Of a stretch of DNA of 64,000 nt, positions 1 to 64,000 are shown one piece after another. How positions within the stretch are numbered: position 1 is the first letter of the stretch; every line of letters starts with the position of its first letter. The notes below the pieces were generated by a model. It was not told the DNA's origin and ran no database searches. It was given only the letters and a program-made list of their open reading frames with translations. This DNA comes from Halobacteriovorax marinus SJ (GTDB lineage: Bacteria; Bdellovibrionota; Bacteriovoracia; Bacteriovoracales; Bacteriovoracaceae), in NCBI RefSeq assembly GCF_000210915.2, contig NC_016620.1, positions 3,038,001 through 3,102,000 on the forward strand, written 5' to 3'. The translations under genes were made by a program, and so were the position numbers.

Positions 1-210
1 AAAATTTAAAACATCTTCCCTAATATTATTCTTTAAAATAACAGCAGTTATCTGGGAGTCAGATCCTCTTGAGTTAGTAATCTCTATAGAGTCTGGCTTG
101 AGTCTACGATCAATCTTATTTAAGTAATTAGGTGCAGAGGATAAATCGCTCTCGTGTGCATGGATATTAAATGTGAAAATAAGTGCAGTTAATAGAAATG
201 CATATTTCAT
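1..210 (-). CDS. Secreted protein, N-terminal part only
   Basis: The gene starts at an ATG at 208-210 and runs off the left edge of the window, so only 70 codons are visible. The first 19 or so residues (MKYAFLLTALIFTFNIHA) form a typical Sec signal peptide with an Ala-x-Ala-like cleavage site, so the product is exported. The visible mature part is short and charged and shows no motif I recognise. An AGGA-like ribosome site lies about 6 bases before the ATG. Function unknown. Confidence 0.6.
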   Translation of the reverse strand, partial: MKYAFLLTALIFTFNIHAHESDLSSAPNYLNKIDRRLKPDSIEITNSRGSDSQITAVILKNNIREDVLNF

Positions 211-301
211 GTTCCGTCCTAAATTTAAAGTTCTAACCTAGATGGTATCTTTTAATTTAGAGACGTGTCATGACACAAAAAATCACGAGGATTTTAATCA
301 A

Positions 302-973
302 CTACCTATCGAAAGTCTTTCTTGAAAAGATCTCTCTATTGAAAGGAACAAATGTCATTAAGACAAATATCCATACTCCACCAAACTCAAGAACTTCTCC
401 CTTCTTACCACCCTGAATAAATTCAGTAAGGGCAACAAGAACAAGATAAGCAATTATGTGAAAGTACTTTGGAAGCGGCATTGCCATAGAGTCGACAATG
501 GCCTTAACCTTTTCAACTTTTCTATAGAGAAATGGAAGTATAAGAAAGTAGAATCCAATTAAGATTCCAAGAATAGTTCCAAAGATAAGTTTATTAATCT
601 TTGTTCCGCCAACAATGAGATTATGTAAGTTAGTTTCCCCTTGAGAGTTATGAGTTAAAAAGAAATCCGAGGATTGAATATTAAAGATTCTTTGTCCCCA
701 CGAAATCTCTTCTCCTGCTCCAAAAAAGAATAGGCAACCAAGTATAAAAGTACAAAAGAGAAAGAGCTTCCCTCTAAATGGCCTTAGGATTGATATTCTG
801 TAAAAGCATAGAAAACTTCCTGTTAACAATCCGATAACTGTTAACCACTCTACAAAACCATCTTCTCTGGCAAATGTTCCCTCATACCAAGTTACATCAA
901 TATGAGATCCGATAACGCCAACTAAAGCGACAATTAAAGCAAAAATATAAGCGACTCTCTCAGCAGTAAACAT
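302..973 (-). CDS. Polytopic membrane protein with conserved GAGEEISWGQR motif
   Basis: This 223-residue protein has about six hydrophobic segments (roughly residues 8-26, 42-58, 68-86, 128-150, 170-188 and 196-212). The most conserved-looking part is GAGEEISWGQR at residues 85-95, followed by QGETNLHN at 111-118. Both sit at a membrane boundary and could form an active or binding site. I recall similar EEISWGQR-containing uncharacterised membrane proteins in other bacteria but cannot name a function. Its ATG overlaps the rpiB stop by one base (TAATG), so the two are translationally coupled and co-transcribed. Confidence 0.8.
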   Translation of the reverse strand: MFTAERVAYIFALIVALVGVIGSHIDVTWYEGTFAREDGFVEWLTVIGLLTGSFLCFYRISILRPFRGKLFLFCTFILGCLFFFGAGEEISWGQRIFNIQSSDFFLTHNSQGETNLHNLIVGGTKINKLIFGTILGILIGFYFLILPFLYRKVEKVKAIVDSMAMPLPKYFHIIAYLVLVALTEFIQGGKKGEVLEFGGVWIFVLMTFVPFNREIFSRKTFDR

Positions 974-1413
974 TATACATCTTCTCCAATATCATTAAAC
1001 ATTGCGACTCTATCAGTGTGTCGCCCTTCTTGAAACTCAGCTCCAAGCCATGCCTTAGTGATACTTTTAATTTCATCCATTGTATTTATTCTAGCACCAA
1101 CACAAAGTATATTTGCATTATTGTGCTCGATTGAAAGTATTGCATCTTTCTCTGTTCTACAAAGAGCCGCTCTAGCTCCTTTGTAGCGATTCGCAACCAT
1201 TGAAACACCAATCCCTGAGCCACATAGAAGAATACCTTTTACGCCATCTCTCACTACACCTTTAGCCAGTGCACTAGCGTAATCAGGATAGTCACAACGT
1301 GAGTTCTCATGAGTTCCTACATCATCAATTTGATGACCTAAGTCTGTTAAGAATTTCTTTAAGATTTCTTTTTCTTCAAATGCTGCATGGTCGCAGCCAA
1401 TATAGATTTTCAT
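973..1413 (-). CDS. rpiB: Ribose-5-phosphate isomerase B
   Basis: RpiB interconverts ribose-5-phosphate and ribulose-5-phosphate in the non-oxidative pentose phosphate pathway in the cytoplasm. The 146-residue length is normal for the family. Family motifs visible are GCDHAA near the N-terminus, DYPDYA, the phosphate loop CGSGIGVSMVANR containing the catalytic cysteine, EHNNANILCVGAR, and GRHTDRV near the C-terminus. The gene lies 31 bases downstream of the ahcY terminator and is followed with a one-base overlap by a membrane protein gene, so it probably has its own promoter or depends on readthrough. Confidence 0.95.
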   Translation of the reverse strand: MKIYIGCDHAAFEEKEILKKFLTDLGHQIDDVGTHENSRCDYPDYASALAKGVVRDGVKGILLCGSGIGVSMVANRYKGARAALCRTEKDAILSIEHNNANILCVGARINTMDEIKSITKAWLGAEFQEGRHTDRVAMFNDIGEDV

Positions 1414-1444
1414 GAATTCATTCCGAGGCTTGAATATGATGTTC

Positions 1445-1478
1445 TAAAAAACATGACCTACTTTAAAGTAGGCCATGT
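1445..1478 (-). terminator. Rho-independent terminator after ahcY
   Basis: On the minus strand a stem of about 13 bp (arms at 1451-1464 and 1465-1478, with one G-T-type mismatch) is followed by six T. It lies 10 bases after the ahcY stop codon and would separate ahcY from rpiB. Confidence 0.85.
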
Positions 1479-1487
1479 CACTATCAA

Positions 1488-2783
1488 TTAGTATCTGTAG
1501 TGGTTTGGCTTATAAGGTCCTTCAACAGGAACTGATAAGTAAGCCGCTTGATCTTTAGAAAGAGTATCAAGTCTTACACCAATTCTTTCAAGGTGAAGTC
1601 TTGCAACTTTCTCATCAAGGTGCTTAGGAAGCATGTAAACTTTGTTTTCATACTTATCAGAGTTATCCCATAACTCCATTTGCGCCATAACTTGGTTTGT
1701 AAATGAGTTAGACATAACAAATGATGGGTGCCCAGTTGCACAACCTAAGTTCACAAGTCTACCTTCAGCAAGAAGAATTAATCTTCTTCCGTCTTTGCTA
1801 ATATACTGATCAACTTGTGGCTTAATATTTACTTTGTCGTAGTTTTTGTTCAGGTGAGCTACATCAATTTCGTTATCGAAGTGACCGATATTTGAAATAA
1901 TAGCATTGTCCTTCATCATATCCATGTGACGAGCAGCGATTACATCGTAACAACCAGTTGTTGTAACAAAGATGTCTCCGATTTTAGCAGCATCATCCAT
2001 TGGCATTACTTCAAATCCTTCCATTGCAGCTTGAAGTGCACAGATTGGATCAATTTCAGTAACGATAACACGTCCACCTAATCCCTTAAGAGATTGAGCT
2101 GAACCTTTTCCAACATCACCGTAACCAGCAACAACACAAACTTTTCCAGCGATCATTACATCTGTCGCTCTCTTGATTCCGTCTACAAGTGACTCTCTAC
2201 ATCCGTAAAGATTATCAAACTTAGACTTAGTTACTGAATCGTTAATATTAATTGCAGGCATTTTAAGTGTTCCCTTTTCAACTCTTTCATAAAGTCTGTG
2301 AACACCTGTAGTCGTTTCTTCAGAAAGACCTTTAATTCCTTCGATTAGCTCTGGGAATTTGTCATGAACCATATTCGTTAAATCACCACCGTCATCAAGA
2401 ATCATATTAAGTGCAGAACCGTCGGCCCACTTAAGAGTCTTCTCAATACACCAGTCAAACTCTTCTTCTGTAAGACCTTTCCATGCGAAAACAGGAATTC
2501 CAGCAGCGGCCATAGCAGCAGCAGCGTGATCTTGAGTAGAGAAAATATTACAAGAAGACCATCTTACTTCAGCACCTAGAGCAACAAGTGTCTCCATAAG
2601 TACTGCAGTTTGAATTGTCATGTGAAGACAACCAGCAATCTTAGCACCTTTTAGTGGCTGAGACGGTCCAAACTCTTCTCTAAGTGCCATTAGACCTGGC
2701 ATTTCAGATTCAGCGATTGTAATTTCCTTACGTCCCCAGTCCGCAAGTGAGATATCTTTTACTTTGTAGTCAGTAAATTCCAT
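1488..2783 (-). CDS. ahcY: Adenosylhomocysteinase (S-adenosylhomocysteine hydrolase)
   Basis: AhcY splits S-adenosylhomocysteine into adenosine and homocysteine using tightly bound NAD, closing the activated methyl cycle. The 431 residues cover the full family length. Visible signatures are the substrate region [11 protein letters not shown] (52-62), the catalytic stretch [11 protein letters not shown] (181-191) with its lysine, the Rossmann loop GYGDVGKG (220-227), and the conserved C-terminal tail ending KPNHYRY. The start is supported by a GGAGG ribosome site 6 bases upstream. No SAH-riboswitch-like fold was apparent in the 154 bases upstream. Confidence 0.97.
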
Positions 2784-2937
2784 TTAATCCTCCAAGATTT
2801 ATTGTAAAAATCCCCAGTAATATAACACTTACAACCCCATAGGAGCAAGAAACCTTTACCCAAGTCGTTGACCTAAGGGCTTAAAAAAGCTAAAAATCAG
2901 CATATTTTCAGAGGACACAACGCAACAAGGGCCTTTT

Positions 2938-3876
2938 GTGGGTGATTACACAAAACTGAGCAAAGAAGACGCTCAGAATATTATTGATTTATACGATTTA
3001 GGGAAAATTGATGAGCTCAGCTCTCTTTCGCTCGGTATTTCAAATTCCAATTACAAAGTTGAGATTGCACAGAGCACTTACCTCCTAAAAGTTTCAAACG
3101 ATAAAGGATATGATCACCTAAAAGAAGAACAAGATATTCTCACTCTTCTAAGTGAATCTGGTTTCAAGTTTTCACTTAGACCTTTCACGACGACTAAAGG
3201 TGAAAATGTTTATACTTATGACGAATACTTCGGGGTCATCTTTCCTTTCATTGAAGGAATTGCCCCTGGACCGTGTGATCAAACTTGCCTTGAAATAGGA
3301 AAGGGCCTAGCAACTCTTCACCGCCTCGATTGCGATAGTGAAAAAGTTCGCTCCCACCAAAGTGTCGGCTTTGGTCCAGCAGAGATTATCGAATACCTCG
3401 ATAGCCCAAAATGCCCAGATGACTTCAATGAGATGGTGAATTACTTCTTTCCCGATAAGCTTGCTAGCTTCATTGAGCTTCCTCTTGAGAAGGGTATTAT
3501 TCACGGGGACCTCTACTACGACAATACACTCTTTGATGAAAATCACCTTGCAGTGATATTAGATTTTGAACAGGCCGGTGTTGGTGAATACCTAATCGAC
3601 TTAGGCATTTCGATCTCGGGAACTTGTCTTGAGAAAGGAAGAATTAATACTTCTCTCATTAAGTCCTACTTAGAAGGCTATGAAGAAGTAAGACCATTAA
3701 GTATTTTTGAAAAAGAAAATTTAGATAAGGCCATAGTAATTGGATTTCTCTCAATCGCTCTATGGAGAATAAAGCGATTTAAAGAAGGAAGTTTAAATCC
3801 ACTTATGGCCAATAGTTACCAAGAACTTTTAAACAAAGCGAAAGTTTATTGGGATGACAGGAATAATAATGAATAA
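2938..3876 (+). CDS. Aminoglycoside-phosphotransferase-fold kinase, homoserine kinase II-like
   Basis: The 312-residue protein belongs to the APH/choline kinase/ThrB-II family. It has an N-lobe lysine in YLLKVSN, the catalytic loop HGDLYYDNTLFD with Asp as base and Asn for metal, and the metal-binding ILDFE. Overall order and spacing resemble type II homoserine kinase, but the substrate could be another small alcohol such as a sugar, choline or methylthioribose. Translation appears to start at GTG 2938, since no ATG occurs nearby. The end overlaps the ribosome site of the downstream methyltransferase, so the two are coupled. Confidence 0.8.
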   Translation: MGDYTKLSKEDAQNIIDLYDLGKIDELSSLSLGISNSNYKVEIAQSTYLLKVSNDKGYDHLKEEQDILTLLSESGFKFSLRPFTTTKGENVYTYDEYFGVIFPFIEGIAPGPCDQTCLEIGKGLATLHRLDCDSEKVRSHQSVGFGPAEIIEYLDSPKCPDDFNEMVNYFFPDKLASFIELPLEKGIIHGDLYYDNTLFDENHLAVILDFEQAGVGEYLIDLGISISGTCLEKGRINTSLIKSYLEGYEEVRPLSIFEKENLDKAIVIGFLSIALWRIKRFKEGSLNPLMANSYQELLNKAKVYWDDRNNNE

Positions 3877-5122
3877 GAAAAGAACAAGAGAAAAAGTTAG
3901 TGAATCAGAGAGGCTTAGTTGGTACTTCGCCTCGTGCCCAGGTGGATTAGAAGAGCTTCTCCTAGAAGAAATTAAGAAATTTGACGGAGAAGACTTTCAA
4001 CAATTTACAGGAGGTATACGCTTTAAAGCAAAGCAGTGGAACGTCATTGAGTTAATCATTAATTCAAGACTGGCCAGTAGAGTTTACCTTGAAGTTCATC
4101 AGTATAAATTTGAAAAAGATAGCGACCACTATGCGCTTGCAAAAGATAAGTGGTGGCACCACCTCTTTTCAGTTAATCAAACTTTTAAAATTTCTACACT
4201 CTTTGATAGAGATGCAAATAAGTTTTTTAATAACTCGATGGTTATGTCGCTTAGACTTAAAGATGCCATTGTAGATAGCTTCCGCCAAAATGTTGGTCCA
4301 AGACCAAATATCTCTAAAGATGCTCCTGATATTTCTTTTCTGCAAAGAATTGAAGGAATAAAAGGACAGAAGGGATGGTTTAATAGAATTTATCTAGACC
4401 TTTGTGGGAGTCCTCTTAGTCACAGGGGCTATAGACCTCATGGTCACGAAGCTCCTATGAGAGAGAATCTTGCTTCGGCCATCATTCAATCAACAGATTG
4501 GAATAAAGATGAAGATATTTTCATGGACCCTATGTGTGGATCGGGAACAATTATTATAGAAGCTCTCTATCTAGCAGCGAATCTTCCGGGAGCGTGGATT
4601 AAACTTCTTCCTATTGTTAAGAAGTCTCAAGTCTTCGCATTCCAAGATCACCTTTGGTATAAGAGAGAGGATCATCAAGAGCGCCTAGAAGAATATGCTA
4701 TGGATCTTCTTAAAAAAGGAGAGGAGAGCATTAATCAACTACCAGGTGGTCAGTTCTTTGGTAGTGACATCTCAAATAAGGCCCTCAGTGTTTTTAGAAA
4801 GTCCATGAGACTTGCAAACTTTCCAGAAGACCTAGTTGAAATTCACAATGCCGATGCACTTGAACTTAAGCCATTTGATGAAGCTCCAGGGATTGTTATC
4901 ACAAACCCTCCATACGGAGAGAGACTGGCCCAAGAAGAAGACCTGCCTGCTTTTTACCATGACCTCGGTGAGAACTTTAAAGCTAATTACAAAGGTTTTC
5001 GCTGTTATGTTTTAACTAGTGATCAAGAGTACCGCAAGGCCATCTCACTTCAAACTTCAATGAGAAAGCCTTTCTTTAACGGTGGTATTGAGTGTCGACT
5101 TCTAAAGTACGACATTAGATAA
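3869..5122 (+). CDS. THUMP-domain RNA methyltransferase, RlmL-like
   Basis: This protein of about 417 residues has an N-terminal ferredoxin-like/THUMP region (from GLEELLLEEIKKF) and a C-terminal class I SAM-dependent methyltransferase of the UPF0020 type. The SAM loop is DPMCGSGTIIIEA and the catalytic motif is NPPYGERL, as in N2-guanine methyltransferases such as RlmL acting on 23S rRNA. It lacks the RlmK half found in the gammaproteobacterial fusion. I chose ATG 3869 because AGGA lies 6 bases before it; an ATG at 3854 has no such site. It overlaps the kinase stop by 8 bases and converges with the next gene at a 2-base gap. Confidence 0.88.
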   Translation: MNKKRTREKVSESERLSWYFASCPGGLEELLLEEIKKFDGEDFQQFTGGIRFKAKQWNVIELIINSRLASRVYLEVHQYKFEKDSDHYALAKDKWWHHLFSVNQTFKISTLFDRDANKFFNNSMVMSLRLKDAIVDSFRQNVGPRPNISKDAPDISFLQRIEGIKGQKGWFNRIYLDLCGSPLSHRGYRPHGHEAPMRENLASAIIQSTDWNKDEDIFMDPMCGSGTIIIEALYLAANLPGAWIKLLPIVKKSQVFAFQDHLWYKREDHQERLEEYAMDLLKKGEESINQLPGGQFFGSDISNKALSVFRKSMRLANFPEDLVEIHNADALELKPFDEAPGIVITNPPYGERLAQEEDLPAFYHDLGENFKANYKGFRCYVLTSDQEYRKAISLQTSMRKPFFNGGIECRLLKYDIR

Positions 5123-5124
5123 AA

Positions 5125-5949
5125 TTATCCTCCAAACCTATCGACTAACTTCATCGCTAGGTTTGGATTTGAATATTTCATAAGCGCATTCACATTAACA
5201 ACTTTATCTGTATGCTTATCTGACTTTGAGAAAAAGTATGGTGAGATATCAACATCTTTTAAAAAGATAGTATGCCCTTTTCCAGAGAATTTTCTCTTAA
5301 TGAACTCAGAGTCTAGGAAGCAAACTTCTCTAATCATAAAATTCTTCGCCACATAAATGATGACACAGAATTCACTAAGCTCAACTAGACTCTTTCTAAC
5401 TTTTACACCTTTTGGTGAAGAGTGATCACCCCAGTGAACTTTAACTTCTACTCTCTTTTTATCTAAGTAGAAATCAAACCCTCTTTGAGACGTAGACTTC
5501 TTTTGATGTAATCCAAAAATGCACTTTGAATACCACTCACCCAATTGGACAGGCAGCTTCTTTCCATTCACCAGGATTTGCTGCTCAGTAAGAATTCTAT
5601 AACACTTATTAACTGTCTCAACAGCATCGAGAATAGACTTATTATCTGGTAGACCAAGAATTGATATATCCTTTCCTTGGCCTCTTTTTAGTTTTTTTGA
5701 GAATTGCTTTTCATACCAACTTGAAAAATTCTCCAATTCAAATAACTCAAGAGAATCACAGACAAAGCCTTGCTTTAAAAGTGCGCCCACTCCACCTAAT
5801 CCATCGAGCTTTTTCTGAACATATTTAAGTGGTGCAAAACTTGACGAGTTTTCTCCCCTTAAGAAGAATTCGTCTTTGTCATAATCGGAGCTACCATGAG
5901 TCGTTTCATTGAATTGCTCAATTATTTTTAATATTTCCGAAGAGTTCAT
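5125..5949 (-). CDS. Putative PD-(D/E)XK nuclease-like protein
   Basis: The 274-residue protein is not a family I recognise with certainty. In the C-terminal half, GEWYSKCIFG is followed by GFDFYLDKKRVEVKVHW. This fits the E...D...(E)xK layout of PD-(D/E)XK nuclease folds (core near residues 155-175), with a beta-strand-rich continuation as in restriction-type or DUF-type nucleases. There is no signal peptide. It is a single gene converging on the RlmL-like gene, with no methylase partner beside it and no specificity subunit, so a classical restriction system is unlikely. Confidence 0.55.
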   Translation of the reverse strand: MNSSEILKIIEQFNETTHGSSDYDKDEFFLRGENSSSFAPLKYVQKKLDGLGGVGALLKQGFVCDSLELFELENFSSWYEKQFSKKLKRGQGKDISILGLPDNKSILDAVETVNKCYRILTEQQILVNGKKLPVQLGEWYSKCIFGLHQKKSTSQRGFDFYLDKKRVEVKVHWGDHSSPKGVKVRKSLVELSEFCVIIYVAKNFMIREVCFLDSEFIKRKFSGKGHTIFLKDVDISPYFFSKSDKHTDKVVNVNALMKYSNPNLAMKLVDRFGG

Positions 5950-5995
5950 ATATTCCTAATTCTAAAATTCACTAATGATAGTAACACTAATTCGC

Positions 5996-7714
5996 TTAAA
6001 GCTCTAGCGCCATCAAATCGTTTTCAAAATTGAGAACACTATTTCCAATACCGATATTTTTAACTAACTGATACTGGCAGAAGATCTTAAAGTCGACAAT
6101 TTTAGACTGGTAATACTTCTTCTCTTCTTCACTACAACCTGCTCTCATTTTCTTTTTAGCAATACAAGCGTGCTCAAGTAGTAACCAAGCAACAACGAGG
6201 TTTCCGCAGTAGTCCAAGAAGTCTGTAGCGTGAGAAAGTATTCCATTATGATTTTTCTTGGCCGCCATTTCCGAGAACTTTGCCAAAACTTTTTCAGACA
6301 TCTCCATCGATTTTCCAATCATTGAGTTCTCATGCTCAAATTCTTTCGCTTCATCACTTGCCATGATTGCTTGAATTTTCTTACCGACCGCAAAGAAAGT
6401 TTGAGCCTTATCCTTTAAAATCTTACGAGTTACAAAGTCAATCGCTTGAATTCCATTTGTTCCCTCATAAATACTCGCAATTTTTGTATCTCTAATAAAT
6501 TGCTCGACTCCATACTCTGTACAGAATCCATAACCACCGTGTACCTGTACGGCATCAACTGAAACATTGAAACCTTGATCCGAACAATAGGCCTTACAAA
6601 TCGGAGTTAAAAGAGCGATCTCTTTGGCAGCAACTTCATCTCCCTTCGCTTCTTTATCAAAGAGATTTCCTGTATAAATCGTAAGAGCTCTCATTCCTCT
6701 AGAAAGTGCTCTCATTCTTAGAAGAAGTCTTCTCACATCTGGAAGGTTACAAATTTCAACGCCAAATTGTGCTCTCTCTTTCGCGTATTGCTCAGTAAGC
6801 ATATAGGCTAAATTGGCCTGAGCCTCTCCCTGTAATCCACAGAGAAGTCTCGCCTCATTCATCATAATGAACATATTGGCCATTCCTTCAAACTCCTCAC
6901 CAATAAGCTCACCTACACACTCTCCATTTTCACCAAAAGTAAGCTCGCAAGTGGCAGAGCCGTGAATCCCCATCTTCTCTTCTATTTTTGTACAAACAAC
7001 ATTATTGGATTCACCAGTTTCAGTATTAAATCTTGGAACAATAAAGAGTGAGAGCCCTTTTGTTCCCTCTGCTGCACCTGGTGTTTTCGCTAGCACAAGG
7101 TGAATATTATTTTCGTAGAGATCACTTTCTCCTGATGAAATAAAGATTTTCACACCACTAATAGCATACTTTCCGTTATCCAGTGGTTTGGCAGTAGACT
7201 TACATGCTCCAACATCAGAACCAGCTCCTGGCTCAGTCAGACACATTGTTCCTCCCCACTCTCCACTCATCATTTTAGGAATAAAGAAATCTTTTTGCTC
7301 TTTTGAGCCTACTTGATGAATCACATTCATCGCACCACGAGTCAGTCCATAGTACATAGAGAATGAAACATTCGCTCCAATAGCAATTGAGTTACAGGCA
7401 ATAGAAACACCATGAGGAGCAGGCATTCCTCCAATATCTTCAGGGTAGCCAAGAGCGTACCATCCATTTTCATAGAATTGCTTATGAGGTCCATGGAAAC
7501 ATGAAGGAACGATAACCTTTCCATCTACTAGCTTTACACCTTCTTCATCACCGGCCATTCGAGTTGGATAGATTTCATTTTCTGTGAACTTATTAAATTG
7601 TTCTACAATATCTTTAAGTTCATCATCTCCATAGTCCGGAGCATGCTCTCCAACATTATTCACATCAAAGAGGTTGAAATAAATGTCTGCTAAGTCTGTT
7701 TTGAAATTTGCCAT
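5996..7714 (-). CDS. Acyl-CoA dehydrogenase, long (FadE-type) form
   Basis: This FAD enzyme catalyses the first, alpha-beta oxidation step of acyl-CoA breakdown and passes electrons to ETF. At 572 residues it is of the long type, with an extra C-terminal helical domain. Visible signatures are CLTEPGAGSD (158-167) at the flavin/substrate site, the QVHGGYGF stretch (390-397), and YEGTNGIQ with the probable catalytic base Glu417. The C-terminal part (about 440-572) matches the extension seen in the 590-residue bacterial enzymes. It is a single gene with a good spacing to its neighbours and no adjacent ETF or thiolase. Confidence 0.93.
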   Translation of the reverse strand: MANFKTDLADIYFNLFDVNNVGEHAPDYGDDELKDIVEQFNKFTENEIYPTRMAGDEEGVKLVDGKVIVPSCFHGPHKQFYENGWYALGYPEDIGGMPAPHGVSIACNSIAIGANVSFSMYYGLTRGAMNVIHQVGSKEQKDFFIPKMMSGEWGGTMCLTEPGAGSDVGACKSTAKPLDNGKYAISGVKIFISSGESDLYENNIHLVLAKTPGAAEGTKGLSLFIVPRFNTETGESNNVVCTKIEEKMGIHGSATCELTFGENGECVGELIGEEFEGMANMFIMMNEARLLCGLQGEAQANLAYMLTEQYAKERAQFGVEICNLPDVRRLLLRMRALSRGMRALTIYTGNLFDKEAKGDEVAAKEIALLTPICKAYCSDQGFNVSVDAVQVHGGYGFCTEYGVEQFIRDTKIASIYEGTNGIQAIDFVTRKILKDKAQTFFAVGKKIQAIMASDEAKEFEHENSMIGKSMEMSEKVLAKFSEMAAKKNHNGILSHATDFLDYCGNLVVAWLLLEHACIAKKKMRAGCSEEEKKYYQSKIVDFKIFCQYQLVKNIGIGNSVLNFENDLMALEL

Positions 7715-7787
7715 AAAATAATCCTTTTAAAATAAATACTAGATTATTATAAGGCCTTTTGAATTTTCGTGGCAGTGGGAAACTAAA

Positions 7788-7816
7788 GAAAAAAAGGAGA
7801 GCATTTCGCTCTCCTT
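7788..7816 (-). terminator. Terminator after the 7.8-8.5 kb lipoprotein gene
   Basis: A perfect 9-bp stem (7794-7802 with 7808-7816, 5-base loop) is followed on the minus strand by a seven-T run. It ends transcription of the lipoprotein gene before the acyl-CoA dehydrogenase gene downstream. Confidence 0.85.
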
Positions 7817-7820
7817 ATTA

Positions 7821-8525
7821 TTATCTGTATACTCTTACAGGATTATTAATCAACGATTTTGTTAGGTCAATTTCATACCAATAGTTATTATACCTAAACC
7901 TAAAGTGCTTTGAATAAGTATTGTTATTACAAGCTTGTGGGTAGTAATAACAATTCAAATCAATATTGCTCGTACCAGAACTTGATGATGTTGATACACT
8001 AACAAAACTATACCCATTTGATTTCTCAGCACGTGACGCATTAGAAATAATTCTAAGTAATCCGTCTCGTAGAGAACTTAAAGTATTACCAAATTGATCA
8101 TCACTATCTGGGGCAGCATATGTAATGCCATTTGAAGTGAAGTTTCTATAAACTGTTTGCCCGTCTGAATCTAAGAAACGCCAGTAGTAATTATTCACCT
8201 GAGATTGACTACGATCAATTTGATCTTGCATACAGTCTTCGTATCCCCAGCAGAAATCGAAATCAAATCCGCCACCTGAAGTTACGTTTTTTGGAAAAGA
8301 GTAAAGTCCAGGTTCACTAGATTGCTCAAACATATAGTTTGAAACTTCTGTATAAAACTCCGATGCTGTTCTTGCGCCGTTCCCAGTTCCCGAAGTTACT
8401 ACAGATGGAGTGTTAACCACAGTAGTACTTCCTGAGTTTGCTTCGTTCTTGTCGCTACCACAGGACGTAACGCCAAAGGCGATCGTTGCGGCTACCAATA
8501 AATGGAATGCTGTTTTAAATTTCAT
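7821..8525 (-). CDS. Lipoprotein of unknown function
   Basis: The 234-residue product begins with a lipoprotein signal peptide ending in VTSC, with the lipidated cysteine at residue 22 followed by a Ser/Thr/Asn-rich linker (about 25-55). The rest is rich in Tyr, Ser, Asn and Phe and has four further cysteines in two clusters (CWGYEDC and CYYYPQAC), suggesting disulfides and an extracytoplasmic location. A strong GGAGGTG ribosome site precedes the ATG by about 8 bases, so expression may be high. I recognise no domain. It has its own terminator and no operon partner. Confidence 0.8.
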   Translation of the reverse strand: MKFKTAFHLLVAATIAFGVTSCGSDKNEANSGSTTVVNTPSVVTSGTGNGARTASEFYTEVSNYMFEQSSEPGLYSFPKNVTSGGGFDFDFCWGYEDCMQDQIDRSQSQVNNYYWRFLDSDGQTVYRNFTSNGITYAAPDSDDQFGNTLSSLRDGLLRIISNASRAEKSNGYSFVSVSTSSSSGTSNIDLNCYYYPQACNNNTYSKHFRFRYNNYWYEIDLTKSLINNPVRVYR

Positions 8526-8775
8526 CTCTCACACCTCCGAAAGTGTATTTTCCCTATACAATTTAAAATAGTTCAATATTTATAAAGCAAATAGAATGCC
8601 AAGTTTGCAGACCATCAAACAGGAACTTAGAGATTGCCTAATAGGTATATATTTAAACACTGTCTAAAATTTAGTCATTTTACGTCTAGATATATGAAGA
8701 ATTTAGTCACTTTTTTAGGCCTTACCATTAGCTCGTAATAAGGTAAAATTAGCTAAATTTCAAATGGAGTAAAGC

Positions 8776-10311
8776 TTGAAATCAATTAAGAATATTAGCG
8801 ACCGCGCACTTTTAGTCATTTTAGATGGCTATGGTTTAAACGATTCAGACCTAAAGAATGCAGTTAAACATGCCAACACTCCCAACTTGGCCAATCTCTT
8901 TAAGCACTATCCTTTCACAAAGATTGAAGCAGGAGGGGTTAAAGTTGGTCTACCCAAGGGTGTTACTGGTAACTCTGAAGTTGGTCATATGAACCTTGGT
9001 GCGGGAAGACCTGTTAGACAGGATCTTGTTCGAATTAATGAAGCTATCGACAATGGAACATTCTCTACTCTTCCGATGATGAATGCACTAAAGGAAGCTG
9101 CAAGAAAGGGATCTAAGAGAGTTCATCTTATGGGTCTTCTTTCGGATGGAGGGGTTCATTCTCATATTGACCATATAAAGGAAGCCGTTAAAGCGCTTAA
9201 CCTCGAGGGTGATTTAGAAGTTTTCTTCCATGCTTTTATGGATGGAAGAGATACGGCCAGAGACGTTGGTCATAAGTATGTCAAAGAAATGGACCAGGTA
9301 GAGGGAGTGAAGTTTGCTTCTATGCAAGGTCGCTCAATTAGCATGGACAGAGACAGAAGGTGGGAAAAAATTAAACTTGCCTATGACACCTTCACAGGAA
9401 AGGGCAATATTTCTACAAAGTCTCCGCTAGAATATCTTCAGGAAGAATATAAGAAAGAAATCTATGACGAATTTATCACTCCTACTCTTTTCGCAAAGGA
9501 GATGGCGATGAAAGAAGGCGATAGTGTCTTCTTCATTAACTTTAGACCAGATAGGGCCATTCAATTGTCACTCTGTTTTAATGATCCTGATTTTAATGAG
9601 TTTGAAAGAGAATTTAAGCCGAACTTCTTTCTATGTATGACTCCTTATATTCCTGATGAAGTAGAATTGCCTATTCTCTTTGATAAGGAGCGACTGGCAG
9701 GAGTTATGTCAGAATATGTCTCTAGCCTAGGAATCAAACAATTCAAAATTGCAGAGACAGAGAAGTATGCCCATGTGACATTCTTTTTTAATGGAGGAAG
9801 AAAAGAGCCTTTTGAAAATGAAGAGCACTTTTTAATTCCTTCACCTAAAGAAGTTTCAACTTATGATCAAAAGCCTGAAATGAGTGCTTACCTTGTAACA
9901 GAGAAGCTCTTAGAGAAGCTTGATGATGACGAAATTAAATTCTCTCTCGTAAATTTTGCCAATTCAGACATGGTTGGTCATACAGGAAACTTTGAGGCTG
10001 CCGTTAAAGCACTAGAGGCCCTTGATCAATGTGTCGCGAAGTTAGTTGAAAAGTGTAGAGAAAAAGGGGTGGCACTTCTGCTTACTGCCGATCATGGCAA
10101 TAGTGACCAGATGGTCTATGAAGACGGCACACCTCATACTTCTCACACAAATTCACTTGTTCCTTTTTGCGTCTTTCATAGAGAGTTAGAAGATTGTGAC
10201 TTTGAAGTAAACGGTGAAGGCCATGCCCTAATGGATGTGTCCCCTACTGTTTTAAGTATTCTCAATATTGAATCACCTGATTCGTTTACTGGTAAATCCA
10301 TTTTTAAGTAA
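8776..10311 (+). CDS. gpmI: 2,3-bisphosphoglycerate-independent phosphoglycerate mutase
   Basis: GpmI interconverts 3- and 2-phosphoglycerate in glycolysis using two manganese ions and a phosphoserine intermediate. The 511 residues match the family length. Visible motifs are LVILDGYG (metal Asp), GNSEVGHMNLGAGR with the catalytic Ser67, DGRDT, and the metal-site ADHGNSDQM plus HTSHTN near the C-terminus. The start codon is TTG at 8776, supported by GGAG 6-9 bases upstream and by a family-typical N-terminus; no ATG lies close. It forms a glycolytic pair with pfkA, 9 bases downstream. Confidence 0.96.
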   Translation: MKSIKNISDRALLVILDGYGLNDSDLKNAVKHANTPNLANLFKHYPFTKIEAGGVKVGLPKGVTGNSEVGHMNLGAGRPVRQDLVRINEAIDNGTFSTLPMMNALKEAARKGSKRVHLMGLLSDGGVHSHIDHIKEAVKALNLEGDLEVFFHAFMDGRDTARDVGHKYVKEMDQVEGVKFASMQGRSISMDRDRRWEKIKLAYDTFTGKGNISTKSPLEYLQEEYKKEIYDEFITPTLFAKEMAMKEGDSVFFINFRPDRAIQLSLCFNDPDFNEFEREFKPNFFLCMTPYIPDEVELPILFDKERLAGVMSEYVSSLGIKQFKIAETEKYAHVTFFFNGGRKEPFENEEHFLIPSPKEVSTYDQKPEMSAYLVTEKLLEKLDDDEIKFSLVNFANSDMVGHTGNFEAAVKALEALDQCVAKLVEKCREKGVALLLTADHGNSDQMVYEDGTPHTSHTNSLVPFCVFHRELEDCDFEVNGEGHALMDVSPTVLSILNIESPDSFTGKSIFK

Positions 10312-10320
10312 GGAAAGAAG

Positions 10321-11298
10321 ATGTCTGAAATAAAAAGAATTGGCCTTTTATGTAGTGGTGGGGATAGTCCAGGTATGAACTGCGCTATTCGTTCAGTAGT
10401 GAGATCGGCGATCAATGCAAATCTTGAAGTTTATGGAATTCAAAGAGGATTCTCCGGACTGCTTGAAGGAAATATAAAAGAGCTCGATGTTTCTAGTGTT
10501 GGGAATATTATCCAGCATGGGGGAACTATTTTACAAACTTCTCGCTGCCCAGAGTTTCACGAAGCTGAGACAAGAAAAGAAGCTGCCCATATTTTAAAGA
10601 GAAAGAAGATAGATGCTCTTATTGTCATAGGAGGAAACGGTTCTTTTAACGGAGCTTACGCTCTTCATACAGAGCATGGCATTCCTATGGTGGGGATTCC
10701 AGGAACAATTGACAATGATATTTCTGGGACTGACTACTCTATTGGCTTTGATACCGCTGTTCAGACAGCTATCGATGCTGTAGATAAAATCCGCGATACG
10801 GCCTCTTCTCACGAGAGAACTTTCATTGTTGAAGTGATGGGAAGAAAGTCTGCCGCTATCGCACTTCACGTTGGTGTATGTACGGGTGCGGAAAATGTGG
10901 TTCTTCCAAGTGAGAATGTTAATGTTGAAGAGATTTCAAATGACATTAAAAGAGGAATAAAAAGAGGAAAGAACTCTTCAATTATTATTGTTGCCGAAGG
11001 TGAAAAAGAGGGGTTAAGCCATAGAATCCAAGAACAGCTAAAGGCCGACTTTGAACTCGACTCTCATGTTTGTATTCTTGGACATATTCAAAGAGGGGGT
11101 AACCCTTCTGGACAGGATCGCTTTATAGCTTCTGGCATGGGCTATCTGGCCATTGAAGAATTATTAAAGGGGAATAACTCTTTTGTCACGGCTTACAGAA
11201 ATGGTCACGTTGTGGCAGCGCCTTTTGATGAATGTCTTGAAAAGAAATCTGAGTACTTACCTCAGTATATAAATCTAGTTAAGACCCTATCGATTTAG
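10321..11298 (+). CDS. pfkA: 6-phosphofructokinase, with Asn in the GGDGS motif
   Basis: Pfk phosphorylates fructose-6-phosphate at the committed step of glycolysis. The 325-residue protein has the ATP loop SGGDSPGMN (12-20), the catalytic GIPGTIDND (125-133, base Asp131), and effector/substrate segments such as MGRKSA and HIQRGG. The Mg-ATP motif that is normally GGDGS reads GGNGS at 104-108, so the metal-linked aspartate is Asn106. The glycine after it, typical of ATP rather than PPi users, is kept. It is co-transcribed with gpmI (9-base gap). The 3' end overlaps the next gene on the other strand by 20 bases. Confidence 0.92.
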   Translation: MSEIKRIGLLCSGGDSPGMNCAIRSVVRSAINANLEVYGIQRGFSGLLEGNIKELDVSSVGNIIQHGGTILQTSRCPEFHEAETRKEAAHILKRKKIDALIVIGGNGSFNGAYALHTEHGIPMVGIPGTIDNDISGTDYSIGFDTAVQTAIDAVDKIRDTASSHERTFIVEVMGRKSAAIALHVGVCTGAENVVLPSENVNVEEISNDIKRGIKRGKNSSIIIVAEGEKEGLSHRIQEQLKADFELDSHVCILGHIQRGGNPSGQDRFIASGMGYLAIEELLKGNNSFVTAYRNGHVVAAPFDECLEKKSEYLPQYINLVKTLSI

Positions 11299-11809
11299 CG
11301 AGATCACTCTCCAGTGGAAGATGTACTATTTCCTCCACTGGAAGCCTCACTAGCCCTAAACACTCTTTCTGACCTTTTCCTGTTATTATTTTCCACACCT
11401 TTTCACATTTTACAGAGTTAAAATACTTCAAGTACTCACCATGAATTTGCAGCGGTCTCACAACACCATCTAAAGTGATTTCTCCGCCACATAAGCAATC
11501 ATCCAACTTGGAAATTGGAAGCCCTTCGGCCAAAGACCAATAGAGAATTAATATAGGTAGCTCAAGCCACTTTAACTCATCCTTATCTAAGGGTGCTCCC
11601 GTCTCTTCTACACAAATTACATACCGCTTAAGGGGAATCTTTATTGATGAGATTCTGGTTAAGTAAATCATTTTCTCTTTCAATATCTTTGAGTTCTTGG
11701 CCCCCACTCTAAGCTCTAAACCAGGGATTCCTTTAGAGGCATAGGCAAAGATATTATATGTCTTATAGATATTCTTATTTATAGTTAGGGCCTTTATTTT
11801 TGATTCCAT
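11279..11809 (-). CDS. Stand-alone ChlI/ComM-type N-terminal domain protein
   Basis: Residues 15-115 of this 176-residue protein follow the N-terminal Lon-protease-like fold (ChlI domain) of ComM/YifB. The matching parts are KGIPGLELRVG (family GLPGFTIVG), the helix with NSKILKEKM, the strand KIPLKRYVICVE, LELPILILYW (family FDLPIALGIL), and GGEITLDGVVRPL (family GELSLDGELRPV). The AAA+ ATPase and C-terminal parts of ComM are absent, so it cannot be a helicase. It may be a relic or a partner-binding domain. The gene overlaps pfkA convergently by 20 bases. Confidence 0.65.
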   Translation of the reverse strand: MESKIKALTINKNIYKTYNIFAYASKGIPGLELRVGAKNSKILKEKMIYLTRISSIKIPLKRYVICVEETGAPLDKDELKWLELPILILYWSLAEGLPISKLDDCLCGGEITLDGVVRPLQIHGEYLKYFNSVKCEKVWKIITGKGQKECLGLVRLPVEEIVHLPLESDLAKSIGS

Positions 11810-12011
11810 CTTCTCATCTCCATCTAAAACTCTATGAATGGATATAGACCATACAAGAAATTGTCTTGAACTGATGGAGTAAGTTATGGAAATAATGAGG
11901 TGTTATTAAGCGTAAAGAAGATAATTCCACAGAGTTAGATCAAAAAATGAACAGTACTTATAAAATTTACTTAAGCTCCCTTGCCAGTTACATAATTTGA
12001 TATAAAGACCC

Positions 12012-12860
12012 ATGCAAAAATTTATCTTTCTCTTTTTAATTTCTCTCGTGGCCCATGGTGGTATCGTTAATTCTGATGATCGTCATGAGATCCAATACTC
12101 TCCCCTACACATTCAAGAGATAGCAAAATCTATTGCAGCACTCATCCCCAAAAAGAATATGACTCAATTGCCAAATGGAGACTATAAACTTCATGGCCTT
12201 AGCTATGTCGATGATTTGAACTTTTGTAGCGATGAGAGATTTGTAAATGAGCAGAAGATGATCGCAAATTGTTCCGCTTCTCTTATTGGAAGAAAAGACA
12301 TCCTAACCGCAGCTCACTGTATTGATGAAGATCACGGGTATTCTATTAGGGATTACTATATTGTCTTTGATTATAAATTCAATGCTGAGACAAAGAGTCA
12401 TATCGTTGTTCCGAAAAGTAGCGTATTTGAAATAAATAAATTAAAGCAGTACACATTTGATTTCCCAGGAGACAAAGATATTGCTCGACTAGAACTTAAG
12501 GAAGCTCCAAAGAATCGTAAAATTCTTAAGTTGGCGAGAAAAAGGATTTCACTTTCAAGTGAGATTTATATGCTTGGCTTTCCTTTTGGTCTTCCTATGA
12601 AATATCACGACAATGGTTACATAACTAGTGAGACTACTTTCTTAAATGGACAAGACTCTTTTACTCATAGCCTCGATTCATTCTCTGTTAATTCAGGTTC
12701 ATCAATCTTCGATGCAAATACAAATGAGATCGTCGGTGTGCTTGTTAGAGGAACAGGGTTAAATTACACCTTGGATAAGGAAAGAAATTGTAATATCTGG
12801 GGACAAGGTGATCATCACTTTGGAGAGGCCAATTATATCGATCTTCTCTTAGAGCTTTAA
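12012..12860 (+). CDS. Secreted trypsin/V8-like serine protease
   Basis: The 282-residue protein starts with a Sec signal peptide (about 16 residues) and carries a chymotrypsin-fold protease domain. His102 lies in LTAAHC, the probable Asp156 in DIARL, and the nucleophile Ser228 in VNSGSS, the last resembling glutamyl endopeptidase (V8/SplB) types rather than GDSGGP. A pro-region of about 60 residues precedes the domain. It is likely secreted or periplasmic. In a predator it could serve prey digestion, but that is inference. It overlaps the following gene convergently by 12 bases. Confidence 0.85.
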   Translation: MQKFIFLFLISLVAHGGIVNSDDRHEIQYSPLHIQEIAKSIAALIPKKNMTQLPNGDYKLHGLSYVDDLNFCSDERFVNEQKMIANCSASLIGRKDILTAAHCIDEDHGYSIRDYYIVFDYKFNAETKSHIVVPKSSVFEINKLKQYTFDFPGDKDIARLELKEAPKNRKILKLARKRISLSSEIYMLGFPFGLPMKYHDNGYITSETTFLNGQDSFTHSLDSFSVNSGSSIFDANTNEIVGVLVRGTGLNYTLDKERNCNIWGQGDHHFGEANYIDLLLEL

Positions 12861-13334
12861 TGGTCCGTCGTCACTATAAATACATGTTAAAACTTTAGAG
12901 TCATAGGCAGAGTGAGTTAGAACTAGAGAGTAAGCGAAAGCCTTCTTCAGGTTTTCACAATCAAGTCTCTTCCTATTTGTGCACTTGAAACTATCTCCAC
13001 TGCAATCTATTTTTAAAACAACAGATTTTGCAAATTCACAAACAACATTATTCTTTGTAAGAGCGTCGACTCTCCCTCTAATAAGGTTTTGTCTCTTTGA
13101 AGTTTTCTTTTTACAAAAGTCTAAGATATTTACAACTCTTGAAGTACAATCAATTTTAGAATTTCCAACGGCCTGCTCAATGAGACTATCTTTAAATCCC
13201 ATATCTCCACAGACAGTTTTAAAGGGGTAGATTTCCCTAGAAAGAGAAATGGCCTTATTCTCAATTACTTTAGAGAATGAAGGCCATTGTAAAAATAAAA
13301 ATAAGAATGTTAACAGATAAATTGATCTCATCAA
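12849..13334 (-). CDS. Secreted cysteine-rich protein of unknown function
   Basis: The 161-residue product has a signal peptide (about 21 residues, ending SFS) and eight cysteines spread through the mature chain, enough for four disulfides. Charge is mixed and no known domain is visible. The start is four bases after the glutamate dehydrogenase stop on the same strand, so the two are probably co-transcribed. The 3' end overlaps the serine protease gene by 12 bases. An inhibitor or binding role is possible for a small disulfide-rich secreted protein, but nothing in the sequence proves it. Confidence 0.7.
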   Translation of the reverse strand: MMRSIYLLTFLFLFLQWPSFSKVIENKAISLSREIYPFKTVCGDMGFKDSLIEQAVGNSKIDCTSRVVNILDFCKKKTSKRQNLIRGRVDALTKNNVVCEFAKSVVLKIDCSGDSFKCTNRKRLDCENLKKAFAYSLVLTHSAYDSKVLTCIYSDDGPLKL

Positions 13335-13338
13335 TTTA

Positions 13339-14598
13339 TTAAGCTGGGAAAAGACCTCTAAGTCTCATCGCTCTTTCAAGTCTCGCTAGAGCTGCAATGA
13401 AAGCTGCTTTTTTCATATCTGTATTATACTTTGTAGCTGTATCAAAAACATTATCAAATGAATCTTTAAGAATGTCGTGAAGCTTTCCGTTAATCTGGTC
13501 TAGATCCCAGAAGAAGTTTTGTAGCCCTTGAACCCACTCAAAGTAAGAAACAATAACACCACCAGCGTTACAAAGGATATCTGGAATAATGAATCCACCA
13601 CGCTTAGTGATAATATCAATTGCTTCTCTAGTTAAAGGTCCGTTTGCACCTTCAGCAACTATCTTTGCTTTTACGTTTCCAGCATTTTCTTTAGTGACAA
13701 CACCATCAATCGCAGCAGGAATTAGAACATCTACATCAAGCTCTAGAAGTTGTGCGTTTGAAATTAACTCTACACCTTCCATATCCTTGAGGTACTTTCC
13801 TTGTCTTGTCCACTCATAACACTTCTCAATATCGAGACCGTCTTTATTGTAAACAGCACCTGATACATCAGAAATCGCTACAATTCTTGCTCCTTGAGCA
13901 GAAAGATCTTGAGCTGCAGGAACACCTACCTTACCAAAACCGTGAATAGCAATCGTTGTATTCTTATCGATTGTCATTCCAAGTTTTTGACAAGCAAAGT
14001 TCACACAGTAAGCAACACCTTTACCTGTAGACTCGGCTCTACCTAGTGATCCACCAATCGTAATTGGCTTACCAGTAACAACACCTGGAACAGTATAACC
14101 CTTAATCTGAGAATAAGTATCCATGAACCATGCCATTGTTTGTCCGTCTGTCCCGATATCTGGAGCAGGAACATCAACATTTGGTCCAATAATCATATTG
14201 ATCTCAGTTGCATATCTTCTTGTTAAAGATTGAAGCTCCTGTCTTGATAACTCATTAGGATCAACTTCAATCCCACCTTTTGCTCCACCAAGAGGTAGAC
14301 CAACAAGTGCACACTTAAATGTCATAAGCATTGCAAGAGCAGCTGTCTCAGAAAGGTCAACTCCTGGGTGAAAACGAATCCCACCTTTTCCTGGACCTAA
14401 AGTCATATTGTGCTGAACTCTGTAACCTTGGAAAGTTCTAACTGAACCATCATCAAGACGAATTGGCACGGCAACTTGAAGTGCTCTCTTTGGATATTTT
14501 AATCTTTCTAGAATATTTCTATCTAGACCCATTACATCTGCCGCTTGTGTTAGTTGCTCGTAAGCATCTTTAAAAAGTGGCGCATCAAATAAGCTCAT
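13339..14598 (-). CDS. gdhA: Glutamate dehydrogenase
   Basis: This enzyme reversibly deaminates glutamate to 2-oxoglutarate with NAD(P). In an amino-acid-fed bacterium it is a main route of amino acids into the TCA cycle. The 419-residue protein has the family signatures HNMTLGPGKGGIRFHP (substrate Lys), LPLGGAKGG with the catalytic lysine region, PAPDIGTDGQTMAW, and the Rossmann motif GFGKVG. It is of the hexameric 420-residue type (GluDH-I/Leu/Phe/Val family). Glutamate specificity is the best reading, with leucine dehydrogenase the less likely alternative. A small secreted protein gene follows four bases later. Confidence 0.93.
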   Translation of the reverse strand: MSLFDAPLFKDAYEQLTQAADVMGLDRNILERLKYPKRALQVAVPIRLDDGSVRTFQGYRVQHNMTLGPGKGGIRFHPGVDLSETAALAMLMTFKCALVGLPLGGAKGGIEVDPNELSRQELQSLTRRYATEINMIIGPNVDVPAPDIGTDGQTMAWFMDTYSQIKGYTVPGVVTGKPITIGGSLGRAESTGKGVAYCVNFACQKLGMTIDKNTTIAIHGFGKVGVPAAQDLSAQGARIVAISDVSGAVYNKDGLDIEKCYEWTRQGKYLKDMEGVELISNAQLLELDVDVLIPAAIDGVVTKENAGNVKAKIVAEGANGPLTREAIDIITKRGGFIIPDILCNAGGVIVSYFEWVQGLQNFFWDLDQINGKLHDILKDSFDNVFDTATKYNTDMKKAAFIAALARLERAMRLRGLFPA

Positions 14599-14704
14599 TA
14601 CGGCTCCCTTGAACTAATCGTATTCGAAAAAATAATGCTTCAAATCTACTACTACTTAATAGTACTGAATAGCAATTTTTTAAGAAATTTTGGGATTATT
14701 TTTT

Positions 14705-14738
14705 TAAAGAAAAGAAGTGCTGCACAGTAATGTGCAGC
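14705..14738 (-). terminator. Terminator after the 14.75-15.6 kb gene
   Basis: A perfect 8-bp stem (14719-14726 with 14731-14738, tetraloop) is followed on the minus strand by a T-rich tract. It lies 14 bases after the stop of the secreted protein gene and upstream of gdhA. Confidence 0.75.
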
Positions 14739-14751
14739 TCTATTGAATAAA

Positions 14752-15603
14752 TTAAAATGGTTTGCTAAAGAACAGCTCTAAAGTTTCACCGCTAGAGGCA
14801 ATTTCCCTCTTCTTGGCAGTGGAGATTCTCGCCGTAATCTCTTCAGTCAGAGGCTTATCAAGCCTTGCTTCATACTCGTTCTTATTCACGTTATAGTCGA
14901 AGTTGGCCTTAAGACCCAAGGCGGCAATATCTTTATTGATATTGATATTTACTCTTCCATCTAGCTTCACAGAAGTTTCATTATTAACCCATGGGTTTTC
15001 AACAAACATCAAGGCCTTTCCCTGTAGTACTCTGGCCTTAAATTTAAACTTTAAATTCTTAGAAACTTCCACTCTAGTTTGAGGTTTAAGTGCTTTTTGA
15101 ACTTTACCTACACGGTGAAGTGTTGAGCCTTCTTCTGCCTCTTTAATCTCACCAGAAAGTCTCTTATCTAGGTACTTTAAAATATACTTATTAAAGTACT
15201 TCTGTCTGTCTTCTTGATCTTTAATTTCATACAGTCCAGTTGAAGTCATATTCCAATTTCTTGCATACTCTTCTGTCTTCTCCCAGTCTCGGTATGTATT
15301 TCTCATTTTCTTCATCACACCAGCTGTATCTTCTACAAGAATATTTTCGTACCAAAGGACAACATTATTAGGTCTATCGCTGGCCTCTACATCAGGAACA
15401 AAGTTACTTGGTCCTCTACTGGCCATTCTCTTATAAGGATTAAGGTAGGAGAGCATTTCAGAGTTTTCACTCTCTGCACTTTTCTTAGATTCAAAAGCGC
15501 TTACTTGTGAAATAGAGGCGCAAAGTAAGAGAGTGGTTACTGCCACTTTGCTTTGTCTAAAGTTTAGACGGCCTGTTAAAATTTTACATATACGTTGCTT
15601 CAT
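14752..15603 (-). CDS. Exported protein with beta-rich C-terminus ending in Phe
   Basis: The 283-residue product begins with an unusually long basic n-region and a hydrophobic core (about residues 19-36, ending VSAF), consistent with export. The first half is helical and charged. The second half (about 190-283) alternates polar and hydrophobic residues in beta-strand fashion, and the chain ends ELFFSKPF with the terminal Phe often seen in outer-membrane proteins. It may therefore sit at or in the outer membrane, but it is short for a full barrel. No named family was recognised. Confidence 0.7.
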   Translation of the reverse strand: MKQRICKILTGRLNFRQSKVAVTTLLLCASISQVSAFESKKSAESENSEMLSYLNPYKRMASRGPSNFVPDVEASDRPNNVVLWYENILVEDTAGVMKKMRNTYRDWEKTEEYARNWNMTSTGLYEIKDQEDRQKYFNKYILKYLDKRLSGEIKEAEEGSTLHRVGKVQKALKPQTRVEVSKNLKFKFKARVLQGKALMFVENPWVNNETSVKLDGRVNININKDIAALGLKANFDYNVNKNEYEARLDKPLTEEITARISTAKKREIASSGETLELFFSKPF

Positions 15604-15835
15604 ACAAGTCCCTATTTTTCGTAGTTTTCTCTTTCTCTACTTAAAAATAGTGCAATAGCCGTACCAAATTTTGTAAAAAGTGAGTTTCTAAAATGAAACT
15701 CATATAACCCACTAATTATTCTAGCATAACCAGTGAAAATAGCGAGATGGAAGTGTTGATGGGAAGAGAGATCCTTTTGCAGGGAGTCGATTTATGTCAA
15801 AGCTTTAATCAATTTTTAGTTAAGTGGCTGAAATT

Positions 15836-15858
15836 AAAAGAGGAGCCTAAGCTCCTCT
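15836..15858 (-). terminator. Terminator after parB
   Basis: An 8-bp perfect stem (15839-15846 with 15851-15858, loop of four) is followed by a short T run on the minus strand. It lies 18 bases after the parB stop codon. Confidence 0.7.
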
Positions 15859-15875
15859 CAAATTTAGGTAGAATT

Positions 15876-16775
15876 TTATTGATCGACCATATCTTTGGTT
15901 TCTTCAACTAGGGCCTTAAGGATGTCCTTAGTCTTCTTATCCAACTTAAGATCTTTCTGCTTCATATTCATGGCCTTTAGGAAAGCACTGGCCGTAAGAC
16001 CTTTTGGAAGAGTTGCCTTCTTCTTCTTTGCTGAAGAAGTCGATGCTTTCTTCTTAGTACCTGCAGCGACAACACCACCCTTAATCGCTTTCTTAAGTTG
16101 TGACCTCTTTGTAATCTCTCCAGTGTGAACAAGCTTAGTTAGCTTTGTCTTTAGTGGAGATTTCTCAAGAGCATCAAGCTCTAAGAGAACATATTTTTCA
16201 ATATTGTGGATCTTAGCAGCTTCTCTAAGCTTAGCAGGCATTCTAGCAATTAGAAGTGATCTATGAACTTCTGATTTTGAAATACCAAGGGCAGCACAGA
16301 TTTTTCTTTCACTGGCCTTAGTTGCCTTTTGATAATTTAAAATACCATCGGCCTTATCAATATAGTGAAGTGCTTCTCTTGAAGAGTTTTCAGAGAATTG
16401 AATTGCCATCAATTCTTCTTCGGTCTTATTCTCAAGAACAAAGCAAGGACACTTCTTCATATTGATAGAAGTCATTGCTCTATATCTTCTTTCACCACAA
16501 ATTAAGGTATATCCCTTCTTTGTTTTATAAAGAACAAGTGGTTGAATCAGACCATTAACTTTAATGTTGGCAGCTAATTCTTTAATTGAAGCATCGTTAA
16601 ACTTAGTTCTAACCTGCTCTTTTACAATAATATCTTTAATAAGAATTTCATCTAACTTTGCACCCGATAGAAGTCTATCATCGGCTAACTTAATTAGATC
16701 ACGATTTAAATTCTCTGAAAGATCGATTGTCTTTCTCTTCTTTTTTGAAACTCTAGGCGCGAATGACTTTGCCAT
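15876..16775 (-). CDS. parB: ParB/Spo0J-family chromosome partition protein
   Basis: ParB binds parS sites, uses CTP to clamp and slide on DNA, and works with ParA to segregate origins. The 299-residue protein has the N-terminal ParB/sulfiredoxin-type domain (about 42-130) with the arginine-rich GERRYRA motif at 94-100, then a helix-turn-helix region (about 150-175, ICAALGISKSEVHRSL). A Lys/Ala/Ser-rich linker (about 225-250) follows, then a C-terminal helical part. It lies downstream of parA (36 bases). The linker is unusually basic. No classic parS palindrome was spotted in the window by eye. Confidence 0.92.
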   Translation of the reverse strand: MAKSFAPRVSKKKRKTIDLSENLNRDLIKLADDRLLSGAKLDEILIKDIIVKEQVRTKFNDASIKELAANIKVNGLIQPLVLYKTKKGYTLICGERRYRAMTSINMKKCPCFVLENKTEEELMAIQFSENSSREALHYIDKADGILNYQKATKASERKICAALGISKSEVHRSLLIARMPAKLREAAKIHNIEKYVLLELDALEKSPLKTKLTKLVHTGEITKRSQLKKAIKGGVVAAGTKKKASTSSAKKKKATLPKGLTASAFLKAMNMKQKDLKLDKKTKDILKALVEETKDMVDQ

Positions 16776-16811
16776 ACGTTTTTACCCCACATCCTTGTGA
16801 TTAAAATTTAA

Positions 16812-17585
16812 CTATAAATTAAGAGACTCCCAAAGAGCATCATAATCCTGCTTCCCTCTACTACTATTACCCATCATAAAAACAGGCTTTCTCATTGAGA
16901 TAGACTCCTGCATTTGAACAAGGTTTCTAATAGGTGGCGTGATATTGAAAGACTGTGAAAGTTCAACAATCCTTTGTTGCTCAATCTTTCTTCTCGTATC
17001 AACCATTGATGGGATAATTGAGAAATCTAAACCAGGGTTCTCTGTCTCTTTAATAATCTCGAAAGTATCCATTAACTCTTCAAGACCATCGATAGAATAA
17101 TCTTGAGCTTGAGTAGGAATAAGAATTCTATTAGAAGCAACTAGCGCCATAATCAACTCGTCTCCAAGCATTGGAGGTGTGTCGATAACAACATAGTCAT
17201 AATCTTCTGCAACTTCTTGAAGTCTTAATCTAAGTAGACGCTCTTTTCTTCCTGCATCTCTTCTAATCTCACCTTCAGAAAGAATAAGTAGCTTAGAGAG
17301 GTTTGCAAGATGTCTACTCGACGGAACAAGCGTTATATTGTCGTAAAACTCAGCATCACCTTCGGCCTTAACAACAACATCCTCAGCAGGAACATCGCCA
17401 ATTAGCCACTCAGGGATAAGAGTTCTTTGAATTTGCACTCCGAGTGTTGAACTTAGGTTGGCCTGAGAATCAAGGTCAATTACGAGAACCTTATTTCCTT
17501 GGTGGGCCAAGTGACATACCAATTGATAACACTGCATTGTTTTACCAACACCGCCTTTATTATTGGCAACTGTGATAACTTCCAT
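16812..17585 (-). CDS. parA: ParA-family partition ATPase
   Basis: ParA ATPases bind DNA non-specifically and drive segregation of ParB-parS complexes. The 257-residue product has the deviant Walker A KGGVGKT at 10-16 with the signature lysine, the switch motif DLDSQANLSS (38-47), and the Walker B-like YVVIDTPP. A strong AAGGAG ribosome site precedes the ATG. It is first gene of a parAB operon that is not flanked by the usual gidB/rnpA/dnaA genes, so it may be a moved chromosomal locus or a second partition set. Two inverted repeats lie in its leader. Confidence 0.93.
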   Translation of the reverse strand: MEVITVANNKGGVGKTMQCYQLVCHLAHQGNKVLVIDLDSQANLSSTLGVQIQRTLIPEWLIGDVPAEDVVVKAEGDAEFYDNITLVPSSRHLANLSKLLILSEGEIRRDAGRKERLLRLRLQEVAEDYDYVVIDTPPMLGDELIMALVASNRILIPTQAQDYSIDGLEELMDTFEIIKETENPGLDFSIIPSMVDTRRKIEQQRIVELSQSFNITPPIRNLVQMQESISMRKPVFMMGNSSRGKQDYDALWESLNL

Positions 17586-17602
17586 GAATCACTCCTTAAA
17601 TA

Positions 17603-17647
17603 CGCTGATATCCAATTTCAGCGCCTTTTAAAGGTCGAAAAAGACCT
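17603..17647 (-). promoter_or_regulatory. Two inverted repeats in the parA leader
   Basis: Upstream of parA are two hairpin-forming inverted repeats: 6-bp arms at 17603-17608 and 17618-17623, and 5-bp arms at 17632-17636 and 17643-17647 around a short A-rich loop. They could be an operator for ParA/ParB autoregulation or RNA leader hairpins. Their role is inferred from position only. Confidence 0.35.
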
Positions 17648-17790
17648 AACATACTAAAATAGTAAAAAATGAGTCACACTTCGTCAAAGAAAGAAGATAA
17701 TTTTTTTTTAGAGTTAAACACCACGCATCACTCTACTGGACATTATGAGAAAAATGAACAATATTTGGGCCATAGAAAAGGGAGAAAATA

Positions 17791-18111
17791 ATGATCAAAT
17801 CTATCAACTCAACTGAGCTTAAGGCCATGCTTGATGCTAATGAAGAACTCGTTTTAATTGACTGTCGTGAACAGGAAGAATGGGACGAAGGTCATATTGC
17901 TGGAGCGAAGTTTATTCCACTTAGCCAGTTTCCAGATCTCTATGCAAATGAATTAAAAGATAAGAGTGCTAACCTCATTCTTCAATGTAGAAGTGGAAGA
18001 AGAAGCCTCAATGCCTGTCAATTTCTTCTTGGAGAAGATTTTGAAAACCTAACTAATCTAGAAGATGGAATTCTTGGTTGGCAAAATAACGGATACGAAA
18101 TCGTAAAGTAA
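17791..18111 (+). CDS. Single-domain rhodanese-like sulfurtransferase
   Basis: The 106-residue protein is one rhodanese domain with the active loop LQCRSGRRS, where Cys66 would carry persulfide sulfur; Asp24 and Arg26 of IDCREQ and the GHIAGA motif are also typical. It is cytoplasmic, with no signal peptide. It begins an operon with nadA directly after its stop and then nifS, so a role in handling sulfur for the NadA iron-sulfur cluster is plausible. A GGGAG ribosome site precedes the ATG. Confidence 0.9.
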   Translation: MIKSINSTELKAMLDANEELVLIDCREQEEWDEGHIAGAKFIPLSQFPDLYANELKDKSANLILQCRSGRRSLNACQFLLGEDFENLTNLEDGILGWQNNGYEIVK

Positions 18112-18123
18112 TTGGATAAGAAA

Positions 18124-19230
18124 ATGCTCAACTTGTTTGAAGAAGATAAGAAAGACCACCTACCATTAATTTCTGAAGAAGAACTTTCTGATGAAGAAGT
18201 GCTTGTAGAGTTAAAGAAAATAAAAGAAGAATTAAAAGATAAGGTTGTTGTTCTTGGACATCACTATCAACAAGATGACGTTATTCAATTTGCAGATGTA
18301 ACGGGCGACTCACTAAAGCTCGCCCAAGATGCAGAGAAGCTTGATAAGCCATACATCGTTTTCTGTGGAGTTCACTTCATGGCGGAAACGGCTGATATGC
18401 TCACAAGCGATAATCAAAAAGTAATCCTTCCAGACCTTAGGGCCGGATGCTCTATGGCCGATATGGCAAACCGCGAACAAATCGACAAGGCCTGGGAGTT
18501 TATGAAGAGCTCAACAGAAGAAAAAATTGTACCAATTACATACATAAATTGTTCTGCTGCCCTCAAAGCTTTTGTCGGTGAAAACGATGGAAGTATTTGT
18601 ACTTCTTCAAATGCTAGAACAATTATTGAATGGGCGTTTAAAGAAGGGCAGAAGCTACTCTTTTTCCCTGACCAACATCTAGGAAGAAATACTTGTGCAG
18701 AAATGGGAATCGGTCTCGATGAGATGGTTATCTATAATCCTAATATGTACAATGGTGGTTTAACTGCAGAACAAATTGCCAAGGCAAAAGTTATTCTTTG
18801 GTACGGCTACTGTTCAGTTCACCAAGGCTTCACTGCTGCTCAGGTAGAGAATATCAAAAAAGAAAGACCGCAAACAACTGTCATCGTCCACCCAGAGTGT
18901 TCCCATGATGTGGTAAAGGCGGCACATGACAATGGATCGACAGCTTATATTATTAACAAAATTAAGGATGCTCCCGCTGGTTCAAGCTTTGCTGTTGGAA
19001 CAGAAATTAATCTCGTCAATAGACTTGCTCAAAACTTTCCTGATAAAGAAATTATCTCACTATCTCCTTACCAATGTCTCTGCACGACAATGTATCGCGT
19101 TAGACCTCGCTGGCTACTTGCCAGTTTCAGAGCGATAAAGGAAGATAAGCCAATAAATGTAATTCAAGTAGATAAGAAAACGACAGAGCTTTCACTGAAG
19201 GCCCTGAGTAAAATGCTTGAATTAAGTTAA
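18124..19230 (+). CDS. nadA: Quinolinate synthase A
   Basis: NadA condenses iminoaspartate with dihydroxyacetone phosphate to quinolinate in de novo NAD synthesis, using an oxygen-sensitive 4Fe-4S cluster. The protein is about 368 residues long. Motifs include VVLGHHYQQDDV, VFCGVHFMAETA, the cysteine stretches AGCSMADM, GYCSVHQGF and CLCTTMYRV (probable cluster ligands), and HPECSHDV. I prefer ATG 18124, which has GGAT upstream; an in-frame TTG at 18112, immediately after the rhodanese stop, is the alternative. nifS follows 31 bases later. nadB and nadC are not in the window. Confidence 0.94.
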   Translation: MLNLFEEDKKDHLPLISEEELSDEEVLVELKKIKEELKDKVVVLGHHYQQDDVIQFADVTGDSLKLAQDAEKLDKPYIVFCGVHFMAETADMLTSDNQKVILPDLRAGCSMADMANREQIDKAWEFMKSSTEEKIVPITYINCSAALKAFVGENDGSICTSSNARTIIEWAFKEGQKLLFFPDQHLGRNTCAEMGIGLDEMVIYNPNMYNGGLTAEQIAKAKVILWYGYCSVHQGFTAAQVENIKKERPQTTVIVHPECSHDVVKAAHDNGSTAYIINKIKDAPAGSSFAVGTEINLVNRLAQNFPDKEIISLSPYQCLCTTMYRVRPRWLLASFRAIKEDKPINVIQVDKKTTELSLKALSKMLELS

Positions 19231-19261
19231 AGCTTACACACATATATTTAAGGAAGATGAA

Positions 19262-20419
19262 ATGATTTACGCTGACTACAACGGAAGTGCTCCTATTTGT
19301 GAGGACGTTAAAGAATACTTTATTAAGAGACTTCAAGACGGCCCATTTGCAAATCCAAACTCTATTCATCGCCTCGGTACTAAAGTTCTTACAGCCATGG
19401 AAAATTCTCGCGCTATTTGTGCCAAGACTTTAGGCGCAAAATATACACAAGTTATTTTCAACTCTGGTGCAACTGAAGGTATCACACAGGTTTTCCACAG
19501 TGTTCTAGATTCGGCAAAAGATGATGGACAAAATATTGTTATCACTTCGGGAATAGAGCACTCAGCAGTCATCAACTGTGCAAAGTTCTATGTTAATAAA
19601 GGCTATACTCATAAAATTGTTCCAACTCTTTCAAATGGTGTTATTGATTTTGATCAATTAAAAGAATGGCTAAAAGAGTTTAAAGGTAGAATCGCTCTAG
19701 TCGCGATCATGGCCGCTAATAATGAAACGGGAGTTATTCAACCGTTTGAAGAGATTGCTTCAATCTGTACAAAAAATGAAGTTCCATTTCTCTGTGATAC
19801 CACTCAATTCATTGGAAAGTGTCACTTCGATTTTCAAAAAACTAATATTGATTACGCCGTAACTTCTGGACATAAGTTTGGGGCCCTAACGGGAACAGGA
19901 ATTCTTCTTGCAAAACACCCTGGAAAACTTCATCCGTTAGTTATTGGTGGTGGACAAGAAAAAGGTATTCGCGGCGGAACTCAAAACTACCTCGGATATG
20001 AAACTCTAGCAGTGGCCCTAGATAGCTTTACTAAAAATGCTGGAAAGTATGAAGACCTTAAAGTTAAAAGACTAGAGTTTGAAAAAGAAATCAAAAAGAG
20101 ATTTCCTCAAGTTGTTATTCTTGGAGAAGATGCTCCACGAGTTTGCTCAACTACTTATATCTCCTACCCTGGTGTTCACGGTCAGGCCGTTCAAATTGAA
20201 CTAGAATCATCAGATATTTTTGTTACCACTTCTTCTGCCTGCTCTGACAATGAGCCAGTTACTTCAAAAGTACTAAAGGCCATGGGAGTTAGCGACGAAG
20301 TTGGTCGTGGTGTAGTGAGAATAAGTTTAGGACATTGTAGCCCCCTTGAAAGTTATGACAAAATCCTAGAAGCTTTAACTAATGCATATGAAAAATTAGG
20401 AAAAATTAAAAGCTACTAG
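19262..20419 (+). CDS. nifS: Cysteine desulfurase, NifS/IscS family
   Basis: This PLP enzyme takes sulfur from cysteine to build Fe-S clusters. The 385-residue chain has the PLP-stacking His100 in GIEHSAV, the Schiff-base lysine 205 in SGHKFG, and the active-site loop SSACSDN with Cys327. That short loop resembles class I (NifS/IscS) rather than SufS. Position directly after nadA recalls the Bacillus arrangement in which NifS matures the NadA cluster, so this copy may be dedicated to NadA. A lipoprotein gene follows after two bases. Confidence 0.93.
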   Translation: MIYADYNGSAPICEDVKEYFIKRLQDGPFANPNSIHRLGTKVLTAMENSRAICAKTLGAKYTQVIFNSGATEGITQVFHSVLDSAKDDGQNIVITSGIEHSAVINCAKFYVNKGYTHKIVPTLSNGVIDFDQLKEWLKEFKGRIALVAIMAANNETGVIQPFEEIASICTKNEVPFLCDTTQFIGKCHFDFQKTNIDYAVTSGHKFGALTGTGILLAKHPGKLHPLVIGGGQEKGIRGGTQNYLGYETLAVALDSFTKNAGKYEDLKVKRLEFEKEIKKRFPQVVILGEDAPRVCSTTYISYPGVHGQAVQIELESSDIFVTTSSACSDNEPVTSKVLKAMGVSDEVGRGVVRISLGHCSPLESYDKILEALTNAYEKLGKIKSY

Positions 20420-20421
20420 TC

Positions 20422-21498
20422 ATGACTAAAATTCTTATTACGATATTCACATTACTCTATGTAGGGTCTTGTGCCTCCAATCAAGTTCCAACAAAGGTTC
20501 TCAGTGAGCCAGATTGGAGTGATGTTGAAGTATTGGAAAATGAGAAGAAAATTACAATCGCCTCTATTAATTATTTCAATAGCTCAATAGCAACTCAAGT
20601 AGAGAACTTCGATCAAATCGGAACGATGCGAATTGGCGGTCTCCAATTAATCAAGAAGTATTCCTCAATTCTTAAAGAAAGACTTCCTGATCAGGTTCTG
20701 ATGCTAAGTGCAGGAGACCTAATTAACGAAAACCAAAAAGGTGGAGTTGATTCAATACTAGACGACTTTGAAAATATTGGCTTCGATGCTTTTCACCTCT
20801 CTGAGAGCGAATTAAAAATGCTTTCAATAAAGCAAATTGCTAAGACAAGTAATAGCTTTATTAATTCCAATATTATTGAACTATCAAAGAAGTCCCCTCT
20901 TAAATCAAAGAATATAGATAACTACATGGTTAAAACTATAAATGGAGTAAAGGTTGGAGTCATTGCAGTAACAACTTATAAGAATACAGAAGCAAGAAAA
21001 CATAAATACTTAAACGGCCTTTACTTTGAAGATCCTGTTTATAGTATTCTCAAAATCCATGATCAACTTAAAAGAAAGGGTGTGGAAGTTTTTGTATTAA
21101 TGATTAAGGGACAGAGAGTTTGTAAAGAGGGTGAATGTACATCTAACAAAGAAGAACTCTCTCAATTAATAAAGCGACTTCCACCAGAGAAAATAGACGT
21201 AATTATTGGGTCAGAGCCAGAGCTAATTAATCAAAAAATTGGTGGAATCCCATTCATTCAAAATCTTGGGCAAGGAAAGTACCTAAGTCGTATCGATTTA
21301 TTCTTTGACACTAAAACGAAGACTATAAACGATAGTAAGACTTTAATGCATTCACCAATTAAGCTTTGTTCCCAGTTTTTTAAGGCAACAAACGATTGTC
21401 ATATAGAAGATGATTATTACAAAGAAGCAAAAACTGAATTAATAAAAGATAGCCATATGGAATTATCAAGAGCATATTTCTTAGGAATTGAAATTTAA
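20422..21498 (+). CDS. Lipoprotein with degenerate 5'-nucleotidase/metallophosphatase fold
   Basis: The 358-residue product has a lipoprotein signal ending VGSC (Cys17). Residues 44-330 follow the order of the UshA/CpdB calcineurin-like domain: a first strand ITIASIN, GGLQLIKKYSSILKER, LMLSAGDLI, NIGFDAFHLSESEL, VDVIIGSEPEL, and GIPFIQNLGQGKYLSRIDL. The metal ligands are mostly lost: DxH is missing after the first strand, GNHE reads HLSESE, and GGHxH reads GSEPE. The protein is therefore probably non-catalytic. It follows nifS by two bases and overlaps the next gene convergently by four. Confidence 0.7.
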   Translation: MTKILITIFTLLYVGSCASNQVPTKVLSEPDWSDVEVLENEKKITIASINYFNSSIATQVENFDQIGTMRIGGLQLIKKYSSILKERLPDQVLMLSAGDLINENQKGGVDSILDDFENIGFDAFHLSESELKMLSIKQIAKTSNSFINSNIIELSKKSPLKSKNIDNYMVKTINGVKVGVIAVTTYKNTEARKHKYLNGLYFEDPVYSILKIHDQLKRKGVEVFVLMIKGQRVCKEGECTSNKEELSQLIKRLPPEKIDVIIGSEPELINQKIGGIPFIQNLGQGKYLSRIDLFFDTKTKTINDSKTLMHSPIKLCSQFFKATNDCHIEDDYYKEAKTELIKDSHMELSRAYFLGIEI

Positions 21499-22412
21499 TT
21501 ACACACTAAGATCCCATCTTCTGCACAAATAACTCTAAGATCACTTTCACAAAACCCTGCAGGGCTATCATCGAAACAGAGCTCTCTTGCATCTATTCCA
21601 CTCCATGCAATACCTCGTGGACATGCAGGTCTCCCCTTTTGTCCACACTTTACAGGGCTACAAACCTTAGAGCCTCCTCCACTACAATTATAGTCGACGA
21701 CATACTCCCAACCATAGAGGCACTCTCCACAGAAACTCTCTCCCTGGATTTTACAGTCCTTATTTTTCTTCTCACAGAATAGGATTTGATTACTTTCTTT
21801 TAGGTCCCAGTCTCCAGGCCACATGGAAGATCTCATCTTCTTGTCTAGATCTCTCGTTACACGCAATCCTTTATTCATGCGATATGTTCCAGAGGAAGAG
21901 TACTTAGTCATTTTAGCTTGAGTAAACTCACTACTTCTCATTCTATTTATTAGAGAAAATTCTAGCTCTCTCTTTTCTTTTAAATACTCAAAGCTTAATT
22001 TAAAACCAAAGACAGCATTTCTTATGCTTTTTCCTTTAATATGATCGGTTGTAAACTTTACCTTTAGATCATTTATATTCTGTAGTGACATCTCTTCGTT
22101 ATTTGTAGGTAGCACAGGACAATTCGCTTCCTTCTTTCTAACGACTTGTAAGACACCTACATTTGAGGGTGAAGGAACTCTGTAATTGAGACAGTAACTC
22201 TTGGACTCTAATAGATTCTGCCAACTACCTACAGGTCTAGAAATAGGATCTCCATTTACAAAAGATGAATTCCACTTAAAGTCCTCTTCAAAGCTGAGTT
22301 TAATTTTTAGAAAATTTTCAAAGTTCTCAACCTTCTCTTTGTCTTTATAAAAGTAGTGCTCACATGAGCTAGTAATCAAAGTAAGGATAAGAATAAATAG
22401 AACTCTACTCAT
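21495..22412 (-). CDS. Cysteine-rich lipoprotein
   Basis: The 305-residue protein has a lipoprotein signal with TSSC (Cys17). The middle is unremarkable, and the last 90 residues hold about 14 cysteines (for example CEKKNKDC, CGECLYGW, CSGGGSKVC, CGQKGRPACPRG), so this part must be disulfide-bonded. It is probably anchored on the periplasmic side of the inner or outer membrane. The start overlaps the end of the upstream FGE-fold gene by 8 bases, so the two are co-translated and may act together. No known domain was recognised. Confidence 0.7.
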   Translation of the reverse strand: MSRVLFILILTLITSSCEHYFYKDKEKVENFENFLKIKLSFEEDFKWNSSFVNGDPISRPVGSWQNLLESKSYCLNYRVPSPSNVGVLQVVRKKEANCPVLPTNNEEMSLQNINDLKVKFTTDHIKGKSIRNAVFGFKLSFEYLKEKRELEFSLINRMRSSEFTQAKMTKYSSSGTYRMNKGLRVTRDLDKKMRSSMWPGDWDLKESNQILFCEKKNKDCKIQGESFCGECLYGWEYVVDYNCSGGGSKVCSPVKCGQKGRPACPRGIAWSGIDARELCFDDSPAGFCESDLRVICAEDGILVCN

Positions 22413-23607
22413 ACATATTCCTCATACATCGAAAACCAATCTCTAAACTTCTTCCATCAACTCCTGCAGGCTTTTCCTTTTTCCAATCTATATTCTTATC
22501 GAGGTGAGCCACACCATCCCAGTAGAGCTTCTCTCCCAACATATGGACGCTACTCTGAGCAGGAAAATAGAAGCTTGATGCTCTTAAGTTTTCCTTGGGC
22601 TCTAAACTATTTTCATATGCCTCAAAAGGGCCTCCCATAACTTGAAATATTCCACTCCAACTTGATGACTTTGTCATATGAGAGATGAAAGGTGTGACTT
22701 CAAAGCAATCTTGAACATAGGCCTTTTCGCAGTCAAATTTAGTTAATGGTAAATCAGAATCTCTTTTCATCTTAAAGAGAAATGAATCTCCACTTCTTCT
22801 TGTCCATGGGTAATCGTAGCGAATCAGCGTTCTTCCCGCTTTATCTGAAGATCCTGATGGATAGAAGCTCGCCGCCTCTACGACCTGTGCGCTGGCAAGA
22901 CTCTTTCCTTTAAAGGCACAATACTTTTTCATTTCATCTAGAGAGAGAAAGACTGATGGTCTCTCTAGTGGAAATTTCTTTTCAATATTTAAACCTAGAG
23001 TCTCGATCCATTCATTTACTTCTCTATTCGTTACTAAGAATTTATCCACATAAATATTTCGATTAAAGTTATCCCATGTCCAATCAAATTTTCTCTTTGG
23101 AGATGTTTTAGTTTTATATCCATAAGATTTTCTAGGAAGGTAAGTGTCTCGACATGTATCCTCTAAATCAATATTGTAAACTGAATCATCCAACTGAACT
23201 TGAACTCGAAGTGAAAAGGCAGAAATATTTTCTTCTAAAGAGTTCTGTCTAGATAGTACTGAATAGTACTTTCCCTTTGAATTTTTAATAATACCTAATG
23301 AAGAATTATTTTCTAAATAGCAATTTAGAAATTCACTATTACATTTAGAATAGGAGATATCGACAATATCTTTAAGTTGAAGATCGGGACAATACTTTCC
23401 AATATCTTTCCACTCACTACTGGTAGCCCCTTCCTCCCACTTTTGAGAAATTTTTTTAGAGGTATCCAGTACACGTTCAATAACCTGAACTTCCCTCTCA
23501 AGTTTCTTCTTTCTCTCAAGACTCTTCCACCTCAAAATGGCCACAATGACACCAAATACAACAAGCATCATTACTAGAGTGAAAAGAATGGTCTTTACTT
23601 TTTTCAT
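22405..23607 (-). CDS. Membrane-anchored protein with FGE/SUMF1-like domain
   Basis: The protein has one N-terminal membrane segment (about residues 5-25) and a charged coiled-coil-like stretch. Its C-terminal half follows the formylglycine-generating-enzyme (C-type-lectin) fold: IYVDKFLVTNREVNEWI, PSVFLSLDEMKKYCAFKGKSLAS, YPWTRR, FQVMGGPFE, and the ending IGFRCMRN. The catalytic cysteine pair of true FGE is not present, so it is probably a binding or structural variant. I chose ATG 23607, with AAGG just upstream; an ATG at 23637 is the alternative. It is coupled to a cysteine-rich lipoprotein and divergent from prkA. Confidence 0.7.
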   Translation of the reverse strand: MKKVKTILFTLVMMLVVFGVIVAILRWKSLERKKKLEREVQVIERVLDTSKKISQKWEEGATSSEWKDIGKYCPDLQLKDIVDISYSKCNSEFLNCYLENNSSLGIIKNSKGKYYSVLSRQNSLEENISAFSLRVQVQLDDSVYNIDLEDTCRDTYLPRKSYGYKTKTSPKRKFDWTWDNFNRNIYVDKFLVTNREVNEWIETLGLNIEKKFPLERPSVFLSLDEMKKYCAFKGKSLASAQVVEAASFYPSGSSDKAGRTLIRYDYPWTRRSGDSFLFKMKRDSDLPLTKFDCEKAYVQDCFEVTPFISHMTKSSSWSGIFQVMGGPFEAYENSLEPKENLRASSFYFPAQSSVHMLGEKLYWDGVAHLDKNIDWKKEKPAGVDGRSLEIGFRCMRNMYE

Positions 23608-23704
23608 AAAACCTTTTTTACAGGACTTAAATGCCATCTGGCCTTATAATTATATAGAGGCTTTTATAGTAAATAAAGGTCAGAATAAGTTTGATGGGGG
23701 ACCA

Positions 23705-25897
23705 ATGGATTGGTTAGAAGAAGCAAATCAAAAAGATTCACACAGTGAAGTTCATTCATTTAGAGACTATATGGATATCTTTCACAAATATCCAATTAGA
23801 GAGACTAGACCAACATATAAGTACCTCCTCGATATGGTACATAGCTATGGACAAGATACAGATGGGAACTACAAAGTTTTCCAACATAAGTATCCTGACT
23901 CTCCCCCTGTCTATGGCCAAAAAAGAACACAACGTGCCCTTATCGAAAATCTAGAGAACTTCGAAAAAGAAGGTGTAAATAATAAATTCATACTCTTAGT
24001 TGGTCCAAATGGATCGTCTAAATCAAGTCTTGTTAGACAATTTATGAAAGGTGCTGAGTCCTATTCTAAAAAAGACGAAGGTGTGCTCTATTCTTTTAGT
24101 TGGATCTTTCCAATTGATAATTACATTAAGGGAAATCTTGGATTCTCTTCAGATAGAACAAATAGAGACTTAAATACTTATGCCTATCTAGAAGACAAAG
24201 ATATTTCTGCCATTCTTGGAAGTGAGTTAAAAGATCACCCGCTCCTACTTATTCCTAAAGAGTATAGACAAGAAATTTTAAATGATACCCTCGCCAAAGA
24301 TCCTTCTCACCTTGAGATGGTCAAGAAGTCATATATTTATAAGAGTGACCTCTCTAAGAGAAATAGAATGATCTATGATGCCCTCTTAAAGAATTATAAG
24401 GGAAAACATACTGAAGTCTTAAAGCATATTAGAGTAGAGAGAATACTAATCTCCAAGAGATACTCAGCGAGTGCAGTTACAATTGAGCCACAATTACATG
24501 TAGATGCTAAACTTCAACAGATTACCATGGATAAGAGACTAGCTAGTCTACCTCCTTCACTTCAATGTCTAAACCTCTTCTCAATGCAAGGTGAAGTCGT
24601 TTTAGCGAACAGAGGTATCCTAGAATATTCAGATTTACTTAAAAGACCACTAGATACATATAAGTACTTACTTATGACAATGGAAACTGGAAGTATTAAT
24701 CTTCAAGGTATACTTACTCAACTTGATATCTTCTTTGTTGGAACGAGTAATGAAATTCATCTTGCGGCCTTCAAACAGCATCCAGACTTCAATTCTTTCA
24801 AAGGAAGAATTAACTTTATTAGAGTGCCATACTTATTGAATTACAAAGATGAAATGAATATTTATCAAGAACAGGTAGAGGGACTCAAGAGTAACTCTGT
24901 CTTTGAGCCTCATGCACTTGAAGCATTCTGTCTCTTTGCAATTATGACAAGACTTAGATGTAGCCAGACGAAACACTTTGAGAACTCTAAGCTGGCCAAG
25001 ATTGCAACGACACTTAGTCCTCTTGAGAAAGCAAAACTCTATGCCATTGAAGAGTTACCAGAAAATCTAGACTCAGAAGAGAAACAAATTCTTAAACTTG
25101 GAAGAGTTGATATCCAAGCTGAGTTTGAAAATGAAAATCTTTATGAAGGGAAATTTGGTATTTCACCTAGAGATATGAAGAATATTCTCTATAAGATTAC
25201 TTCTAAGCATGAAACCATTACATTTGTAGAAGTTATTGATTACCTCTATAAATTGATTCAGAAGAAGAATAATTACGACTTCTTAAATATGACTCCTCAA
25301 GGAGACTTTCACCACCCAGCGAGATTTATAGCTCTAATTAAAGAAGAGTGCCTAAATCGCTTTGACCGTGAATTCAGAGAAAGTCTTGGCCTAGTTGATG
25401 ATAGATCATACGAAGATTACTTAAAGAGATATATTGAGAATGTTAACGCTCTTATTAAGGGCGAGAGAATTAAAAATATTATCACTGGAAAGTATGAAGA
25501 AGCAGATGATTACTTTATCAAGGAATTTGAGCAGAGTATAAACCTTAATGAGTCATCTGATTCATTTAGATCACACCTTATCTCAAAACTTGGAGCTTGG
25601 TACCTAGATAATCCTGGAAAACAAATTATCTATAACGAAGTTTTTCCAGATATTGTTGAAAGATTGCAAGAGTCATTTAGAGTTGAGCAAAAAAAGGTCA
25701 TTGTAGAAATCTCTAAACACCTTGTTTTCTTTGAGAAGGAAATCTCAACAGCAGAGGATGAAGATGCTAAAACTCCCCTATCTGATGCCAATAGAAATCA
25801 AATAAGAAAAGTTTTAGATAACCTCATTGAGAATTATAGTTATTCACAAAACGGGGCACTTGCGCTAATAAAGTTCATTATAAAAGAGCGTTATTAA
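23705..25897 (+). CDS. prkA: PrkA-family serine protein kinase
   Basis: This PrkA/YeaG-type protein has an N-terminal AAA+ domain with Walker A GPNGSSKS (about 100-107 from the chosen start) and a large C-terminal PrkA kinase-like domain. PrkA proteins phosphorylate substrates in stress and sporulation responses. At 730 residues it is longer than YeaG (about 640). An ATG at 23705 with GGGGGA 3-4 bases upstream is the best start; an in-frame ATG further upstream lacks this site and would overlap the divergent gene. The usual partners YeaH and SpoVR are not adjacent. A pseudouridine synthase follows after 14 bases. Confidence 0.88.
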   Translation: MDWLEEANQKDSHSEVHSFRDYMDIFHKYPIRETRPTYKYLLDMVHSYGQDTDGNYKVFQHKYPDSPPVYGQKRTQRALIENLENFEKEGVNNKFILLVGPNGSSKSSLVRQFMKGAESYSKKDEGVLYSFSWIFPIDNYIKGNLGFSSDRTNRDLNTYAYLEDKDISAILGSELKDHPLLLIPKEYRQEILNDTLAKDPSHLEMVKKSYIYKSDLSKRNRMIYDALLKNYKGKHTEVLKHIRVERILISKRYSASAVTIEPQLHVDAKLQQITMDKRLASLPPSLQCLNLFSMQGEVVLANRGILEYSDLLKRPLDTYKYLLMTMETGSINLQGILTQLDIFFVGTSNEIHLAAFKQHPDFNSFKGRINFIRVPYLLNYKDEMNIYQEQVEGLKSNSVFEPHALEAFCLFAIMTRLRCSQTKHFENSKLAKIATTLSPLEKAKLYAIEELPENLDSEEKQILKLGRVDIQAEFENENLYEGKFGISPRDMKNILYKITSKHETITFVEVIDYLYKLIQKKNNYDFLNMTPQGDFHHPARFIALIKEECLNRFDREFRESLGLVDDRSYEDYLKRYIENVNALIKGERIKNIITGKYEEADDYFIKEFEQSINLNESSDSFRSHLISKLGAWYLDNPGKQIIYNEVFPDIVERLQESFRVEQKKVIVEISKHLVFFEKEISTAEDEDAKTPLSDANRNQIRKVLDNLIENYSYSQNGALALIKFIIKERY

Positions 25898-25911
25898 CAA
25901 ATAGGCCGTAA

Positions 25912-26988
25912 ATGCCAATTATTGAAAAAACTTTTGAAAGTGAGAAATACACCGCAGTCTATCTTGTTGAAGAAGAACACGATGGAATGCGGCTTGATCA
26001 GTATCTTCAAATCTATCTGGCCAGTTGGTCTAGAGAGCAAGTCAAAAAAAAGATTGCTGGTGGTGATATCTTAATCAAAGGTCGCCCGGGAAAGCATAGG
26101 CCATCCACAAAAATATATACAAGAGATATCATTACTCTCGTCACTGTAAAAACAGAACATGAAGACGAGTACTGGAATGGAGAATTACTAGAGCTTGAAC
26201 TTAAGCCAAGTATTATCTTTGAAGATGATGAATTAATTATCATCTCTAAACCACCCTATATGTCTACTCATCCAACAGGTAAGCACCTATTTAATTGTGC
26301 GACTGTATACTTTGAATCACTCTACAAGAAAACAGTTCATTCTATTCATAGACTAGACAGAGAAACATCAGGTGTTCTTATGCTTGCAAAGACACCAAAG
26401 TGTGCTCAGAGCATGACTGACTGCTTTGAAAAAGACTTAGTTAGAAAGTGCTACTTTTTTATTGCTTATAATAAATCTTGGAATGGAGAGCAGAGCTTTG
26501 AGGACAATCATCGCCTAGGTGCTAGTGAGGAAGGGCTAAAGCGAGTCTATATTAACCATTTCCCAAAAGAGTCTAGCGAAGGAAAGAGCGCAAGAACTCT
26601 CTTTAGAGTCATTCATAGTGAAGGTGATTACGTTCTTGGACTAGCCTTCCCTATCACTGGAAGACAGCACCAGATTAGAGTTCACGCGATGATTAATGGG
26701 CTTCCTCTAGTTGGTGACAAGCTCTACTTAGGAAACTTTAAAATGTTTCAGAGGTTTAAAGATAATATTGCGACTAAGGAAGACCATGATCTTATGGAAA
26801 TTAGCCGCCATGCTCTCCATGCCATCGCTCTTAGAGCACCCTACAAGGGAGAAGAGAAGGTTTTCTCATCTCACATCCCAAAAGATTTACAAGAATGGAT
26901 CACTACAAATATGACCATTGACTTAAATCACCTTCAAGAACAACTTGAAGAAGAGATTCAAAATTACTTTAATAAAGAAAGTAGATGA
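25912..26988 (+). CDS. RluA-family pseudouridine synthase with S4 domain
   Basis: The enzyme isomerises uridine to pseudouridine in rRNA or tRNA. The 358-residue protein has an N-terminal S4 RNA-binding domain (about 24-85), then the RluA catalytic domain with IHRLDRETSG and the catalytic Asp149, plus the conserved ITGRQHQIRVH. The subtype (RluC, RluD or RluA) cannot be set by eye. It follows prkA by 14 bases and overlaps the HAD phosphatase gene convergently by 25 bases. Confidence 0.92.
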   Translation: MPIIEKTFESEKYTAVYLVEEEHDGMRLDQYLQIYLASWSREQVKKKIAGGDILIKGRPGKHRPSTKIYTRDIITLVTVKTEHEDEYWNGELLELELKPSIIFEDDELIIISKPPYMSTHPTGKHLFNCATVYFESLYKKTVHSIHRLDRETSGVLMLAKTPKCAQSMTDCFEKDLVRKCYFFIAYNKSWNGEQSFEDNHRLGASEEGLKRVYINHFPKESSEGKSARTLFRVIHSEGDYVLGLAFPITGRQHQIRVHAMINGLPLVGDKLYLGNFKMFQRFKDNIATKEDHDLMEISRHALHAIALRAPYKGEEKVFSSHIPKDLQEWITTNMTIDLNHLQEQLEEEIQNYFNKESR

Positions 26989-27698
26989 TTATAAACTCCG
27001 TCTGGCCCATCATTCTCTTCACCTAGAAGAATGGTTTGTGGACGATACTCAAGTTTACTTAGAACATCTTTAATACTTGAAACACCTACAGAGTTTTGAA
27101 AATAACGAAACATTGACTCATCATTGAGAGAGTCACCAAAGTAAATGCACTCGTCTAGTGAAATATCTTTATAGAATTTTTCAGAGAATGTTTTTACAGC
27201 GTTATACTTAGATACGTCTCCACTCCAAAAGTTCAAGTGTACATTTGAAGTTGAATAATTGATTTCTTCTTTATCTAAAAAAGACTTAACATTTTTTAAG
27301 AGATCAATATCAAGTAATAAGTCAGATAATTCAATTGCCCTATCAGTAAGTCTACCGAATGAGTCTGCACTTAAATTAATATTTGAAAACTTCTTTAATA
27401 GCGACTTTGTTGAAACTTCAAGATGCTTAATATTACTACGCTTAACAAAGGGCTCATCAATTGGGTTTCCAAGCTTATCTCTTCTAATTAAAACTCCACC
27501 ACCTTCGGCTATTACATAGTCCAAGGCCTTAAAGTGAGTAATTAAGAAATGTCCCCATGAAAGAGAGCGTCCTGTAACAATAACTAAAGGAATTGAATGG
27601 GCCTTCACTAAATTCAATATATCAAAGAACCTAGCAGTAAACTCTGTTCCTTTTGTAAGTGTTCCATCAAAGTCTGAAAAAATTATTTTAGGTGCCAT
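26964..27698 (-). CDS. HAD-superfamily (Cof-like) phosphatase
   Basis: The 244-residue protein has HAD motif I DFDGTLT (Asp9 nucleophile, Asp11), motif II IVTGRS, and motif IV FGDSLNDESMF, with a C2-type cap between, as in the Cof/sucrose-phosphatase group. It would dephosphorylate a sugar phosphate or similar small molecule in the cytoplasm. The substrate cannot be read from sequence. It overlaps the pseudouridine synthase gene by 25 bases at its 3' end and starts right after a terminator. Confidence 0.87.
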   Translation of the reverse strand: MAPKIIFSDFDGTLTKGTEFTARFFDILNLVKAHSIPLVIVTGRSLSWGHFLITHFKALDYVIAEGGGVLIRRDKLGNPIDEPFVKRSNIKHLEVSTKSLLKKFSNINLSADSFGRLTDRAIELSDLLLDIDLLKNVKSFLDKEEINYSTSNVHLNFWSGDVSKYNAVKTFSEKFYKDISLDECIYFGDSLNDESMFRYFQNSVGVSSIKDVLSKLEYRPQTILLGEENDGPDGVYNHLLSLLK

Positions 27699-27721
27699 AA
27701 AAAGGGCCCTCGCCAGGCCCT
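27699..27721 (-). terminator. Terminator between two minus-strand genes
   Basis: A GC-rich stem (six to seven pairs, arms in 27703-27709 and 27715-27721) is followed on the minus strand by TTTTT. It lies directly after the outer-membrane-like gene and before the HAD gene, overlapping that gene's leader. Confidence 0.8.
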
Positions 27722-27727
27722 GTTAAT

Positions 27728-28342
27728 TTATTGAAGTGGGTATGAAAGTCCAACTAGAATTGAAGTGAACGAATCCTTTAGCCCTAATTGAATCTCAGCA
27801 TTTGCTTGTAGATGCTTATATTGTTCTAAAGGTACGTTACCGTTGATCCCTAAGTTTGCACTGATTGTTGACTCATAAGTTTTTGTGTCACCATCAAGTG
27901 AAAGACCTACTGGCATCGAGAAGTATGGGTAAGCTTCTTTTCCCCAAAAGCTGAAACCTTTTGAAACAGTTGGAGCTAAAGAGAGTTTTGTTCTACTTAC
28001 TTCAAACTCTTTCGCAAGTTCCATAGTCGTCTTAACTGAAACTTTTGGCTGCTTATAGTAGTCAGGGAAGATTTCATAATCTACACCTGTAAAGAATCTA
28101 TTGCTCATCTCACCACCAGAAATACCAAGACCCGCATCAAAAACGGCCTTCTTAGAAAATTTCTGAGTATATCTAACCTGCGCACCAATTCCACCACCAG
28201 AAGAAGTTACACCAAGAACCTCTGATGAAATTAATTTCTTTCCCGTCATCATTGGAAAAGAAGAGACACCTGTACCTAGGGACCACGCGTTAGTAGAAAG
28301 TAATGTTGCTGCTGCAAATGAAAGAAGTTTTATTTTCTTCAT
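27728..28342 (-). CDS. Exported beta-strand-rich protein, possible outer-membrane protein
   Basis: The 204-residue product has a signal peptide (MKKIKLLSFAAATLLSTNAWS). The mature part alternates strands and short turns with many glycines and aromatic residues, consistent with a small beta-barrel or periplasmic beta protein. The C-terminal strand reads SILVGLSYPLQ, not a strict Phe-ending barrel signal. I chose ATG 28342 because AAGGA lies 8 bases upstream; the ATG at 28351 abuts the same site. No named family was recognised. Confidence 0.7.
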   Translation of the reverse strand: MKKIKLLSFAAATLLSTNAWSLGTGVSSFPMMTGKKLISSEVLGVTSSGGGIGAQVRYTQKFSKKAVFDAGLGISGGEMSNRFFTGVDYEIFPDYYKQPKVSVKTTMELAKEFEVSRTKLSLAPTVSKGFSFWGKEAYPYFSMPVGLSLDGDTKTYESTISANLGINGNVPLEQYKHLQANAEIQLGLKDSFTSILVGLSYPLQ

Positions 28343-28467
28343 GTTCTCCATCCTTGAGAATAATGATTTTAATAATTTGTTACTGAATATTCTAACTTGA
28401 TAAATGCTTCAGAGTCAAAATTGACAACGGGCAACATTCTTTTTTTCGAAACTTTAAAACTCTTCGA

Positions 28468-28496
28468 TTGACTCTACGGACAAAAACCTCTATAAA
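28468..28496 (+). promoter_or_regulatory. Sigma70-type promoter of tRNA-His
   Basis: TTGACT at 28468-28473 and TATAAA at 28491-28496 are separated by exactly 17 bases. The expected start lies near 28503, about 14 bases before the tRNA. Confidence 0.75.
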
Positions 28497-28516
28497 TATC
28501 AACTCAAGACTTCTAT

Positions 28517-28593
28517 GGTGGCCGTAGTTCAGTTGGTAGAGCGCCAGATTGTGATTCTGGTTGTCGTGGGTTCGAGTCCCATCGGCCACCCCA
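28517..28593 (+). tRNA. tRNA-His (anticodon GUG)
   Basis: All arms can be folded. The acceptor 28518-28524 pairs with 28583-28589, the anticodon loop holds GTG, and the T-loop is GGTTCGAGTCC. The histidine-specific extra G(-1) at 28517 faces C73 at 28590. CCA is encoded (28591-28593). Downstream come a short T run and tRNA-like repeats that copy its 3' tail. Confidence 0.97.
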
Positions 28594-28661
28594 TTTTTCG
28601 AATAAATTCTCAAACTAAATTTATGATGGTCCTAGTCTCTGCTGCCAAGCAGGCGCTGACG
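28586..28661 (+). repeat. Left copy of 76-bp direct repeat
   Basis: This segment starts in the tRNA-His acceptor end (CCACCCCA plus T run), crosses a 26-base spacer and enters the first tRNA-like unit. It recurs at 31052-31127 with three substitutions (at 28629, 28646 and 28658). Together the copies bracket about 2.4 kb of cargo like attachment sites or the ends of a duplication. Confidence 0.85.
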
Positions 28662-28745
28662 CTTCTGCATGCAGCAAAGATGCTCTCATCAAAATGCTTA
28701 TCAAGCATTTTGACTTCGGCACAACCATCGGCCACCCCATTTTTT
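28625..28745 (+). repeat. tRNA-His-like repeat unit 1
   Basis: The unit of about 120 bases begins GATGGTCCTAG and ends ATCGGCCACCCCA plus T run. Its 3' end is identical to tRNA-His over 20 bases. Its 5' end can pair with that 3' end like a His acceptor stem (G-1:C73 kept, one mismatch and one GU in the next six pairs). The interior holds an 11-bp perfect hairpin (arms at about 28688-28698 and 28702-28712) and a CTGCATGCAG palindrome. It differs from unit 2 at one internal base. Confidence 0.85.
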
Positions 28746-28775
28746 GTTCGATTAAAATCTCACAAACATTCATAC

Positions 28776-28895
28776 GATGGTCCTAGTCTCTGCTGCTAAG
28801 CAGGCGCTGACGCTTCTGCATGCAGCAAAGATGCTCTCATCAAAATGCTTATCAAGCATTTTGACTTCGGCACAACCATCGGCCACCCCATTTTT
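28776..28895 (+). repeat. tRNA-His-like repeat unit 2
   Basis: This is the second copy of the unit at 28625, with one internal substitution (C/T) and one T fewer at the end. The spacer before it (28746-28775) is related to the spacer before unit 1 but clearly diverged, so the unit itself is much better conserved than its surroundings. Confidence 0.85.
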
Positions 28896-28944
28896 CCTTT
28901 AATATACAACCAATCTAGTTCCAATAATGGAAAATTCTAAGAGG

Positions 28945-30390
28945 CTAGTTAGTCAGAATAGAACCTCTCTCCGAAAGAGTTCTACTATCAGAGATATCAA
29001 CCCAGCTTCCATGAAAGGTTATTGGAATAACCTGTGACAACTCAATCCTTGCTTGAAACCTTAAATCTCTCGCAGTTAACAACAAGTAATAACTAATATT
29101 TTTATAGCTATCAAAAACAAGACTTAAAACATATTCACAACCATCACCACTTGCTTCACTAGTTATCGGTACTGGCTCAGAACAAAGCTGACCTTCATCG
29201 TAAACAAAAGTGACCACTTCATTTTTTTCATTTATTCTGCTAATACTTGATCTAAAAAAACCATCTATATACTCTTCACTTTGAAGCCAAATATAGGGAT
29301 ACTTTTTCCCTGAAAAAAATTTTGCAATTCTTGGAAACTCACAATGACCATTCCACCTTAAATTTGATATGAAAGTATTATTCTTAACATCAATTTCAGC
29401 TCTATGTAGTTTTCCGTGAGAATGATTATCACTTTCTCTCCAATTCAGCTCACTTCCATCTCCTAAGTTCTTAAATAATTTAATGTCAGGGTAGTGAATA
29501 TAATCCACATAGATTTTTCCATTTTCCTCAAAAGCTCCTGCGAAGTGACTGGCAAAGAAAGCCTTTGTTTTAAATCGGTATGATTTTTCACAATCATCAA
29601 TAGGTACTACAATTATTTCTGTTTGAGATTTCTCATCCCATTTTAGACAGTCAATGAAGCTACCTATTGATAGCAATAATTTCCAAATTATTAGTTGTGC
29701 GGGAGCGATAAAGAAAATTAAGTAATTATCACTAACAATAAAATCATGAAGCATCACCGGCTTTTCTAAGGTCAAACTCCCGATTCTTCTCACTTTTCCA
29801 CTATTTGGAAGCTCATAGAAATTTAACTTAGTTTCTCTTCCGTATTCTAAACCAAAATTATATGAACACTCTCTTGAGGCTACATAGTGAGGGTGAGCCG
29901 AAAAAGTCCCTTTAATTTCTCCATTAAAATCCTCCTCTCCAATAGTAGCTAATGTTTCAAAGTCTATTTGAGTAGGTTTTGCTCCCTCCATAAGTGCGTA
30001 AAGTCCTTGCTGCCAAGCTACAATGTGAGTATTTGCTGTATTTTTTCTTTTATTTTTTAATCCATTTATAAACCTACTAAACCAAGGCGCTTTTGAACCA
30101 TATATGTTCTTCCCCTTATTTATCTCTTCTAAAAGGCCTTCACTTTGAACAACTTTGGAAGAAGCATAGGCCTTTGAATCTTTAAACTTAATGGCACTAA
30201 TCGCTCCATCTCCTTCAAAAGTGTGCTTATACCGTTTTCCAAATTGTTCAAAAATCCCTACTCCACTACGATACAATATTCCATTAAGAGAACTCGGTAT
30301 TTCTCCAATCACACTTACTTCAATAAAATCGTGCTCTTTATCTAAATTTTTAAAAAACTTAATTGGGGAAGGAGGTGTTTTTTTATCCAT
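28945..30390 (-). CDS. Carotenoid cleavage oxygenase (RPE65 family)
   Basis: This 481-residue enzyme is of the non-haem iron family that cleaves carotenoids or related polyenes with oxygen. The four iron-binding histidines appear in order: His168 (HPHYV), His215 (LHDF), His282 (SHFAGAFEE) and His460 (FHGSW). The N-terminal GILYRSGVG and HTFEGDGAI are also typical. It could make retinal or apocarotenoids; the substrate is not readable. It overlaps the upstream small gene by 8 bases and has a near-perfect AAGGAGGTG ribosome site inside that gene, so the two are translationally coupled. It is island cargo. Confidence 0.9.
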   Translation of the reverse strand: MDKKTPPSPIKFFKNLDKEHDFIEVSVIGEIPSSLNGILYRSGVGIFEQFGKRYKHTFEGDGAISAIKFKDSKAYASSKVVQSEGLLEEINKGKNIYGSKAPWFSRFINGLKNKRKNTANTHIVAWQQGLYALMEGAKPTQIDFETLATIGEEDFNGEIKGTFSAHPHYVASRECSYNFGLEYGRETKLNFYELPNSGKVRRIGSLTLEKPVMLHDFIVSDNYLIFFIAPAQLIIWKLLLSIGSFIDCLKWDEKSQTEIIVVPIDDCEKSYRFKTKAFFASHFAGAFEENGKIYVDYIHYPDIKLFKNLGDGSELNWRESDNHSHGKLHRAEIDVKNNTFISNLRWNGHCEFPRIAKFFSGKKYPYIWLQSEEYIDGFFRSSISRINEKNEVVTFVYDEGQLCSEPVPITSEASGDGCEYVLSLVFDSYKNISYYLLLTARDLRFQARIELSQVIPITFHGSWVDISDSRTLSERGSILTN

Positions 30391-30787
30391 TTTTCACCTC
30401 CTTAGTAAATTTTAGATATTCATAAATTTTTTCTAAGGCATTTGAACGACTTACATCAAAATCAATTTTTTTCCAGACTTCATGTTTTGAATCAATACCT
30501 AGATGCTCTATGTAGTCAGCAGAAGCAACAAAGTATTGCCCTTTATATGTTAATAAATATCCACCATATTGCTTTTGATAATCCTGAGCTTCTTGATGCT
30601 GAGTGAACCAGTGATTGAGAAAAGAAGAGGACTTTTCATACCAAAATGTATCAAGAGAGTTTTTATAATCTTTCCAAGTGGAAAAATTATTTTTCTCAGC
30701 AAGCAATTCTAATGCTTGTTTTAGCCTAATGCCTTTTTCTTTTGATAAGATGTGAGCAAGCTTTTTAGCTTCAATAATTGATTTCAT
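30383..30787 (-). CDS. Small protein, paralogue of the 41.8-kb gene
   Basis: The 134-residue protein starts with a helical module (AKKLAHILSKEKGIRLKQAL through LLAEKNNFSTWKDYKNSL). That module resembles the short N-terminal segment found in some glyoxalase-superfamily and other small accessory proteins. A second region (about 70-110) matches the protein at 41846-42253, with W..WF and QYFVASADYIEHLGID in one and QFFVCDDNYLRELGLD in the other. Function unknown. It overlaps and precedes the carotenoid oxygenase gene. Confidence 0.75.
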   Translation of the reverse strand: MKSIIEAKKLAHILSKEKGIRLKQALELLAEKNNFSTWKDYKNSLDTFWYEKSSSFLNHWFTQHQEAQDYQKQYGGYLLTYKGQYFVASADYIEHLGIDSKHEVWKKIDFDVSRSNALEKIYEYLKFTKEVKNG

Positions 30788-31051
30788 ACCAACCTTTTAA
30801 TAACCAGATAATTCGCGATAGGTTATATAAGAGTTAATATAAATGTCTTTGAATCTTATGAAGTGATTATCTCTTTTGCGAATACAGGCATCTTCCACTA
30901 CCTACAACTAGGATAACTAACTTCACAATATTTTTCAAACTAAATTTTATACTTGTTCCAGAATTGACCTTTTCCGCATAGCTTATTTTTTTCAAATAAC
31001 TAAAATCATATTACCAACGCCATGCAATCCATTCCAAATCCATCTAAACAC
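30788..31051. other. Non-coding stretch at the island's right end
   Basis: I see no gene, RNA or clear hairpin in this 264-base AT-rich stretch. It carries the upstream region of the small family gene (ribosome site AAGG 5 bases before its ATG) and then uninformative sequence up to the right direct repeat. Confidence 0.5.
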
Positions 31052-31127
31052 CCACCCCATTTTTCGAATAAATTCTCAAACTAAATTTATGATGATCCTA
31101 GTCTCTGCTGCTAAGCAGGCGCTAACG
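31052..31127 (+). repeat. Right copy of 76-bp direct repeat
   Basis: This copy matches 28586-28661 with three substitutions. It contains the tRNA-His acceptor tail and T run, the same 26-base spacer as before unit 1 without change, and the first 37 bases of the tRNA-like unit, where it breaks off. The break lies at the 3' end of pilT. Confidence 0.85.
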
Positions 31128-31131
31128 ATTT

Positions 31132-32328
31132 TTAAGCGATATCGAGGGAAAGGTCTCCATTAGATGATTCTACTTCGTGCTCGCCAGTAGAGTCTTCGTT
31201 ATGTTCAGAAGTTACTTCTTCTCTTTCTTCAGTTTGCTCATCTTTATCATTATCTCCAAACTCAAGATTTCTTTCGAAATTAGTTGGAGATGATGCTGCA
31301 CCACTTGCGACTTCAAATGATAGAGTTTTTTCTTTATAGAGCTGAGTTAAGTGCTGGTCGAAGGACTGCATCTTCCCTTTAGACTTCTCTATAGTTATAT
31401 ACATTTTGGATAGGTCTTCTTTTCCACTTATACAGTCTTGAATACCAACTGTATTAACCATGATCTCCTGAGCACAGACTCTACCTTTTCCATCCATTGT
31501 TGGAAGAAGACGCTGGCTGATCGAACCAAATAAACACTCTGATAATCTAAGTTTTACATTGTCTTGTTCTTCGGGAGGGAACATCGAAACGATCCTATTG
31601 ATCGTTGCTGGAGCATTCGTGGTATGAACTGTTGCAAAAACTAAATGCCCCGTCTCTGCTGCCTTCATCGATATTTGAATCGTTTCAGCATCCCTAAGTT
31701 CACCAATCACGATGATGTCTGGATCTTGCCTAAGTGCACCTCTCAGCGCATCCTTGAAACTGTCCGTATCTTCACCAAGCTCTCTTTGAGTAATCCTCGA
31801 CTTTTCAGAAGTAAAGATAAATTCAATCGGATCTTCGATTGTTAAAATATGTTCTTCTCTTGTTCTATTAATTTCTTGAATAATGGATGCCAAGGTAGAA
31901 CTCTTTCCTGAACCAGTTACACCTGTAACTAATACGAGTCCTCGCTTTGCATTTACAAATCCCTGCAATGCAGATGGAAGACCCAGCTCTGCCATTGTTG
32001 GAACTTTAATATTAATAACTCTCATTATAATAGCTATTCGCCCTTGAAATTTGAGAAGACTTATTCTTACTCTACAAATTTTTCCAAGCTGATAAGAGCC
32101 ATCATACTCTTTAATTGTTTCAATGTTTTTTAAAATATTTTTATCGGGAATAATGGTATGACAAATAGTGAGCATATCCTCTTTCGAAAGAATATCTCCC
32201 TTTATCTTCTTAAGGCCACCTCTCATTCTAAAGTACGGATTCTCACCTTCTCTAAGATGAATATCACTAACGCCGTTGGCAGTAGCTAGTTTTAATAGTT
32301 TATGAAAGGATTCTTTAGTTATTGGCAT
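31132..32328 (-). CDS. pilT: Type IV pilus retraction ATPase PilT, with acidic tail
   Basis: PilT hexamers depolymerise type IV pili for twitching and, in predators, for prey contact. The 398-residue protein has Walker A TGVTGSGKSS, the Asp box (TIEDPIEF), Walker B VIGELRDAETI, and the His box AETGHLVFATVHT. The normal PilT core ends near residue 340. About 55 extra residues follow that are extremely rich in Glu, Asp, Ser and Thr (EEREEVTSEHNEDSTGEHE), an unusual acidic tail. I chose ATG 32328 over GTG 32334. PilU cannot be excluded. Confidence 0.92.
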   Translation of the reverse strand: MPITKESFHKLLKLATANGVSDIHLREGENPYFRMRGGLKKIKGDILSKEDMLTICHTIIPDKNILKNIETIKEYDGSYQLGKICRVRISLLKFQGRIAIIMRVINIKVPTMAELGLPSALQGFVNAKRGLVLVTGVTGSGKSSTLASIIQEINRTREEHILTIEDPIEFIFTSEKSRITQRELGEDTDSFKDALRGALRQDPDIIVIGELRDAETIQISMKAAETGHLVFATVHTTNAPATINRIVSMFPPEEQDNVKLRLSECLFGSISQRLLPTMDGKGRVCAQEIMVNTVGIQDCISGKEDLSKMYITIEKSKGKMQSFDQHLTQLYKEKTLSFEVASGAASSPTNFERNLEFGDNDKDEQTEEREEVTSEHNEDSTGEHEVESSNGDLSLDIA

Positions 32329-32546
32329 AATCACTTATCGGTAATCTAAAGAAAACTTGTATCTTTTTTTAAAAAACAAAAAAGTCAACATTAACTATTT
32401 AAAGCAGATGGCCAAAGAATTCTTTACCGATGTTTCAAATAGCCCATCAACACTACATTTTCTAAGATCAGAATTTTTTTGCCTGCTAACCCAGCATAGT
32501 AATGATCATATACTGAAGTCTGAATATATTTTATTTCGGAGATAGA

Positions 32547-33113
32547 ATGACAGACCTATTTATGCAAAATCCTGTTTATACAGTTATGGCCCTGGCCGGA
32601 ACAATACTTTTCTTTATAAAGATCCTACTTCTCTTCTTTGGTGGAGATAGTGATTTCGATACTGATTTAGATATTGATATGAATGGAGATCACATCGATG
32701 GAGGAGATACTTTTTCGATAGTATCAATTCAGTCAATACTTGCTTTTTTCATGGGCACTGGATGGATTGGTTTAGCGGCAATTCATGAGTGGAAACTTAC
32801 AAATGGTCAAAGCACAATTGCAGCGGCTCTATTTGGAGTTATCATGATGCTCTTTAGTTCGTTCATTACTTTTAAAATTAAAAAATTCAACTCAATTCCT
32901 AAAGTAGATATTAAAGAAGCAGTCGGTAAAGTCGGGCGTGCTTATACGAATATTCCATCTAAGGGCCAAGGCGTCGGACAAGTCGAAGTAACAGTTGGTA
33001 ATAAGCAACAAATACTACAAGCAAGTAGTGTTGACGAAGCCATCAACTCTTTTGATGGGATCGTAGTTGTACAAGTCGATGATTCAGGAAATTTACTCGT
33101 AAAAAAATCATAA
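32547..33113 (+). CDS. NfeD/YuaF-like membrane protein
   Basis: The 188-residue protein has three membrane segments (about 10-30, 58-78, 88-108) with an aspartate-rich loop (DSDFDTDLDIDMNGD) between the first two. A C-terminal OB-fold-like domain follows (about 118-186, GKVGRAYTNIPSKGQGVGQVEV). This is the short NfeD/YuaF type that accompanies flotillins. The flotillin gene follows 17 bases later, so the pair matches the yuaF-floT arrangement for membrane microdomains. GGAGA precedes the ATG. It is divergent from pilT. Confidence 0.85.
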   Translation: MTDLFMQNPVYTVMALAGTILFFIKILLLFFGGDSDFDTDLDIDMNGDHIDGGDTFSIVSIQSILAFFMGTGWIGLAAIHEWKLTNGQSTIAAALFGVIMMLFSSFITFKIKKFNSIPKVDIKEAVGKVGRAYTNIPSKGQGVGQVEVTVGNKQQILQASSVDEAINSFDGIVVVQVDDSGNLLVKKS

Positions 33114-33130
33114 TAACCAAGGGAGTCTAA

Positions 33131-34702
33131 GTGTTATTCAGTTCATTTGGAATTATGGGACTAGTTGTTGTCCCAGTTTTAATTCTTTTATTTGCGGCGG
33201 TATTCTTATCTAAGCAATATAAGAGGTGTCCTTCAAATCAAATACTTGTAATCTACGGTAGCGTAGGAACTGGCCAGTCCGCAAAGTGTATTCACGGTGG
33301 TGGGTCCTTTGTTATTCCACTATTACAAGACTATACATTTCTATCTTTAGAACCACTTACAATTGAAATAGATTTAAGGAGTGCACTTTCTAAAAAGAAT
33401 ATAAGAGTAAATGTTCCTTCAACTTTCACAGTCGGTATTTCTACAAAAAGTAATATCATGACCAACGCAGCAGAGAGACTCCTAGGTCTTTCGACTGATG
33501 AAATTTCTAATCAAGCTCAAGATATCATCCTAGGTCAAATGAGACTTGTTATTGCCACACTGGCCATTGAAGAAATCAATCAAGATAGAGAGAAGTTTCT
33601 AGACCTAGTTAATACAAACGTAAATGTTGAACTTAACAAGATTGGACTTGATGTTATTAACGTAAACATTCGAGACATTACTGATGAGTCAGGGTACATC
33701 GAAGCCATTGGTAAGAAGGCTGCAGCAGAAGCGATTAATAAAGCAAAGATTGAAGTTGCTGAACAAGAAAAAGATGGAGCAATTGGAGAAGCAAATGCGA
33801 ACAAACAAAAGGAAGTTCAAGTTGCAAACCAAGTAGCTGAATCAGAAGCTGGTCAAAAAGAAGCGGAAAGAAATAAGAGAATTAAAGTCGCAAAGTTTGA
33901 GGCTGAAGGTATTGCAGGTGAAGCATCTTCTCTAAGGGAGCAAGAAGTTGCTCAAGCAAAGCAAAGAGCAATCACAGAACAGGGAAAGAAAGAAGCATTG
34001 AAGGAGCAAAGAGTCTTTGTTGCAATTCAAGAAGCTGAGTCTGTTAAAGGTGAAAATGAGTCTAAGGCCAATATTGCTGAATATGATGCAACCTTAAAAG
34101 AAAAGCAAGCCGATGCCGCCAAACGGGGTGAGGTTGCTCTTGCTCAAGCTCAAAAAGCAGTCCTTGAAGCACAGAAACTTGAAGAGATTGCAAGACTTGA
34201 GAAGACAGAAGTTGCACAAGAAGAAATCAATAAGAGAAAAGTTGAGATCACTGCAGAAGCTGAAGCAGAGAAACAGAGACGAATTGCCAAAGGTGAGGCC
34301 GATGCAATCTTAGCGAAGTATGAAGCTGAAGCACAAGGTATTCAAAAAGTTCTTGAAGCTAAGGCACAAGGGTACCATCGCCTTATTGATATCGTAGGTG
34401 AAGATAAGAGGCTAGTCCCTACTCTACTTATGGTTGAACAACTTCCAGAAATTATTGCACAACAAGTAAAAGCAGTCCAAGACCTTAAGATAGATAAAGT
34501 AACTGTCTGGGACAGTGGTGGAAATGGAGAAGGAGGTAAGAATGCAACCTCTAACTTTCTGAGTGGGCTTATAAACTCCTTACCTGCTGTACATGAGCTA
34601 GCAAAGCAAGCAGGTGTAGATCTCCCAGAGTTTCTAGGTCAAATAACACCACACGAAGTAAAAAAAATAGAATCTGAGAATCCCCCAGCAAGTCACAATT
34701 AG
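33131..34702 (+). CDS. floT: Flotillin (SPFH-domain protein, YuaG/FloT-like)
   Basis: Flotillins scaffold ordered membrane microdomains. The 523-residue product has an N-terminal membrane hairpin (about 5-28), an SPFH domain (about 35-210), and a long Ala/Glu/Lys coiled coil (about 215-430) with repeated EAEA and EKEA patterns, then a C-terminal part. The start is GTG 33131 with GGGAG five bases upstream. It is co-transcribed with the NfeD-like partner and ends before a strong bidirectional terminator. Confidence 0.92.
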   Translation: MLFSSFGIMGLVVVPVLILLFAAVFLSKQYKRCPSNQILVIYGSVGTGQSAKCIHGGGSFVIPLLQDYTFLSLEPLTIEIDLRSALSKKNIRVNVPSTFTVGISTKSNIMTNAAERLLGLSTDEISNQAQDIILGQMRLVIATLAIEEINQDREKFLDLVNTNVNVELNKIGLDVINVNIRDITDESGYIEAIGKKAAAEAINKAKIEVAEQEKDGAIGEANANKQKEVQVANQVAESEAGQKEAERNKRIKVAKFEAEGIAGEASSLREQEVAQAKQRAITEQGKKEALKEQRVFVAIQEAESVKGENESKANIAEYDATLKEKQADAAKRGEVALAQAQKAVLEAQKLEEIARLEKTEVAQEEINKRKVEITAEAEAEKQRRIAKGEADAILAKYEAEAQGIQKVLEAKAQGYHRLIDIVGEDKRLVPTLLMVEQLPEIIAQQVKAVQDLKIDKVTVWDSGGNGEGGKNATSNFLSGLINSLPAVHELAKQAGVDLPEFLGQITPHEVKKIESENPPASHN

Positions 34703-34711
34703 AAATAAAAT

Positions 34712-34732
34712 CGCCCCTAAATGGGGCGTTTT
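34712..34732. terminator. Bidirectional terminator between flotillin and ABC permease genes
   Basis: A GC-only 6-bp stem (34712-34717 with 34723-34728) is followed by TTTT on the plus strand and by a T-rich stretch on the minus strand. It serves the two convergent operons. Confidence 0.85.
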
Positions 34733-34750
34733 ATATTGAATCAATTGTGC

Positions 34751-35995
34751 CTAATCAAGAACTTCTATAGAATTAATTTTCTCATTTAATAACTCTTTAA
34801 GTAACTCTAAGTTACTACTATCCTTAGACGAGCTAATTCCAAAGCGATATAAAAACTTCTTAGAATTAAAAAGATAGAATAACTCCTCTCCATCTTTAGA
34901 TTGATACTCGACCTTCGCCACTTGTAGACCATTTTCTAGCATTATTTCACGGGCCTTAAGATTGAGGGCATCCTTCTTTTTCAATTTCTCTAAAGTCTTC
35001 TCTAAGTCCTCTTCGCGAGTTCTATTCTTGAAGTTTTTCTTAATTGATAAATAGAGAATATCATCCTCAGATGAAGCCAGCATAAAATTAGTAACGAAGT
35101 TATCTTGAATTCTATATTCCTTAAAGCTGAACTTATTCTCATCTATAGGAATGGAAATGCTATATTCACTATTAAGATACTTACTAGTACTTCCCTCTTT
35201 TATAATCTTTCCCTTGTAGGGAATGAATAGAATAGAGCTGATTATTAAAACGAAAATTAATAATCCAGAATAGGTGATATTACCCTTTTGAAACTTCCAA
35301 GAGCTCCCCTCTTGTTTGGCTGAAGTCTTAACAAAACTTATTACCCATAGAGTTGTTGCAAATAAAGACAAGAAAAGCATTCCATAGTGCTTTAGAACAA
35401 TTGAGCTTAATCCTTCTCTACCTAGGCTAGAGATTTGAATTACATGATGTGTTGGAAGGGCCCTCGCAAAGTAACCTATTAAGTTATTAGTGAAAGCAAG
35501 AAGTTCAGGCATAAATAAAATAAGCATTAGAACAGTTCCAAACCCACTTAATGCTGCTTGAGTCGGGCACACAAGTCCCATAACCATACCAAACATACAA
35601 ATAATCAATGCACCAATTGGAACAGAAAGAAGCGTATGTAATGTTGAGATTTCACTATGGTGTAATGAAAAGATAAGACCAAATGAGACGAGAATAGTTA
35701 AAACTAGAGTTAGGAAGAGCTTCCCAAACAGAATTTCACTATATGTCGCCGGAGAGATCAATAGGGCCTCCAATGTCTTTTTATCTTTTTCCTCTGTGAT
35801 AATAAATGATGTCAAGGTAAAGCCAACCATAACGAGAGACATTGCAAAAGTCATAACCCACAATGGTTTTGCAATTGTGATAGACATAAAAACATTAATC
35901 CCAATAGTAATCCCTAAAATTATTAAAGTTTGAGGGTTTCTAAGGGTTTCTTTTAAGTCTCTTTTAATAATTGCGCTAATAATGTGCTTTCTCAT
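34751..35995 (-). CDS. ABC-2 type exporter permease with C-terminal extracytoplasmic domain
   Basis: This 414-residue membrane subunit has about six membrane segments between residues 20 and 265 and the EEKDKKTLEALLISP loop typical of NatB/ABC-2 permeases. After the last segment (about 245-262) come some 150 soluble residues with mixed strands and a charged helix (EEDLEKTLEKLKKK), probably on the outer face. The gene overlaps the ATPase gene by four bases (ATGA type), so they form one exporter. The substrate is unknown. Confidence 0.85.
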   Translation of the reverse strand: MRKHIISAIIKRDLKETLRNPQTLIILGITIGINVFMSITIAKPLWVMTFAMSLVMVGFTLTSFIITEEKDKKTLEALLISPATYSEILFGKLFLTLVLTILVSFGLIFSLHHSEISTLHTLLSVPIGALIICMFGMVMGLVCPTQAALSGFGTVLMLILFMPELLAFTNNLIGYFARALPTHHVIQISSLGREGLSSIVLKHYGMLFLSLFATTLWVISFVKTSAKQEGSSWKFQKGNITYSGLLIFVLIISSILFIPYKGKIIKEGSTSKYLNSEYSISIPIDENKFSFKEYRIQDNFVTNFMLASSEDDILYLSIKKNFKNRTREEDLEKTLEKLKKKDALNLKAREIMLENGLQVAKVEYQSKDGEELFYLFNSKKFLYRFGISSSKDSSNLELLKELLNEKINSIEVLD

Positions 35996-36861
35996 CTACT
36001 TACTCCTTTATCATTCTTGATAACTGATAAGAAAACATCTTTCATCGTTGCTTCTTTTGTATGTATGGAAAGAATTCGATCTTTCAAATTCATGTTACTT
36101 ATTTTTTCAAAAACATCGCCATCATCCATATTGAAACACTGTACTGCCTCTTTCCCCTCTCTATCCAGGTAAGAAACCTCAACTTCATTTGTACCAAATT
36201 TCTTTTTCAAATACTTGGGCGAGCCGCTCGCAACTATCTTACCTCTATCAATAAAGGCCACTTCATCGCATAGAGAATCAACTTCTTCCATGTCATGGCT
36301 CGTTAGAAAAATAGTCGTTCCCAACTCTTTCATTCTAAGAATGAAGTCATGAACTTCAAATGATGATGAAGGATCAATCCCACTCGTTGGTTCATCGAGG
36401 AATAATAACTTAGGAGAATGAAGAATGGATCTAGCGAGAAGAACTCTTTGCTTTAAACCTTTTGATAAATTAGAAACTTTTTCATTTCTTTTATCCAGTA
36501 GAGATAAGGTTTCAATTATATTATCAGTATTCTTCTTTTCAACATTATACAACTCTCTGAAGAAGTCTATATTTTCCCAGACGGTTAAATTCTCATATAA
36601 ATTTTGAGACTCAGAAACCACTCCAATCTGTTGATGAATTCCCTTCAAGTCCTTTCGTACATCGAGTCCTAAAATCGAAATTTCACCACTGGAGAATGTA
36701 AGTCTTCCAGTCATTGTTTTAATAGTTGTAGTTTTGCCAGCACCATTTGGACCTAGAAGACCAAAAATACTTCCAGACCTAACAGAGAGGTTTACGTTTT
36801 CTATTGCTTTGAAGTTTTCAAAACTCTTAGTCAGGTTTTTAATTTCAATAATATTACTCAT
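35992..36861 (-). CDS. ABC transporter ATP-binding protein (NatA-like)
   Basis: The 289-residue ATPase has Walker A GPNGAGKTT, Q-loop, signature LSKGLKQRV, Walker B LLFLDEPTSGID, and the H-loop in LTSHDMEE, followed by a C-terminal extension of about 80 residues as in NatA/DrrA-type exporters. It energises the permease encoded immediately downstream with a four-base overlap. The pair may export ions, a drug or a lipid-like compound. Confidence 0.93.
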   Translation of the reverse strand: MSNIIEIKNLTKSFENFKAIENVNLSVRSGSIFGLLGPNGAGKTTTIKTMTGRLTFSSGEISILGLDVRKDLKGIHQQIGVVSESQNLYENLTVWENIDFFRELYNVEKKNTDNIIETLSLLDKRNEKVSNLSKGLKQRVLLARSILHSPKLLFLDEPTSGIDPSSSFEVHDFILRMKELGTTIFLTSHDMEEVDSLCDEVAFIDRGKIVASGSPKYLKKKFGTNEVEVSYLDREGKEAVQCFNMDDGDVFEKISNMNLKDRILSIHTKEATMKDVFLSVIKNDKGVSR

Positions 36862-36928
36862 AGAGAAATAGTAACTTGGAGTAAGCTAAAAATCGAATAT
36901 ATTTATTTAAAGTGGAGTAACGAAGTAT

Positions 36929-37378
36929 CTATCTATTATCTTTAGGAGATTCCATTACGACGTATGTGGATATTGAATTAACTTGGGGCAAAGTTCCCAA
37001 AATATCTGTATGAAATACTTTATAGGCCGCTAAATCTTTTGTCTCAACTCTCAGTAAATACTCAAAAGACCCAGTTACATTGTGGCACTCAATCACCTCT
37101 GGTGATTGAACTATTGCCTTCTCAAATGCCCTTTGTGACTTTTTGGTATGAACAGATAGACCTACAGATATATATGCAGAGAAATTCACCCCTAAGAGAG
37201 AGTGGTCAATTATCGCTCTATAGCCCTTTATAATACCTAGCCTCTCAAGCTCCTGTACTCTTCTTAAACAAGCAGACGCTGATAGTCCGACCCGTGACGA
37301 AAGTTCTGAGTTACTCACTCTTCCGTCCGAGCCAAGCTCACGCAATATTCTTTCGTCAATTTCATCAATTTCGATCAT
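36929..37378 (-). CDS. Lrp/AsnC-family transcriptional regulator
   Basis: The 149-residue regulator has an N-terminal winged HTH (DERILRELGSDGRVSNSELS then RVGLSASACLRRVQEL) and a C-terminal RAM ligand domain. It is divergent from a LysE-type amino-acid exporter gene (74 bases apart), so it most likely senses an amino acid and controls that exporter. I prefer ATG 37378 because the protein then begins as family members do; an upstream in-frame ATG at 37417 would add 13 atypical residues. Confidence 0.9.
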   Translation of the reverse strand: MIEIDEIDERILRELGSDGRVSNSELSSRVGLSASACLRRVQELERLGIIKGYRAIIDHSLLGVNFSAYISVGLSVHTKKSQRAFEKAIVQSPEVIECHNVTGSFEYLLRVETKDLAAYKVFHTDILGTLPQVNSISTYVVMESPKDNR

Positions 37379-37452
37379 ATATTGCAAAAAATACCATCTC
37401 GATGCAGAAAAAAGCAAGATAAAATTTTCAACTTCCTGCTATAGTTTAGCTT

Positions 37453-38046
37453 ATGAATATAGAATCAATCACAGCACTTCTTTCATTCGCACTAGTCTCC
37501 TCTATTACACCAGGACCAAATAATATTATGTTAATGAGCTCGGGGACGAACTTTGGCTTTAAGCGATCTCTTCCACATATGCTTGGAATTAATCTTGGTT
37601 TTACTTTTATGTTAATTCTTATAGGTATTGGCCTAAGTCAGATTTTCAATCTCTATCCCGTCATCCAAACAATTCTAAAGTTCGTTGGTGTTGCCTACTT
37701 AATTTATCTTTCTTATAAGATCGCACGCTCTTCATCAGTACAAGTTAAAGGTGATAATCAGGCAAGGCCGTTAACTTTTTTTCAAGCAGCTCTATTTCAA
37801 TGGGTAAATCCTAAAGCTTGGACTATGGCCACTGCAGCTGTAACCTTATATGCACCAACAAGTTCATATAGAAATGTCGCAATCGTGGCGATTTCCTTTA
37901 GCGCGATGAATTTTCCGGCAATTTGTACATGGACATTACTTGGTAAGCAAATTAGAAAGAAATTAGACAACCCACGATTTCTTTTAATATTTAATTACAT
38001 CATGGCGTTACTGCTACTTAGCTCACTCTATTTTATAATTATGTAA
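37453..38046 (+). CDS. LysE/RhtB-family amino-acid exporter
   Basis: The 197-residue membrane protein has six hydrophobic segments and the family start motif SITPGPNNIMLMSSG. RhtB/LysE proteins export amino acids such as lysine, threonine, homoserine or leucine to relieve overload, which fits a cell growing on protein-rich food. The divergent Lrp-family gene is the likely regulator. The exact substrate is not readable from sequence. Confidence 0.9.
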   Translation: MNIESITALLSFALVSSITPGPNNIMLMSSGTNFGFKRSLPHMLGINLGFTFMLILIGIGLSQIFNLYPVIQTILKFVGVAYLIYLSYKIARSSSVQVKGDNQARPLTFFQAALFQWVNPKAWTMATAAVTLYAPTSSYRNVAIVAISFSAMNFPAICTWTLLGKQIRKKLDNPRFLLIFNYIMALLLLSSLYFIIM

Positions 38047-38051
38047 AATAT

Positions 38052-38927
38052 TTAAAGGCTTTTTGATAAGTCTCGAATATATCTTGCAAGCTTCTTAATT
38101 TGCTTTGTCTCAACTGTAGACTCACGTTTTACAAGATAAACTACTCTCTTCACTTTTTTAAATTTTGCGGGAAGTTCTCTCTCAACAAGCCTATACTCCG
38201 CTTTAACTATCTCATTGTGAAGACTTGCAACGAATTTTGGTAGAAAGACAGCGCATAGTCCATTTCGACACATTGAAATCGCCGTCTCCATCAAATCCAC
38301 TCTATAGCGAATTTCTCTTTTAAACTTATCATCAGGCCAACTATCTAGCCCCTTCACACCTGTTGGAGCTCCTTCAACCGGTATGGCCGGTGCTGCAAAC
38401 GGAATAGAGAGTAATTCTTCTTGTTTAAAGGCACCTTTTTTAGTGTAGGCGCCCATTTCAATTTCTGTAATCTTTAAATGTTCAATACCTGGATATGGAA
38501 TTGGTTCATAAGTTATGGCCATATCTATTTCACGATTAAGTAACGCCTTTTCTAGCCTTCCGGGGACTAGCTCGTGAAAATCAAGTTCATACTCAGAAAA
38601 TACAGGTGCTAGAGTCTTTGCAAAATAAGTCGTAAAAACTTCAAAAGAACCTATTCGTAGAATTTTTACATCTGAAATTTTCTCCAGATTTAAAATTCCA
38701 TCAAGGCTATCTAAAAAAGCAGGTATTCTCTTTGCCAATGCATGTCCTTCATCTGTAAACGATATCCCCCTACCTACCGGAATATATAAATTCGCTCCAA
38801 ACTCATCTTGAAGAATCGAAAGTGATTTTGATAATCCAGAATGTGATATCCCCAAGAGTTCCGAAGCTCTTCGCATATTTCCAGTCTGATACAAGGTTAT
38901 AAATTGCTTAAGTCGATTGGTTTCCAT
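38052..38927 (-). CDS. LysR-family transcriptional regulator
   Basis: The protein of about 291 residues has an N-terminal winged HTH (METNRLKQFITLYQTGNMRR then ASELLGISHSGLSKSL) and a C-terminal effector domain. I chose ATG 38927 to give the usual LysR beginning; ATG 38948 would add seven residues. The gene is divergent from the 39.0-kb secreted protein and nitroreductase genes, its probable targets, with about 80 bases between starts. Confidence 0.9.
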   Translation of the reverse strand: METNRLKQFITLYQTGNMRRASELLGISHSGLSKSLSILQDEFGANLYIPVGRGISFTDEGHALAKRIPAFLDSLDGILNLEKISDVKILRIGSFEVFTTYFAKTLAPVFSEYELDFHELVPGRLEKALLNREIDMAITYEPIPYPGIEHLKITEIEMGAYTKKGAFKQEELLSIPFAAPAIPVEGAPTGVKGLDSWPDDKFKREIRYRVDLMETAISMCRNGLCAVFLPKFVASLHNEIVKAEYRLVERELPAKFKKVKRVVYLVKRESTVETKQIKKLARYIRDLSKSL

Positions 38928-39005
38928 ATGGAACCAATAGTTGAACATTAATCGCTTTTAGTCAACATAGTGTAGTGATAGTTTCAAATTAACAAGGAGA
39001 GAAAT

Positions 39006-39743
39006 ATGAAGAAGCAGACAAATTTTTTGATTACAACAGTACTAATACTCTTAAACTTACCTGTTCTTGCAGAAGTGCCAATTGCAAAAAGAGAAGGAGT
39101 TTCAAGTGAATATCTAAGCTGTAAGCTCTATGAGAATAAACGAACACTTACACTAAGACAAAGAGGTGCTCGAAATATAGAAGAAAGTGAGGAATTACTA
39201 GTTCCACACTCAATTATAAATGACCATGCAACAAGCGCTATCGAGGCAAGAGGAAGAGCATCTTACAGGTGGCTAGCTCATCAAGAAACCTACTATGTTC
39301 AAGGTCATAAATTCTATGCCACAGGCTATGAAAATATTTCCAATAGTTCACCTGCATCAGAAGTTTTAATCAACTTGATTAATTCAATTTGTGACCTTCC
39401 ACAGAGAGACTTTAGAATTTTTGGTGATTTTATTTTCAATTTAAAGATTGAAGATAAAATTTTTAAAGACAGAGTGAAAATTCAGCTTTTAAGAAATGGA
39501 GATAATATACCAAAAGTAGTTGGTTCTTACTCTGTCCCACTATCTTTTTCTTCCCCTATTTCAGAGCTAACTTATAGAGAAGATTCATTCTCATTTAAAA
39601 TAAGAGTCAAAGAGAATGGTCAAGACTATTACGCTCAATTCGAAGGACAATTTACGGGGCAAGATTCTTTGAGAGGTCGAGCTGTCATATTACCTGAAAG
39701 AAGCTTTCTAGGGAGCTTCTCAGGAGAGAGGATAAAGAAATGA
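39006..39743 (+). CDS. Secreted protein of unknown function
   Basis: The 245-residue product has a clear signal peptide (about 22 residues, ending LA-E). The mature part seems to have two beta-rich halves, with C-terminal strands such as SFKIRVKENGQDYYAQFEG. No family was recognised. An AAGGAGAG ribosome site precedes the ATG. Its stop overlaps the nitroreductase start (ATGA), so the two are co-translated. A divergent LysR gene lies upstream. Confidence 0.75.
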   Translation: MKKQTNFLITTVLILLNLPVLAEVPIAKREGVSSEYLSCKLYENKRTLTLRQRGARNIEESEELLVPHSIINDHATSAIEARGRASYRWLAHQETYYVQGHKFYATGYENISNSSPASEVLINLINSICDLPQRDFRIFGDFIFNLKIEDKIFKDRVKIQLLRNGDNIPKVVGSYSVPLSFSSPISELTYREDSFSFKIRVKENGQDYYAQFEGQFTGQDSLRGRAVILPERSFLGSFSGERIKK

Positions 39744-40513
39744 ATCAAATATTAGACCTAATGAAATCTCACCGTTCTATCAGAAAGTATGAAAATAAAG
39801 ACGTATCGAATGAATTAATCTTAGAGATATTAGAGGCCGCTACCATGGCCTCTTCCTCAGGTAATATGCAACCATACTCCATTATTATTACTAGAGACGA
39901 TGACATAAAAAGAGAATTACTTCCTCTGCACTTTAATCAATCTATGGTTTTAAACTCGCCAGTTCTAGTTACATTCTGTAGCGACTTTAATCGCATGAGA
40001 AAATGGCTTAAATACAATAATGCTCCTGAGAATTTTGATAATTTTATGAGTTTTTTAATCGGAATGATTGATGCAACTATAATGTCTCAAAATTTCGCAC
40101 TAGCTGCTGAGGCAAGAGGATTAGGAATTTGCTATATGGGAACAACTTTGGCTTCAAATTTAGAGATCGCTAAAACTCTTAAACTACCTAAGTACGTTGT
40201 TCCTGTTGTTGGATTTTCATTAGGCTACCCAGCAGAATCTCCAGAAAAACGAGATCGACTTCCTTTAGAAGGAATTATTCATCACGATGTTTACAAGGAC
40301 TATACAGAAGAAGAAATACAAAATATTTACTCATCCAAAGAGAAACTTGGAATGCAAAGATATCGCTCGTCAAAAGAACTTAGTGAAATTATAGAAAAAA
40401 GTAATGTTGATAATCTTGCACAAATCTATACCAAGATTAAGTATACAAGGGAGTCCCACATAAAATACTCTGAAGACGTTATCTCTTGCCTAAGAGAGCA
40501 AGGATTTCTCTAA
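39740..40513 (+). CDS. Nitroreductase-family flavoprotein
   Basis: The 257-residue protein has the FMN-binding nitroreductase start HRSIRKYENKDVSNE, the substrate/flavin motif ASSSGNMQPYSI, and the later GICYMGTTL and VVGFSLGYPAE. These are typical of NfsA/FRP-like NAD(P)H-dependent reductases acting on quinones, nitro compounds or flavins. It overlaps the upstream secreted protein gene by four bases and the nhaC gene convergently by four. Confidence 0.9.
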   Translation: MNQILDLMKSHRSIRKYENKDVSNELILEILEAATMASSSGNMQPYSIIITRDDDIKRELLPLHFNQSMVLNSPVLVTFCSDFNRMRKWLKYNNAPENFDNFMSFLIGMIDATIMSQNFALAAEARGLGICYMGTTLASNLEIAKTLKLPKYVVPVVGFSLGYPAESPEKRDRLPLEGIIHHDVYKDYTEEEIQNIYSSKEKLGMQRYRSSKELSEIIEKSNVDNLAQIYTKIKYTRESHIKYSEDVISCLREQGFL

Positions 40514-41814
40514 GACTTACGAAGAAATATAAAACTAAGCGCCACAAAGAAAAGAGTTACACAATAGTATGAGCTAGTAACTACTTCAATAGGAGCAATC
40601 TTAAAGCTTGCTCCTAGAAGAAGTGCTTGGGCTCCATATGGTAACAAACCTTGTGTGATACAAGAAAAAATATCCAATACACTTGCAGAGCGCTTAGCAC
40701 TTACTTCTCCACTTGCGGCCAACCTCTTAGCGATGGGCCCAACGATTATGATGGAAACTGTATTATTTGCAACACATAGGTTTGTAATAGAAACAAGTAG
40801 TGCAATCCCCAACTGGTCGGCTATCTTCTCACTCCACTTTGAAACAATCTTTGTTAAAGACTGAATAGTTTTTGAGATATATTCCAGACCACCACCTTCT
40901 CTAATGAACTCAGATAGGCCACCAATGAGAAGAGATAATAAGAATATCTCCTGCATACTACTAAATCCCTTATAAATATCTTTAGTGAAAGCTAAGAAAG
41001 TATAATCTCCCATCATTCCTATAACACCAGCTATTAAGATACCTGCAAAGAGAACAACGAAGACATTCACCCCTAGTATTGCTAACAACAAAATAAAGAA
41101 GTATGGGATGGCCAAAATAAGATTGAAGTCTTTAACTTCTATTGATTCTGGGCTTGGTGCAAAGAAGAAAAGAATGACCATAGTGATGATTGCTGCAATC
41201 AAAGACATGTTAAAATTCTCTTTAAACTTATCTTTCATATTACAACCTTGAGATCTTGTGGCAGCAATCGTAGTGTCAGATATAATAGAGAGATTATCGC
41301 CAAACATTGCTCCCGATATAACTGCTCCAGCCATTATATTGAGGTCGATTCCTGCCTTTGTAGATACTGCTAAAGCGATGGGCGCAATTGCTCCAATAGT
41401 ACCCATTGAAGTTCCCATCGCCGTTGCGACAATAGCTGAAATTATAAAAATACCTGGAAGTAAAAAATTAGCTGACACGAGAGAGAGTCCGGCATTAACA
41501 ACGGCATCGACACCACCTGTGGCACTGGCCACAGTTGAAAAAGCTCCCGCTAGAAGATAAATCAGACACATTGTAATTATATTACTGTGACCAATACCTT
41601 TTACAAAGACCTCTACCTTCTCCGACACTCTACCTCGGTGTAAGCAAAATGCTAGAATGATGGCCGGAATAATCGCAATAGGTGCAGGCACCTGATAAAA
41701 GGCATAATCAACTCCCACTGACTCAAAATAGATACCAACACCTAGAAAGACTGCAACGAAGAGCAGTAAAGGTAAAATTGAGAGTTTTGCAATAGTTGTA
41801 TTTACCAAATTCAT
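40510..41814 (-). CDS. nhaC: NhaC-family Na+/H+ antiporter
   Basis: The 434-residue protein has about 11-12 membrane segments and the family signature GAMFGDNLSIISDTTIAAT with the ion-binding Asp residues, plus ATGTSMGTIGAIAPIA. Such antiporters expel sodium in exchange for protons, consistent with a marine or saline habitat. A related malate/lactate antiporter (MleN) role is possible. It is the last gene of its strand block and overlaps the nitroreductase gene by four bases. Confidence 0.87.
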   Translation of the reverse strand: MNLVNTTIAKLSILPLLLFVAVFLGVGIYFESVGVDYAFYQVPAPIAIIPAIILAFCLHRGRVSEKVEVFVKGIGHSNIITMCLIYLLAGAFSTVASATGGVDAVVNAGLSLVSANFLLPGIFIISAIVATAMGTSMGTIGAIAPIALAVSTKAGIDLNIMAGAVISGAMFGDNLSIISDTTIAATRSQGCNMKDKFKENFNMSLIAAIITMVILFFFAPSPESIEVKDFNLILAIPYFFILLLAILGVNVFVVLFAGILIAGVIGMMGDYTFLAFTKDIYKGFSSMQEIFLLSLLIGGLSEFIREGGGLEYISKTIQSLTKIVSKWSEKIADQLGIALLVSITNLCVANNTVSIIIVGPIAKRLAASGEVSAKRSASVLDIFSCITQGLLPYGAQALLLGASFKIAPIEVVTSSYYCVTLFFVALSFIFLRKS

Positions 41815-41845
41815 TTAATTATTCCTTTTATAGAGAATGAATATC

Positions 41846-42253
41846 TTATGATAACAACCTCTTTAACCTTTCTCTAGTCAAATCATCTGTCCACTCTCGA
41901 CCAAGCTCTAAGAGCTCTGTAGAGCTGGAATCTAGTCCCAATTCTCGCAAGTAATTATCATCACAAACAAAGAATTGCTTTCTATAGGGAAGAATATACT
42001 CGGTCGGTGTCGCAAACTTTCGAGCTTCCTCAATTGTAGAGAACCACTTTTTCCATTGAGAAGCCCACCTTGGAGGGTTTACAAGATCTGCAAGCTCATA
42101 AGAGTCCTTAAGAGCTTTCCAATTCTCATAGCCTGCGGTCTTAGCTATTATCTTAAAAGCTTCTTTTAAGGCGATATCTTCACCTTTAGATTTCTTCGCT
42201 TTTTGAAGTAGCTTTGCTTTGATTTTTAAAGATTCAATACTAGAACTAGACAT
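41846..42253 (-). CDS. Small protein, paralogue of the 30.4-kb island gene
   Basis: The 135-residue protein has a Lys-rich helical N-terminus (KAKLLQKAKKSKGEDIALKE), then FKIIAKTAGYENWKALKDS. The C-terminal half (WKKWFSTIEEARKF, YRKQFFVCDDNYLRELGLD) aligns along its length with the protein at 30383-30787. Function unknown; the conserved W-x-ALK/YKN segment suggests a helix-hairpin module. GGAG lies 6 bases before the ATG. It lies just upstream of nhaC in the same direction, with 31 bases between. Confidence 0.75.
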   Translation of the reverse strand: MSSSSIESLKIKAKLLQKAKKSKGEDIALKEAFKIIAKTAGYENWKALKDSYELADLVNPPRWASQWKKWFSTIEEARKFATPTEYILPYRKQFFVCDDNYLRELGLDSSSTELLELGREWTDDLTRERLKRLLS

Positions 42254-42371
42254 ACATTTCTCCTCTGGTTCTTGTTGCCATTTCCGTCATTAGCAACCAA
42301 AAGATTAAATGTAAGATAAAGAATTTGAAGTGAGGTACTCTTTTTAACGGTTAGGCGTCTTCAAAGCCTAA

Positions 42372-42400
42372 ATCAACTATAACTTAGGAATATAGTTGAT
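42372..42400. other. Hairpin between the DUF1428 and small-protein genes
   Basis: A perfect 10-bp inverted repeat (42372-42381 with 42391-42400, 9-base loop) follows the DUF1428 stop by about 20 bases on the minus strand. It lacks a clear T run, so it may be a weak terminator or an RNA-stability hairpin. Confidence 0.4.
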
Positions 42401-42420
42401 TCAAGCTTGAAATTTATTTC

Positions 42421-42786
42421 TTATTCGCCTAAATCTATCATTTTTTTGAAGCCACCCCACATCATGCGCTTTCCATCAAATGGCATTTCCTCATTCTCCA
42501 TCGCCTCCATTCTCGGGTCACTCATAACCTTATCAAGAACTTCATCTCTATGCTCTCTCGAATTATATGTGATCCAAGAGAAGATAACGACTTCATCTTT
42601 TTCAAGATTTACGCTCTGAGGGAATGATGTCAATTCTCCCGACTCCACATCATCTGCGACACACTCTACGTAAGAAATTGCACCATACTCCATCCAGATC
42701 TTACCGGCCTTTTCTGATATTGCTTTATAAGCATCTAGATTCTTCTTTGGTACAGGTGCTATAAAACCATCTACATAATTCGACAT
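42421..42786 (-). CDS. DUF1428 (YbaA-like) protein
   Basis: The 121-residue protein matches DUF1428 throughout: YVDGFIAPVPKKNLDAY, VECVADDVESGELTSFP, VVIFSWITY, DPRMEAM and MPFDGKRMMWGGF. The family has a ferredoxin-like alpha/beta-barrel fold related to monooxygenase-like dimers, with no assigned reaction. It starts nine bases after the serine hydrolase gene and is probably co-transcribed with it. Confidence 0.9.
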   Translation of the reverse strand: MSNYVDGFIAPVPKKNLDAYKAISEKAGKIWMEYGAISYVECVADDVESGELTSFPQSVNLEKDEVVIFSWITYNSREHRDEVLDKVMSDPRMEAMENEEMPFDGKRMMWGGFKKMIDLGE

Positions 42787-42795
42787 AATACTTCC

Positions 42796-44361
42796 TTATT
42801 TCTTATTTAATAAATAATCTAAACTTCCTTTTACAATAGAAAAGAACTTATCCTGTTGGATTGCTCTATCTTCATCATTTTGAGCAGCTATAAAACAATA
42901 GTTCTTATTCTCTTTCTTCAGTAAATAGGCCATTGATATTACCCCAGGCTCACTTCCACCTTTATAGCCTGCATACTTTACTAATTTCTTCGATACGAAA
43001 GGCGTATTGAAAGAAAGAATATCTAAAACCTTTGAGCTCTTTTTCAAATCTAACTCTTGGTAGAGCTGACAAAGATCACCAGCATTAGCAAACCATTCTA
43101 TCTTTTGAATGTGAGTAGGTGTATTTCCCCACTTTTTTATATTCTCATTAAATTCTTCATCAGACTTTTTATAAAGATCAGAAATCATATTCAAACGAAC
43201 TTCTCGCGATGACTTCATATACTTTGCTACGTCCTTATCATCAAAAAAAGCTCTTGCTTTAAACATATCCATCGTAGAGAGAAAGGGTATATTCCTAGAG
43301 TCTTTATTCCCTAATCTTTTAACAATCTTCTCCACACTTTCTCTTCCTACAAAGTTTAGCAGATGATCAGTGGCCGTATTATCAGAAATCTCAATCATTT
43401 TTCTGGCAAAGAAAAATAATTCTCTCTTCTCACCTTCTTTAAGATTTTGCATCTCTCCAGATGGAAGTGATTTAAACTTTTTTTCAATTTTTAAGAGATC
43501 ACTCCATTTAGCCTCTCCTCTAGAAATTTTCTCTTCCAAGGCCAAGAGAATATAGAGTTTAAAAGCGGAGCCCAATGGGAATGCTTGATCTTTATTCACA
43601 GAAACGATCTCTTTCCCCTCAAGTGTAGAGAATAGAAGATTTGAATTCCCCTCTAAAGAGTCGAAGATCTCTTTTAATTGCTTATCGCTTTCAATTACAA
43701 CTGGAGGAGAAACTTCACCTTTAAAAAGAAGACCTGTAATTAAGTTGTTTTTTTGCGAAATCACAATATTAAATTTGAGTTCTTTTTTTGCCTTAACTAT
43801 AAAGCTTGCAGAAAAAGGTGAATTCAAAGTGTTTACAGTTTCTTGACACTCTCCAAATTCAGTCACAATTGATTTTAAAATTCCTTCTATTTGATCTTTA
43901 GGAATTGCCTCAATGAAAGAGCTATCAAAATTATCGCTGTAGTTTAATGAAGCGTTCTTCTTTAAAAGAGAGCAGACATATCTTATTTTTTCTTCTATTT
44001 TTCCAAGAACACTTCGACTATCTCTCACCCAGAGACCAGTGATTTGATTCTCTTTATCTAAGTAAAGGTTAAAATTTACAATAAAATCATCTGAAACAGT
44101 AGTGATGAGATAATGACCATCACCAACTCTGCTCTCACTAACCTTCTTACACTTTCCATACTTCTCACGAAGATTTTTAAATGTTTCACTACTGCTACTA
44201 AAGTCCACCTCTTCTCTAAAATATGCAGAGAAGAATTTAACATACTCTTCTTTAGAGATATCATCTTGTAGGTTTCGACATAAGAGATTTGAAACTTCTG
44301 AGAGAGATGCAAAAGATGCACTGGAAAATAATAATAAGTATAAGAATACAAATTTCTTCAT
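42796..44361 (-). CDS. Exported class-A-beta-lactamase-like serine hydrolase with duplicated N-terminal domain
   Basis: The 521-residue product has a signal peptide (about 18 residues). The C-terminal catalytic domain (about 240-521) shows the penicillin-recognising set: Ser265-x-x-Lys268 (LGSAFK), SDN at 326-328, and a KGG at 467-469 in place of KTG. Before it lie two related units of about 90 residues (about 35-115 and 140-215), each with a helix, a Cys near FG.C or YGKC, and an ending of the form N-x-ITGL. This looks like a tandem duplication of a DUF3887-like fold. It may be a peptidase or beta-lactamase; the substrate is unknown. Confidence 0.82.
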   Translation of the reverse strand: MKKFVFLYLLLFSSASFASLSEVSNLLCRNLQDDISKEEYVKFFSAYFREEVDFSSSSETFKNLREKYGKCKKVSESRVGDGHYLITTVSDDFIVNFNLYLDKENQITGLWVRDSRSVLGKIEEKIRYVCSLLKKNASLNYSDNFDSSFIEAIPKDQIEGILKSIVTEFGECQETVNTLNSPFSASFIVKAKKELKFNIVISQKNNLITGLLFKGEVSPPVVIESDKQLKEIFDSLEGNSNLLFSTLEGKEIVSVNKDQAFPLGSAFKLYILLALEEKISRGEAKWSDLLKIEKKFKSLPSGEMQNLKEGEKRELFFFARKMIEISDNTATDHLLNFVGRESVEKIVKRLGNKDSRNIPFLSTMDMFKARAFFDDKDVAKYMKSSREVRLNMISDLYKKSDEEFNENIKKWGNTPTHIQKIEWFANAGDLCQLYQELDLKKSSKVLDILSFNTPFVSKKLVKYAGYKGGSEPGVISMAYLLKKENKNYCFIAAQNDEDRAIQQDKFFSIVKGSLDYLLNKK

Positions 44362-44973
44362 TTAAACTTCCTCACTAATTAATTTCTTATTTAATTCCAG
44401 CAGCGCCACAGGCATTGGTAACTTATCCCAATAGAGATCTAACTTTTCTTTAAGGTAATGGTTCGCAAGCTCTTCCCTACCCTCAAAGAGATCTTCCCTC
44501 TTTTGTAAGAGATCCAAATCGGAGTGGCAATCACTCCCTTCACTTGCACCAGAAGATTTCGCATTAAAACCTAAGCACCCGAAAGGTTTCCACTCAGGAG
44601 AGATAGAACATCCCTTAGGACCTTTATTATAAAAAGGACATGTATACGTTCTTCTAAACATACTTCCTGCGCCAGTTTGAATTTCATAATCCAAACGATT
44701 ATTTCTTATGACCTCTTTTAACTCGGCTATTAGCTCATCATTCCATCTATTATTATCTTTTAAGAAGAGATAAAGCTCTAGCGTCTGAACAGGATCGGTT
44801 TGCATTGAATTGGATACAAAAGTGCAACAAAGTCCACTGCACGAAAAACAATTGATCTCTCTATCCAATAAAGAGTTCATATTTTCATTCAAAACCGAGC
44901 GCCTTACTGCGTAGTTTGGAAGTTCAAAACTACTCAACAAATGTTCATATAAATTTTGGGCCTTATTAGTCAT
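44362..44973 (-). CDS. YkgJ-type CxxCxxxCC zinc/iron cluster protein
   Basis: The 203-residue cytoplasmic protein has the cysteine cluster CFSCSGLCC (about 42-50), then CPFYNKGPKGCSI and KPFGCLGFN, as in the YkgJ/UPF0153 family thought to bind zinc or an Fe-S cluster. No reaction is established for the family. The gene abuts the serine hydrolase gene with no spacing, so they are co-translated, and starts divergently from a small membrane protein gene. Confidence 0.82.
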   Translation of the reverse strand: MTNKAQNLYEHLLSSFELPNYAVRRSVLNENMNSLLDREINCFSCSGLCCTFVSNSMQTDPVQTLELYLFLKDNNRWNDELIAELKEVIRNNRLDYEIQTGAGSMFRRTYTCPFYNKGPKGCSISPEWKPFGCLGFNAKSSGASEGSDCHSDLDLLQKREDLFEGREELANHYLKEKLDLYWDKLPMPVALLELNKKLISEEV

Positions 44974-45078
44974 AAAGGAGATTTATCCGAATAATAATGA
45001 TATGTTAACTATTATTGATATAAATGAAGTAATTATATGGAGATATTTCTCAATATTTCCAACAACTTAAGGTTTACA

Positions 45079-45318
45079 ATGAGTGTAAAAGAGATCGTTT
45101 TTAGCATGATGGCCGTAATGGTAATTGTCTTCGCCCTTTTTCCTTTTTTTAGAAAGAGAGAAGTTAAGCGCAACAATCTAGAAGTTAAGTACTTCGATGC
45201 CCTTAGAGCTAAGTCTGAGAATCTAACTGAGCTTGGACTTGAGTACTATATGAATTTAGGATTAGATGAAGAGGGAGCGAAACGTTCGATAGAAAATGAT
45301 ATGGCCCACACTAAGTGA
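45079..45318 (+). CDS. Small single-pass membrane protein
   Basis: The 79-residue product has one membrane helix (about 6-24) and a charged cytoplasmic tail with EVKYFDALRAKSENLTELGL. I chose ATG 45079 because AAGG lies about 7 bases before it; an in-frame ATG at 45037 lacks a site. No family was recognised. A mismatched inverted repeat (45303-45323) at its stop may end transcription of this gene and the convergent yceI gene. Confidence 0.6.
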   Translation: MSVKEIVFSMMAVMVIVFALFPFFRKREVKRNNLEVKYFDALRAKSENLTELGLEYYMNLGLDEEGAKRSIENDMAHTK

Positions 45319-45331
45319 GGGCCAATCAATA

Positions 45332-45910
45332 TTACTTGGCAGATAGCTTAACAGTCATTTCTACATCATCGTGAATTAACTTATCACCAAGATCTTTAAA
45401 GAACGATCCTGACTTATACTTAATATCATAATGAGCTCTATTGAATTTTACATTTGCAGTAGCAGTTGCTCCACCTGATTTATTCTCAACATTTGCTTTA
45501 AACATTACTGGCTTTGTAATTCCTTTAATCGTTAAGTCGGCTTCAACATCGTAATGTCCACCTTTTCCAAGTCTCGCAGACTTGATTACTAACTTTGCAG
45601 TATCAAACTTATCTACAGAAAAGAAATCATCATTCTTTAAGTGATTAACAAGTTTCTTATTGTACTCAGGGTTGTCGATATCATCACAAGAGATAGTAGT
45701 CATATCAATAACAAATTCACCACCAACAAGATCACTATCTTTAAAGTTTAATGAACCAGATTTAATTTTTACTTTTCCATTATGTCCACCAGTCACTTTA
45801 GTCGCTTTCCACTCAAGTGTTGAAGCGCTTGTATCAACTGCTAACTTCTTGTCTGCTGCAAAAATTGAGAACGTACTCAATGCTATAATTAATGTCATAA
45901 TTTTTTTCAT
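45332..45910 (-). CDS. YceI-family periplasmic lipid-binding protein
   Basis: The 192-residue protein has a signal peptide (MKKIMTLIIALSTFSIFA) and a YceI lipocalin-like barrel. Visible family features are SASTLEWKATKVTGGHNGKV, DMTTISCDDIDN, the LKNDDFFSVDKFDTAKL turn and the C-terminal DDVEMTVKLSAK. YceI proteins bind isoprenoid-like lipids such as polyprenyl quinones in the periplasm. It stands alone. Confidence 0.92.
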   Translation of the reverse strand: MKKIMTLIIALSTFSIFAADKKLAVDTSASTLEWKATKVTGGHNGKVKIKSGSLNFKDSDLVGGEFVIDMTTISCDDIDNPEYNKKLVNHLKNDDFFSVDKFDTAKLVIKSARLGKGGHYDVEADLTIKGITKPVMFKANVENKSGGATATANVKFNRAHYDIKYKSGSFFKDLGDKLIHDDVEMTVKLSAK

Positions 45911-46070
45911 TTTCTTCTCCTTAAAAAATTATTTCAAAAATTCTAGTTTCATTTTGATTACAGAACAAGTCTTTTGGAATAAGTTTGCAAAGACATGACA
46001 AAGCATTCATTTCGTTAGATACTTTTACTCAACGTCAAACGAGACCAATCATCAATAATATAGGTAACTT

Positions 46071-46712
46071 ATGCAAAGGGTTCTGTGTTATATAATATTT
46101 CTTGCTTTAAGATTAGTTAAGCTAACTTACAAGTTTGAGTATAGGAATGAGCAGTACATAAGTGACGCAATAGAAAACTCAGAGCACAAATCTTTTATAC
46201 TCGCACTTTGGCATCAAAATATTCTGGCCTCTATTCTTTCTCACTTAGATCAAAAATTTTCTATGATAATTAGCTCTTCTAAAGATGGTGAATATGTTGC
46301 GAATATTTGTGAGAACTTTGGACATATTCCAGTAAGAGGTAGCTCATCTAAAGGTGGAGTTAAAGCACTAATAAATTCTATAAAATTATTAAAAGAAGGG
46401 ATACCTAGTGCGGTTGCCATAGATGGGCCACGAGGCCCTCTTTACAATATAAAGCCCGGTGTCTTTGAAATGGCCAAGAAAGCCCAGGTTCAAATTATCC
46501 CTATGACCATCTCATCTAATAATTACTGGTCATTTGAAAAGGCGTGGGACAAATTTAGAGTTCCTAAACCGTTCAGTAAAATAATAATCCATTACGGAGA
46601 GCCTATAAGCGTTCCCAATAATTATGATAAGAATAACATTCCCACTTTGATAGAGCTTCTCCAGCAGACCATGCGAGAAAATGAAGAAAAAGTGTCCTCT
46701 AGCTTTGCGTGA
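46071..46712 (+). CDS. DUF374 lysophospholipid-acyltransferase-like protein
   Basis: The 213-residue protein begins with a hydrophobic anchor. It shows the DUF374 pattern ALWHQN, SSSKDGEYVANICENFG, PVRGSSSKGGVKAL, AIDGPRGPLYNIKPGV and IIPMT. This is an acyltransferase fold related to LpxL and PlsC, in which the WH and DGPRGP segments are the active elements. It probably acylates a lipid or lipopolysaccharide-related acceptor at the inner membrane. A DUF2288 gene follows after 27 bases. Confidence 0.87.
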   Translation: MQRVLCYIIFLALRLVKLTYKFEYRNEQYISDAIENSEHKSFILALWHQNILASILSHLDQKFSMIISSSKDGEYVANICENFGHIPVRGSSSKGGVKALINSIKLLKEGIPSAVAIDGPRGPLYNIKPGVFEMAKKAQVQIIPMTISSNNYWSFEKAWDKFRVPKPFSKIIIHYGEPISVPNNYDKNNIPTLIELLQQTMRENEEKVSSSFA

Positions 46713-46739
46713 AACCCAACCTTAGAGTATTCTTAACGT

Positions 46740-47033
46740 ATGGAAAATTTAAAAGAAAAACTAACAAATGAAATTGAAAAGGCCACTTGGCCATTATTAG
46801 AAGAACACCACAAACGTGAGGCACTTTTAATTGTAGATCTGGAGCTAGATCTCGTTGATGTCAGCGTCGCTGTAGCCAACGACGATGTTCAAAACGTTAA
46901 GACCTGGCTAACGAGTGAGAAACTTATCCGTCCAACAGATGAGATGATTCAATCTTGGGAAGAGAACCCTGAACTAGGGTTTAAGTTTTTAATCATTCAG
47001 CCCTATGTTATTGCACAGGAAATAAAGGAATAG
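46740..47033 (+). CDS. DUF2288 protein
   Basis: The 97-residue cytoplasmic protein matches DUF2288 along its length: LTNEIEKATWPLLEEHHKR, LDLVDVSVAVANDDVQNVKT, WLTSEKLIRPTDEM and FLIIQPYVIAQE. No function is known for the family. It sits between the acyltransferase gene and a lipoprotein gene (gap two bases), probably in one transcript. Confidence 0.87.
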   Translation: MENLKEKLTNEIEKATWPLLEEHHKREALLIVDLELDLVDVSVAVANDDVQNVKTWLTSEKLIRPTDEMIQSWEENPELGFKFLIIQPYVIAQEIKE

Positions 47034-47035
47034 AA

Positions 47036-47503
47036 ATGAAGAAAATTATTTTAATTCTTATCACAGCGATTTTGACGGCATCATGTATTGATAACAAAGA
47101 GCCCGAAGGATTAGGTATCTCGGTAAAAGACTTTGGAACAAGAAGTGGATTTAGTTTAAAAGAATGTCATAAGAAGAGCTGTGTAAATTCTAGAAAAGAA
47201 CTTACTGATGAGAAGCAATTTATAGAGCCAATAAAAGTCGTGGCCACAAAAGAGATTGCATATGAAAAAATTATGAAAATCATTCTAAAAGAAAAAGACC
47301 TTAATGTAGTGAATAGTACAGAAAACTATATCCGTGCCAAGCAAACTCTCTATGGAAAGCTTATTACTGATGTAGAATTTTTCTTCACCAATAAGAAGAC
47401 GATCTATATAAGAGCTGAAATGAGAGGCGTTCCTTACGATCTAGGAAATAGTAGAAGACTACTAGAAAATATAAGGTTTAAATTTCATCAAAACGATTAT
47501 TAA
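47036..47503 (+). CDS. DUF1499 lipoprotein
   Basis: The 155-residue product has a lipoprotein signal with TASC (Cys17). Residues 40-150 fit DUF1499: CHKKSCVNSRKE, PIKVV, YEKIMKIILKEKDLNVV, NYIRAKQTLYGKLITDVEFF, and NSRRLLENIRFKF. Family members are secreted or membrane-linked with no known reaction. It overlaps the gamma-carbonic anhydrase gene convergently by four bases. Confidence 0.82.
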   Translation: MKKIILILITAILTASCIDNKEPEGLGISVKDFGTRSGFSLKECHKKSCVNSRKELTDEKQFIEPIKVVATKEIAYEKIMKIILKEKDLNVVNSTENYIRAKQTLYGKLITDVEFFFTNKKTIYIRAEMRGVPYDLGNSRRLLENIRFKFHQNDY

Positions 47504-48033
47504 TCGGACACTTTTTCAAAGCAGTTTGCATCTAAGAACTGCTTTGAATATTTCTCATAACTCTTGTAATGATCACCATAAAGCTTTAACTCACCTTCGT
47601 TGAGCTGTCTTTTTACAATGGCCGGAGAGCCAATAATAAAACTTCCCGGTGGATACTTCTTTCCAGGTGCAACGATTGAACCTGCTGCAACTAATGAGTT
47701 CTCTCCAATAACTGCTCCATCTAAAATTGTAGAGCCCATGCCTATGAGACAGTTATCTTCAATCGTGCAAGCATGTAGTGTTACGCTATGACCTACACTC
47801 ACACCATTTCCAATAATTAAAGGCAACTCCTCTGTTACATGAAGCATGCAGAGATCTTGAATATTAGTTGATTTACCAATATGAATCTCTTGAACATCTC
47901 CCCTAACAACAGTTCTAAACCAAATGCTAGACTTCTCTCCAATCCACACTTTACCGATGATATCGGCAGAGGGAGCTATAAAACATTCATTAGAAATTGT
48001 CGGTGTAATATTTTCGAATTTATAGATAGGCAT
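47500..48033 (-). CDS. Gamma-carbonic-anhydrase-family hexapeptide protein
   Basis: The protein of about 177 residues is a left-handed beta-helix of the YrdA/PaaY/Cam type, with repeats such as IGEKSSIWFRTVVRGDVQEI and the zinc-ligand histidines in CMLHV and VGHSVTLHAC. I start it at ATG 48033. The frame is open upstream to a TTG at 48063, but that stretch is the cytochrome gene's terminator hairpin, so translation from there is unlikely. It may be a carbonic anhydrase or have a related metal-linked role. Confidence 0.88.
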   Translation of the reverse strand: MPIYKFENITPTISNECFIAPSADIIGKVWIGEKSSIWFRTVVRGDVQEIHIGKSTNIQDLCMLHVTEELPLIIGNGVSVGHSVTLHACTIEDNCLIGMGSTILDGAVIGENSLVAAGSIVAPGKKYPPGSFIIGSPAIVKRQLNEGELKLYGDHYKSYEKYSKQFLDANCFEKVSD

Positions 48034-48043
48034 AATTTTAGAC

Positions 48044-48071
48044 CAAAAAAAAGCGGCCAACAAAGCCGCTT
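48044..48071 (-). terminator. Terminator after the cytochrome c gene
   Basis: A 7-bp GC-rich stem (48051-48057 with 48065-48071, 7-base loop) is followed on the minus strand by eight T. It lies five bases after the cytochrome c stop. Confidence 0.88.
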
Positions 48072-48075
48072 ACAA

Positions 48076-48573
48076 TTACTTCTTTTCACCCCAAGGGAGT
48101 TTTGAAATATAGGCCGCAAGATCTTTAAAGTCTTGTGCTTCTAATTTCTTTAAGTATGGATCCATCACTTTATTAATTCTAGCTCCACTCTTCATATCTG
48201 CTAATTGCTTTTCAAGATACCATTCCATTTGTCCACCAATATGAGGAGCCTTTTGAGATTTCTTCCCTTCACCTTTCTTACCGTGACAAACAACACAGCT
48301 CTTATATAACTCACTACCTTTTACAAGTTGAGGAGTATCAAGAACAACGAGTGGTCCTTCTTCAACTACTTCTTCTTCTTTTTTTACAGGATGTAAAAGT
48401 GCAAGACGTTTTTGCTCAAGTTCTTCTAAAGTTTTCAAGTGGTCAGCATATGCTTGTTCTTGTTTCTTTAAATCAAAAGGTTCGTTGTTCACCTTTTCAG
48501 ACTTAAAAGTATCAAGATTCGCTACAACGAGAAGTGCAATTAAAACTACGGCGAAAGTCACCAACCTAGCCAT
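48076..48573 (-). CDS. Membrane-anchored class I c-type cytochrome
   Basis: The 165-residue protein has an N-terminal membrane helix (about 4-20), a charged linker with a Glu-rich stretch (about 30-75) and a cytochrome c domain. The haem site is CVVCH at 93-97, with the probable axial Met in NKVMDPYL. It carries electrons on the periplasmic side and is probably kept at the membrane by its uncleaved anchor. It stands alone with its own terminator. Confidence 0.9.
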   Translation of the reverse strand: MARLVTFAVVLIALLVVANLDTFKSEKVNNEPFDLKKQEQAYADHLKTLEELEQKRLALLHPVKKEEEVVEEGPLVVLDTPQLVKGSELYKSCVVCHGKKGEGKKSQKAPHIGGQMEWYLEKQLADMKSGARINKVMDPYLKKLEAQDFKDLAAYISKLPWGEKK

Positions 48574-48663
48574 GTGATCTCCAGACTTATTAAAATTTCA
48601 AAATAGGTTCTTTAAGTGATGAAAGTATATATTATCACACAACTATTGGCAATTATTACGCAC

Positions 48664-49209
48664 CTAGGCCAAGCACTTTTTAAGCTCATTTTCTAATTCT
48701 GAAAATGAATCAACAACCGTTATTAAGCTCAAATGTTCATCCGAAAGGAAGCCCTCTTTGTTAATATGCTTAAAATGCTTTACCAAATGATCGAAGAATC
48801 CATTGAAGTTTAAGAGGAAACATGGCTTTTGATGGTACTTAAGCTGTGCCCACGTTAATATTTCACACAACTCATCTAGCGTTCCAAAACCACCGGGCAT
48901 TGCAACAAAAGCGTCTGACCAGTCATACATTTTCTGCTTACGAGTATGCATCGAGTCAACTGTTTCAAAGTGAGTTAGTCCATTGTGCGCCACTTCCCAA
49001 TCCACTAGAGACTTTGGCATCACGCCCCAAACTTCTCCCTCTGCACCTAAAACTTGATCGGCCATTGTTCCCATCACACCAATTGAAGCTCCCCCATAGA
49101 CGAGTCCAAAGTTGTTCTGAGTTAAGACTTCTCCCATATTTTCTGCCATTGTCTTATAGGCATCACCCTTTCCTGCACTAGATCCACAAAATACGCACAC
49201 TTTTTTCAT
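48664..49209 (-). CDS. LOG-family phosphoribohydrolase
   Basis: The 181-residue protein has the CVFCGSSAG start and the family signature MPGGFGTLDELCEILTW with the catalytic Arg in MHTRKQ. Members remove ribose-5-phosphate from cytokinin-type or other nucleoside monophosphates. In bacteria the usual physiological role is nucleotide salvage or unknown. It follows tlyA by nine bases on the same strand. Confidence 0.92.
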   Translation of the reverse strand: MKKVCVFCGSSAGKGDAYKTMAENMGEVLTQNNFGLVYGGASIGVMGTMADQVLGAEGEVWGVMPKSLVDWEVAHNGLTHFETVDSMHTRKQKMYDWSDAFVAMPGGFGTLDELCEILTWAQLKYHQKPCFLLNFNGFFDHLVKHFKHINKEGFLSDEHLSLITVVDSFSELENELKKCLA

Positions 49210-49218
49210 TCTAATATC

Positions 49219-49980
49219 CTATAAATTTCTAAGTTCTTCTTTAGTAAGTTCATGATCTGATAAAGATCTATCAAAGTAAAAGAAGTATTCAGTATTACCA
49301 GTCTTTCCCTTTATGGGAGAAACCATTGCTTCTTTAATAAAATATTTCTTTTCACTACACCAGGCGTAGAGACTCTCTAAAGAATTTAATCTAGCTTCAT
49401 CACTTCTAACGATTCCGCCTTTTCCAACATTTTCTTTACCGACTTCAAATTGAGGTTTCACTAGAGCAATAATGCTTCCATTATCTTTAACTAAAGAATG
49501 TATTGTATCGAGAGTTAGCTTCAATGAAATATAAGAGAGATCGACTACAGCAAGATCTACTTTTTCATCTAGCTCTAACTCATACCTGATATTTACACCC
49601 TCCATATTAATAACTCTGCTATCTTCCCGAAGTGACTTGGCCAACTGTCCGTGACCAACATCAATAGCGAAGACCTTCGATGCGCCTTTTTGAAGAATAT
49701 AATCAGTGAAGCCACCAGTAGAAGCTCCCACATCTGCAACAATCATACCTTGGGGATCAACATTAAATTCTTCCAGCGCCCCTTCAATTTTGTGGGCCCC
49801 TCGACCAACGAAGATATTATCTTTGCGAACTTCGAGAGACTCTCCCTCAACAATAAGAGAAGTTTTTTTAACCAAAGTATTATTATAATAAACAACACCT
49901 TCTTTAACTAGAAGACTTGCTTGAGAGCGAGTAGAGGCCAACCCCGTGGCCACTAGAACTTTATCAACACGATCTTTCAT
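49219..49980 (-). CDS. tlyA: TlyA-family rRNA 2'-O-methyltransferase / haemolysin
   Basis: The 253-residue protein has an N-terminal S4 domain (about 3-60) and a FtsJ-like SAM methyltransferase domain with ADVGASTGGFTDYILQKGA, AIDVGHGQL, VDLAVVDLSYIS and ALVKPQFEVG. Members methylate ribose in 16S and 23S rRNA. The start follows the stop of the upstream gene with no spacing (TAAATG). LOG lies directly downstream. Confidence 0.92.
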   Translation of the reverse strand: MKDRVDKVLVATGLASTRSQASLLVKEGVVYYNNTLVKKTSLIVEGESLEVRKDNIFVGRGAHKIEGALEEFNVDPQGMIVADVGASTGGFTDYILQKGASKVFAIDVGHGQLAKSLREDSRVINMEGVNIRYELELDEKVDLAVVDLSYISLKLTLDTIHSLVKDNGSIIALVKPQFEVGKENVGKGGIVRSDEARLNSLESLYAWCSEKKYFIKEAMVSPIKGKTGNTEYFFYFDRSLSDHELTKEELRNL

Positions 49981-50409
49981 TTAGAGTAGTCTTGGAACAA
50001 TTTTAATAATAACTTCTTGTCCTGCTTTATCATCGAAGACAAGAACCTTTTCTGAATCTAGTGGAATAGTAAAATCATTTTCAGTAATACTCTTTAGAAT
50101 ATTACCTTGAGAATTATAAATCTTTCCAGTTAGTGCAATCAGTGGACTCGGTCCGTAATCATTTAGGTTTTGAACAAAGAAGGCCTTAAACTCAACACCT
50201 ACACCATTTTTCATAGTGACAAAGAAGCTCTCTCCGTTTTCCAACTCTTTAATCTCATGAACTTCACTTACAAGAATGTGCCCCTCACTGGCGCTCAGTG
50301 CTTTCTTATGAATAATCCCAAGATTTAAAATAATAGTTGCCTGCGATGTAAAACTCAGGACCATCAAAGTGAGAGCTATAAAAATTTTTAGATAACTTTT
50401 ATTTTGCAT
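49981..50409 (-). CDS. Small exported protein of unknown function
   Basis: The 142-residue product has a signal peptide (about 24 residues, ending SQA) and a beta-rich mature part with no recognised domain. Its stop is directly followed by the tlyA start, so it is the first gene of that operon. The chain has no cysteines in the mature part and is likely periplasmic. Confidence 0.7.
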   Translation of the reverse strand: MQNKSYLKIFIALTLMVLSFTSQATIILNLGIIHKKALSASEGHILVSEVHEIKELENGESFFVTMKNGVGVEFKAFFVQNLNDYGPSPLIALTGKIYNSQGNILKSITENDFTIPLDSEKVLVFDDKAGQEVIIKIVPRLL

Positions 50410-50455
50410 AGAGCTAGTCTATTATCAAAATGTTAAAAACTCAAAAATATAAAAC

Positions 50456-50845
50456 ATGAAATCTTTAAAACTTATAAAATTTTGGACAATTCTTGGTCTT
50501 ATCTATGTTGCAGCAATATTCTATCTCTGCCTTAAAAAATCTGAACCCTCTATTCCACCATTTGAACACTTTGATAAGATTCTACACTTCAGTGCTTACT
50601 TCACTTTAACGAGCTATTTCACGCAGATAACAAAACTTAAAAACCTAAGAGCTCTCATTCTCATATTCTTTATAATGGGAGTTACTATTGAAGTACTTCA
50701 ATACTTTTCGGGCTATAGGTCTTTTGAAATGCTGGATATCTTGGCCAATACTCTCGGAATCCTTGCCGGCGCATTTATCGTGGGAAGATACTGCTCCGGA
50801 ATAATATTTAAACTAGAGAAAATTCTAAACTTCAAAGACGCCTGA
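50456..50845 (+). CDS. VanZ-like membrane protein
   Basis: The 129-residue protein has four hydrophobic segments and the VanZ-like pattern FEHFDKILHFSAYF, GVTIEVLQYFSGYRSFEMLDILANTLG. VanZ is linked to teicoplanin resistance; most relatives have no known function. It overlaps dapF convergently by 21 bases. Confidence 0.85.
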   Translation: MKSLKLIKFWTILGLIYVAAIFYLCLKKSEPSIPPFEHFDKILHFSAYFTLTSYFTQITKLKNLRALILIFFIMGVTIEVLQYFSGYRSFEMLDILANTLGILAGAFIVGRYCSGIIFKLEKILNFKDA

Positions 50846-51616
50846 AAATATTTTCTCTACTTTTCCACTTAAATAAACTTTTCCATCTTCAAATAAGACT
50901 TCAAGCTCTCCACCTGGCACATCAATCTTTATATGATCGATCTGTTTATAGAGTTCGCGGTAGGCCCAAGCACAAGCTGTTGCCCCAGTCCCGCAAGCAA
51001 GAGTTTCTCCCTCAACACCTCTTTCATAAGTTCTTACTTTAAGGTGACCTTCATCGATAATCTCGACAAAGTTTGCATTCGCTCCCTCACTGAAACGTTT
51101 GTCGTAACGAACCTTTGCTCCCCACTCCATTAAAGGAATATTATCCAATGAATCAAGGAAGTACACACAATGAGGTACGCCTGTATCCATAAAAAAGGAG
51201 TCTTTACTTGTAATTAAATCACTAACGTCTATAGTGTTTATTTCTGATAACTGAGTCATCTCAAGCTTAATTAGCCCTGACTTAAGAACACTACTGCTAT
51301 AAACACCATCTCTTGTTTTAAATTTAAAATCTGTTTTATCGAATTGTATTTTCTTAGCAAATGAAGTTAAAACCCTAGCACCATTTCCGCACATTCCAAC
51401 TTCTCCGCCATCTGCATTTAGATAGGCCATTTCAAAATCGTACTCATCACTATTGTTAAAGAAGAGAACTCCATCTGCACCAACTCCAAACCTTCTATCG
51501 CATATTCGCTGCCATAGAGCTTGATCTTGCTGATCAAACGAGCCCGTTCTATTGTCCAAAACAATAAAGTCATTTCCTGTTCCACAGTACTTATCAAATG
51601 AAATCTTAGCGCTCAT
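50825..51616 (-). CDS. dapF: Diaminopimelate epimerase
   Basis: DapF converts LL- to meso-diaminopimelate for lysine and peptidoglycan synthesis. The protein of about 263 residues has the two catalytic cysteines in GMCGNGARV and LACGTGATAC, and the N-terminal YCGTGNDFIVLD. I chose ATG 51616 because AAGGA lies six bases before it; the ATG at 51622 abuts the same site. The end overlaps the VanZ-like gene by 21 bases. Confidence 0.95.
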   Translation of the reverse strand: MSAKISFDKYCGTGNDFIVLDNRTGSFDQQDQALWQRICDRRFGVGADGVLFFNNSDEYDFEMAYLNADGGEVGMCGNGARVLTSFAKKIQFDKTDFKFKTRDGVYSSSVLKSGLIKLEMTQLSEINTIDVSDLITSKDSFFMDTGVPHCVYFLDSLDNIPLMEWGAKVRYDKRFSEGANANFVEIIDEGHLKVRTYERGVEGETLACGTGATACAWAYRELYKQIDHIKIDVPGGELEVLFEDGKVYLSGKVEKIFSGVFEV

Positions 51617-51643
51617 AGTCATTCCTTTTGCCTATTTTCAGAA

Positions 51644-51672
51644 TTTACATTATAGGCACTTCGACTTATATT
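51644..51672 (+). promoter_or_regulatory. Sigma70-type promoter of the CAU tRNA
   Basis: TTTACA at 51644-51649 and TATATT at 51667-51672 are 17 bases apart. A start near 51680 would precede the tRNA by about 16 bases. Confidence 0.65.
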
Positions 51673-51695
51673 ATAAAGCCAAACAACCAATATGA

Positions 51696-51772
51696 GGAGC
51701 ATTAGCTCAGTTGGTTAGAGCCCCCGGCTCATAACCGGGTGGTCACAAGTTCAAGTCTTGTATGCTCCACCA
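51696..51772 (+). tRNA. tRNA with anticodon CAU (elongator Met or Ile2)
   Basis: A full cloverleaf can be drawn: acceptor 51696-51702 with 51762-51768, anticodon stem CCCGG/CCGGG around CTCATAA, T-loop GTTCAAGTC, discriminator A and encoded CCA (51770-51772). The first pair is G:C and the anticodon stem lacks the three GC pairs of initiators, so it is not tRNA-fMet. Elongator Met and lysidine-modified Ile2 cannot be separated by eye. Confidence 0.95.
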
Positions 51773-51777
51773 TAATG

Positions 51778-51808
51778 AAAAAGCCCAGTCTTAGGATTGG
51801 GCTTTTTT
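51778..51808 (+). terminator. Terminator of the CAU tRNA
   Basis: A stem with AAAGCCCA and its complement around a 10-base loop is followed by six T, five bases after the CCA end. The same left arm is copied in the two downstream tail repeats. Confidence 0.8.
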
Positions 51809-51873
51809 GTTTCTTAAATAGAAGATTAGCTGATTGTCTTGAAATTGTTAGACTTATAAGTAGTTATACTAAG

Positions 51874-52017
51874 TTACTCGATTAAATTACATTCTACAAA
51901 ATATGTATATTTTTTAAAATCAAACTCAATTCCTACTTTTTCTTTAAAAAACAAAGCATGTTCTGTACTTACTTCATAGCAATCATACATTGGATTACTG
52001 GACTCTAAATTAAACAT
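51874..52017 (-). CDS. Short putative immunity protein of the decayed module
   Basis: A 47-residue frame starts at ATG 52015-52017 and overlaps the stop of the broken toxin fragment by 8 bases, an arrangement typical of toxin/immunity pairs. The sequence (MFNLESSNPMYDCYEVSTEH at the start, then an acidic and aromatic region) looks like a real protein, but it is short for an immunity protein and may itself be truncated. There is no clear ribosome site. Function is inferred from position. Confidence 0.4.
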   Translation of the reverse strand: MFNLESSNPMYDCYEVSTEHALFFKEKVGIEFDFKKYTYFVECNLIE

Positions 52018-52240
52018 CTTTTGTCAGGCTAACAAAAGTATTAGACTCAGGGTGATATAATAATTTATCCCCATTATGTAATCTAACTTCTGCCAACGCT
52101 CCACACAGTGGATTCATTCCAAACGAATGCGCTGTTTCTACATATCTACGGCCTTATTAATCTGAGGAAAGCCACTTCCATGAATTTTGTAGTGACTAAA
52201 AGCATCGTGAAACCTTTTCCATCTTAATTTTTTTAAAAGG
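52010..52240 (-). pseudogene. Frameshifted polymorphic-toxin C-terminal fragment
   Basis: Two reading frames carry matching halves of one domain. The first reads RWKRFHDAFSHYKIHGSGFP; after a shift near 52150-52156 the second reads RRYVETAHSFGMNP and then YHPESNTFVSLTKDV and stop. The pattern HG..F...N...Y...A..F and the later Y-P-x-S-N-x-F resemble C-terminal tips of Rhs/contact-dependent toxins. No start codon or delivery part is present. It is a remnant. Confidence 0.55.
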
Positions 52241-52245
52241 TACTA

Positions 52246-52767
52246 TTATAAAAGTTTAAATGGATAAGATTCATTAAAAACAGTAAATTGGAGATCTTCC
52301 CCTTTTTCGTAAAACAAAATTGACTCATCCAACGCTCTAATACAAATTTCATTCTCACTCGGTTCAACTTCTCCAGAAGCAAGACCTACTCTTTTATCTC
52401 TAAACTCTAAAAATACTTTAAATAAATTATCCTTTAAATATTCTTGTACAACGGTAATTACTTCACCAGAAAGCTGTCCCGTCAATTCAATTAACTCATT
52501 AGACTCAAAAGATTCTAATTCTAATTCTGTTTCACTTACATTTCCAATATATCCAAGAGTGAACATATCATCATTTTGAAAAGTAGCTAACTTATAGACT
52601 TCATTATTTTGAGCCCATAAATAAAGAGCGCTAAGTTGGCTAAAAGGAAGGTCTTTGTGTCCAAAGATTGGCACAGTTTCTTCTTCATCTTCCCAAGAAA
52701 GTGGCTCTTTAACTCCAATAGCTTTAATAATATTTTTTCCTTCTAATATTTTAATATTTTTAATCAT
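52246..52767 (-). CDS. Putative immunity protein next to an orphan toxin domain
   Basis: The protein of about 173 residues starts at ATG 52767, 7 bases after the toxin stop, with AGGG just upstream. It is acidic and cytoplasmic (no signal), with a beta-rich pattern and many Glu residues. That is usual for immunity proteins that bind basic nuclease toxins. No named immunity family was recognised. The pairing is inferred from adjacency. Confidence 0.6.
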   Translation of the reverse strand: MIKNIKILEGKNIIKAIGVKEPLSWEDEEETVPIFGHKDLPFSQLSALYLWAQNNEVYKLATFQNDDMFTLGYIGNVSETELELESFESNELIELTGQLSGEVITVVQEYLKDNLFKVFLEFRDKRVGLASGEVEPSENEICIRALDESILFYEKGEDLQFTVFNESYPFKLL

Positions 52768-52774
52768 ATTCCCT

Positions 52775-53134
52775 CTATGGTTTCCAGTTTGGATTAGTTG
52801 GCACAACACTAGGTTTACTTGAACCTTTAATTATAAAAACATTCGTTTCCTGTGCCTGAACTCCAGCACCAAGATTTACATTCGTTCCCTTAACATTCGT
52901 AACCTTGACAACCTGATGACCATTTGATGTTACACCTAAAAAAGTTGCATTTCCTCCCTTATAGGCATCTAAAACCTCTTGAGCATCTTCAACACTTTCC
53001 ATATAGCCACCACCTCTATATCTTGAATTTCCTCTTATATGTCTCAACTGCTTTTGACTAATATTATTAGATGTATTCGCAAATGTCTTTAATACTTTAG
53101 GAGACTTCACTCCAAGTTTTACAGCTGATGCCAC
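52775..53134 (-). CDS. Orphan polymorphic-toxin C-terminal domain
   Basis: The 119 residues from a GTG at 53134 contain a compact domain with KQLRHIRGNSRYRGGGY, SVEDAQEVLDAYKGG, a glycine-rich turn, and the ending TNVFIIKG...PSVVPTNPNWKP. I recognise this as the kind of nuclease-like tip found at the C-termini of Rhs and other polymorphic toxins. The frame stays open upstream to 53251 (stop at 53252-53254) with no ATG or TTG, so the N-terminal delivery part is missing. A putative immunity gene follows. It may be a silent cassette or a remnant. Confidence 0.6.
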   Translation of the reverse strand: MASAVKLGVKSPKVLKTFANTSNNISQKQLRHIRGNSRYRGGGYMESVEDAQEVLDAYKGGNATFLGVTSNGHQVVKVTNVKGTNVNLGAGVQAQETNVFIIKGSSKPSVVPTNPNWKP

Positions 53135-53312
53135 TATCGTTTTTCCACGACCCCAAAGATCTGAGGATAATTCATTAATAGCATCAATTCCTGCATCAGA
53201 AAAAGCTTTGATACCTTCAAAGACTGCTTTACAGCTCTTGAACCCTTGGCCTTAGACAGGTTTTTTTCGTTTGGGGTACTAAAGGTTCTACGGCTCCACC
53301 TTCCCTATAGCT

Positions 53313-53600
53313 TTATGATGCTTTCCTTAGAGTTTTCAAGAAATCAGGATGATTCTTTAACCCCTGGGGAATCAAAAGCTTCTCAAGAGTAACAGGAAAG
53401 ATTGCACAAAGCTTAATCGCAACGCTTACACCAATTTCTCTTTTACCATTCTCAATAGCGGAAATATTATTTTGAGAAGTTCCAATTAATTCAGCTAAAG
53501 CTGCTTGAGATAGCTCAAATGATTCACGATATCTTTTTAAGATATCTCCAGCTGTTTCTTTTTTGGCTCTTCTCTTAATTACATCTTTTGCATTCTTCAT
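53313..53600 (-). CDS. XRE-family antitoxin (HigA-like)
   Basis: The 95-residue protein has an N-terminal basic part and an XRE helix-turn-helix (about 22-72: LSQAALAELIGTSQNNISAIENGKR). It lies 11 bases after a RelE/HigB-type toxin gene on the same strand. The toxin-first order is that of HigBA modules. It should neutralise the toxin and repress the operon through the dyads at 53934-53971. Confidence 0.85.
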   Translation of the reverse strand: MKNAKDVIKRRAKKETAGDILKRYRESFELSQAALAELIGTSQNNISAIENGKREIGVSVAIKLCAIFPVTLEKLLIPQGLKNHPDFLKTLRKAS

Positions 53601-53611
53601 AATAACATCTC

Positions 53612-53923
53612 CTAGCTATAATCATGATCTGGTGTAATTTGCACAATAGCTATTTCAATTTTTCCTTCGTTATATCTATAAATAAGTCTGCCAGTTTTTG
53701 AAAATGAACAAGACTTATGTTTTAACCATTTTTTATCTCTAACAAGATCATGGTCTTTAACGTCATAAGAAACATAATCACTAAAAACTTCAGGGCCATA
53801 CTCCTCCATCGCTTCAATGATATCTACAATAATATCGTTTTCAGCATCAGAAATATAACCTTCGTCTAACAACTTTAAATATTCTGTTTCACACTTCTTT
53901 GTGATTAACACCTTCCACGTCAT
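53612..53923 (-). CDS. RelE/HigB-type mRNA interferase toxin
   Basis: The protein of about 103 residues has the RelE/ParE-superfamily pattern, ending RLIYRYNEGKIEIAIVQITPDHDYS with the conserved Arg and Asp-His-Asp-Tyr, and a basic middle (DKKWLKHKSC). HigB-like toxins cut mRNA on the ribosome. I chose ATG 53923; a GTG at 53926 is the alternative. The antitoxin gene follows. Confidence 0.82.
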   Translation of the reverse strand: MTWKVLITKKCETEYLKLLDEGYISDAENDIIVDIIEAMEEYGPEVFSDYVSYDVKDHDLVRDKKWLKHKSCSFSKTGRLIYRYNEGKIEIAIVQITPDHDYS

Positions 53924-53933
53924 CACTTAACTA

Positions 53934-53971
53934 TATATCAAAAATGATATTATATCAGCATTGATATATCA
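53934..53971 (-). promoter_or_regulatory. Tandem dyad operators of the HigBA-like operon
   Basis: Two dyads of the form TATATCA-N4-TGATAT lie head to tail at 53934-53951 and 53951-53968, starting 11 bases upstream of the toxin ATG. Their spacing of 17 bases and position fit sites for a dimeric XRE antitoxin repressing its own operon. Confidence 0.6.
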
Positions 53972-54183
53972 CATCTGTAATTATAACCATAACCTAGAGT
54001 GCTTCCTCACAGCATCTCTTTGATTTCACAACTAACTGAAAAGTCATTAATTGACATCACCAACACAACCAAATTTCACTGAGGAAGATAACCAAATTGA
54101 AGAGTTTCATAAATTAAATTAATGACTTACGAGTAAGGACTGAAGCCGTCAGGGTTCAGGGTTCGCGTTAGCAACCGAATGGA
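53972..54183. other. Non-coding stretch before the second tail copy
   Basis: I see no gene here. The right half (54130-54183) holds GAGTAAGGACTGAAGCC and further short inverted segments just before the tRNA-tail copy. A similar GAGTTAAGGAC precedes the third tail copy at 54793-54806, so this may be part of an attachment site. Confidence 0.4.
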
Positions 54184-54226
54184 CCACCATAATGAAAAAG
54201 CCTATTCTTCGAAGTAGGCTTTTTTG
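54184..54226 (+). repeat. Second copy of the CAU-tRNA tail, with terminator hairpin
   Basis: The 19 bases at 54184-54202 equal 51767-51785 exactly (tRNA acceptor end, CCA, spacer and left terminator arm). A stem (54196-54204 with 54215-54223) and a T run follow, with loop sequence unlike the original, as if the right part came from a different element. Confidence 0.85.
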
Positions 54227-54323
54227 TTTCAAAGAAGAAAAACTTTGGCACAACAGTGAACAGTCTAATTACCAACTCCATGAATCCTGATACCTCATAA
54301 GATTACTCTCACAAGGAGAATTT

Positions 54324-54794
54324 ATGAGTAATTTTAGAATAGATAAACCATTTGAGACAAGACCTCCAAGACTAAAAGACCTTGTAAACCAACATGTCAT
54401 GGGAGATGTTTGGATTAGGGACACTCCCTTTGGTCCAGTTACAGACTCACTTAAAGTAGCCGAACATTTTGATATGAAACATCACAATGTGCTAAGAGCA
54501 ATAGATAAATGTAACAAGGAGCTTGGTACAGAACTCAAATATGAGTTGTGTAAAAATCTTATTGAAAATAATCACTTATCAGGCCCCAAAGGAAGAGAAA
54601 GAGAATATAGAAAGGTTGATATAACGGAGTTTGGGCTGACCTTGCTTCTACTCTATATCAATACACCTAAAGCAAGAAAAATCTCTGCTGAAATTTTATA
54701 CAGATTTTTTATATTAAAAACATATCTAGAGGGTCTTAATGAAAATCAAATTGGAGCTTTAAAGGGTTACTATAGAAAACAAATGAAAGATTAA
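54324..54794 (+). CDS. Rha-family phage regulatory protein
   Basis: The 156-residue protein has the pRha pattern: VTDSLKVAEHFDMKHHNVLR, a middle that ends REREYRKVDITEFGLTLLLL, then a basic C-terminus. Rha proteins are phage regulators that interfere with lysis in certain host backgrounds. The gene is alone between tail copies 2 and 3, so it is probably the residue of a prophage or satellite. AAGGAG precedes the ATG. Confidence 0.75.
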   Translation: MSNFRIDKPFETRPPRLKDLVNQHVMGDVWIRDTPFGPVTDSLKVAEHFDMKHHNVLRAIDKCNKELGTELKYELCKNLIENNHLSGPKGREREYRKVDITEFGLTLLLLYINTPKARKISAEILYRFFILKTYLEGLNENQIGALKGYYRKQMKD

Positions 54795-54822
54795 GAGTTA
54801 AGGACATCAAGTTCATAAAGTG

Positions 54823-54841
54823 CCACCATAATGAAAAAGCC
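54823..54841 (+). repeat. Third copy of the CAU-tRNA tail
   Basis: This is an exact 19-base copy of 51767-51785, ending at the left terminator arm. No matching right arm or T run follows, so it is a boundary mark rather than a working terminator. The cupin gene's stop lies 22 bases further on. Confidence 0.85.
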
Positions 54842-54862
54842 TCTTGAAATATAGAGACATCT

Positions 54863-55369
54863 TTATTTTGGTCTCTTCTTATCCGGCAAGCCATCATGTG
54901 AACCTAGCTTATGCTTTGGATGATCTTTCCAAAACCAACCATCTTCATCACATTCTTTATTTCTTTCGGGGTGTAGAGGGTAAAAAATCCTATCGTCTGG
55001 AGCTTCTATTTGACCAATAACCATTAACTTCACTTCATCTTCAGAGTTATTAATTACACTATGAGCATGCCCTGTCCCTGCTGGTAAAGAAACACAATCC
55101 CCACTTTTCAGATCAAAGACTTTACCATCAATCCATACTTGTGGTGTTCCTTCTAATACAAAAATAAACTCTTCTTGTTCTTTGTGAGCATGGGGCCAAG
55201 AAGAACGATCTCCAGGCTGAAGAATATGATAATTAACTGCAATTTTCTTTAATCCCAACATTTCGCCAAGGTGTGCCCCTGTGACAAATGTTTCATTATC
55301 ACCTGGGTAGCTAAAAGATTCAGTCGATCTTAAGTCTTCACAGTTTTGTATGAAGTCTGGCCTTTCCAT
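54863..55369 (-). CDS. Cupin-domain protein
   Basis: The protein of about 168 residues has one cupin barrel: SSWPHAHKEQEEFIFVLEG (motif 1 with two His and Glu) and GDCVSLPAGTGHAHSVIN (motif 2 with His). Metal-binding is likely; isomerase, dioxygenase or binding roles are all possible. I chose ATG 55369, with AAGGGA 8 bases upstream. It follows the cytidylyltransferase gene by 32 bases on the same strand. Confidence 0.85.
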   Translation of the reverse strand: MERPDFIQNCEDLRSTESFSYPGDNETFVTGAHLGEMLGLKKIAVNYHILQPGDRSSWPHAHKEQEEFIFVLEGTPQVWIDGKVFDLKSGDCVSLPAGTGHAHSVINNSEDEVKLMVIGQIEAPDDRIFYPLHPERNKECDEDGWFWKDHPKHKLGSHDGLPDKKRPK

Positions 55370-55401
55370 AATCAAAATCCCTTATAAATGAAATGCTTTA
55401 A

Positions 55402-56127
55402 CTATTCAGATTCACCGTAATACTGAATTTTTACAGGCTTCATGTGCTTTCTTGAAACAAGCAGGGCTTCTGCCAATTGAAAGTCTTCTTCTCTATCAAT
55501 ATCAATAGTGGCCAAACTATTTACTTCATATAAATGAAACTCTTTATCTCCACCGTGATAGGCGCATCCAAACTTCTCCATATTCTCAATGAAGCTCTTA
55601 TACGTCCAGCCCATCATCACTGAAGCATAAGTAAAGACAGGCTCCATATTCTGAGAGAGTGGATTTTTTTCTAATCGATTAAAGTTTAATGGCTTTCCTT
55701 GATAGAAGTTTGAAATTTGATTTCTCTCTACTGAAATCAAAATATCTTTTTCATCTTTAATCATTTCGCTAACAAAGTCCTCAATCTCTTCAGGTGTAAC
55801 AAGAGGTGAAGTTGCCAGTACTTGAATTAGAATATCTCCGTCAGTATTTTTCATAAAGTCATAAGCGAATTCATCATTCGTGGCCGTATTAGAAGCGAGG
55901 TGCGCCTCTCTTTTATAGAACTTTGCTCCATACTCATGTGCTATTTCTTCAAATATTTCATGTTCAGAGTTTAAGTACACTTCATCAAAAATAGTTGTTT
56001 TAGAAAGGGCTTCAAGAACGTAAGAGACCAGGGGTCTTCCATCTATTAAACGTAGATTCTTCTTCTTCACTCTCGTACTACCGTATCTTACCGGTACCAT
56101 TGCAATAATCTTTCTCTTTCTAGTCAT
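55402..56127 (-). CDS. CMP-sugar (acylneuraminate-type) cytidylyltransferase
   Basis: The 241-residue enzyme has the nucleotide-binding start VPVRYGSTRVKKKNLRLIDG, typical of NeuA/KdsB/PseF-like enzymes that activate nonulosonic or 3-deoxy-octulosonic acids with CTP. Later motifs are ILIQVLATSPLVTPEEIEDF and LATIDIDREEDF. The sugar is unknown, but the neighbours (cupin, SGNH hydrolase, aminotransferase, dehydrogenase) suggest a surface glycan. It has its own start region, divergent from epmC. Confidence 0.87.
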   Translation of the reverse strand: MTRKRKIIAMVPVRYGSTRVKKKNLRLIDGRPLVSYVLEALSKTTIFDEVYLNSEHEIFEEIAHEYGAKFYKREAHLASNTATNDEFAYDFMKNTDGDILIQVLATSPLVTPEEIEDFVSEMIKDEKDILISVERNQISNFYQGKPLNFNRLEKNPLSQNMEPVFTYASVMMGWTYKSFIENMEKFGCAYHGGDKEFHLYEVNSLATIDIDREEDFQLAEALLVSRKHMKPVKIQYYGESE

Positions 56128-56215
56128 TAGGCCTTTCCTTTTAAAATATTAAAACACTGACAAAGCAAAATGTCATATACATATCAATCTTAATTAAAGT
56201 ATATAAACTGTAAGT

Positions 56216-56710
56216 ATGAAGTTTAAAATAGAAGATCTACAAAGCATTTTTCACAAAACCTTTAGAGAGGAGTATCAAACTAGACTTGAGTTTGGTCACC
56301 ATGAACCTTTTTATCAAGCTGCTCCAGAAAAGGGACTAGAGAATATTATTTTCTCTAGAGAAGATTTCTTTGCATCAGGTCTTCACGAAATTGCACACTG
56401 GTGTCTTGCTGGAGATAAGAGAAGAAAGCTCGATGACTATGGTTATTGGTACTCTCCCGATGATAGAGATAAAGAGAAACAAGCTCTCTTTGAAAAGGTT
56501 GAAGTAAAGCCTCAGGCCATTGAGAAAGCCTTTTGTATAGCATGCACTTATCCCTTTAAACCAAGTACGGACAATCATTCACTCAAAGATCATGATCCAA
56601 GCCAATTCATTTTTAATATCAATAAACAATTTAAAGCTTATTCTCGGACGAAGTTCCCAAGAAGAGCCGAGCTATTTATAGAGGCGCTTAAGCAGTTCTA
56701 TCAAAAGTGA
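56216..56710 (+). CDS. epmC: EF-P hydroxylase EpmC
   Basis: The 164-residue protein matches EpmC/YfcM: EPFYQAAPEKGLENIIFSRED, ASGLHEIAHWCLAGDKRRK (HExxH-like), GYWYSPDDRDKEKQALFEKV and EVKPQAIEKAF. EpmC hydroxylates the beta-lysyl-lysine of elongation factor P in the cytoplasm. EF-P and EpmA/B are not in the window. It ends directly against the SGNH gene's stop (no spacing). Confidence 0.92.
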   Translation: MKFKIEDLQSIFHKTFREEYQTRLEFGHHEPFYQAAPEKGLENIIFSREDFFASGLHEIAHWCLAGDKRRKLDDYGYWYSPDDRDKEKQALFEKVEVKPQAIEKAFCIACTYPFKPSTDNHSLKDHDPSQFIFNINKQFKAYSRTKFPRRAELFIEALKQFYQK

Positions 56711-58024
56711 TTAATTAGGTTTATCTACTTGAATCTCTTTTTTTAACACTTTCCAAACATTGCTGGCCATTAACTTGTAACCTTCAGGACTAGGGTGCTC
56801 ATGTTCTCTAAAGAGATCATTATTCCCTTTTTCAATTAACTCATTAAATACCGTATTGTTATCGACAAGTGGTAACCCATATTCTTTTGCAACTTGCTCT
56901 AGGGCGATATTTGCATCTGTAAAGTTCTCGGGGTAGTTTTGCAATATTAACTTTATACCATTGGCCTTACTTATCTCAGCCAACTCTCTTATATTTTGAA
57001 TTCTCAATCTATTTATTCTTTGAATTGACTTCTCTCTTTCAGTAAAGAGAGTTGCATACTTTTGATAGAGTTCGGTTTGTAATACATTAGGGCTTTGATG
57101 AGCAATCTTCAATAATCTCTTAGCAATATCATGTGCCGTATATTTAGACTGAAAGTCATATGCCATAGTCATTCTATGAAGAGGGTAACGTCCAAATCCT
57201 TCAAACAATTCAGGATGCTTCTCTAAGAATTTTAATGTCTCTTCGATTACTCTCGACTGCTTACTTGCAATGAAAAGTCTATCGACGACTGCATTAAGTA
57301 TCGTTTCTAGCTTTACAGGAGGAACCTCTAACCCCTTGTCTGTCACAAACTTCTCTGCCGCCTCAACGTCTCCTGTAAGATAAAAATCTAAAACTTGTGC
57401 TACTTCAGGATCCCAATCTCTAAGCTCATCTTCAGTAATATCTAAAGTTGAATTATGAAGGAAACTCTCCTTTAGAGCTAAATTAATTCCTCTGTATATT
57501 TTATAAATTCTTAGCCCTCTAATAAAGCTTGGAGCATGCTCCTCTATATCCTCTACGATCTCTCCAACTTTTTCTTGCTGTAGGGCTGAGATAGGGCTAA
57601 ATAAATCGGCAGCTCCCCCTAAGTAGATGATAATATCAGGAACTCGATTCCATTTCTTTAAAATATCTTTTAACTGCTTTAACGATTGATAAGTTGTTGA
57701 TTCACAAATACCGTGATTTAAAATATTAAAACGTACCTTATTATCTGAAATTCTATTTTCTTCTTTATGAAATAATCTAAAAGGATAGGTTTCATTTACT
57801 GAAACATTACTTCCATTTGTAAGAGAGTCACCAAGAGCAAGTACCCACTTATCTGCTTTCAACTCTTTTCTTAAATTTACTTTTGAATCACGATCGACTG
57901 TTTTCCCATCTTCAAAACTAGCCTCTCTACCAGTTTGAATAACTAGTCCAAGACCTCTAAGACCCAGCTCAACTACTGAAATGGTCAAAATCAAGCTAAT
58001 TGAAAATAGCGAACACTTGACCAA
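56711..58024 (-). CDS. Membrane-anchored SGNH/GDSL hydrolase
   Basis: The 437-residue product has one N-terminal membrane helix and an SGNH hydrolase domain: LALGDSLTNGSNV (block I Ser), YLGGAADLF (block III Asn position is weak), and HEHPSPEGYKLM (block V, Asp/His-type). A long insert (about 170-330) is helical. These often act on acyl groups of glycans. The only start in frame is TTG 58024, while a good AGGGAG site lies 28 bases further upstream without an ATG, GTG or TTG at the right distance. The true start is uncertain. Confidence 0.72.
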   Translation of the reverse strand: MVKCSLFSISLILTISVVELGLRGLGLVIQTGREASFEDGKTVDRDSKVNLRKELKADKWVLALGDSLTNGSNVSVNETYPFRLFHKEENRISDNKVRFNILNHGICESTTYQSLKQLKDILKKWNRVPDIIIYLGGAADLFSPISALQQEKVGEIVEDIEEHAPSFIRGLRIYKIYRGINLALKESFLHNSTLDITEDELRDWDPEVAQVLDFYLTGDVEAAEKFVTDKGLEVPPVKLETILNAVVDRLFIASKQSRVIEETLKFLEKHPELFEGFGRYPLHRMTMAYDFQSKYTAHDIAKRLLKIAHQSPNVLQTELYQKYATLFTEREKSIQRINRLRIQNIRELAEISKANGIKLILQNYPENFTDANIALEQVAKEYGLPLVDNNTVFNELIEKGNNDLFREHEHPSPEGYKLMASNVWKVLKKEIQVDKPN

Positions 58025-58130
58025 AATGCTTTTAAGAAATGATGAGATAAACTTCTCCCTAAAAATTATTTTAAATAAATTTTAAAGAGGAAGTTATTTT
58101 TTTTCAAGAATAATGCTAAATATTCAAGGT

Positions 58131-60065
58131 TTATTTAACAGTCCTTATAGAATCTTTAATTAACTCTGCAATTTTAAAGGTTTCTTCTATTGTCCAATGG
58201 ATATCTACTTCCACCCTAAGAGTTTTTGTAACTTTATCCATTGATGACAAGAAATTAAAAACTGCATAATTATATTGCTTGTCTGTCTTTAAGTATGGGT
58301 TTCTACGCTTATCAAAGAAAGCTTCTTTAGTAAGCATTTTCCCCCACTTCCAAACCACATGACCAGGTCTCATTGATGGTGGGATCGCTGCAACTCTTCT
58401 ATTGCGCAGGGCTTTTCCTATGGACGCGCACATATTTGCGTCCTTACAAGAAAGGTAAATAGTTATTCCACAATCTCCTTCTACATCATGCCCATTTTGA
58501 ATTTTTATTCCATCTACTTCTTTTAAAGCGTCGTATAATATTTTTTTTCTTTCTCTGTACTTAAGAAGAATCATCTCCGACTTCTTAAGCTGTATATTTA
58601 AAATTGCACCAGTAATTTCACTCACACGCATCGAGTAACCCAAAACAGGGTTAAAGTCGGTGAAGAAGTTCTCATGATGTGGACTAATACTGAAAGCACC
58701 ATCAGAAATACAACAGATTTTCTCATACATTTCTCGGTCATTAGTTAAAACAATACCTCCATCTCCCGAGGTTATTATCTTATCTTTATTAAATGAGAAG
58801 CAGCCAAAGTCACCAAAAGTTCCCAAGTACTTACCTTTATATTTTCCTCCGAAGGACTGACAGGCATCCTCTATTAACTTAAGATTATGATCCTTTGAAA
58901 ACTTAACAAAGGCGTCCATATCGCAAGCAATCCCATCCATGTGAACAGGGATTAACCCTTTAGTTCTATCTGAAATAATTTCCTTGGCGTGATTTAAGTC
59001 CAATTGAAGATTGTCATCAACCTCGCATACGACAGGAATTGCACCGGCCATTAATACTGCACTAGCAGTAGCAATAAAAGTATAGGATGGAATTAAGACC
59101 TCATCCCCTTCTCCTATATCTGATGCGATGAGCGCACAGACAAGAGCATTCGTACCACTTGTCACAAGATGAGCGTATTTTACACCAAACTTACTTGCTA
59201 ATGCTTTTTCAAACTTTCGACAAAGACCGTCCTGCTTTTGATATCTAAATAACTCTCCAGATTTTAAAACTTCTGCAACGGCATCAACTTCTTCTTGATC
59301 AATAAAGTGCTTTTCCATTTTCTCTTTCCCTTCAGAGAAGTCTACGCGACTACAATTCTTGCAAATGCTATGTAGCTCCCTCTTTCCCGCTAATAAATCT
59401 TCTCTGAACTGACATGCTTCATTACTATTCCAAATATCAATTATATTTTTGTTCTTTATATTTCCAAGTGATTTTTTTCGATAAGCATCTTCAAAGCATG
59501 ATAGAACTTCACCGCTATAGGTCACTGTCATCATTAAGCTCGGCACACTACAGGGTAAATTTGAAGAATCAATAGAGGTTTCCAAATCTAAAGAACCACC
59601 TCTATTTGTTAAAGTTAAATCTCCAAAGCCACGCAATGAAATCTTTGACTTTACTTGCTCCTCTAGGTCTTTATAAAAGTTTTCAAGAGGTAACTTCTTT
59701 ACTTGCTCATGTTTTGTTACAACAATCTCACCGAGTCCTAAGTCTAAAATTTCTTGCAGTTTATCCTTTGAAGTTATCCGCGTCCCATTTGTATATAAGC
59801 TTAAAAAAGAATCTGGCAAAACCCTTCTCGCTTCACTTACAAACCAATTAAAGTTTTTTGCCATCATAGGTTCATTATAAAAATCAAATGCTAACTTACC
59901 TTTGAATCCATTCTCTTTTAACTGGCTCAGCAATAAGGAATATACACTTTCTTCCATTTCAAAGTTAGAGGCATAGTTTTCTAGTGAATTTGGACAATAT
60001 GAACATGAAAGGTTACATCCCGAATTTATCTCTATTTCAATAACTAAGGGGTGCTTACTATTCAT
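58131..60065 (-). CDS. Radical SAM/SPASM enzyme fused to DegT-type PLP aminotransferase
   Basis: The 644-residue protein has two domains. Residues 1-245 are radical SAM: Cys17-x3-Cys21-x2-Cys24, the YNEP (GGE-like) motif, and SPASM-type cysteines Cys172, Cys190, Cys235 and Cys238. Residues 250-644 are a DegT/DnrJ/EryC1/StrS aminotransferase with VTSGTNAL, EDACQSFGGKYKGK, and the PLP lysine 429 in SFNKDK followed by SGDGG. One chain could thus oxidise an alcohol to a ketone and aminate it, as separate enzymes do in aminoglycoside pathways. A zinc dehydrogenase gene lies 11 bases upstream. Confidence 0.88.
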   Translation of the reverse strand: MNSKHPLVIEIEINSGCNLSCSYCPNSLENYASNFEMEESVYSLLLSQLKENGFKGKLAFDFYNEPMMAKNFNWFVSEARRVLPDSFLSLYTNGTRITSKDKLQEILDLGLGEIVVTKHEQVKKLPLENFYKDLEEQVKSKISLRGFGDLTLTNRGGSLDLETSIDSSNLPCSVPSLMMTVTYSGEVLSCFEDAYRKKSLGNIKNKNIIDIWNSNEACQFREDLLAGKRELHSICKNCSRVDFSEGKEKMEKHFIDQEEVDAVAEVLKSGELFRYQKQDGLCRKFEKALASKFGVKYAHLVTSGTNALVCALIASDIGEGDEVLIPSYTFIATASAVLMAGAIPVVCEVDDNLQLDLNHAKEIISDRTKGLIPVHMDGIACDMDAFVKFSKDHNLKLIEDACQSFGGKYKGKYLGTFGDFGCFSFNKDKIITSGDGGIVLTNDREMYEKICCISDGAFSISPHHENFFTDFNPVLGYSMRVSEITGAILNIQLKKSEMILLKYRERKKILYDALKEVDGIKIQNGHDVEGDCGITIYLSCKDANMCASIGKALRNRRVAAIPPSMRPGHVVWKWGKMLTKEAFFDKRRNPYLKTDKQYNYAVFNFLSSMDKVTKTLRVEVDIHWTIEETFKIAELIKDSIRTVK

Positions 60066-60076
60066 TACGACCTAAA

Positions 60077-61090
60077 TCACCTATCATCATTTATCAACAT
60101 GGCCTTTAGGCCAACTCTTTTTTTTGCAAACTCAAAAGCTTTGTTAATATTTCCAAACTTAAAGGTATCAACCATTTTCTCTGAATACCTTTCAATAATA
60201 GGTGCCCAGAAAGTAACAGATTTACGAAAGTCTTCAACTTTATGACTACCTAACCAGGTCGCCGTCAAGCTTCTTCCGTGCATTGAATTATTATCTATCT
60301 TTGCATCGTAATATTTACCAACGACAACAATTAGCCCTTCTTTCTTTGTGAACATATGTATCTTAGGCAGGACACCTACCCCTCCATCACCGTTGCCTGT
60401 ACAGTCTATAGCTGTATCAAACTTTGCAAAATTCTTTCCCGAGATAAGAAAGGGTGCAAAGTTTTGTATATCTATTCCCAAACCTTTCGCTCGCTTAATT
60501 CTCTCCCTCTTAACCTCGACAATAGTAGCATTATATCCCCTATGCTTGAGGGCAAGGTAAGAAAATATTCCAATTGGTCCAGCGCCAAAGATTACGATCT
60601 TATCACTTTTTTTAAGACCAGCCTCTTTCGCCTTATAAAAAGATAAATCACCTATAAAAGCAACTTCAAGTAAAGTAAGTGCCTTAATAGAAAGGTCTTG
60701 AGGGAGTTTAACGATATCGCTAAAATGAATTTTCACTCTATTGGATAATACACTTACCTCTCCTGAGCCTAAAAGCTTTCTCTCTGTACAATTGCTCCAA
60801 TTTCTTGAAATGCAACTCTCACACTTTTGGCAGCAGTAATTTGCTGATGATGTGACATATTCGCCTACACTTAAATCTTCTACAGAACTTCCTATTTCTA
60901 TTACCTCTCCAACCCATTCGTGACCAACAGGGGGATTGCTCCCTCCATATCTAATCGCAAATAAATCCGAGCCACAGAAACCAACAGAGATAGGTTTTAC
61001 TAAAACCTCATCACCATTTACTTTAAGAGGCTTATCTCTATTTTCAATCTGAAATGTATTACTTTTAAATCTGTAGATCCATCTCTTCAT
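60077..61090 (-). CDS. Zinc-dependent medium-chain alcohol dehydrogenase
   Basis: The 337-residue protein has the catalytic-zinc residues Cys39 (FCGSD) and His57-Glu58 (GHEW), the structural-zinc cysteines at about 87, 90, 93 and 101 (CQKCESCISRNWSNC), and the Rossmann loop GAGPIG. It oxidises or reduces an alcohol or sugar with NAD(P). It is first of a two-gene unit with the radical SAM/aminotransferase fusion (11-base gap), which suggests one pathway. Confidence 0.92.
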   Translation of the reverse strand: MKRWIYRFKSNTFQIENRDKPLKVNGDEVLVKPISVGFCGSDLFAIRYGGSNPPVGHEWVGEVIEIGSSVEDLSVGEYVTSSANYCCQKCESCISRNWSNCTERKLLGSGEVSVLSNRVKIHFSDIVKLPQDLSIKALTLLEVAFIGDLSFYKAKEAGLKKSDKIVIFGAGPIGIFSYLALKHRGYNATIVEVKRERIKRAKGLGIDIQNFAPFLISGKNFAKFDTAIDCTGNGDGGVGVLPKIHMFTKKEGLIVVVGKYYDAKIDNNSMHGRSLTATWLGSHKVEDFRKSVTFWAPIIERYSEKMVDTFKFGNINKAFEFAKKRVGLKAMLINDDR

Positions 61091-61218
61091 CTTACAACCC
61101 CTTAATTCAACTCAGCAAAGTGCATGGTTTACAGTCTAGCAGTTTCCATAAATAATTTGAAATTTTTATGGGCATTGTTCAATTAGATTTTTCACAAGAT
61201 TTGAATTAGACTAACCTA

Positions 61219-61563
61219 ATGAGAAATACAGAATTTGAACTTTTAAACTACTTCTTTAATGAAAACGTTATTGTTACTGAGCTTAAGCTCTCGAGTGAGA
61301 ATGACGGGAAGATCTTATGGGTCAAAATAAACTCGGCAACAAGAGAGGTTGAAGAGCTGACTTTCTTATCTTCAAAGAGTGAAAGAGTTAATGACAACGA
61401 TATTTTTGTTAGAACTTTTGAAAGCGCTGAGTTGAGATCAGATAAGTTTTTTGCAAAATTTCAGCATAATCAAGAAGGCCAAATTCTCATGGTTTCTGAA
61501 CTCGAGCAAGTGCCACAAATCGTTTTAGATAAAATTGAGGAATATCTATCTTCAAACCACTAA
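61219..61563 (+). CDS. Small acidic protein of unknown function
   Basis: The 114-residue protein has no signal, no cysteine and a Glu/Asp-rich composition. It opens with LLNYFFNENVIVTELKLSSE and ends with a helix (IVLDKIEEYLSSNH). I recognise no domain. It precedes two radical SAM/SPASM genes by 61 bases and is divergent from the dehydrogenase gene. It does not look like a small peptide precursor. Confidence 0.6.
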   Translation: MRNTEFELLNYFFNENVIVTELKLSSENDGKILWVKINSATREVEELTFLSSKSERVNDNDIFVRTFESAELRSDKFFAKFQHNQEGQILMVSELEQVPQIVLDKIEEYLSSNH

Positions 61564-61624
61564 CTCATGGAAATAACTAGAATCCTTTACTTGTTTCTAG
61601 TCCCAAGGTAGAATTTTAAAACTT

Positions 61625-62731
61625 ATGACTTTGGATATAAAACACCTATTAAGGCCACTCTTTAACCTCTATTCTATGATGTTTGGGTTTGCCGCAAAAT
61701 GGTTGCATCCAATTTTTCCATTTACCCCACTTCGTCTATCTGTCTACATTACAAAGAAGTGTAATTTAACTTGTCCGCACTGCTATACAAAAGATGCACT
61801 AAATACTCCAGAGCCCAATTCGCTTAGCTTTGATGAATGGAAGAAGATCGTTGATACAATTCCTAGAAATACAGTTATAGATTTTTGTGGAGGAGAAATA
61901 TTCTTTTCTAAGCACATGCTCCCCTTACTTGAATATATGTCTAGAAAAAAGAGGCTAATTTCCATCATTACGAATGGAACAACGATGACAGAGTCTCATA
62001 TTGACCGTTTTATAGATCAAAAAATCACCTACTATATGACATCAATAGACGGCATGGAAGTTTTCCACGATAAGCTTCGTGGAAAAGAAGGAACATTCAA
62101 GCGCGCCACAGATATGCTTCGCTACATGCAAAATAGAAAAAAGCAAAGAGGTGCAACATACCCTATAACTTGTATAAAGACAGTTATTACTCCAGATAAT
62201 TATAAAGATATTCCAGCTCTCTTAGATTTTGCAGAGAATGATCTTGGTGTTGAGAATATACAGTTCTGCCTAGTTTATAATAATAAGAATAGAATGGTTT
62301 TTGATACCTTTAGTGACTATAACTTGATTTCAGGATTTGAAGGAAATACTTTTGAGTATCCAGAAGAGTCTAAAGCAGGCGTCAAAGAAACACTTAAATA
62401 TATTATTGAATATAAGAAGAAATCTAAGATGTTCATCGGTCTAGATCCACGACTTCCAAAAGACGAAATGATTCTCGACTATTTAGATAATCAAAATAAT
62501 TTTGGAGTAAAAAACTGCAATAGACACTGGAGTGAATACTTTCTCCACTACGATGGACAACTTACTTCATGTATCACCTATAATCTTGGAAATATCAGAG
62601 ACGTCAATTACGACGTTAGAAAGGTTTTAGGACAGAAGAAAGTGAAGAGTTTTTTGAAATATATGGATTCTCAAATGCCTTTCATAGAAGAATGTAGAAG
62701 TTGTTGTAAGGGCGATCACCATCCCAAATAA
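61625..62731 (+). CDS. Radical SAM/SPASM-domain protein
   Basis: The 368-residue protein has a hydrophobic N-terminal stretch (about 10-35), the radical-SAM cluster Cys46-x3-Cys50-x2-Cys53 (CNLTCPHC), the DFCGGE motif, TNGT and SIDG. A SPASM-like C-terminal region has cysteines in NCNRHW, TSCITYNLGN and EECRSCCKG. SPASM enzymes modify peptides, proteins or sugars; the substrate here is unknown. The next radical SAM gene follows after 8 bases. Confidence 0.88.
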   Translation: MTLDIKHLLRPLFNLYSMMFGFAAKWLHPIFPFTPLRLSVYITKKCNLTCPHCYTKDALNTPEPNSLSFDEWKKIVDTIPRNTVIDFCGGEIFFSKHMLPLLEYMSRKKRLISIITNGTTMTESHIDRFIDQKITYYMTSIDGMEVFHDKLRGKEGTFKRATDMLRYMQNRKKQRGATYPITCIKTVITPDNYKDIPALLDFAENDLGVENIQFCLVYNNKNRMVFDTFSDYNLISGFEGNTFEYPEESKAGVKETLKYIIEYKKKSKMFIGLDPRLPKDEMILDYLDNQNNFGVKNCNRHWSEYFLHYDGQLTSCITYNLGNIRDVNYDVRKVLGQKKVKSFLKYMDSQMPFIEECRSCCKGDHHPK

Positions 62732-62739
62732 GGAAGTCA

Positions 62740-63801
62740 ATGTACTTAAGAACTTTAGCTGAGAGCTTTAAAGTATTTTCATTTTCTAGAATTTTGCTTC
62801 ACCCAAAGTACATGCTCAACCGTTTTCTTTTAAACTTAAGCTTCGCCTTAAATTTAAAAAAGTCACTTGGCAAACCAGCTTATGTTGTAATTGAACTTAC
62901 CAATCACTGTAATTTAAAATGTGTAATGTGCCCTCAACCAAGACAGACGCGTGAAGCAGGGTATATGAGCTTCGAGTTATTTAAATCCATTATTGATCAA
63001 GTAAAGAACTACGCCGAAGTCATCGATCTTGATCTATTTGGTGAAATTCTTCTACATCCTAGGTTTGATGAATTTATAAAATACGGAAAGACCCAAGGTC
63101 TTAAAATGATGGTCAGTACCAACATTACAAGACTAAATGAGAAATACTCAAAAAGGCTTATAGACTCTGGACTAGATTTTATAACACTCTCACTCGATGG
63201 AGCTAAGAAAGAGACCTTTGAGTCCGTTAGGGTTGGCGGTAATTATGAAAAGTGTGTAGAAAATGTTGAGACATTTCTTCGCTTGAATAAGAGAAAAATT
63301 TTTTCAACTATTCAAATCATTAACATGAAGCAAACTCAAAGAGAGTTGATAGACTTTGTAGAAAAATTTAAAAATCACGATGCAGACATTGTTCGAATTA
63401 TTCCCTACACTTCTCACGATCCAAAAAAGAAAGATTTAAATTGTGACTATAACTACACTCCATCAGAGAATCATTGTGCTTTTCTCTGGAGAACAATGGT
63501 CATAACCTGGAATGGCAAGGTTGTTCCGTGCTGCCAAGACTGGGATAATAATATTGTCCTTGGTGATATGACAAAGAATAATCTTAATGAAATTTGGAAT
63601 GGAGAAGAGTTCACAAAGATGAGAAGAGATCATATCGACAATAATAGAATTGATTATGAAATCTGCCAGGGCTGCGATGCCTTCAATCCATCCAAACTAA
63701 CAATGCTAGGTAGCTCCGTGCTTGACGACTACAATGCAAATAAGATTCTGCCTGTTATACAAAAGAACTATATTCTCTCTAATCTTAAAAAGAAGAATTA
63801 A
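62740..63801 (+). CDS. Radical SAM/SPASM-domain protein
   Basis: The 353-residue protein has a basic/hydrophobic N-terminus (about 1-48), then Cys57-x3-Cys61-x2-Cys64 (CNLKCVMC), LFGEILLHP, STNI and SLDGA. The typical SPASM ending follows, with VVPCCQDW, VLGDMTKNNLNEIWNG and ICQGCDAF. That pattern is common in enzymes of sugar, cell-surface and cofactor pathways. It is co-transcribed with the preceding radical SAM gene and overlaps the last gene of the window convergently by four bases. Confidence 0.9.
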   Translation: MYLRTLAESFKVFSFSRILLHPKYMLNRFLLNLSFALNLKKSLGKPAYVVIELTNHCNLKCVMCPQPRQTREAGYMSFELFKSIIDQVKNYAEVIDLDLFGEILLHPRFDEFIKYGKTQGLKMMVSTNITRLNEKYSKRLIDSGLDFITLSLDGAKKETFESVRVGGNYEKCVENVETFLRLNKRKIFSTIQIINMKQTQRELIDFVEKFKNHDADIVRIIPYTSHDPKKKDLNCDYNYTPSENHCAFLWRTMVITWNGKVVPCCQDWDNNIVLGDMTKNNLNEIWNGEEFTKMRRDHIDNNRIDYEICQGCDAFNPSKLTMLGSSVLDDYNANKILPVIQKNYILSNLKKKN

Positions 63802-64000
63802 TCCTTATTGTGCCAAACAACTGAATATAAATCATGTCTTCTATCCTTAAGATTTCGAACAGCACCTGACTGTCTTGCCTCTCTTAGAATATCTAACCTC
63901 AAGTCTGCAATAGCAACCATCTCCACATTTGGAGTCGTATCCGCTGCAACACCGTCCTTAGCAAAAGGAAAATCGCAAGGAGTTAGAATACAACTTTGAG
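63798..64000 (-). CDS. Carbon-nitrogen hydrolase (nitrilase family), C-terminal part
   Basis: The 67 visible codons end a gene that enters from the right edge. The reading SCILTPCDFPFAKDGVAADT, then VAIADLRLDILREARQSGAV and KDRRHDLYSVVW fits the C-terminal segment of nitrilase-type amidohydrolases, especially the long form often fused to an acetyltransferase domain. The catalytic residues lie outside the window. It overlaps the radical SAM stop by four bases. Confidence 0.65.
   Translation of the reverse strand, partial: QSCILTPCDFPFAKDGVAADTTPNVEMVAIADLRLDILREARQSGAVRNLKDRRHDLYSVVWHNKD

Follow-up and report, generated by a model that had tools for sequence, protein, structure and literature searches.

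A single reverse-strand gene of the window (the whole 64,000-nucleotide stretch of DNA analysed) encodes a radical SAM/twitch-SPASM half followed, on the same polypeptide, by a DegT-type aminotransferase half (58131..60065, (-)). The 644-codon frame is intact, Pfam places Radical_SAM (residues 12–114), SPASM (172–238) and DegT_DnrJ_EryC1 (255–560, E 5e-74) on its 644-residue product, and the arrangement is kept in eight other genomes. We regard it as probable, with a likelihood of roughly 0.6, that the chain is a bifunctional enzyme that would oxidise and then aminate its substrate, the resulting amino sugar being destined for a carbamoylated surface glycan. For an unactivated hydroxyl of a sugar to become an amine, two separate enzymes are normally required, with a free and often unstable carbonyl between them. 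If the proposed reading is correct, one protein would join radical SAM and PLP chemistry and provide a tool for making amino sugars. Consistent with the preliminary description of this gene, according to which such a fusion is not known as a described enzyme, no publication on the architecture was found in a limited open-access literature search. Within the scope of that literature, 369 genomes of the phylum and plasmid records, the architecture appears to be new, and is made from two known kinds of enzyme.

The N-terminal half (residues 1–243; 59337..60065, (-)) is a predicted BtrN-type radical SAM dehydrogenase. Among solved structures BtrN alone comes close (4m7s, E 1.7e-50; 38.8% identity over 232 aligned residues), the next match having an E value of only 1e-3. 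BtrN, the 2-deoxy-scyllo-inosamine dehydrogenase (PDB 4M7S/4M7T) whose reaction and clusters have been reviewed (PMC9012708), has in common with the N-terminal half its fold family, the CX3CX2C motif, the four cysteines of its auxiliary cluster and Arg152, as well as motifs around Tyr62, Tyr90 and Phe188–Asp190; unlike the N-terminal half, BtrN is a free protein. The CxxxCxxC motif (59994..60017, (-)), the predicted site of the SAM-cleaving [4Fe-4S] cluster, comprises Cys17, Cys21 and Cys24, which align with C16/C20/C23 of BtrN, and is present in 8/8 fusions covering the region and 24/24 separate relatives. Arg155, the equivalent of BtrN Arg152, lies within an NRGG motif (59601..59603, (-)) and is invariant in nine fusions and the 24 separate relatives. 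The predicted ligands of a single auxiliary [4Fe-4S] cluster, Cys172, Cys190, Cys235 and Cys238 (59352..59552, (-)), align with BtrN C169/C187/C232/C235 and are invariant in all relatives. Since four cysteines amount to one auxiliary cluster, the domain that Pfam names SPASM is strictly a twitch domain like that of BtrN. The comparison with BtrN that had been drawn at the outset is thus borne out, at 39% identity and with all seven cluster cysteines and the arginine kept.

The C-terminal half (residues 252–644; 58134..59312, (-)) is a predicted KdnA-like DegT aminotransferase. KdnA, the 8-amino-3,8-dideoxy-D-manno-octulosonate transaminase (PDB 5K8B), matches it with an E value of 1e-61, and the profile of the subfamily aligns with KdnA end to end (329 bits, positions 5–390), whereas the next best alignment, at 240 bits, is partial. 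The C-terminal half scores 212 bits against KdnA and 155 bits against BtrS, which by sequence makes KdnA its nearest solved relative and BtrS a weaker match. Both KdnA and the C-terminal half have a lysine at the PLP position, an FRY motif near the N terminus and a C-terminal His/Trp motif; their identity is about 43%, over the core only, and KdnA differs in being a free protein that works with a separate Fe-type alcohol dehydrogenase (ADH), KdnB. BtrS (2-deoxy-scyllo-inosose aminotransferase, PDB 2C7T) shares the DegT fold and the PLP lysine and pairs functionally with BtrN, but does not align end to end. The initial likening of the two halves to the BtrN/BtrS pair therefore holds for the BtrN relative, the aminotransferase lysine and a shared pathway, but is more apt for how the halves would work than for the descent of the C-terminal half, which is nearer KdnA. 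Lys429 (58779..58781, (-)), the PLP-binding lysine by alignment, is invariant in nine fusions and matches the lysine of KdnA and of perosamine synthase. ColD-type dehydratases have a histidine at this position; with the lysine kept and no histidine there, the C-terminal half is expected to be a transaminase rather than a dehydratase of that type. The cysteines and lysine that the preliminary description had placed on one chain are all found there, at residues 17/21/24, 172/190/235/238 and 429.

The halves are connected by a linker (residues 241–251; 59313..59345, (-)) whose length is 9–13 residues across all nine fusions. It contains an in-frame ATG (Met250, 59316-59318) after GAAGGGAAAGAG, and an in-frame methionine occurs in 7/9 fusions; this codon may be the former start of the aminotransferase gene or an internal start yielding free aminotransferase. 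In the mechanism that we propose, SAM bound at the [4Fe-4S] cluster of the N-terminal half would give a 5'-deoxyadenosyl radical, which by analogy with BtrN would take a hydrogen atom off the alcohol carbon; a second electron would leave via the auxiliary [4Fe-4S] cluster, again as in BtrN, to generate a ketone or aldehyde. The KdnA-type, PLP-dependent C-terminal half would then transfer an amino group from an amino acid onto that carbonyl. Sequential action of this kind fits both the shortness of the linker and the fact that unfused pairs keep the order of the fusion. More tentatively, the reactive ketone or aldehyde might go straight from the radical site to the PLP site, so that C-OH would become C-NH2 with no release and the chain would be a natural one-step alcohol amination unit, a possible rather than a probable course of events. 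If the chain does carry out both reactions, it would offer a test case for substrate hand-over from an oxygen-sensitive iron-sulfur site to a PLP site. AlphaFold2, run on the fusion chain as a single sequence, gave a pLDDT of 31 and a pTM of 0.21, too low for the model to be used.

The fusion is present in nine genomes, the source genome included, spread over six genera of a single family. Within the genus of the source genome, three others carry it whole (68, 58 and 45% identity), as do five genomes of five other genera, except that one copy ends at a contig end; that copy apart, end-to-end identities to the query are 68, 58, 48, 45, 45, 44 and 43%. The catalytic residues of both halves are common to all nine sequences. 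Because the fusion recurs end to end in independent genomes, a sequencing error joining two genes, which had been named as grounds for abandoning the idea, or an assembly artefact, is rejected. In a tree of the radical SAM halves the fusions form one clade (support 99/98), and in a tree of the aminotransferase halves they also form one clade (94/82) with two nested aminotransferase-only copies (G075 and G089) that look like later losses of the radical SAM half. This grouping, together with largely the same branching in both trees, argues for one fusion event, passed on as a unit. With members of families f8 and f6 added, the fused aminotransferase halves are no longer resolved as monophyletic, so that the single-fusion reading is mainly supported by the radical SAM halves. 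In one genus, the same site behind the kds operon holds a fusion and an ADH in one genome (L071, G090) and an aminotransferase alone in another (L081, G089), the latter having apparently lost the radical SAM half and the ADH. No fusion was found outside the family among the 369 genomes of the phylum searched. Of 72,556 plasmid records, 775 match, but in none of them is 80% of the query covered at one place; the radical SAM half had no match in phages, and no viral relatives of the fusion were found. A scan of genome contigs matched only a C-terminal fragment, 67% identical, on a contig labelled uncultured Dokdonia (L031), which is probably misbinned and from a relative of the source genome.

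The two halves also travel together as separate genes. Two genomes from another family of the phylum, G341 and G352, have the radical SAM gene directly upstream of the aminotransferase gene, in the order of the fusion, with a TGATG stop-start overlap in one genome and a gap of 2 nt in the other. Across 129 genomes of the order, the aminotransferase subfamily and a BtrN-type radical SAM protein occur together in 24, the aminotransferase alone in 5, the radical SAM protein alone in 1 (a genome 56% complete) and neither in 99. The association has a Fisher p value of 4e-20, and of 6e-8 when counted by genus (9/1/1/37), shared ancestry being incompletely corrected in both; leaving out the fusion genomes, the counts are 15/5/1/99. 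Together with the adjacent separate genes of that other family, this near-perfect co-occurrence indicates a shared pathway for the two halves.

As a rule, the pair has a gene for a third enzyme, an NAD-type ADH, next to it. Eleven bp upstream of the fusion, a gene for an MDR zinc alcohol/polyol dehydrogenase (60077..61090, (-); ADH_N E 4e-16) encodes its probable partner: an ADH gene of the MDR family adjoins the fusion with little or no gap in five genomes and occurs in the same cluster in two more, radical SAM and ADH genes overlap in G017 and G062, and in G023 three overlapping genes follow one another in the order radical SAM, ADH, aminotransferase. These arrangements speak for an alternative in which the MDR dehydrogenase and the radical SAM half each oxidise one hydroxyl and the aminotransferase half acts at both positions, so that the product would be a diamino sugar or cyclitol, much as a single aminotransferase is used twice on the way to 2-deoxystreptamine. 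However, no such ADH is near the fusions of G001 and G107 or the family f8 pairs, and the ADHs adjoining fusions fall into separate clades in a tree, which suggests that the ADH may be an exchangeable extra. We consider a double oxidation possible but rather doubtful. The same neighbour nevertheless weighs against oxidation by the radical SAM half followed by amination, because the ADH could supply the carbonyl instead.

It is somewhat less likely again that the two halves serve different molecules or steps, with the aminotransferase being fed by the ADH or another enzyme, the radical SAM half catalysing a separate step and the fusion securing joint expression only. Five genomes have the aminotransferase and no detectable BtrN-type gene; it is found near an ADH without a neighbouring radical SAM gene in G065, G084, G085 and G088, and in G089 it occupies the same syntenic place without either. 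Taken with the apparent radical SAM loss in G089 and G075, the aminotransferase-only genomes indicate that the aminotransferase is able to work without a fused partner, and, given the neighbouring MDR dehydrogenase, that it may be fed otherwise or act twice. They count against the preferred reading, as do the genomes of genus g58, where the radical SAM gene is located away from the aminotransferase, and the loss of monophyly of the fused aminotransferase halves on inclusion of f8 and f6. Against separate steps stand the very short conserved linker, the identical order in unfused pairs and the tight co-occurrence. The BtrN-type gene of one g58 genome (L094) adjoins genes that are HemE-like and HemN-like by profile; its neighbours in L091, L093, L095 and L096 are of similar size and probably have the same arrangement. 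A reading of these neighbours as AroB and AroA was dropped in view of the L094 assignments.

The relationship of the C-terminal half to KdnA, the closest solved aminotransferase and the only one aligned over the whole length, raises the alternative of an amino-Kdo synthase. In Shewanella, the partner of KdnA is the Fe-type dehydrogenase KdnB, a Kdo 8-oxidase (PMC5125639). The fusion could stand in for both proteins and supply the LPS core, its substrate for oxidation and amination being Kdo or a Kdo-like ulosonic acid: the source genome has kdsA and gave no match to the Fe-ADH family of KdnB (PF00465), a cytidylyltransferase gene is nearby in the window, and in G089 and G090, of one genus, the aminotransferase or fusion gene is directly behind kdsB-pyrG-kdsA-kdsC-DUF493-gpsA. 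However, the kds neighbourhood is seen in that one genus only, whereas carbamoyltransferase and GT4 genes are the usual neighbours in three families; the branch leading to KdnA is very long; and the cytidylyltransferase falls far under the curated PseF and KdsB cut-offs. Amino-Kdo is thus a live, if improbable, alternative product. The cytidylyltransferase gene, PseF/KdsB-like though below these cut-offs, lies beside a cupin gene (54863-56127), and the two may form a CMP-sugar activation pair.

Gene context points instead to a carbamoylated surface glycan from an uncharacterised 'sporadic carbohydrate cluster' (TIGR04323, TIGR04324). In G002 and G003 the fusion forms part of a glycan cluster that also encodes a carbamoyltransferase, two GT4 glycosyltransferases, a Wzm/KpsM-like ABC exporter and signal-peptidase-like, PqqD-like and twitch radical SAM proteins. 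Unfused aminotransferase genes have similar surroundings in many genomes of this family as well as in a second one. Genes for carbamoyltransferases, GT4 glycosyltransferases and polysaccharide-type ABC export adjoin the aminotransferase in many of these neighbourhoods. The source genome (G000) has a related cluster (L046 and L104, 3128001-3166000), with parts kept in three families of the phylum. It holds SpoChoClust_1 and SpoChoClust_2 genes, a split transketolase, two NDP-sugar epimerase/dehydratase-like genes and an RfaE domain II-like nucleotidylyltransferase, together with genes for a carbamoyltransferase, GT4 enzymes, an ABC exporter, a PqqD-like protein and several twitch radical SAM proteins. 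In this genome some 44 kb separate the fusion from the BtrN-like gene that belongs to the cluster (L046:14526-15275), whereas in G002 and G003 it is within the cluster. The context would point to an uncharacterised carbamoylated amino-glycan in an apparently Bdellovibrio-type predatory lineage.

The same surroundings bear on whether the fusion is a true equivalent of BtrN and BtrS acting on an aminocyclitol of the 2-deoxystreptamine type. The degree of identity to BtrN, with every cysteine and Arg152 present, and the place of BtrS among the better aminotransferase matches agree with such a role, but BtrS is not the nearest aminotransferase. Neither an inositol-1-phosphate synthase nor a dedicated 2-deoxy-scyllo-inosose synthase was found in the source genome, whose lone DHQ-synthase-family gene, aroB-like and below the curated cut-off, has aroC- and aroA-like genes on either side and resembles an ordinary AroB. 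An aminocyclitol product is accordingly very unlikely, and the glycan context combined with the lack of these synthases favours an amino sugar; of the sugar or cyclitol substrate envisaged in the preliminary description, the former is the more probable.

Also very unlikely is a radical SAM half that acts as an epimerase or another radical rearrangement enzyme: radical SAM families switch reaction easily and BtrN is, to our knowledge, the only characterised member of this close group, but its four auxiliary-cluster cysteines and Arg152 are invariant, the pairing with an aminotransferase calls for a carbonyl and no computed result favours such an activity. The BtrN-type proteins of these bacteria fall into two deep clades. 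BtrN itself falls into one of them, along with the glycan-cluster copies, so that it lies within the sister clade of the fusions; the other contains the fusions and most radical SAM genes beside an ADH or aminotransferase (G023, G017, G062 and G352), the adjacent copy of G341 being an exception. With the fusion and the BtrN-like gene of its glycan cluster, the source genome has one protein of each clade.

Several other genes lie around the fusion or its relatives. Downstream is a gene for an SGNH/GDSL hydrolase (56711..58024, (-); Pfam Lipase_GDSL_2), whose association with the fusion is uncertain; a distant GDSL gene (26%) likewise follows the aminotransferase in G023. Two further tandem radical SAM/SPASM genes are found near the fusion (61625-63801). 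Finally, a small Peptidase_S74 (endosialidase chaperone) protein is a conserved member of the glycan cluster (L046:3-350; L106:17739-18539; L114:8866-9630); two genomes have it joined with a PqqD-like part.
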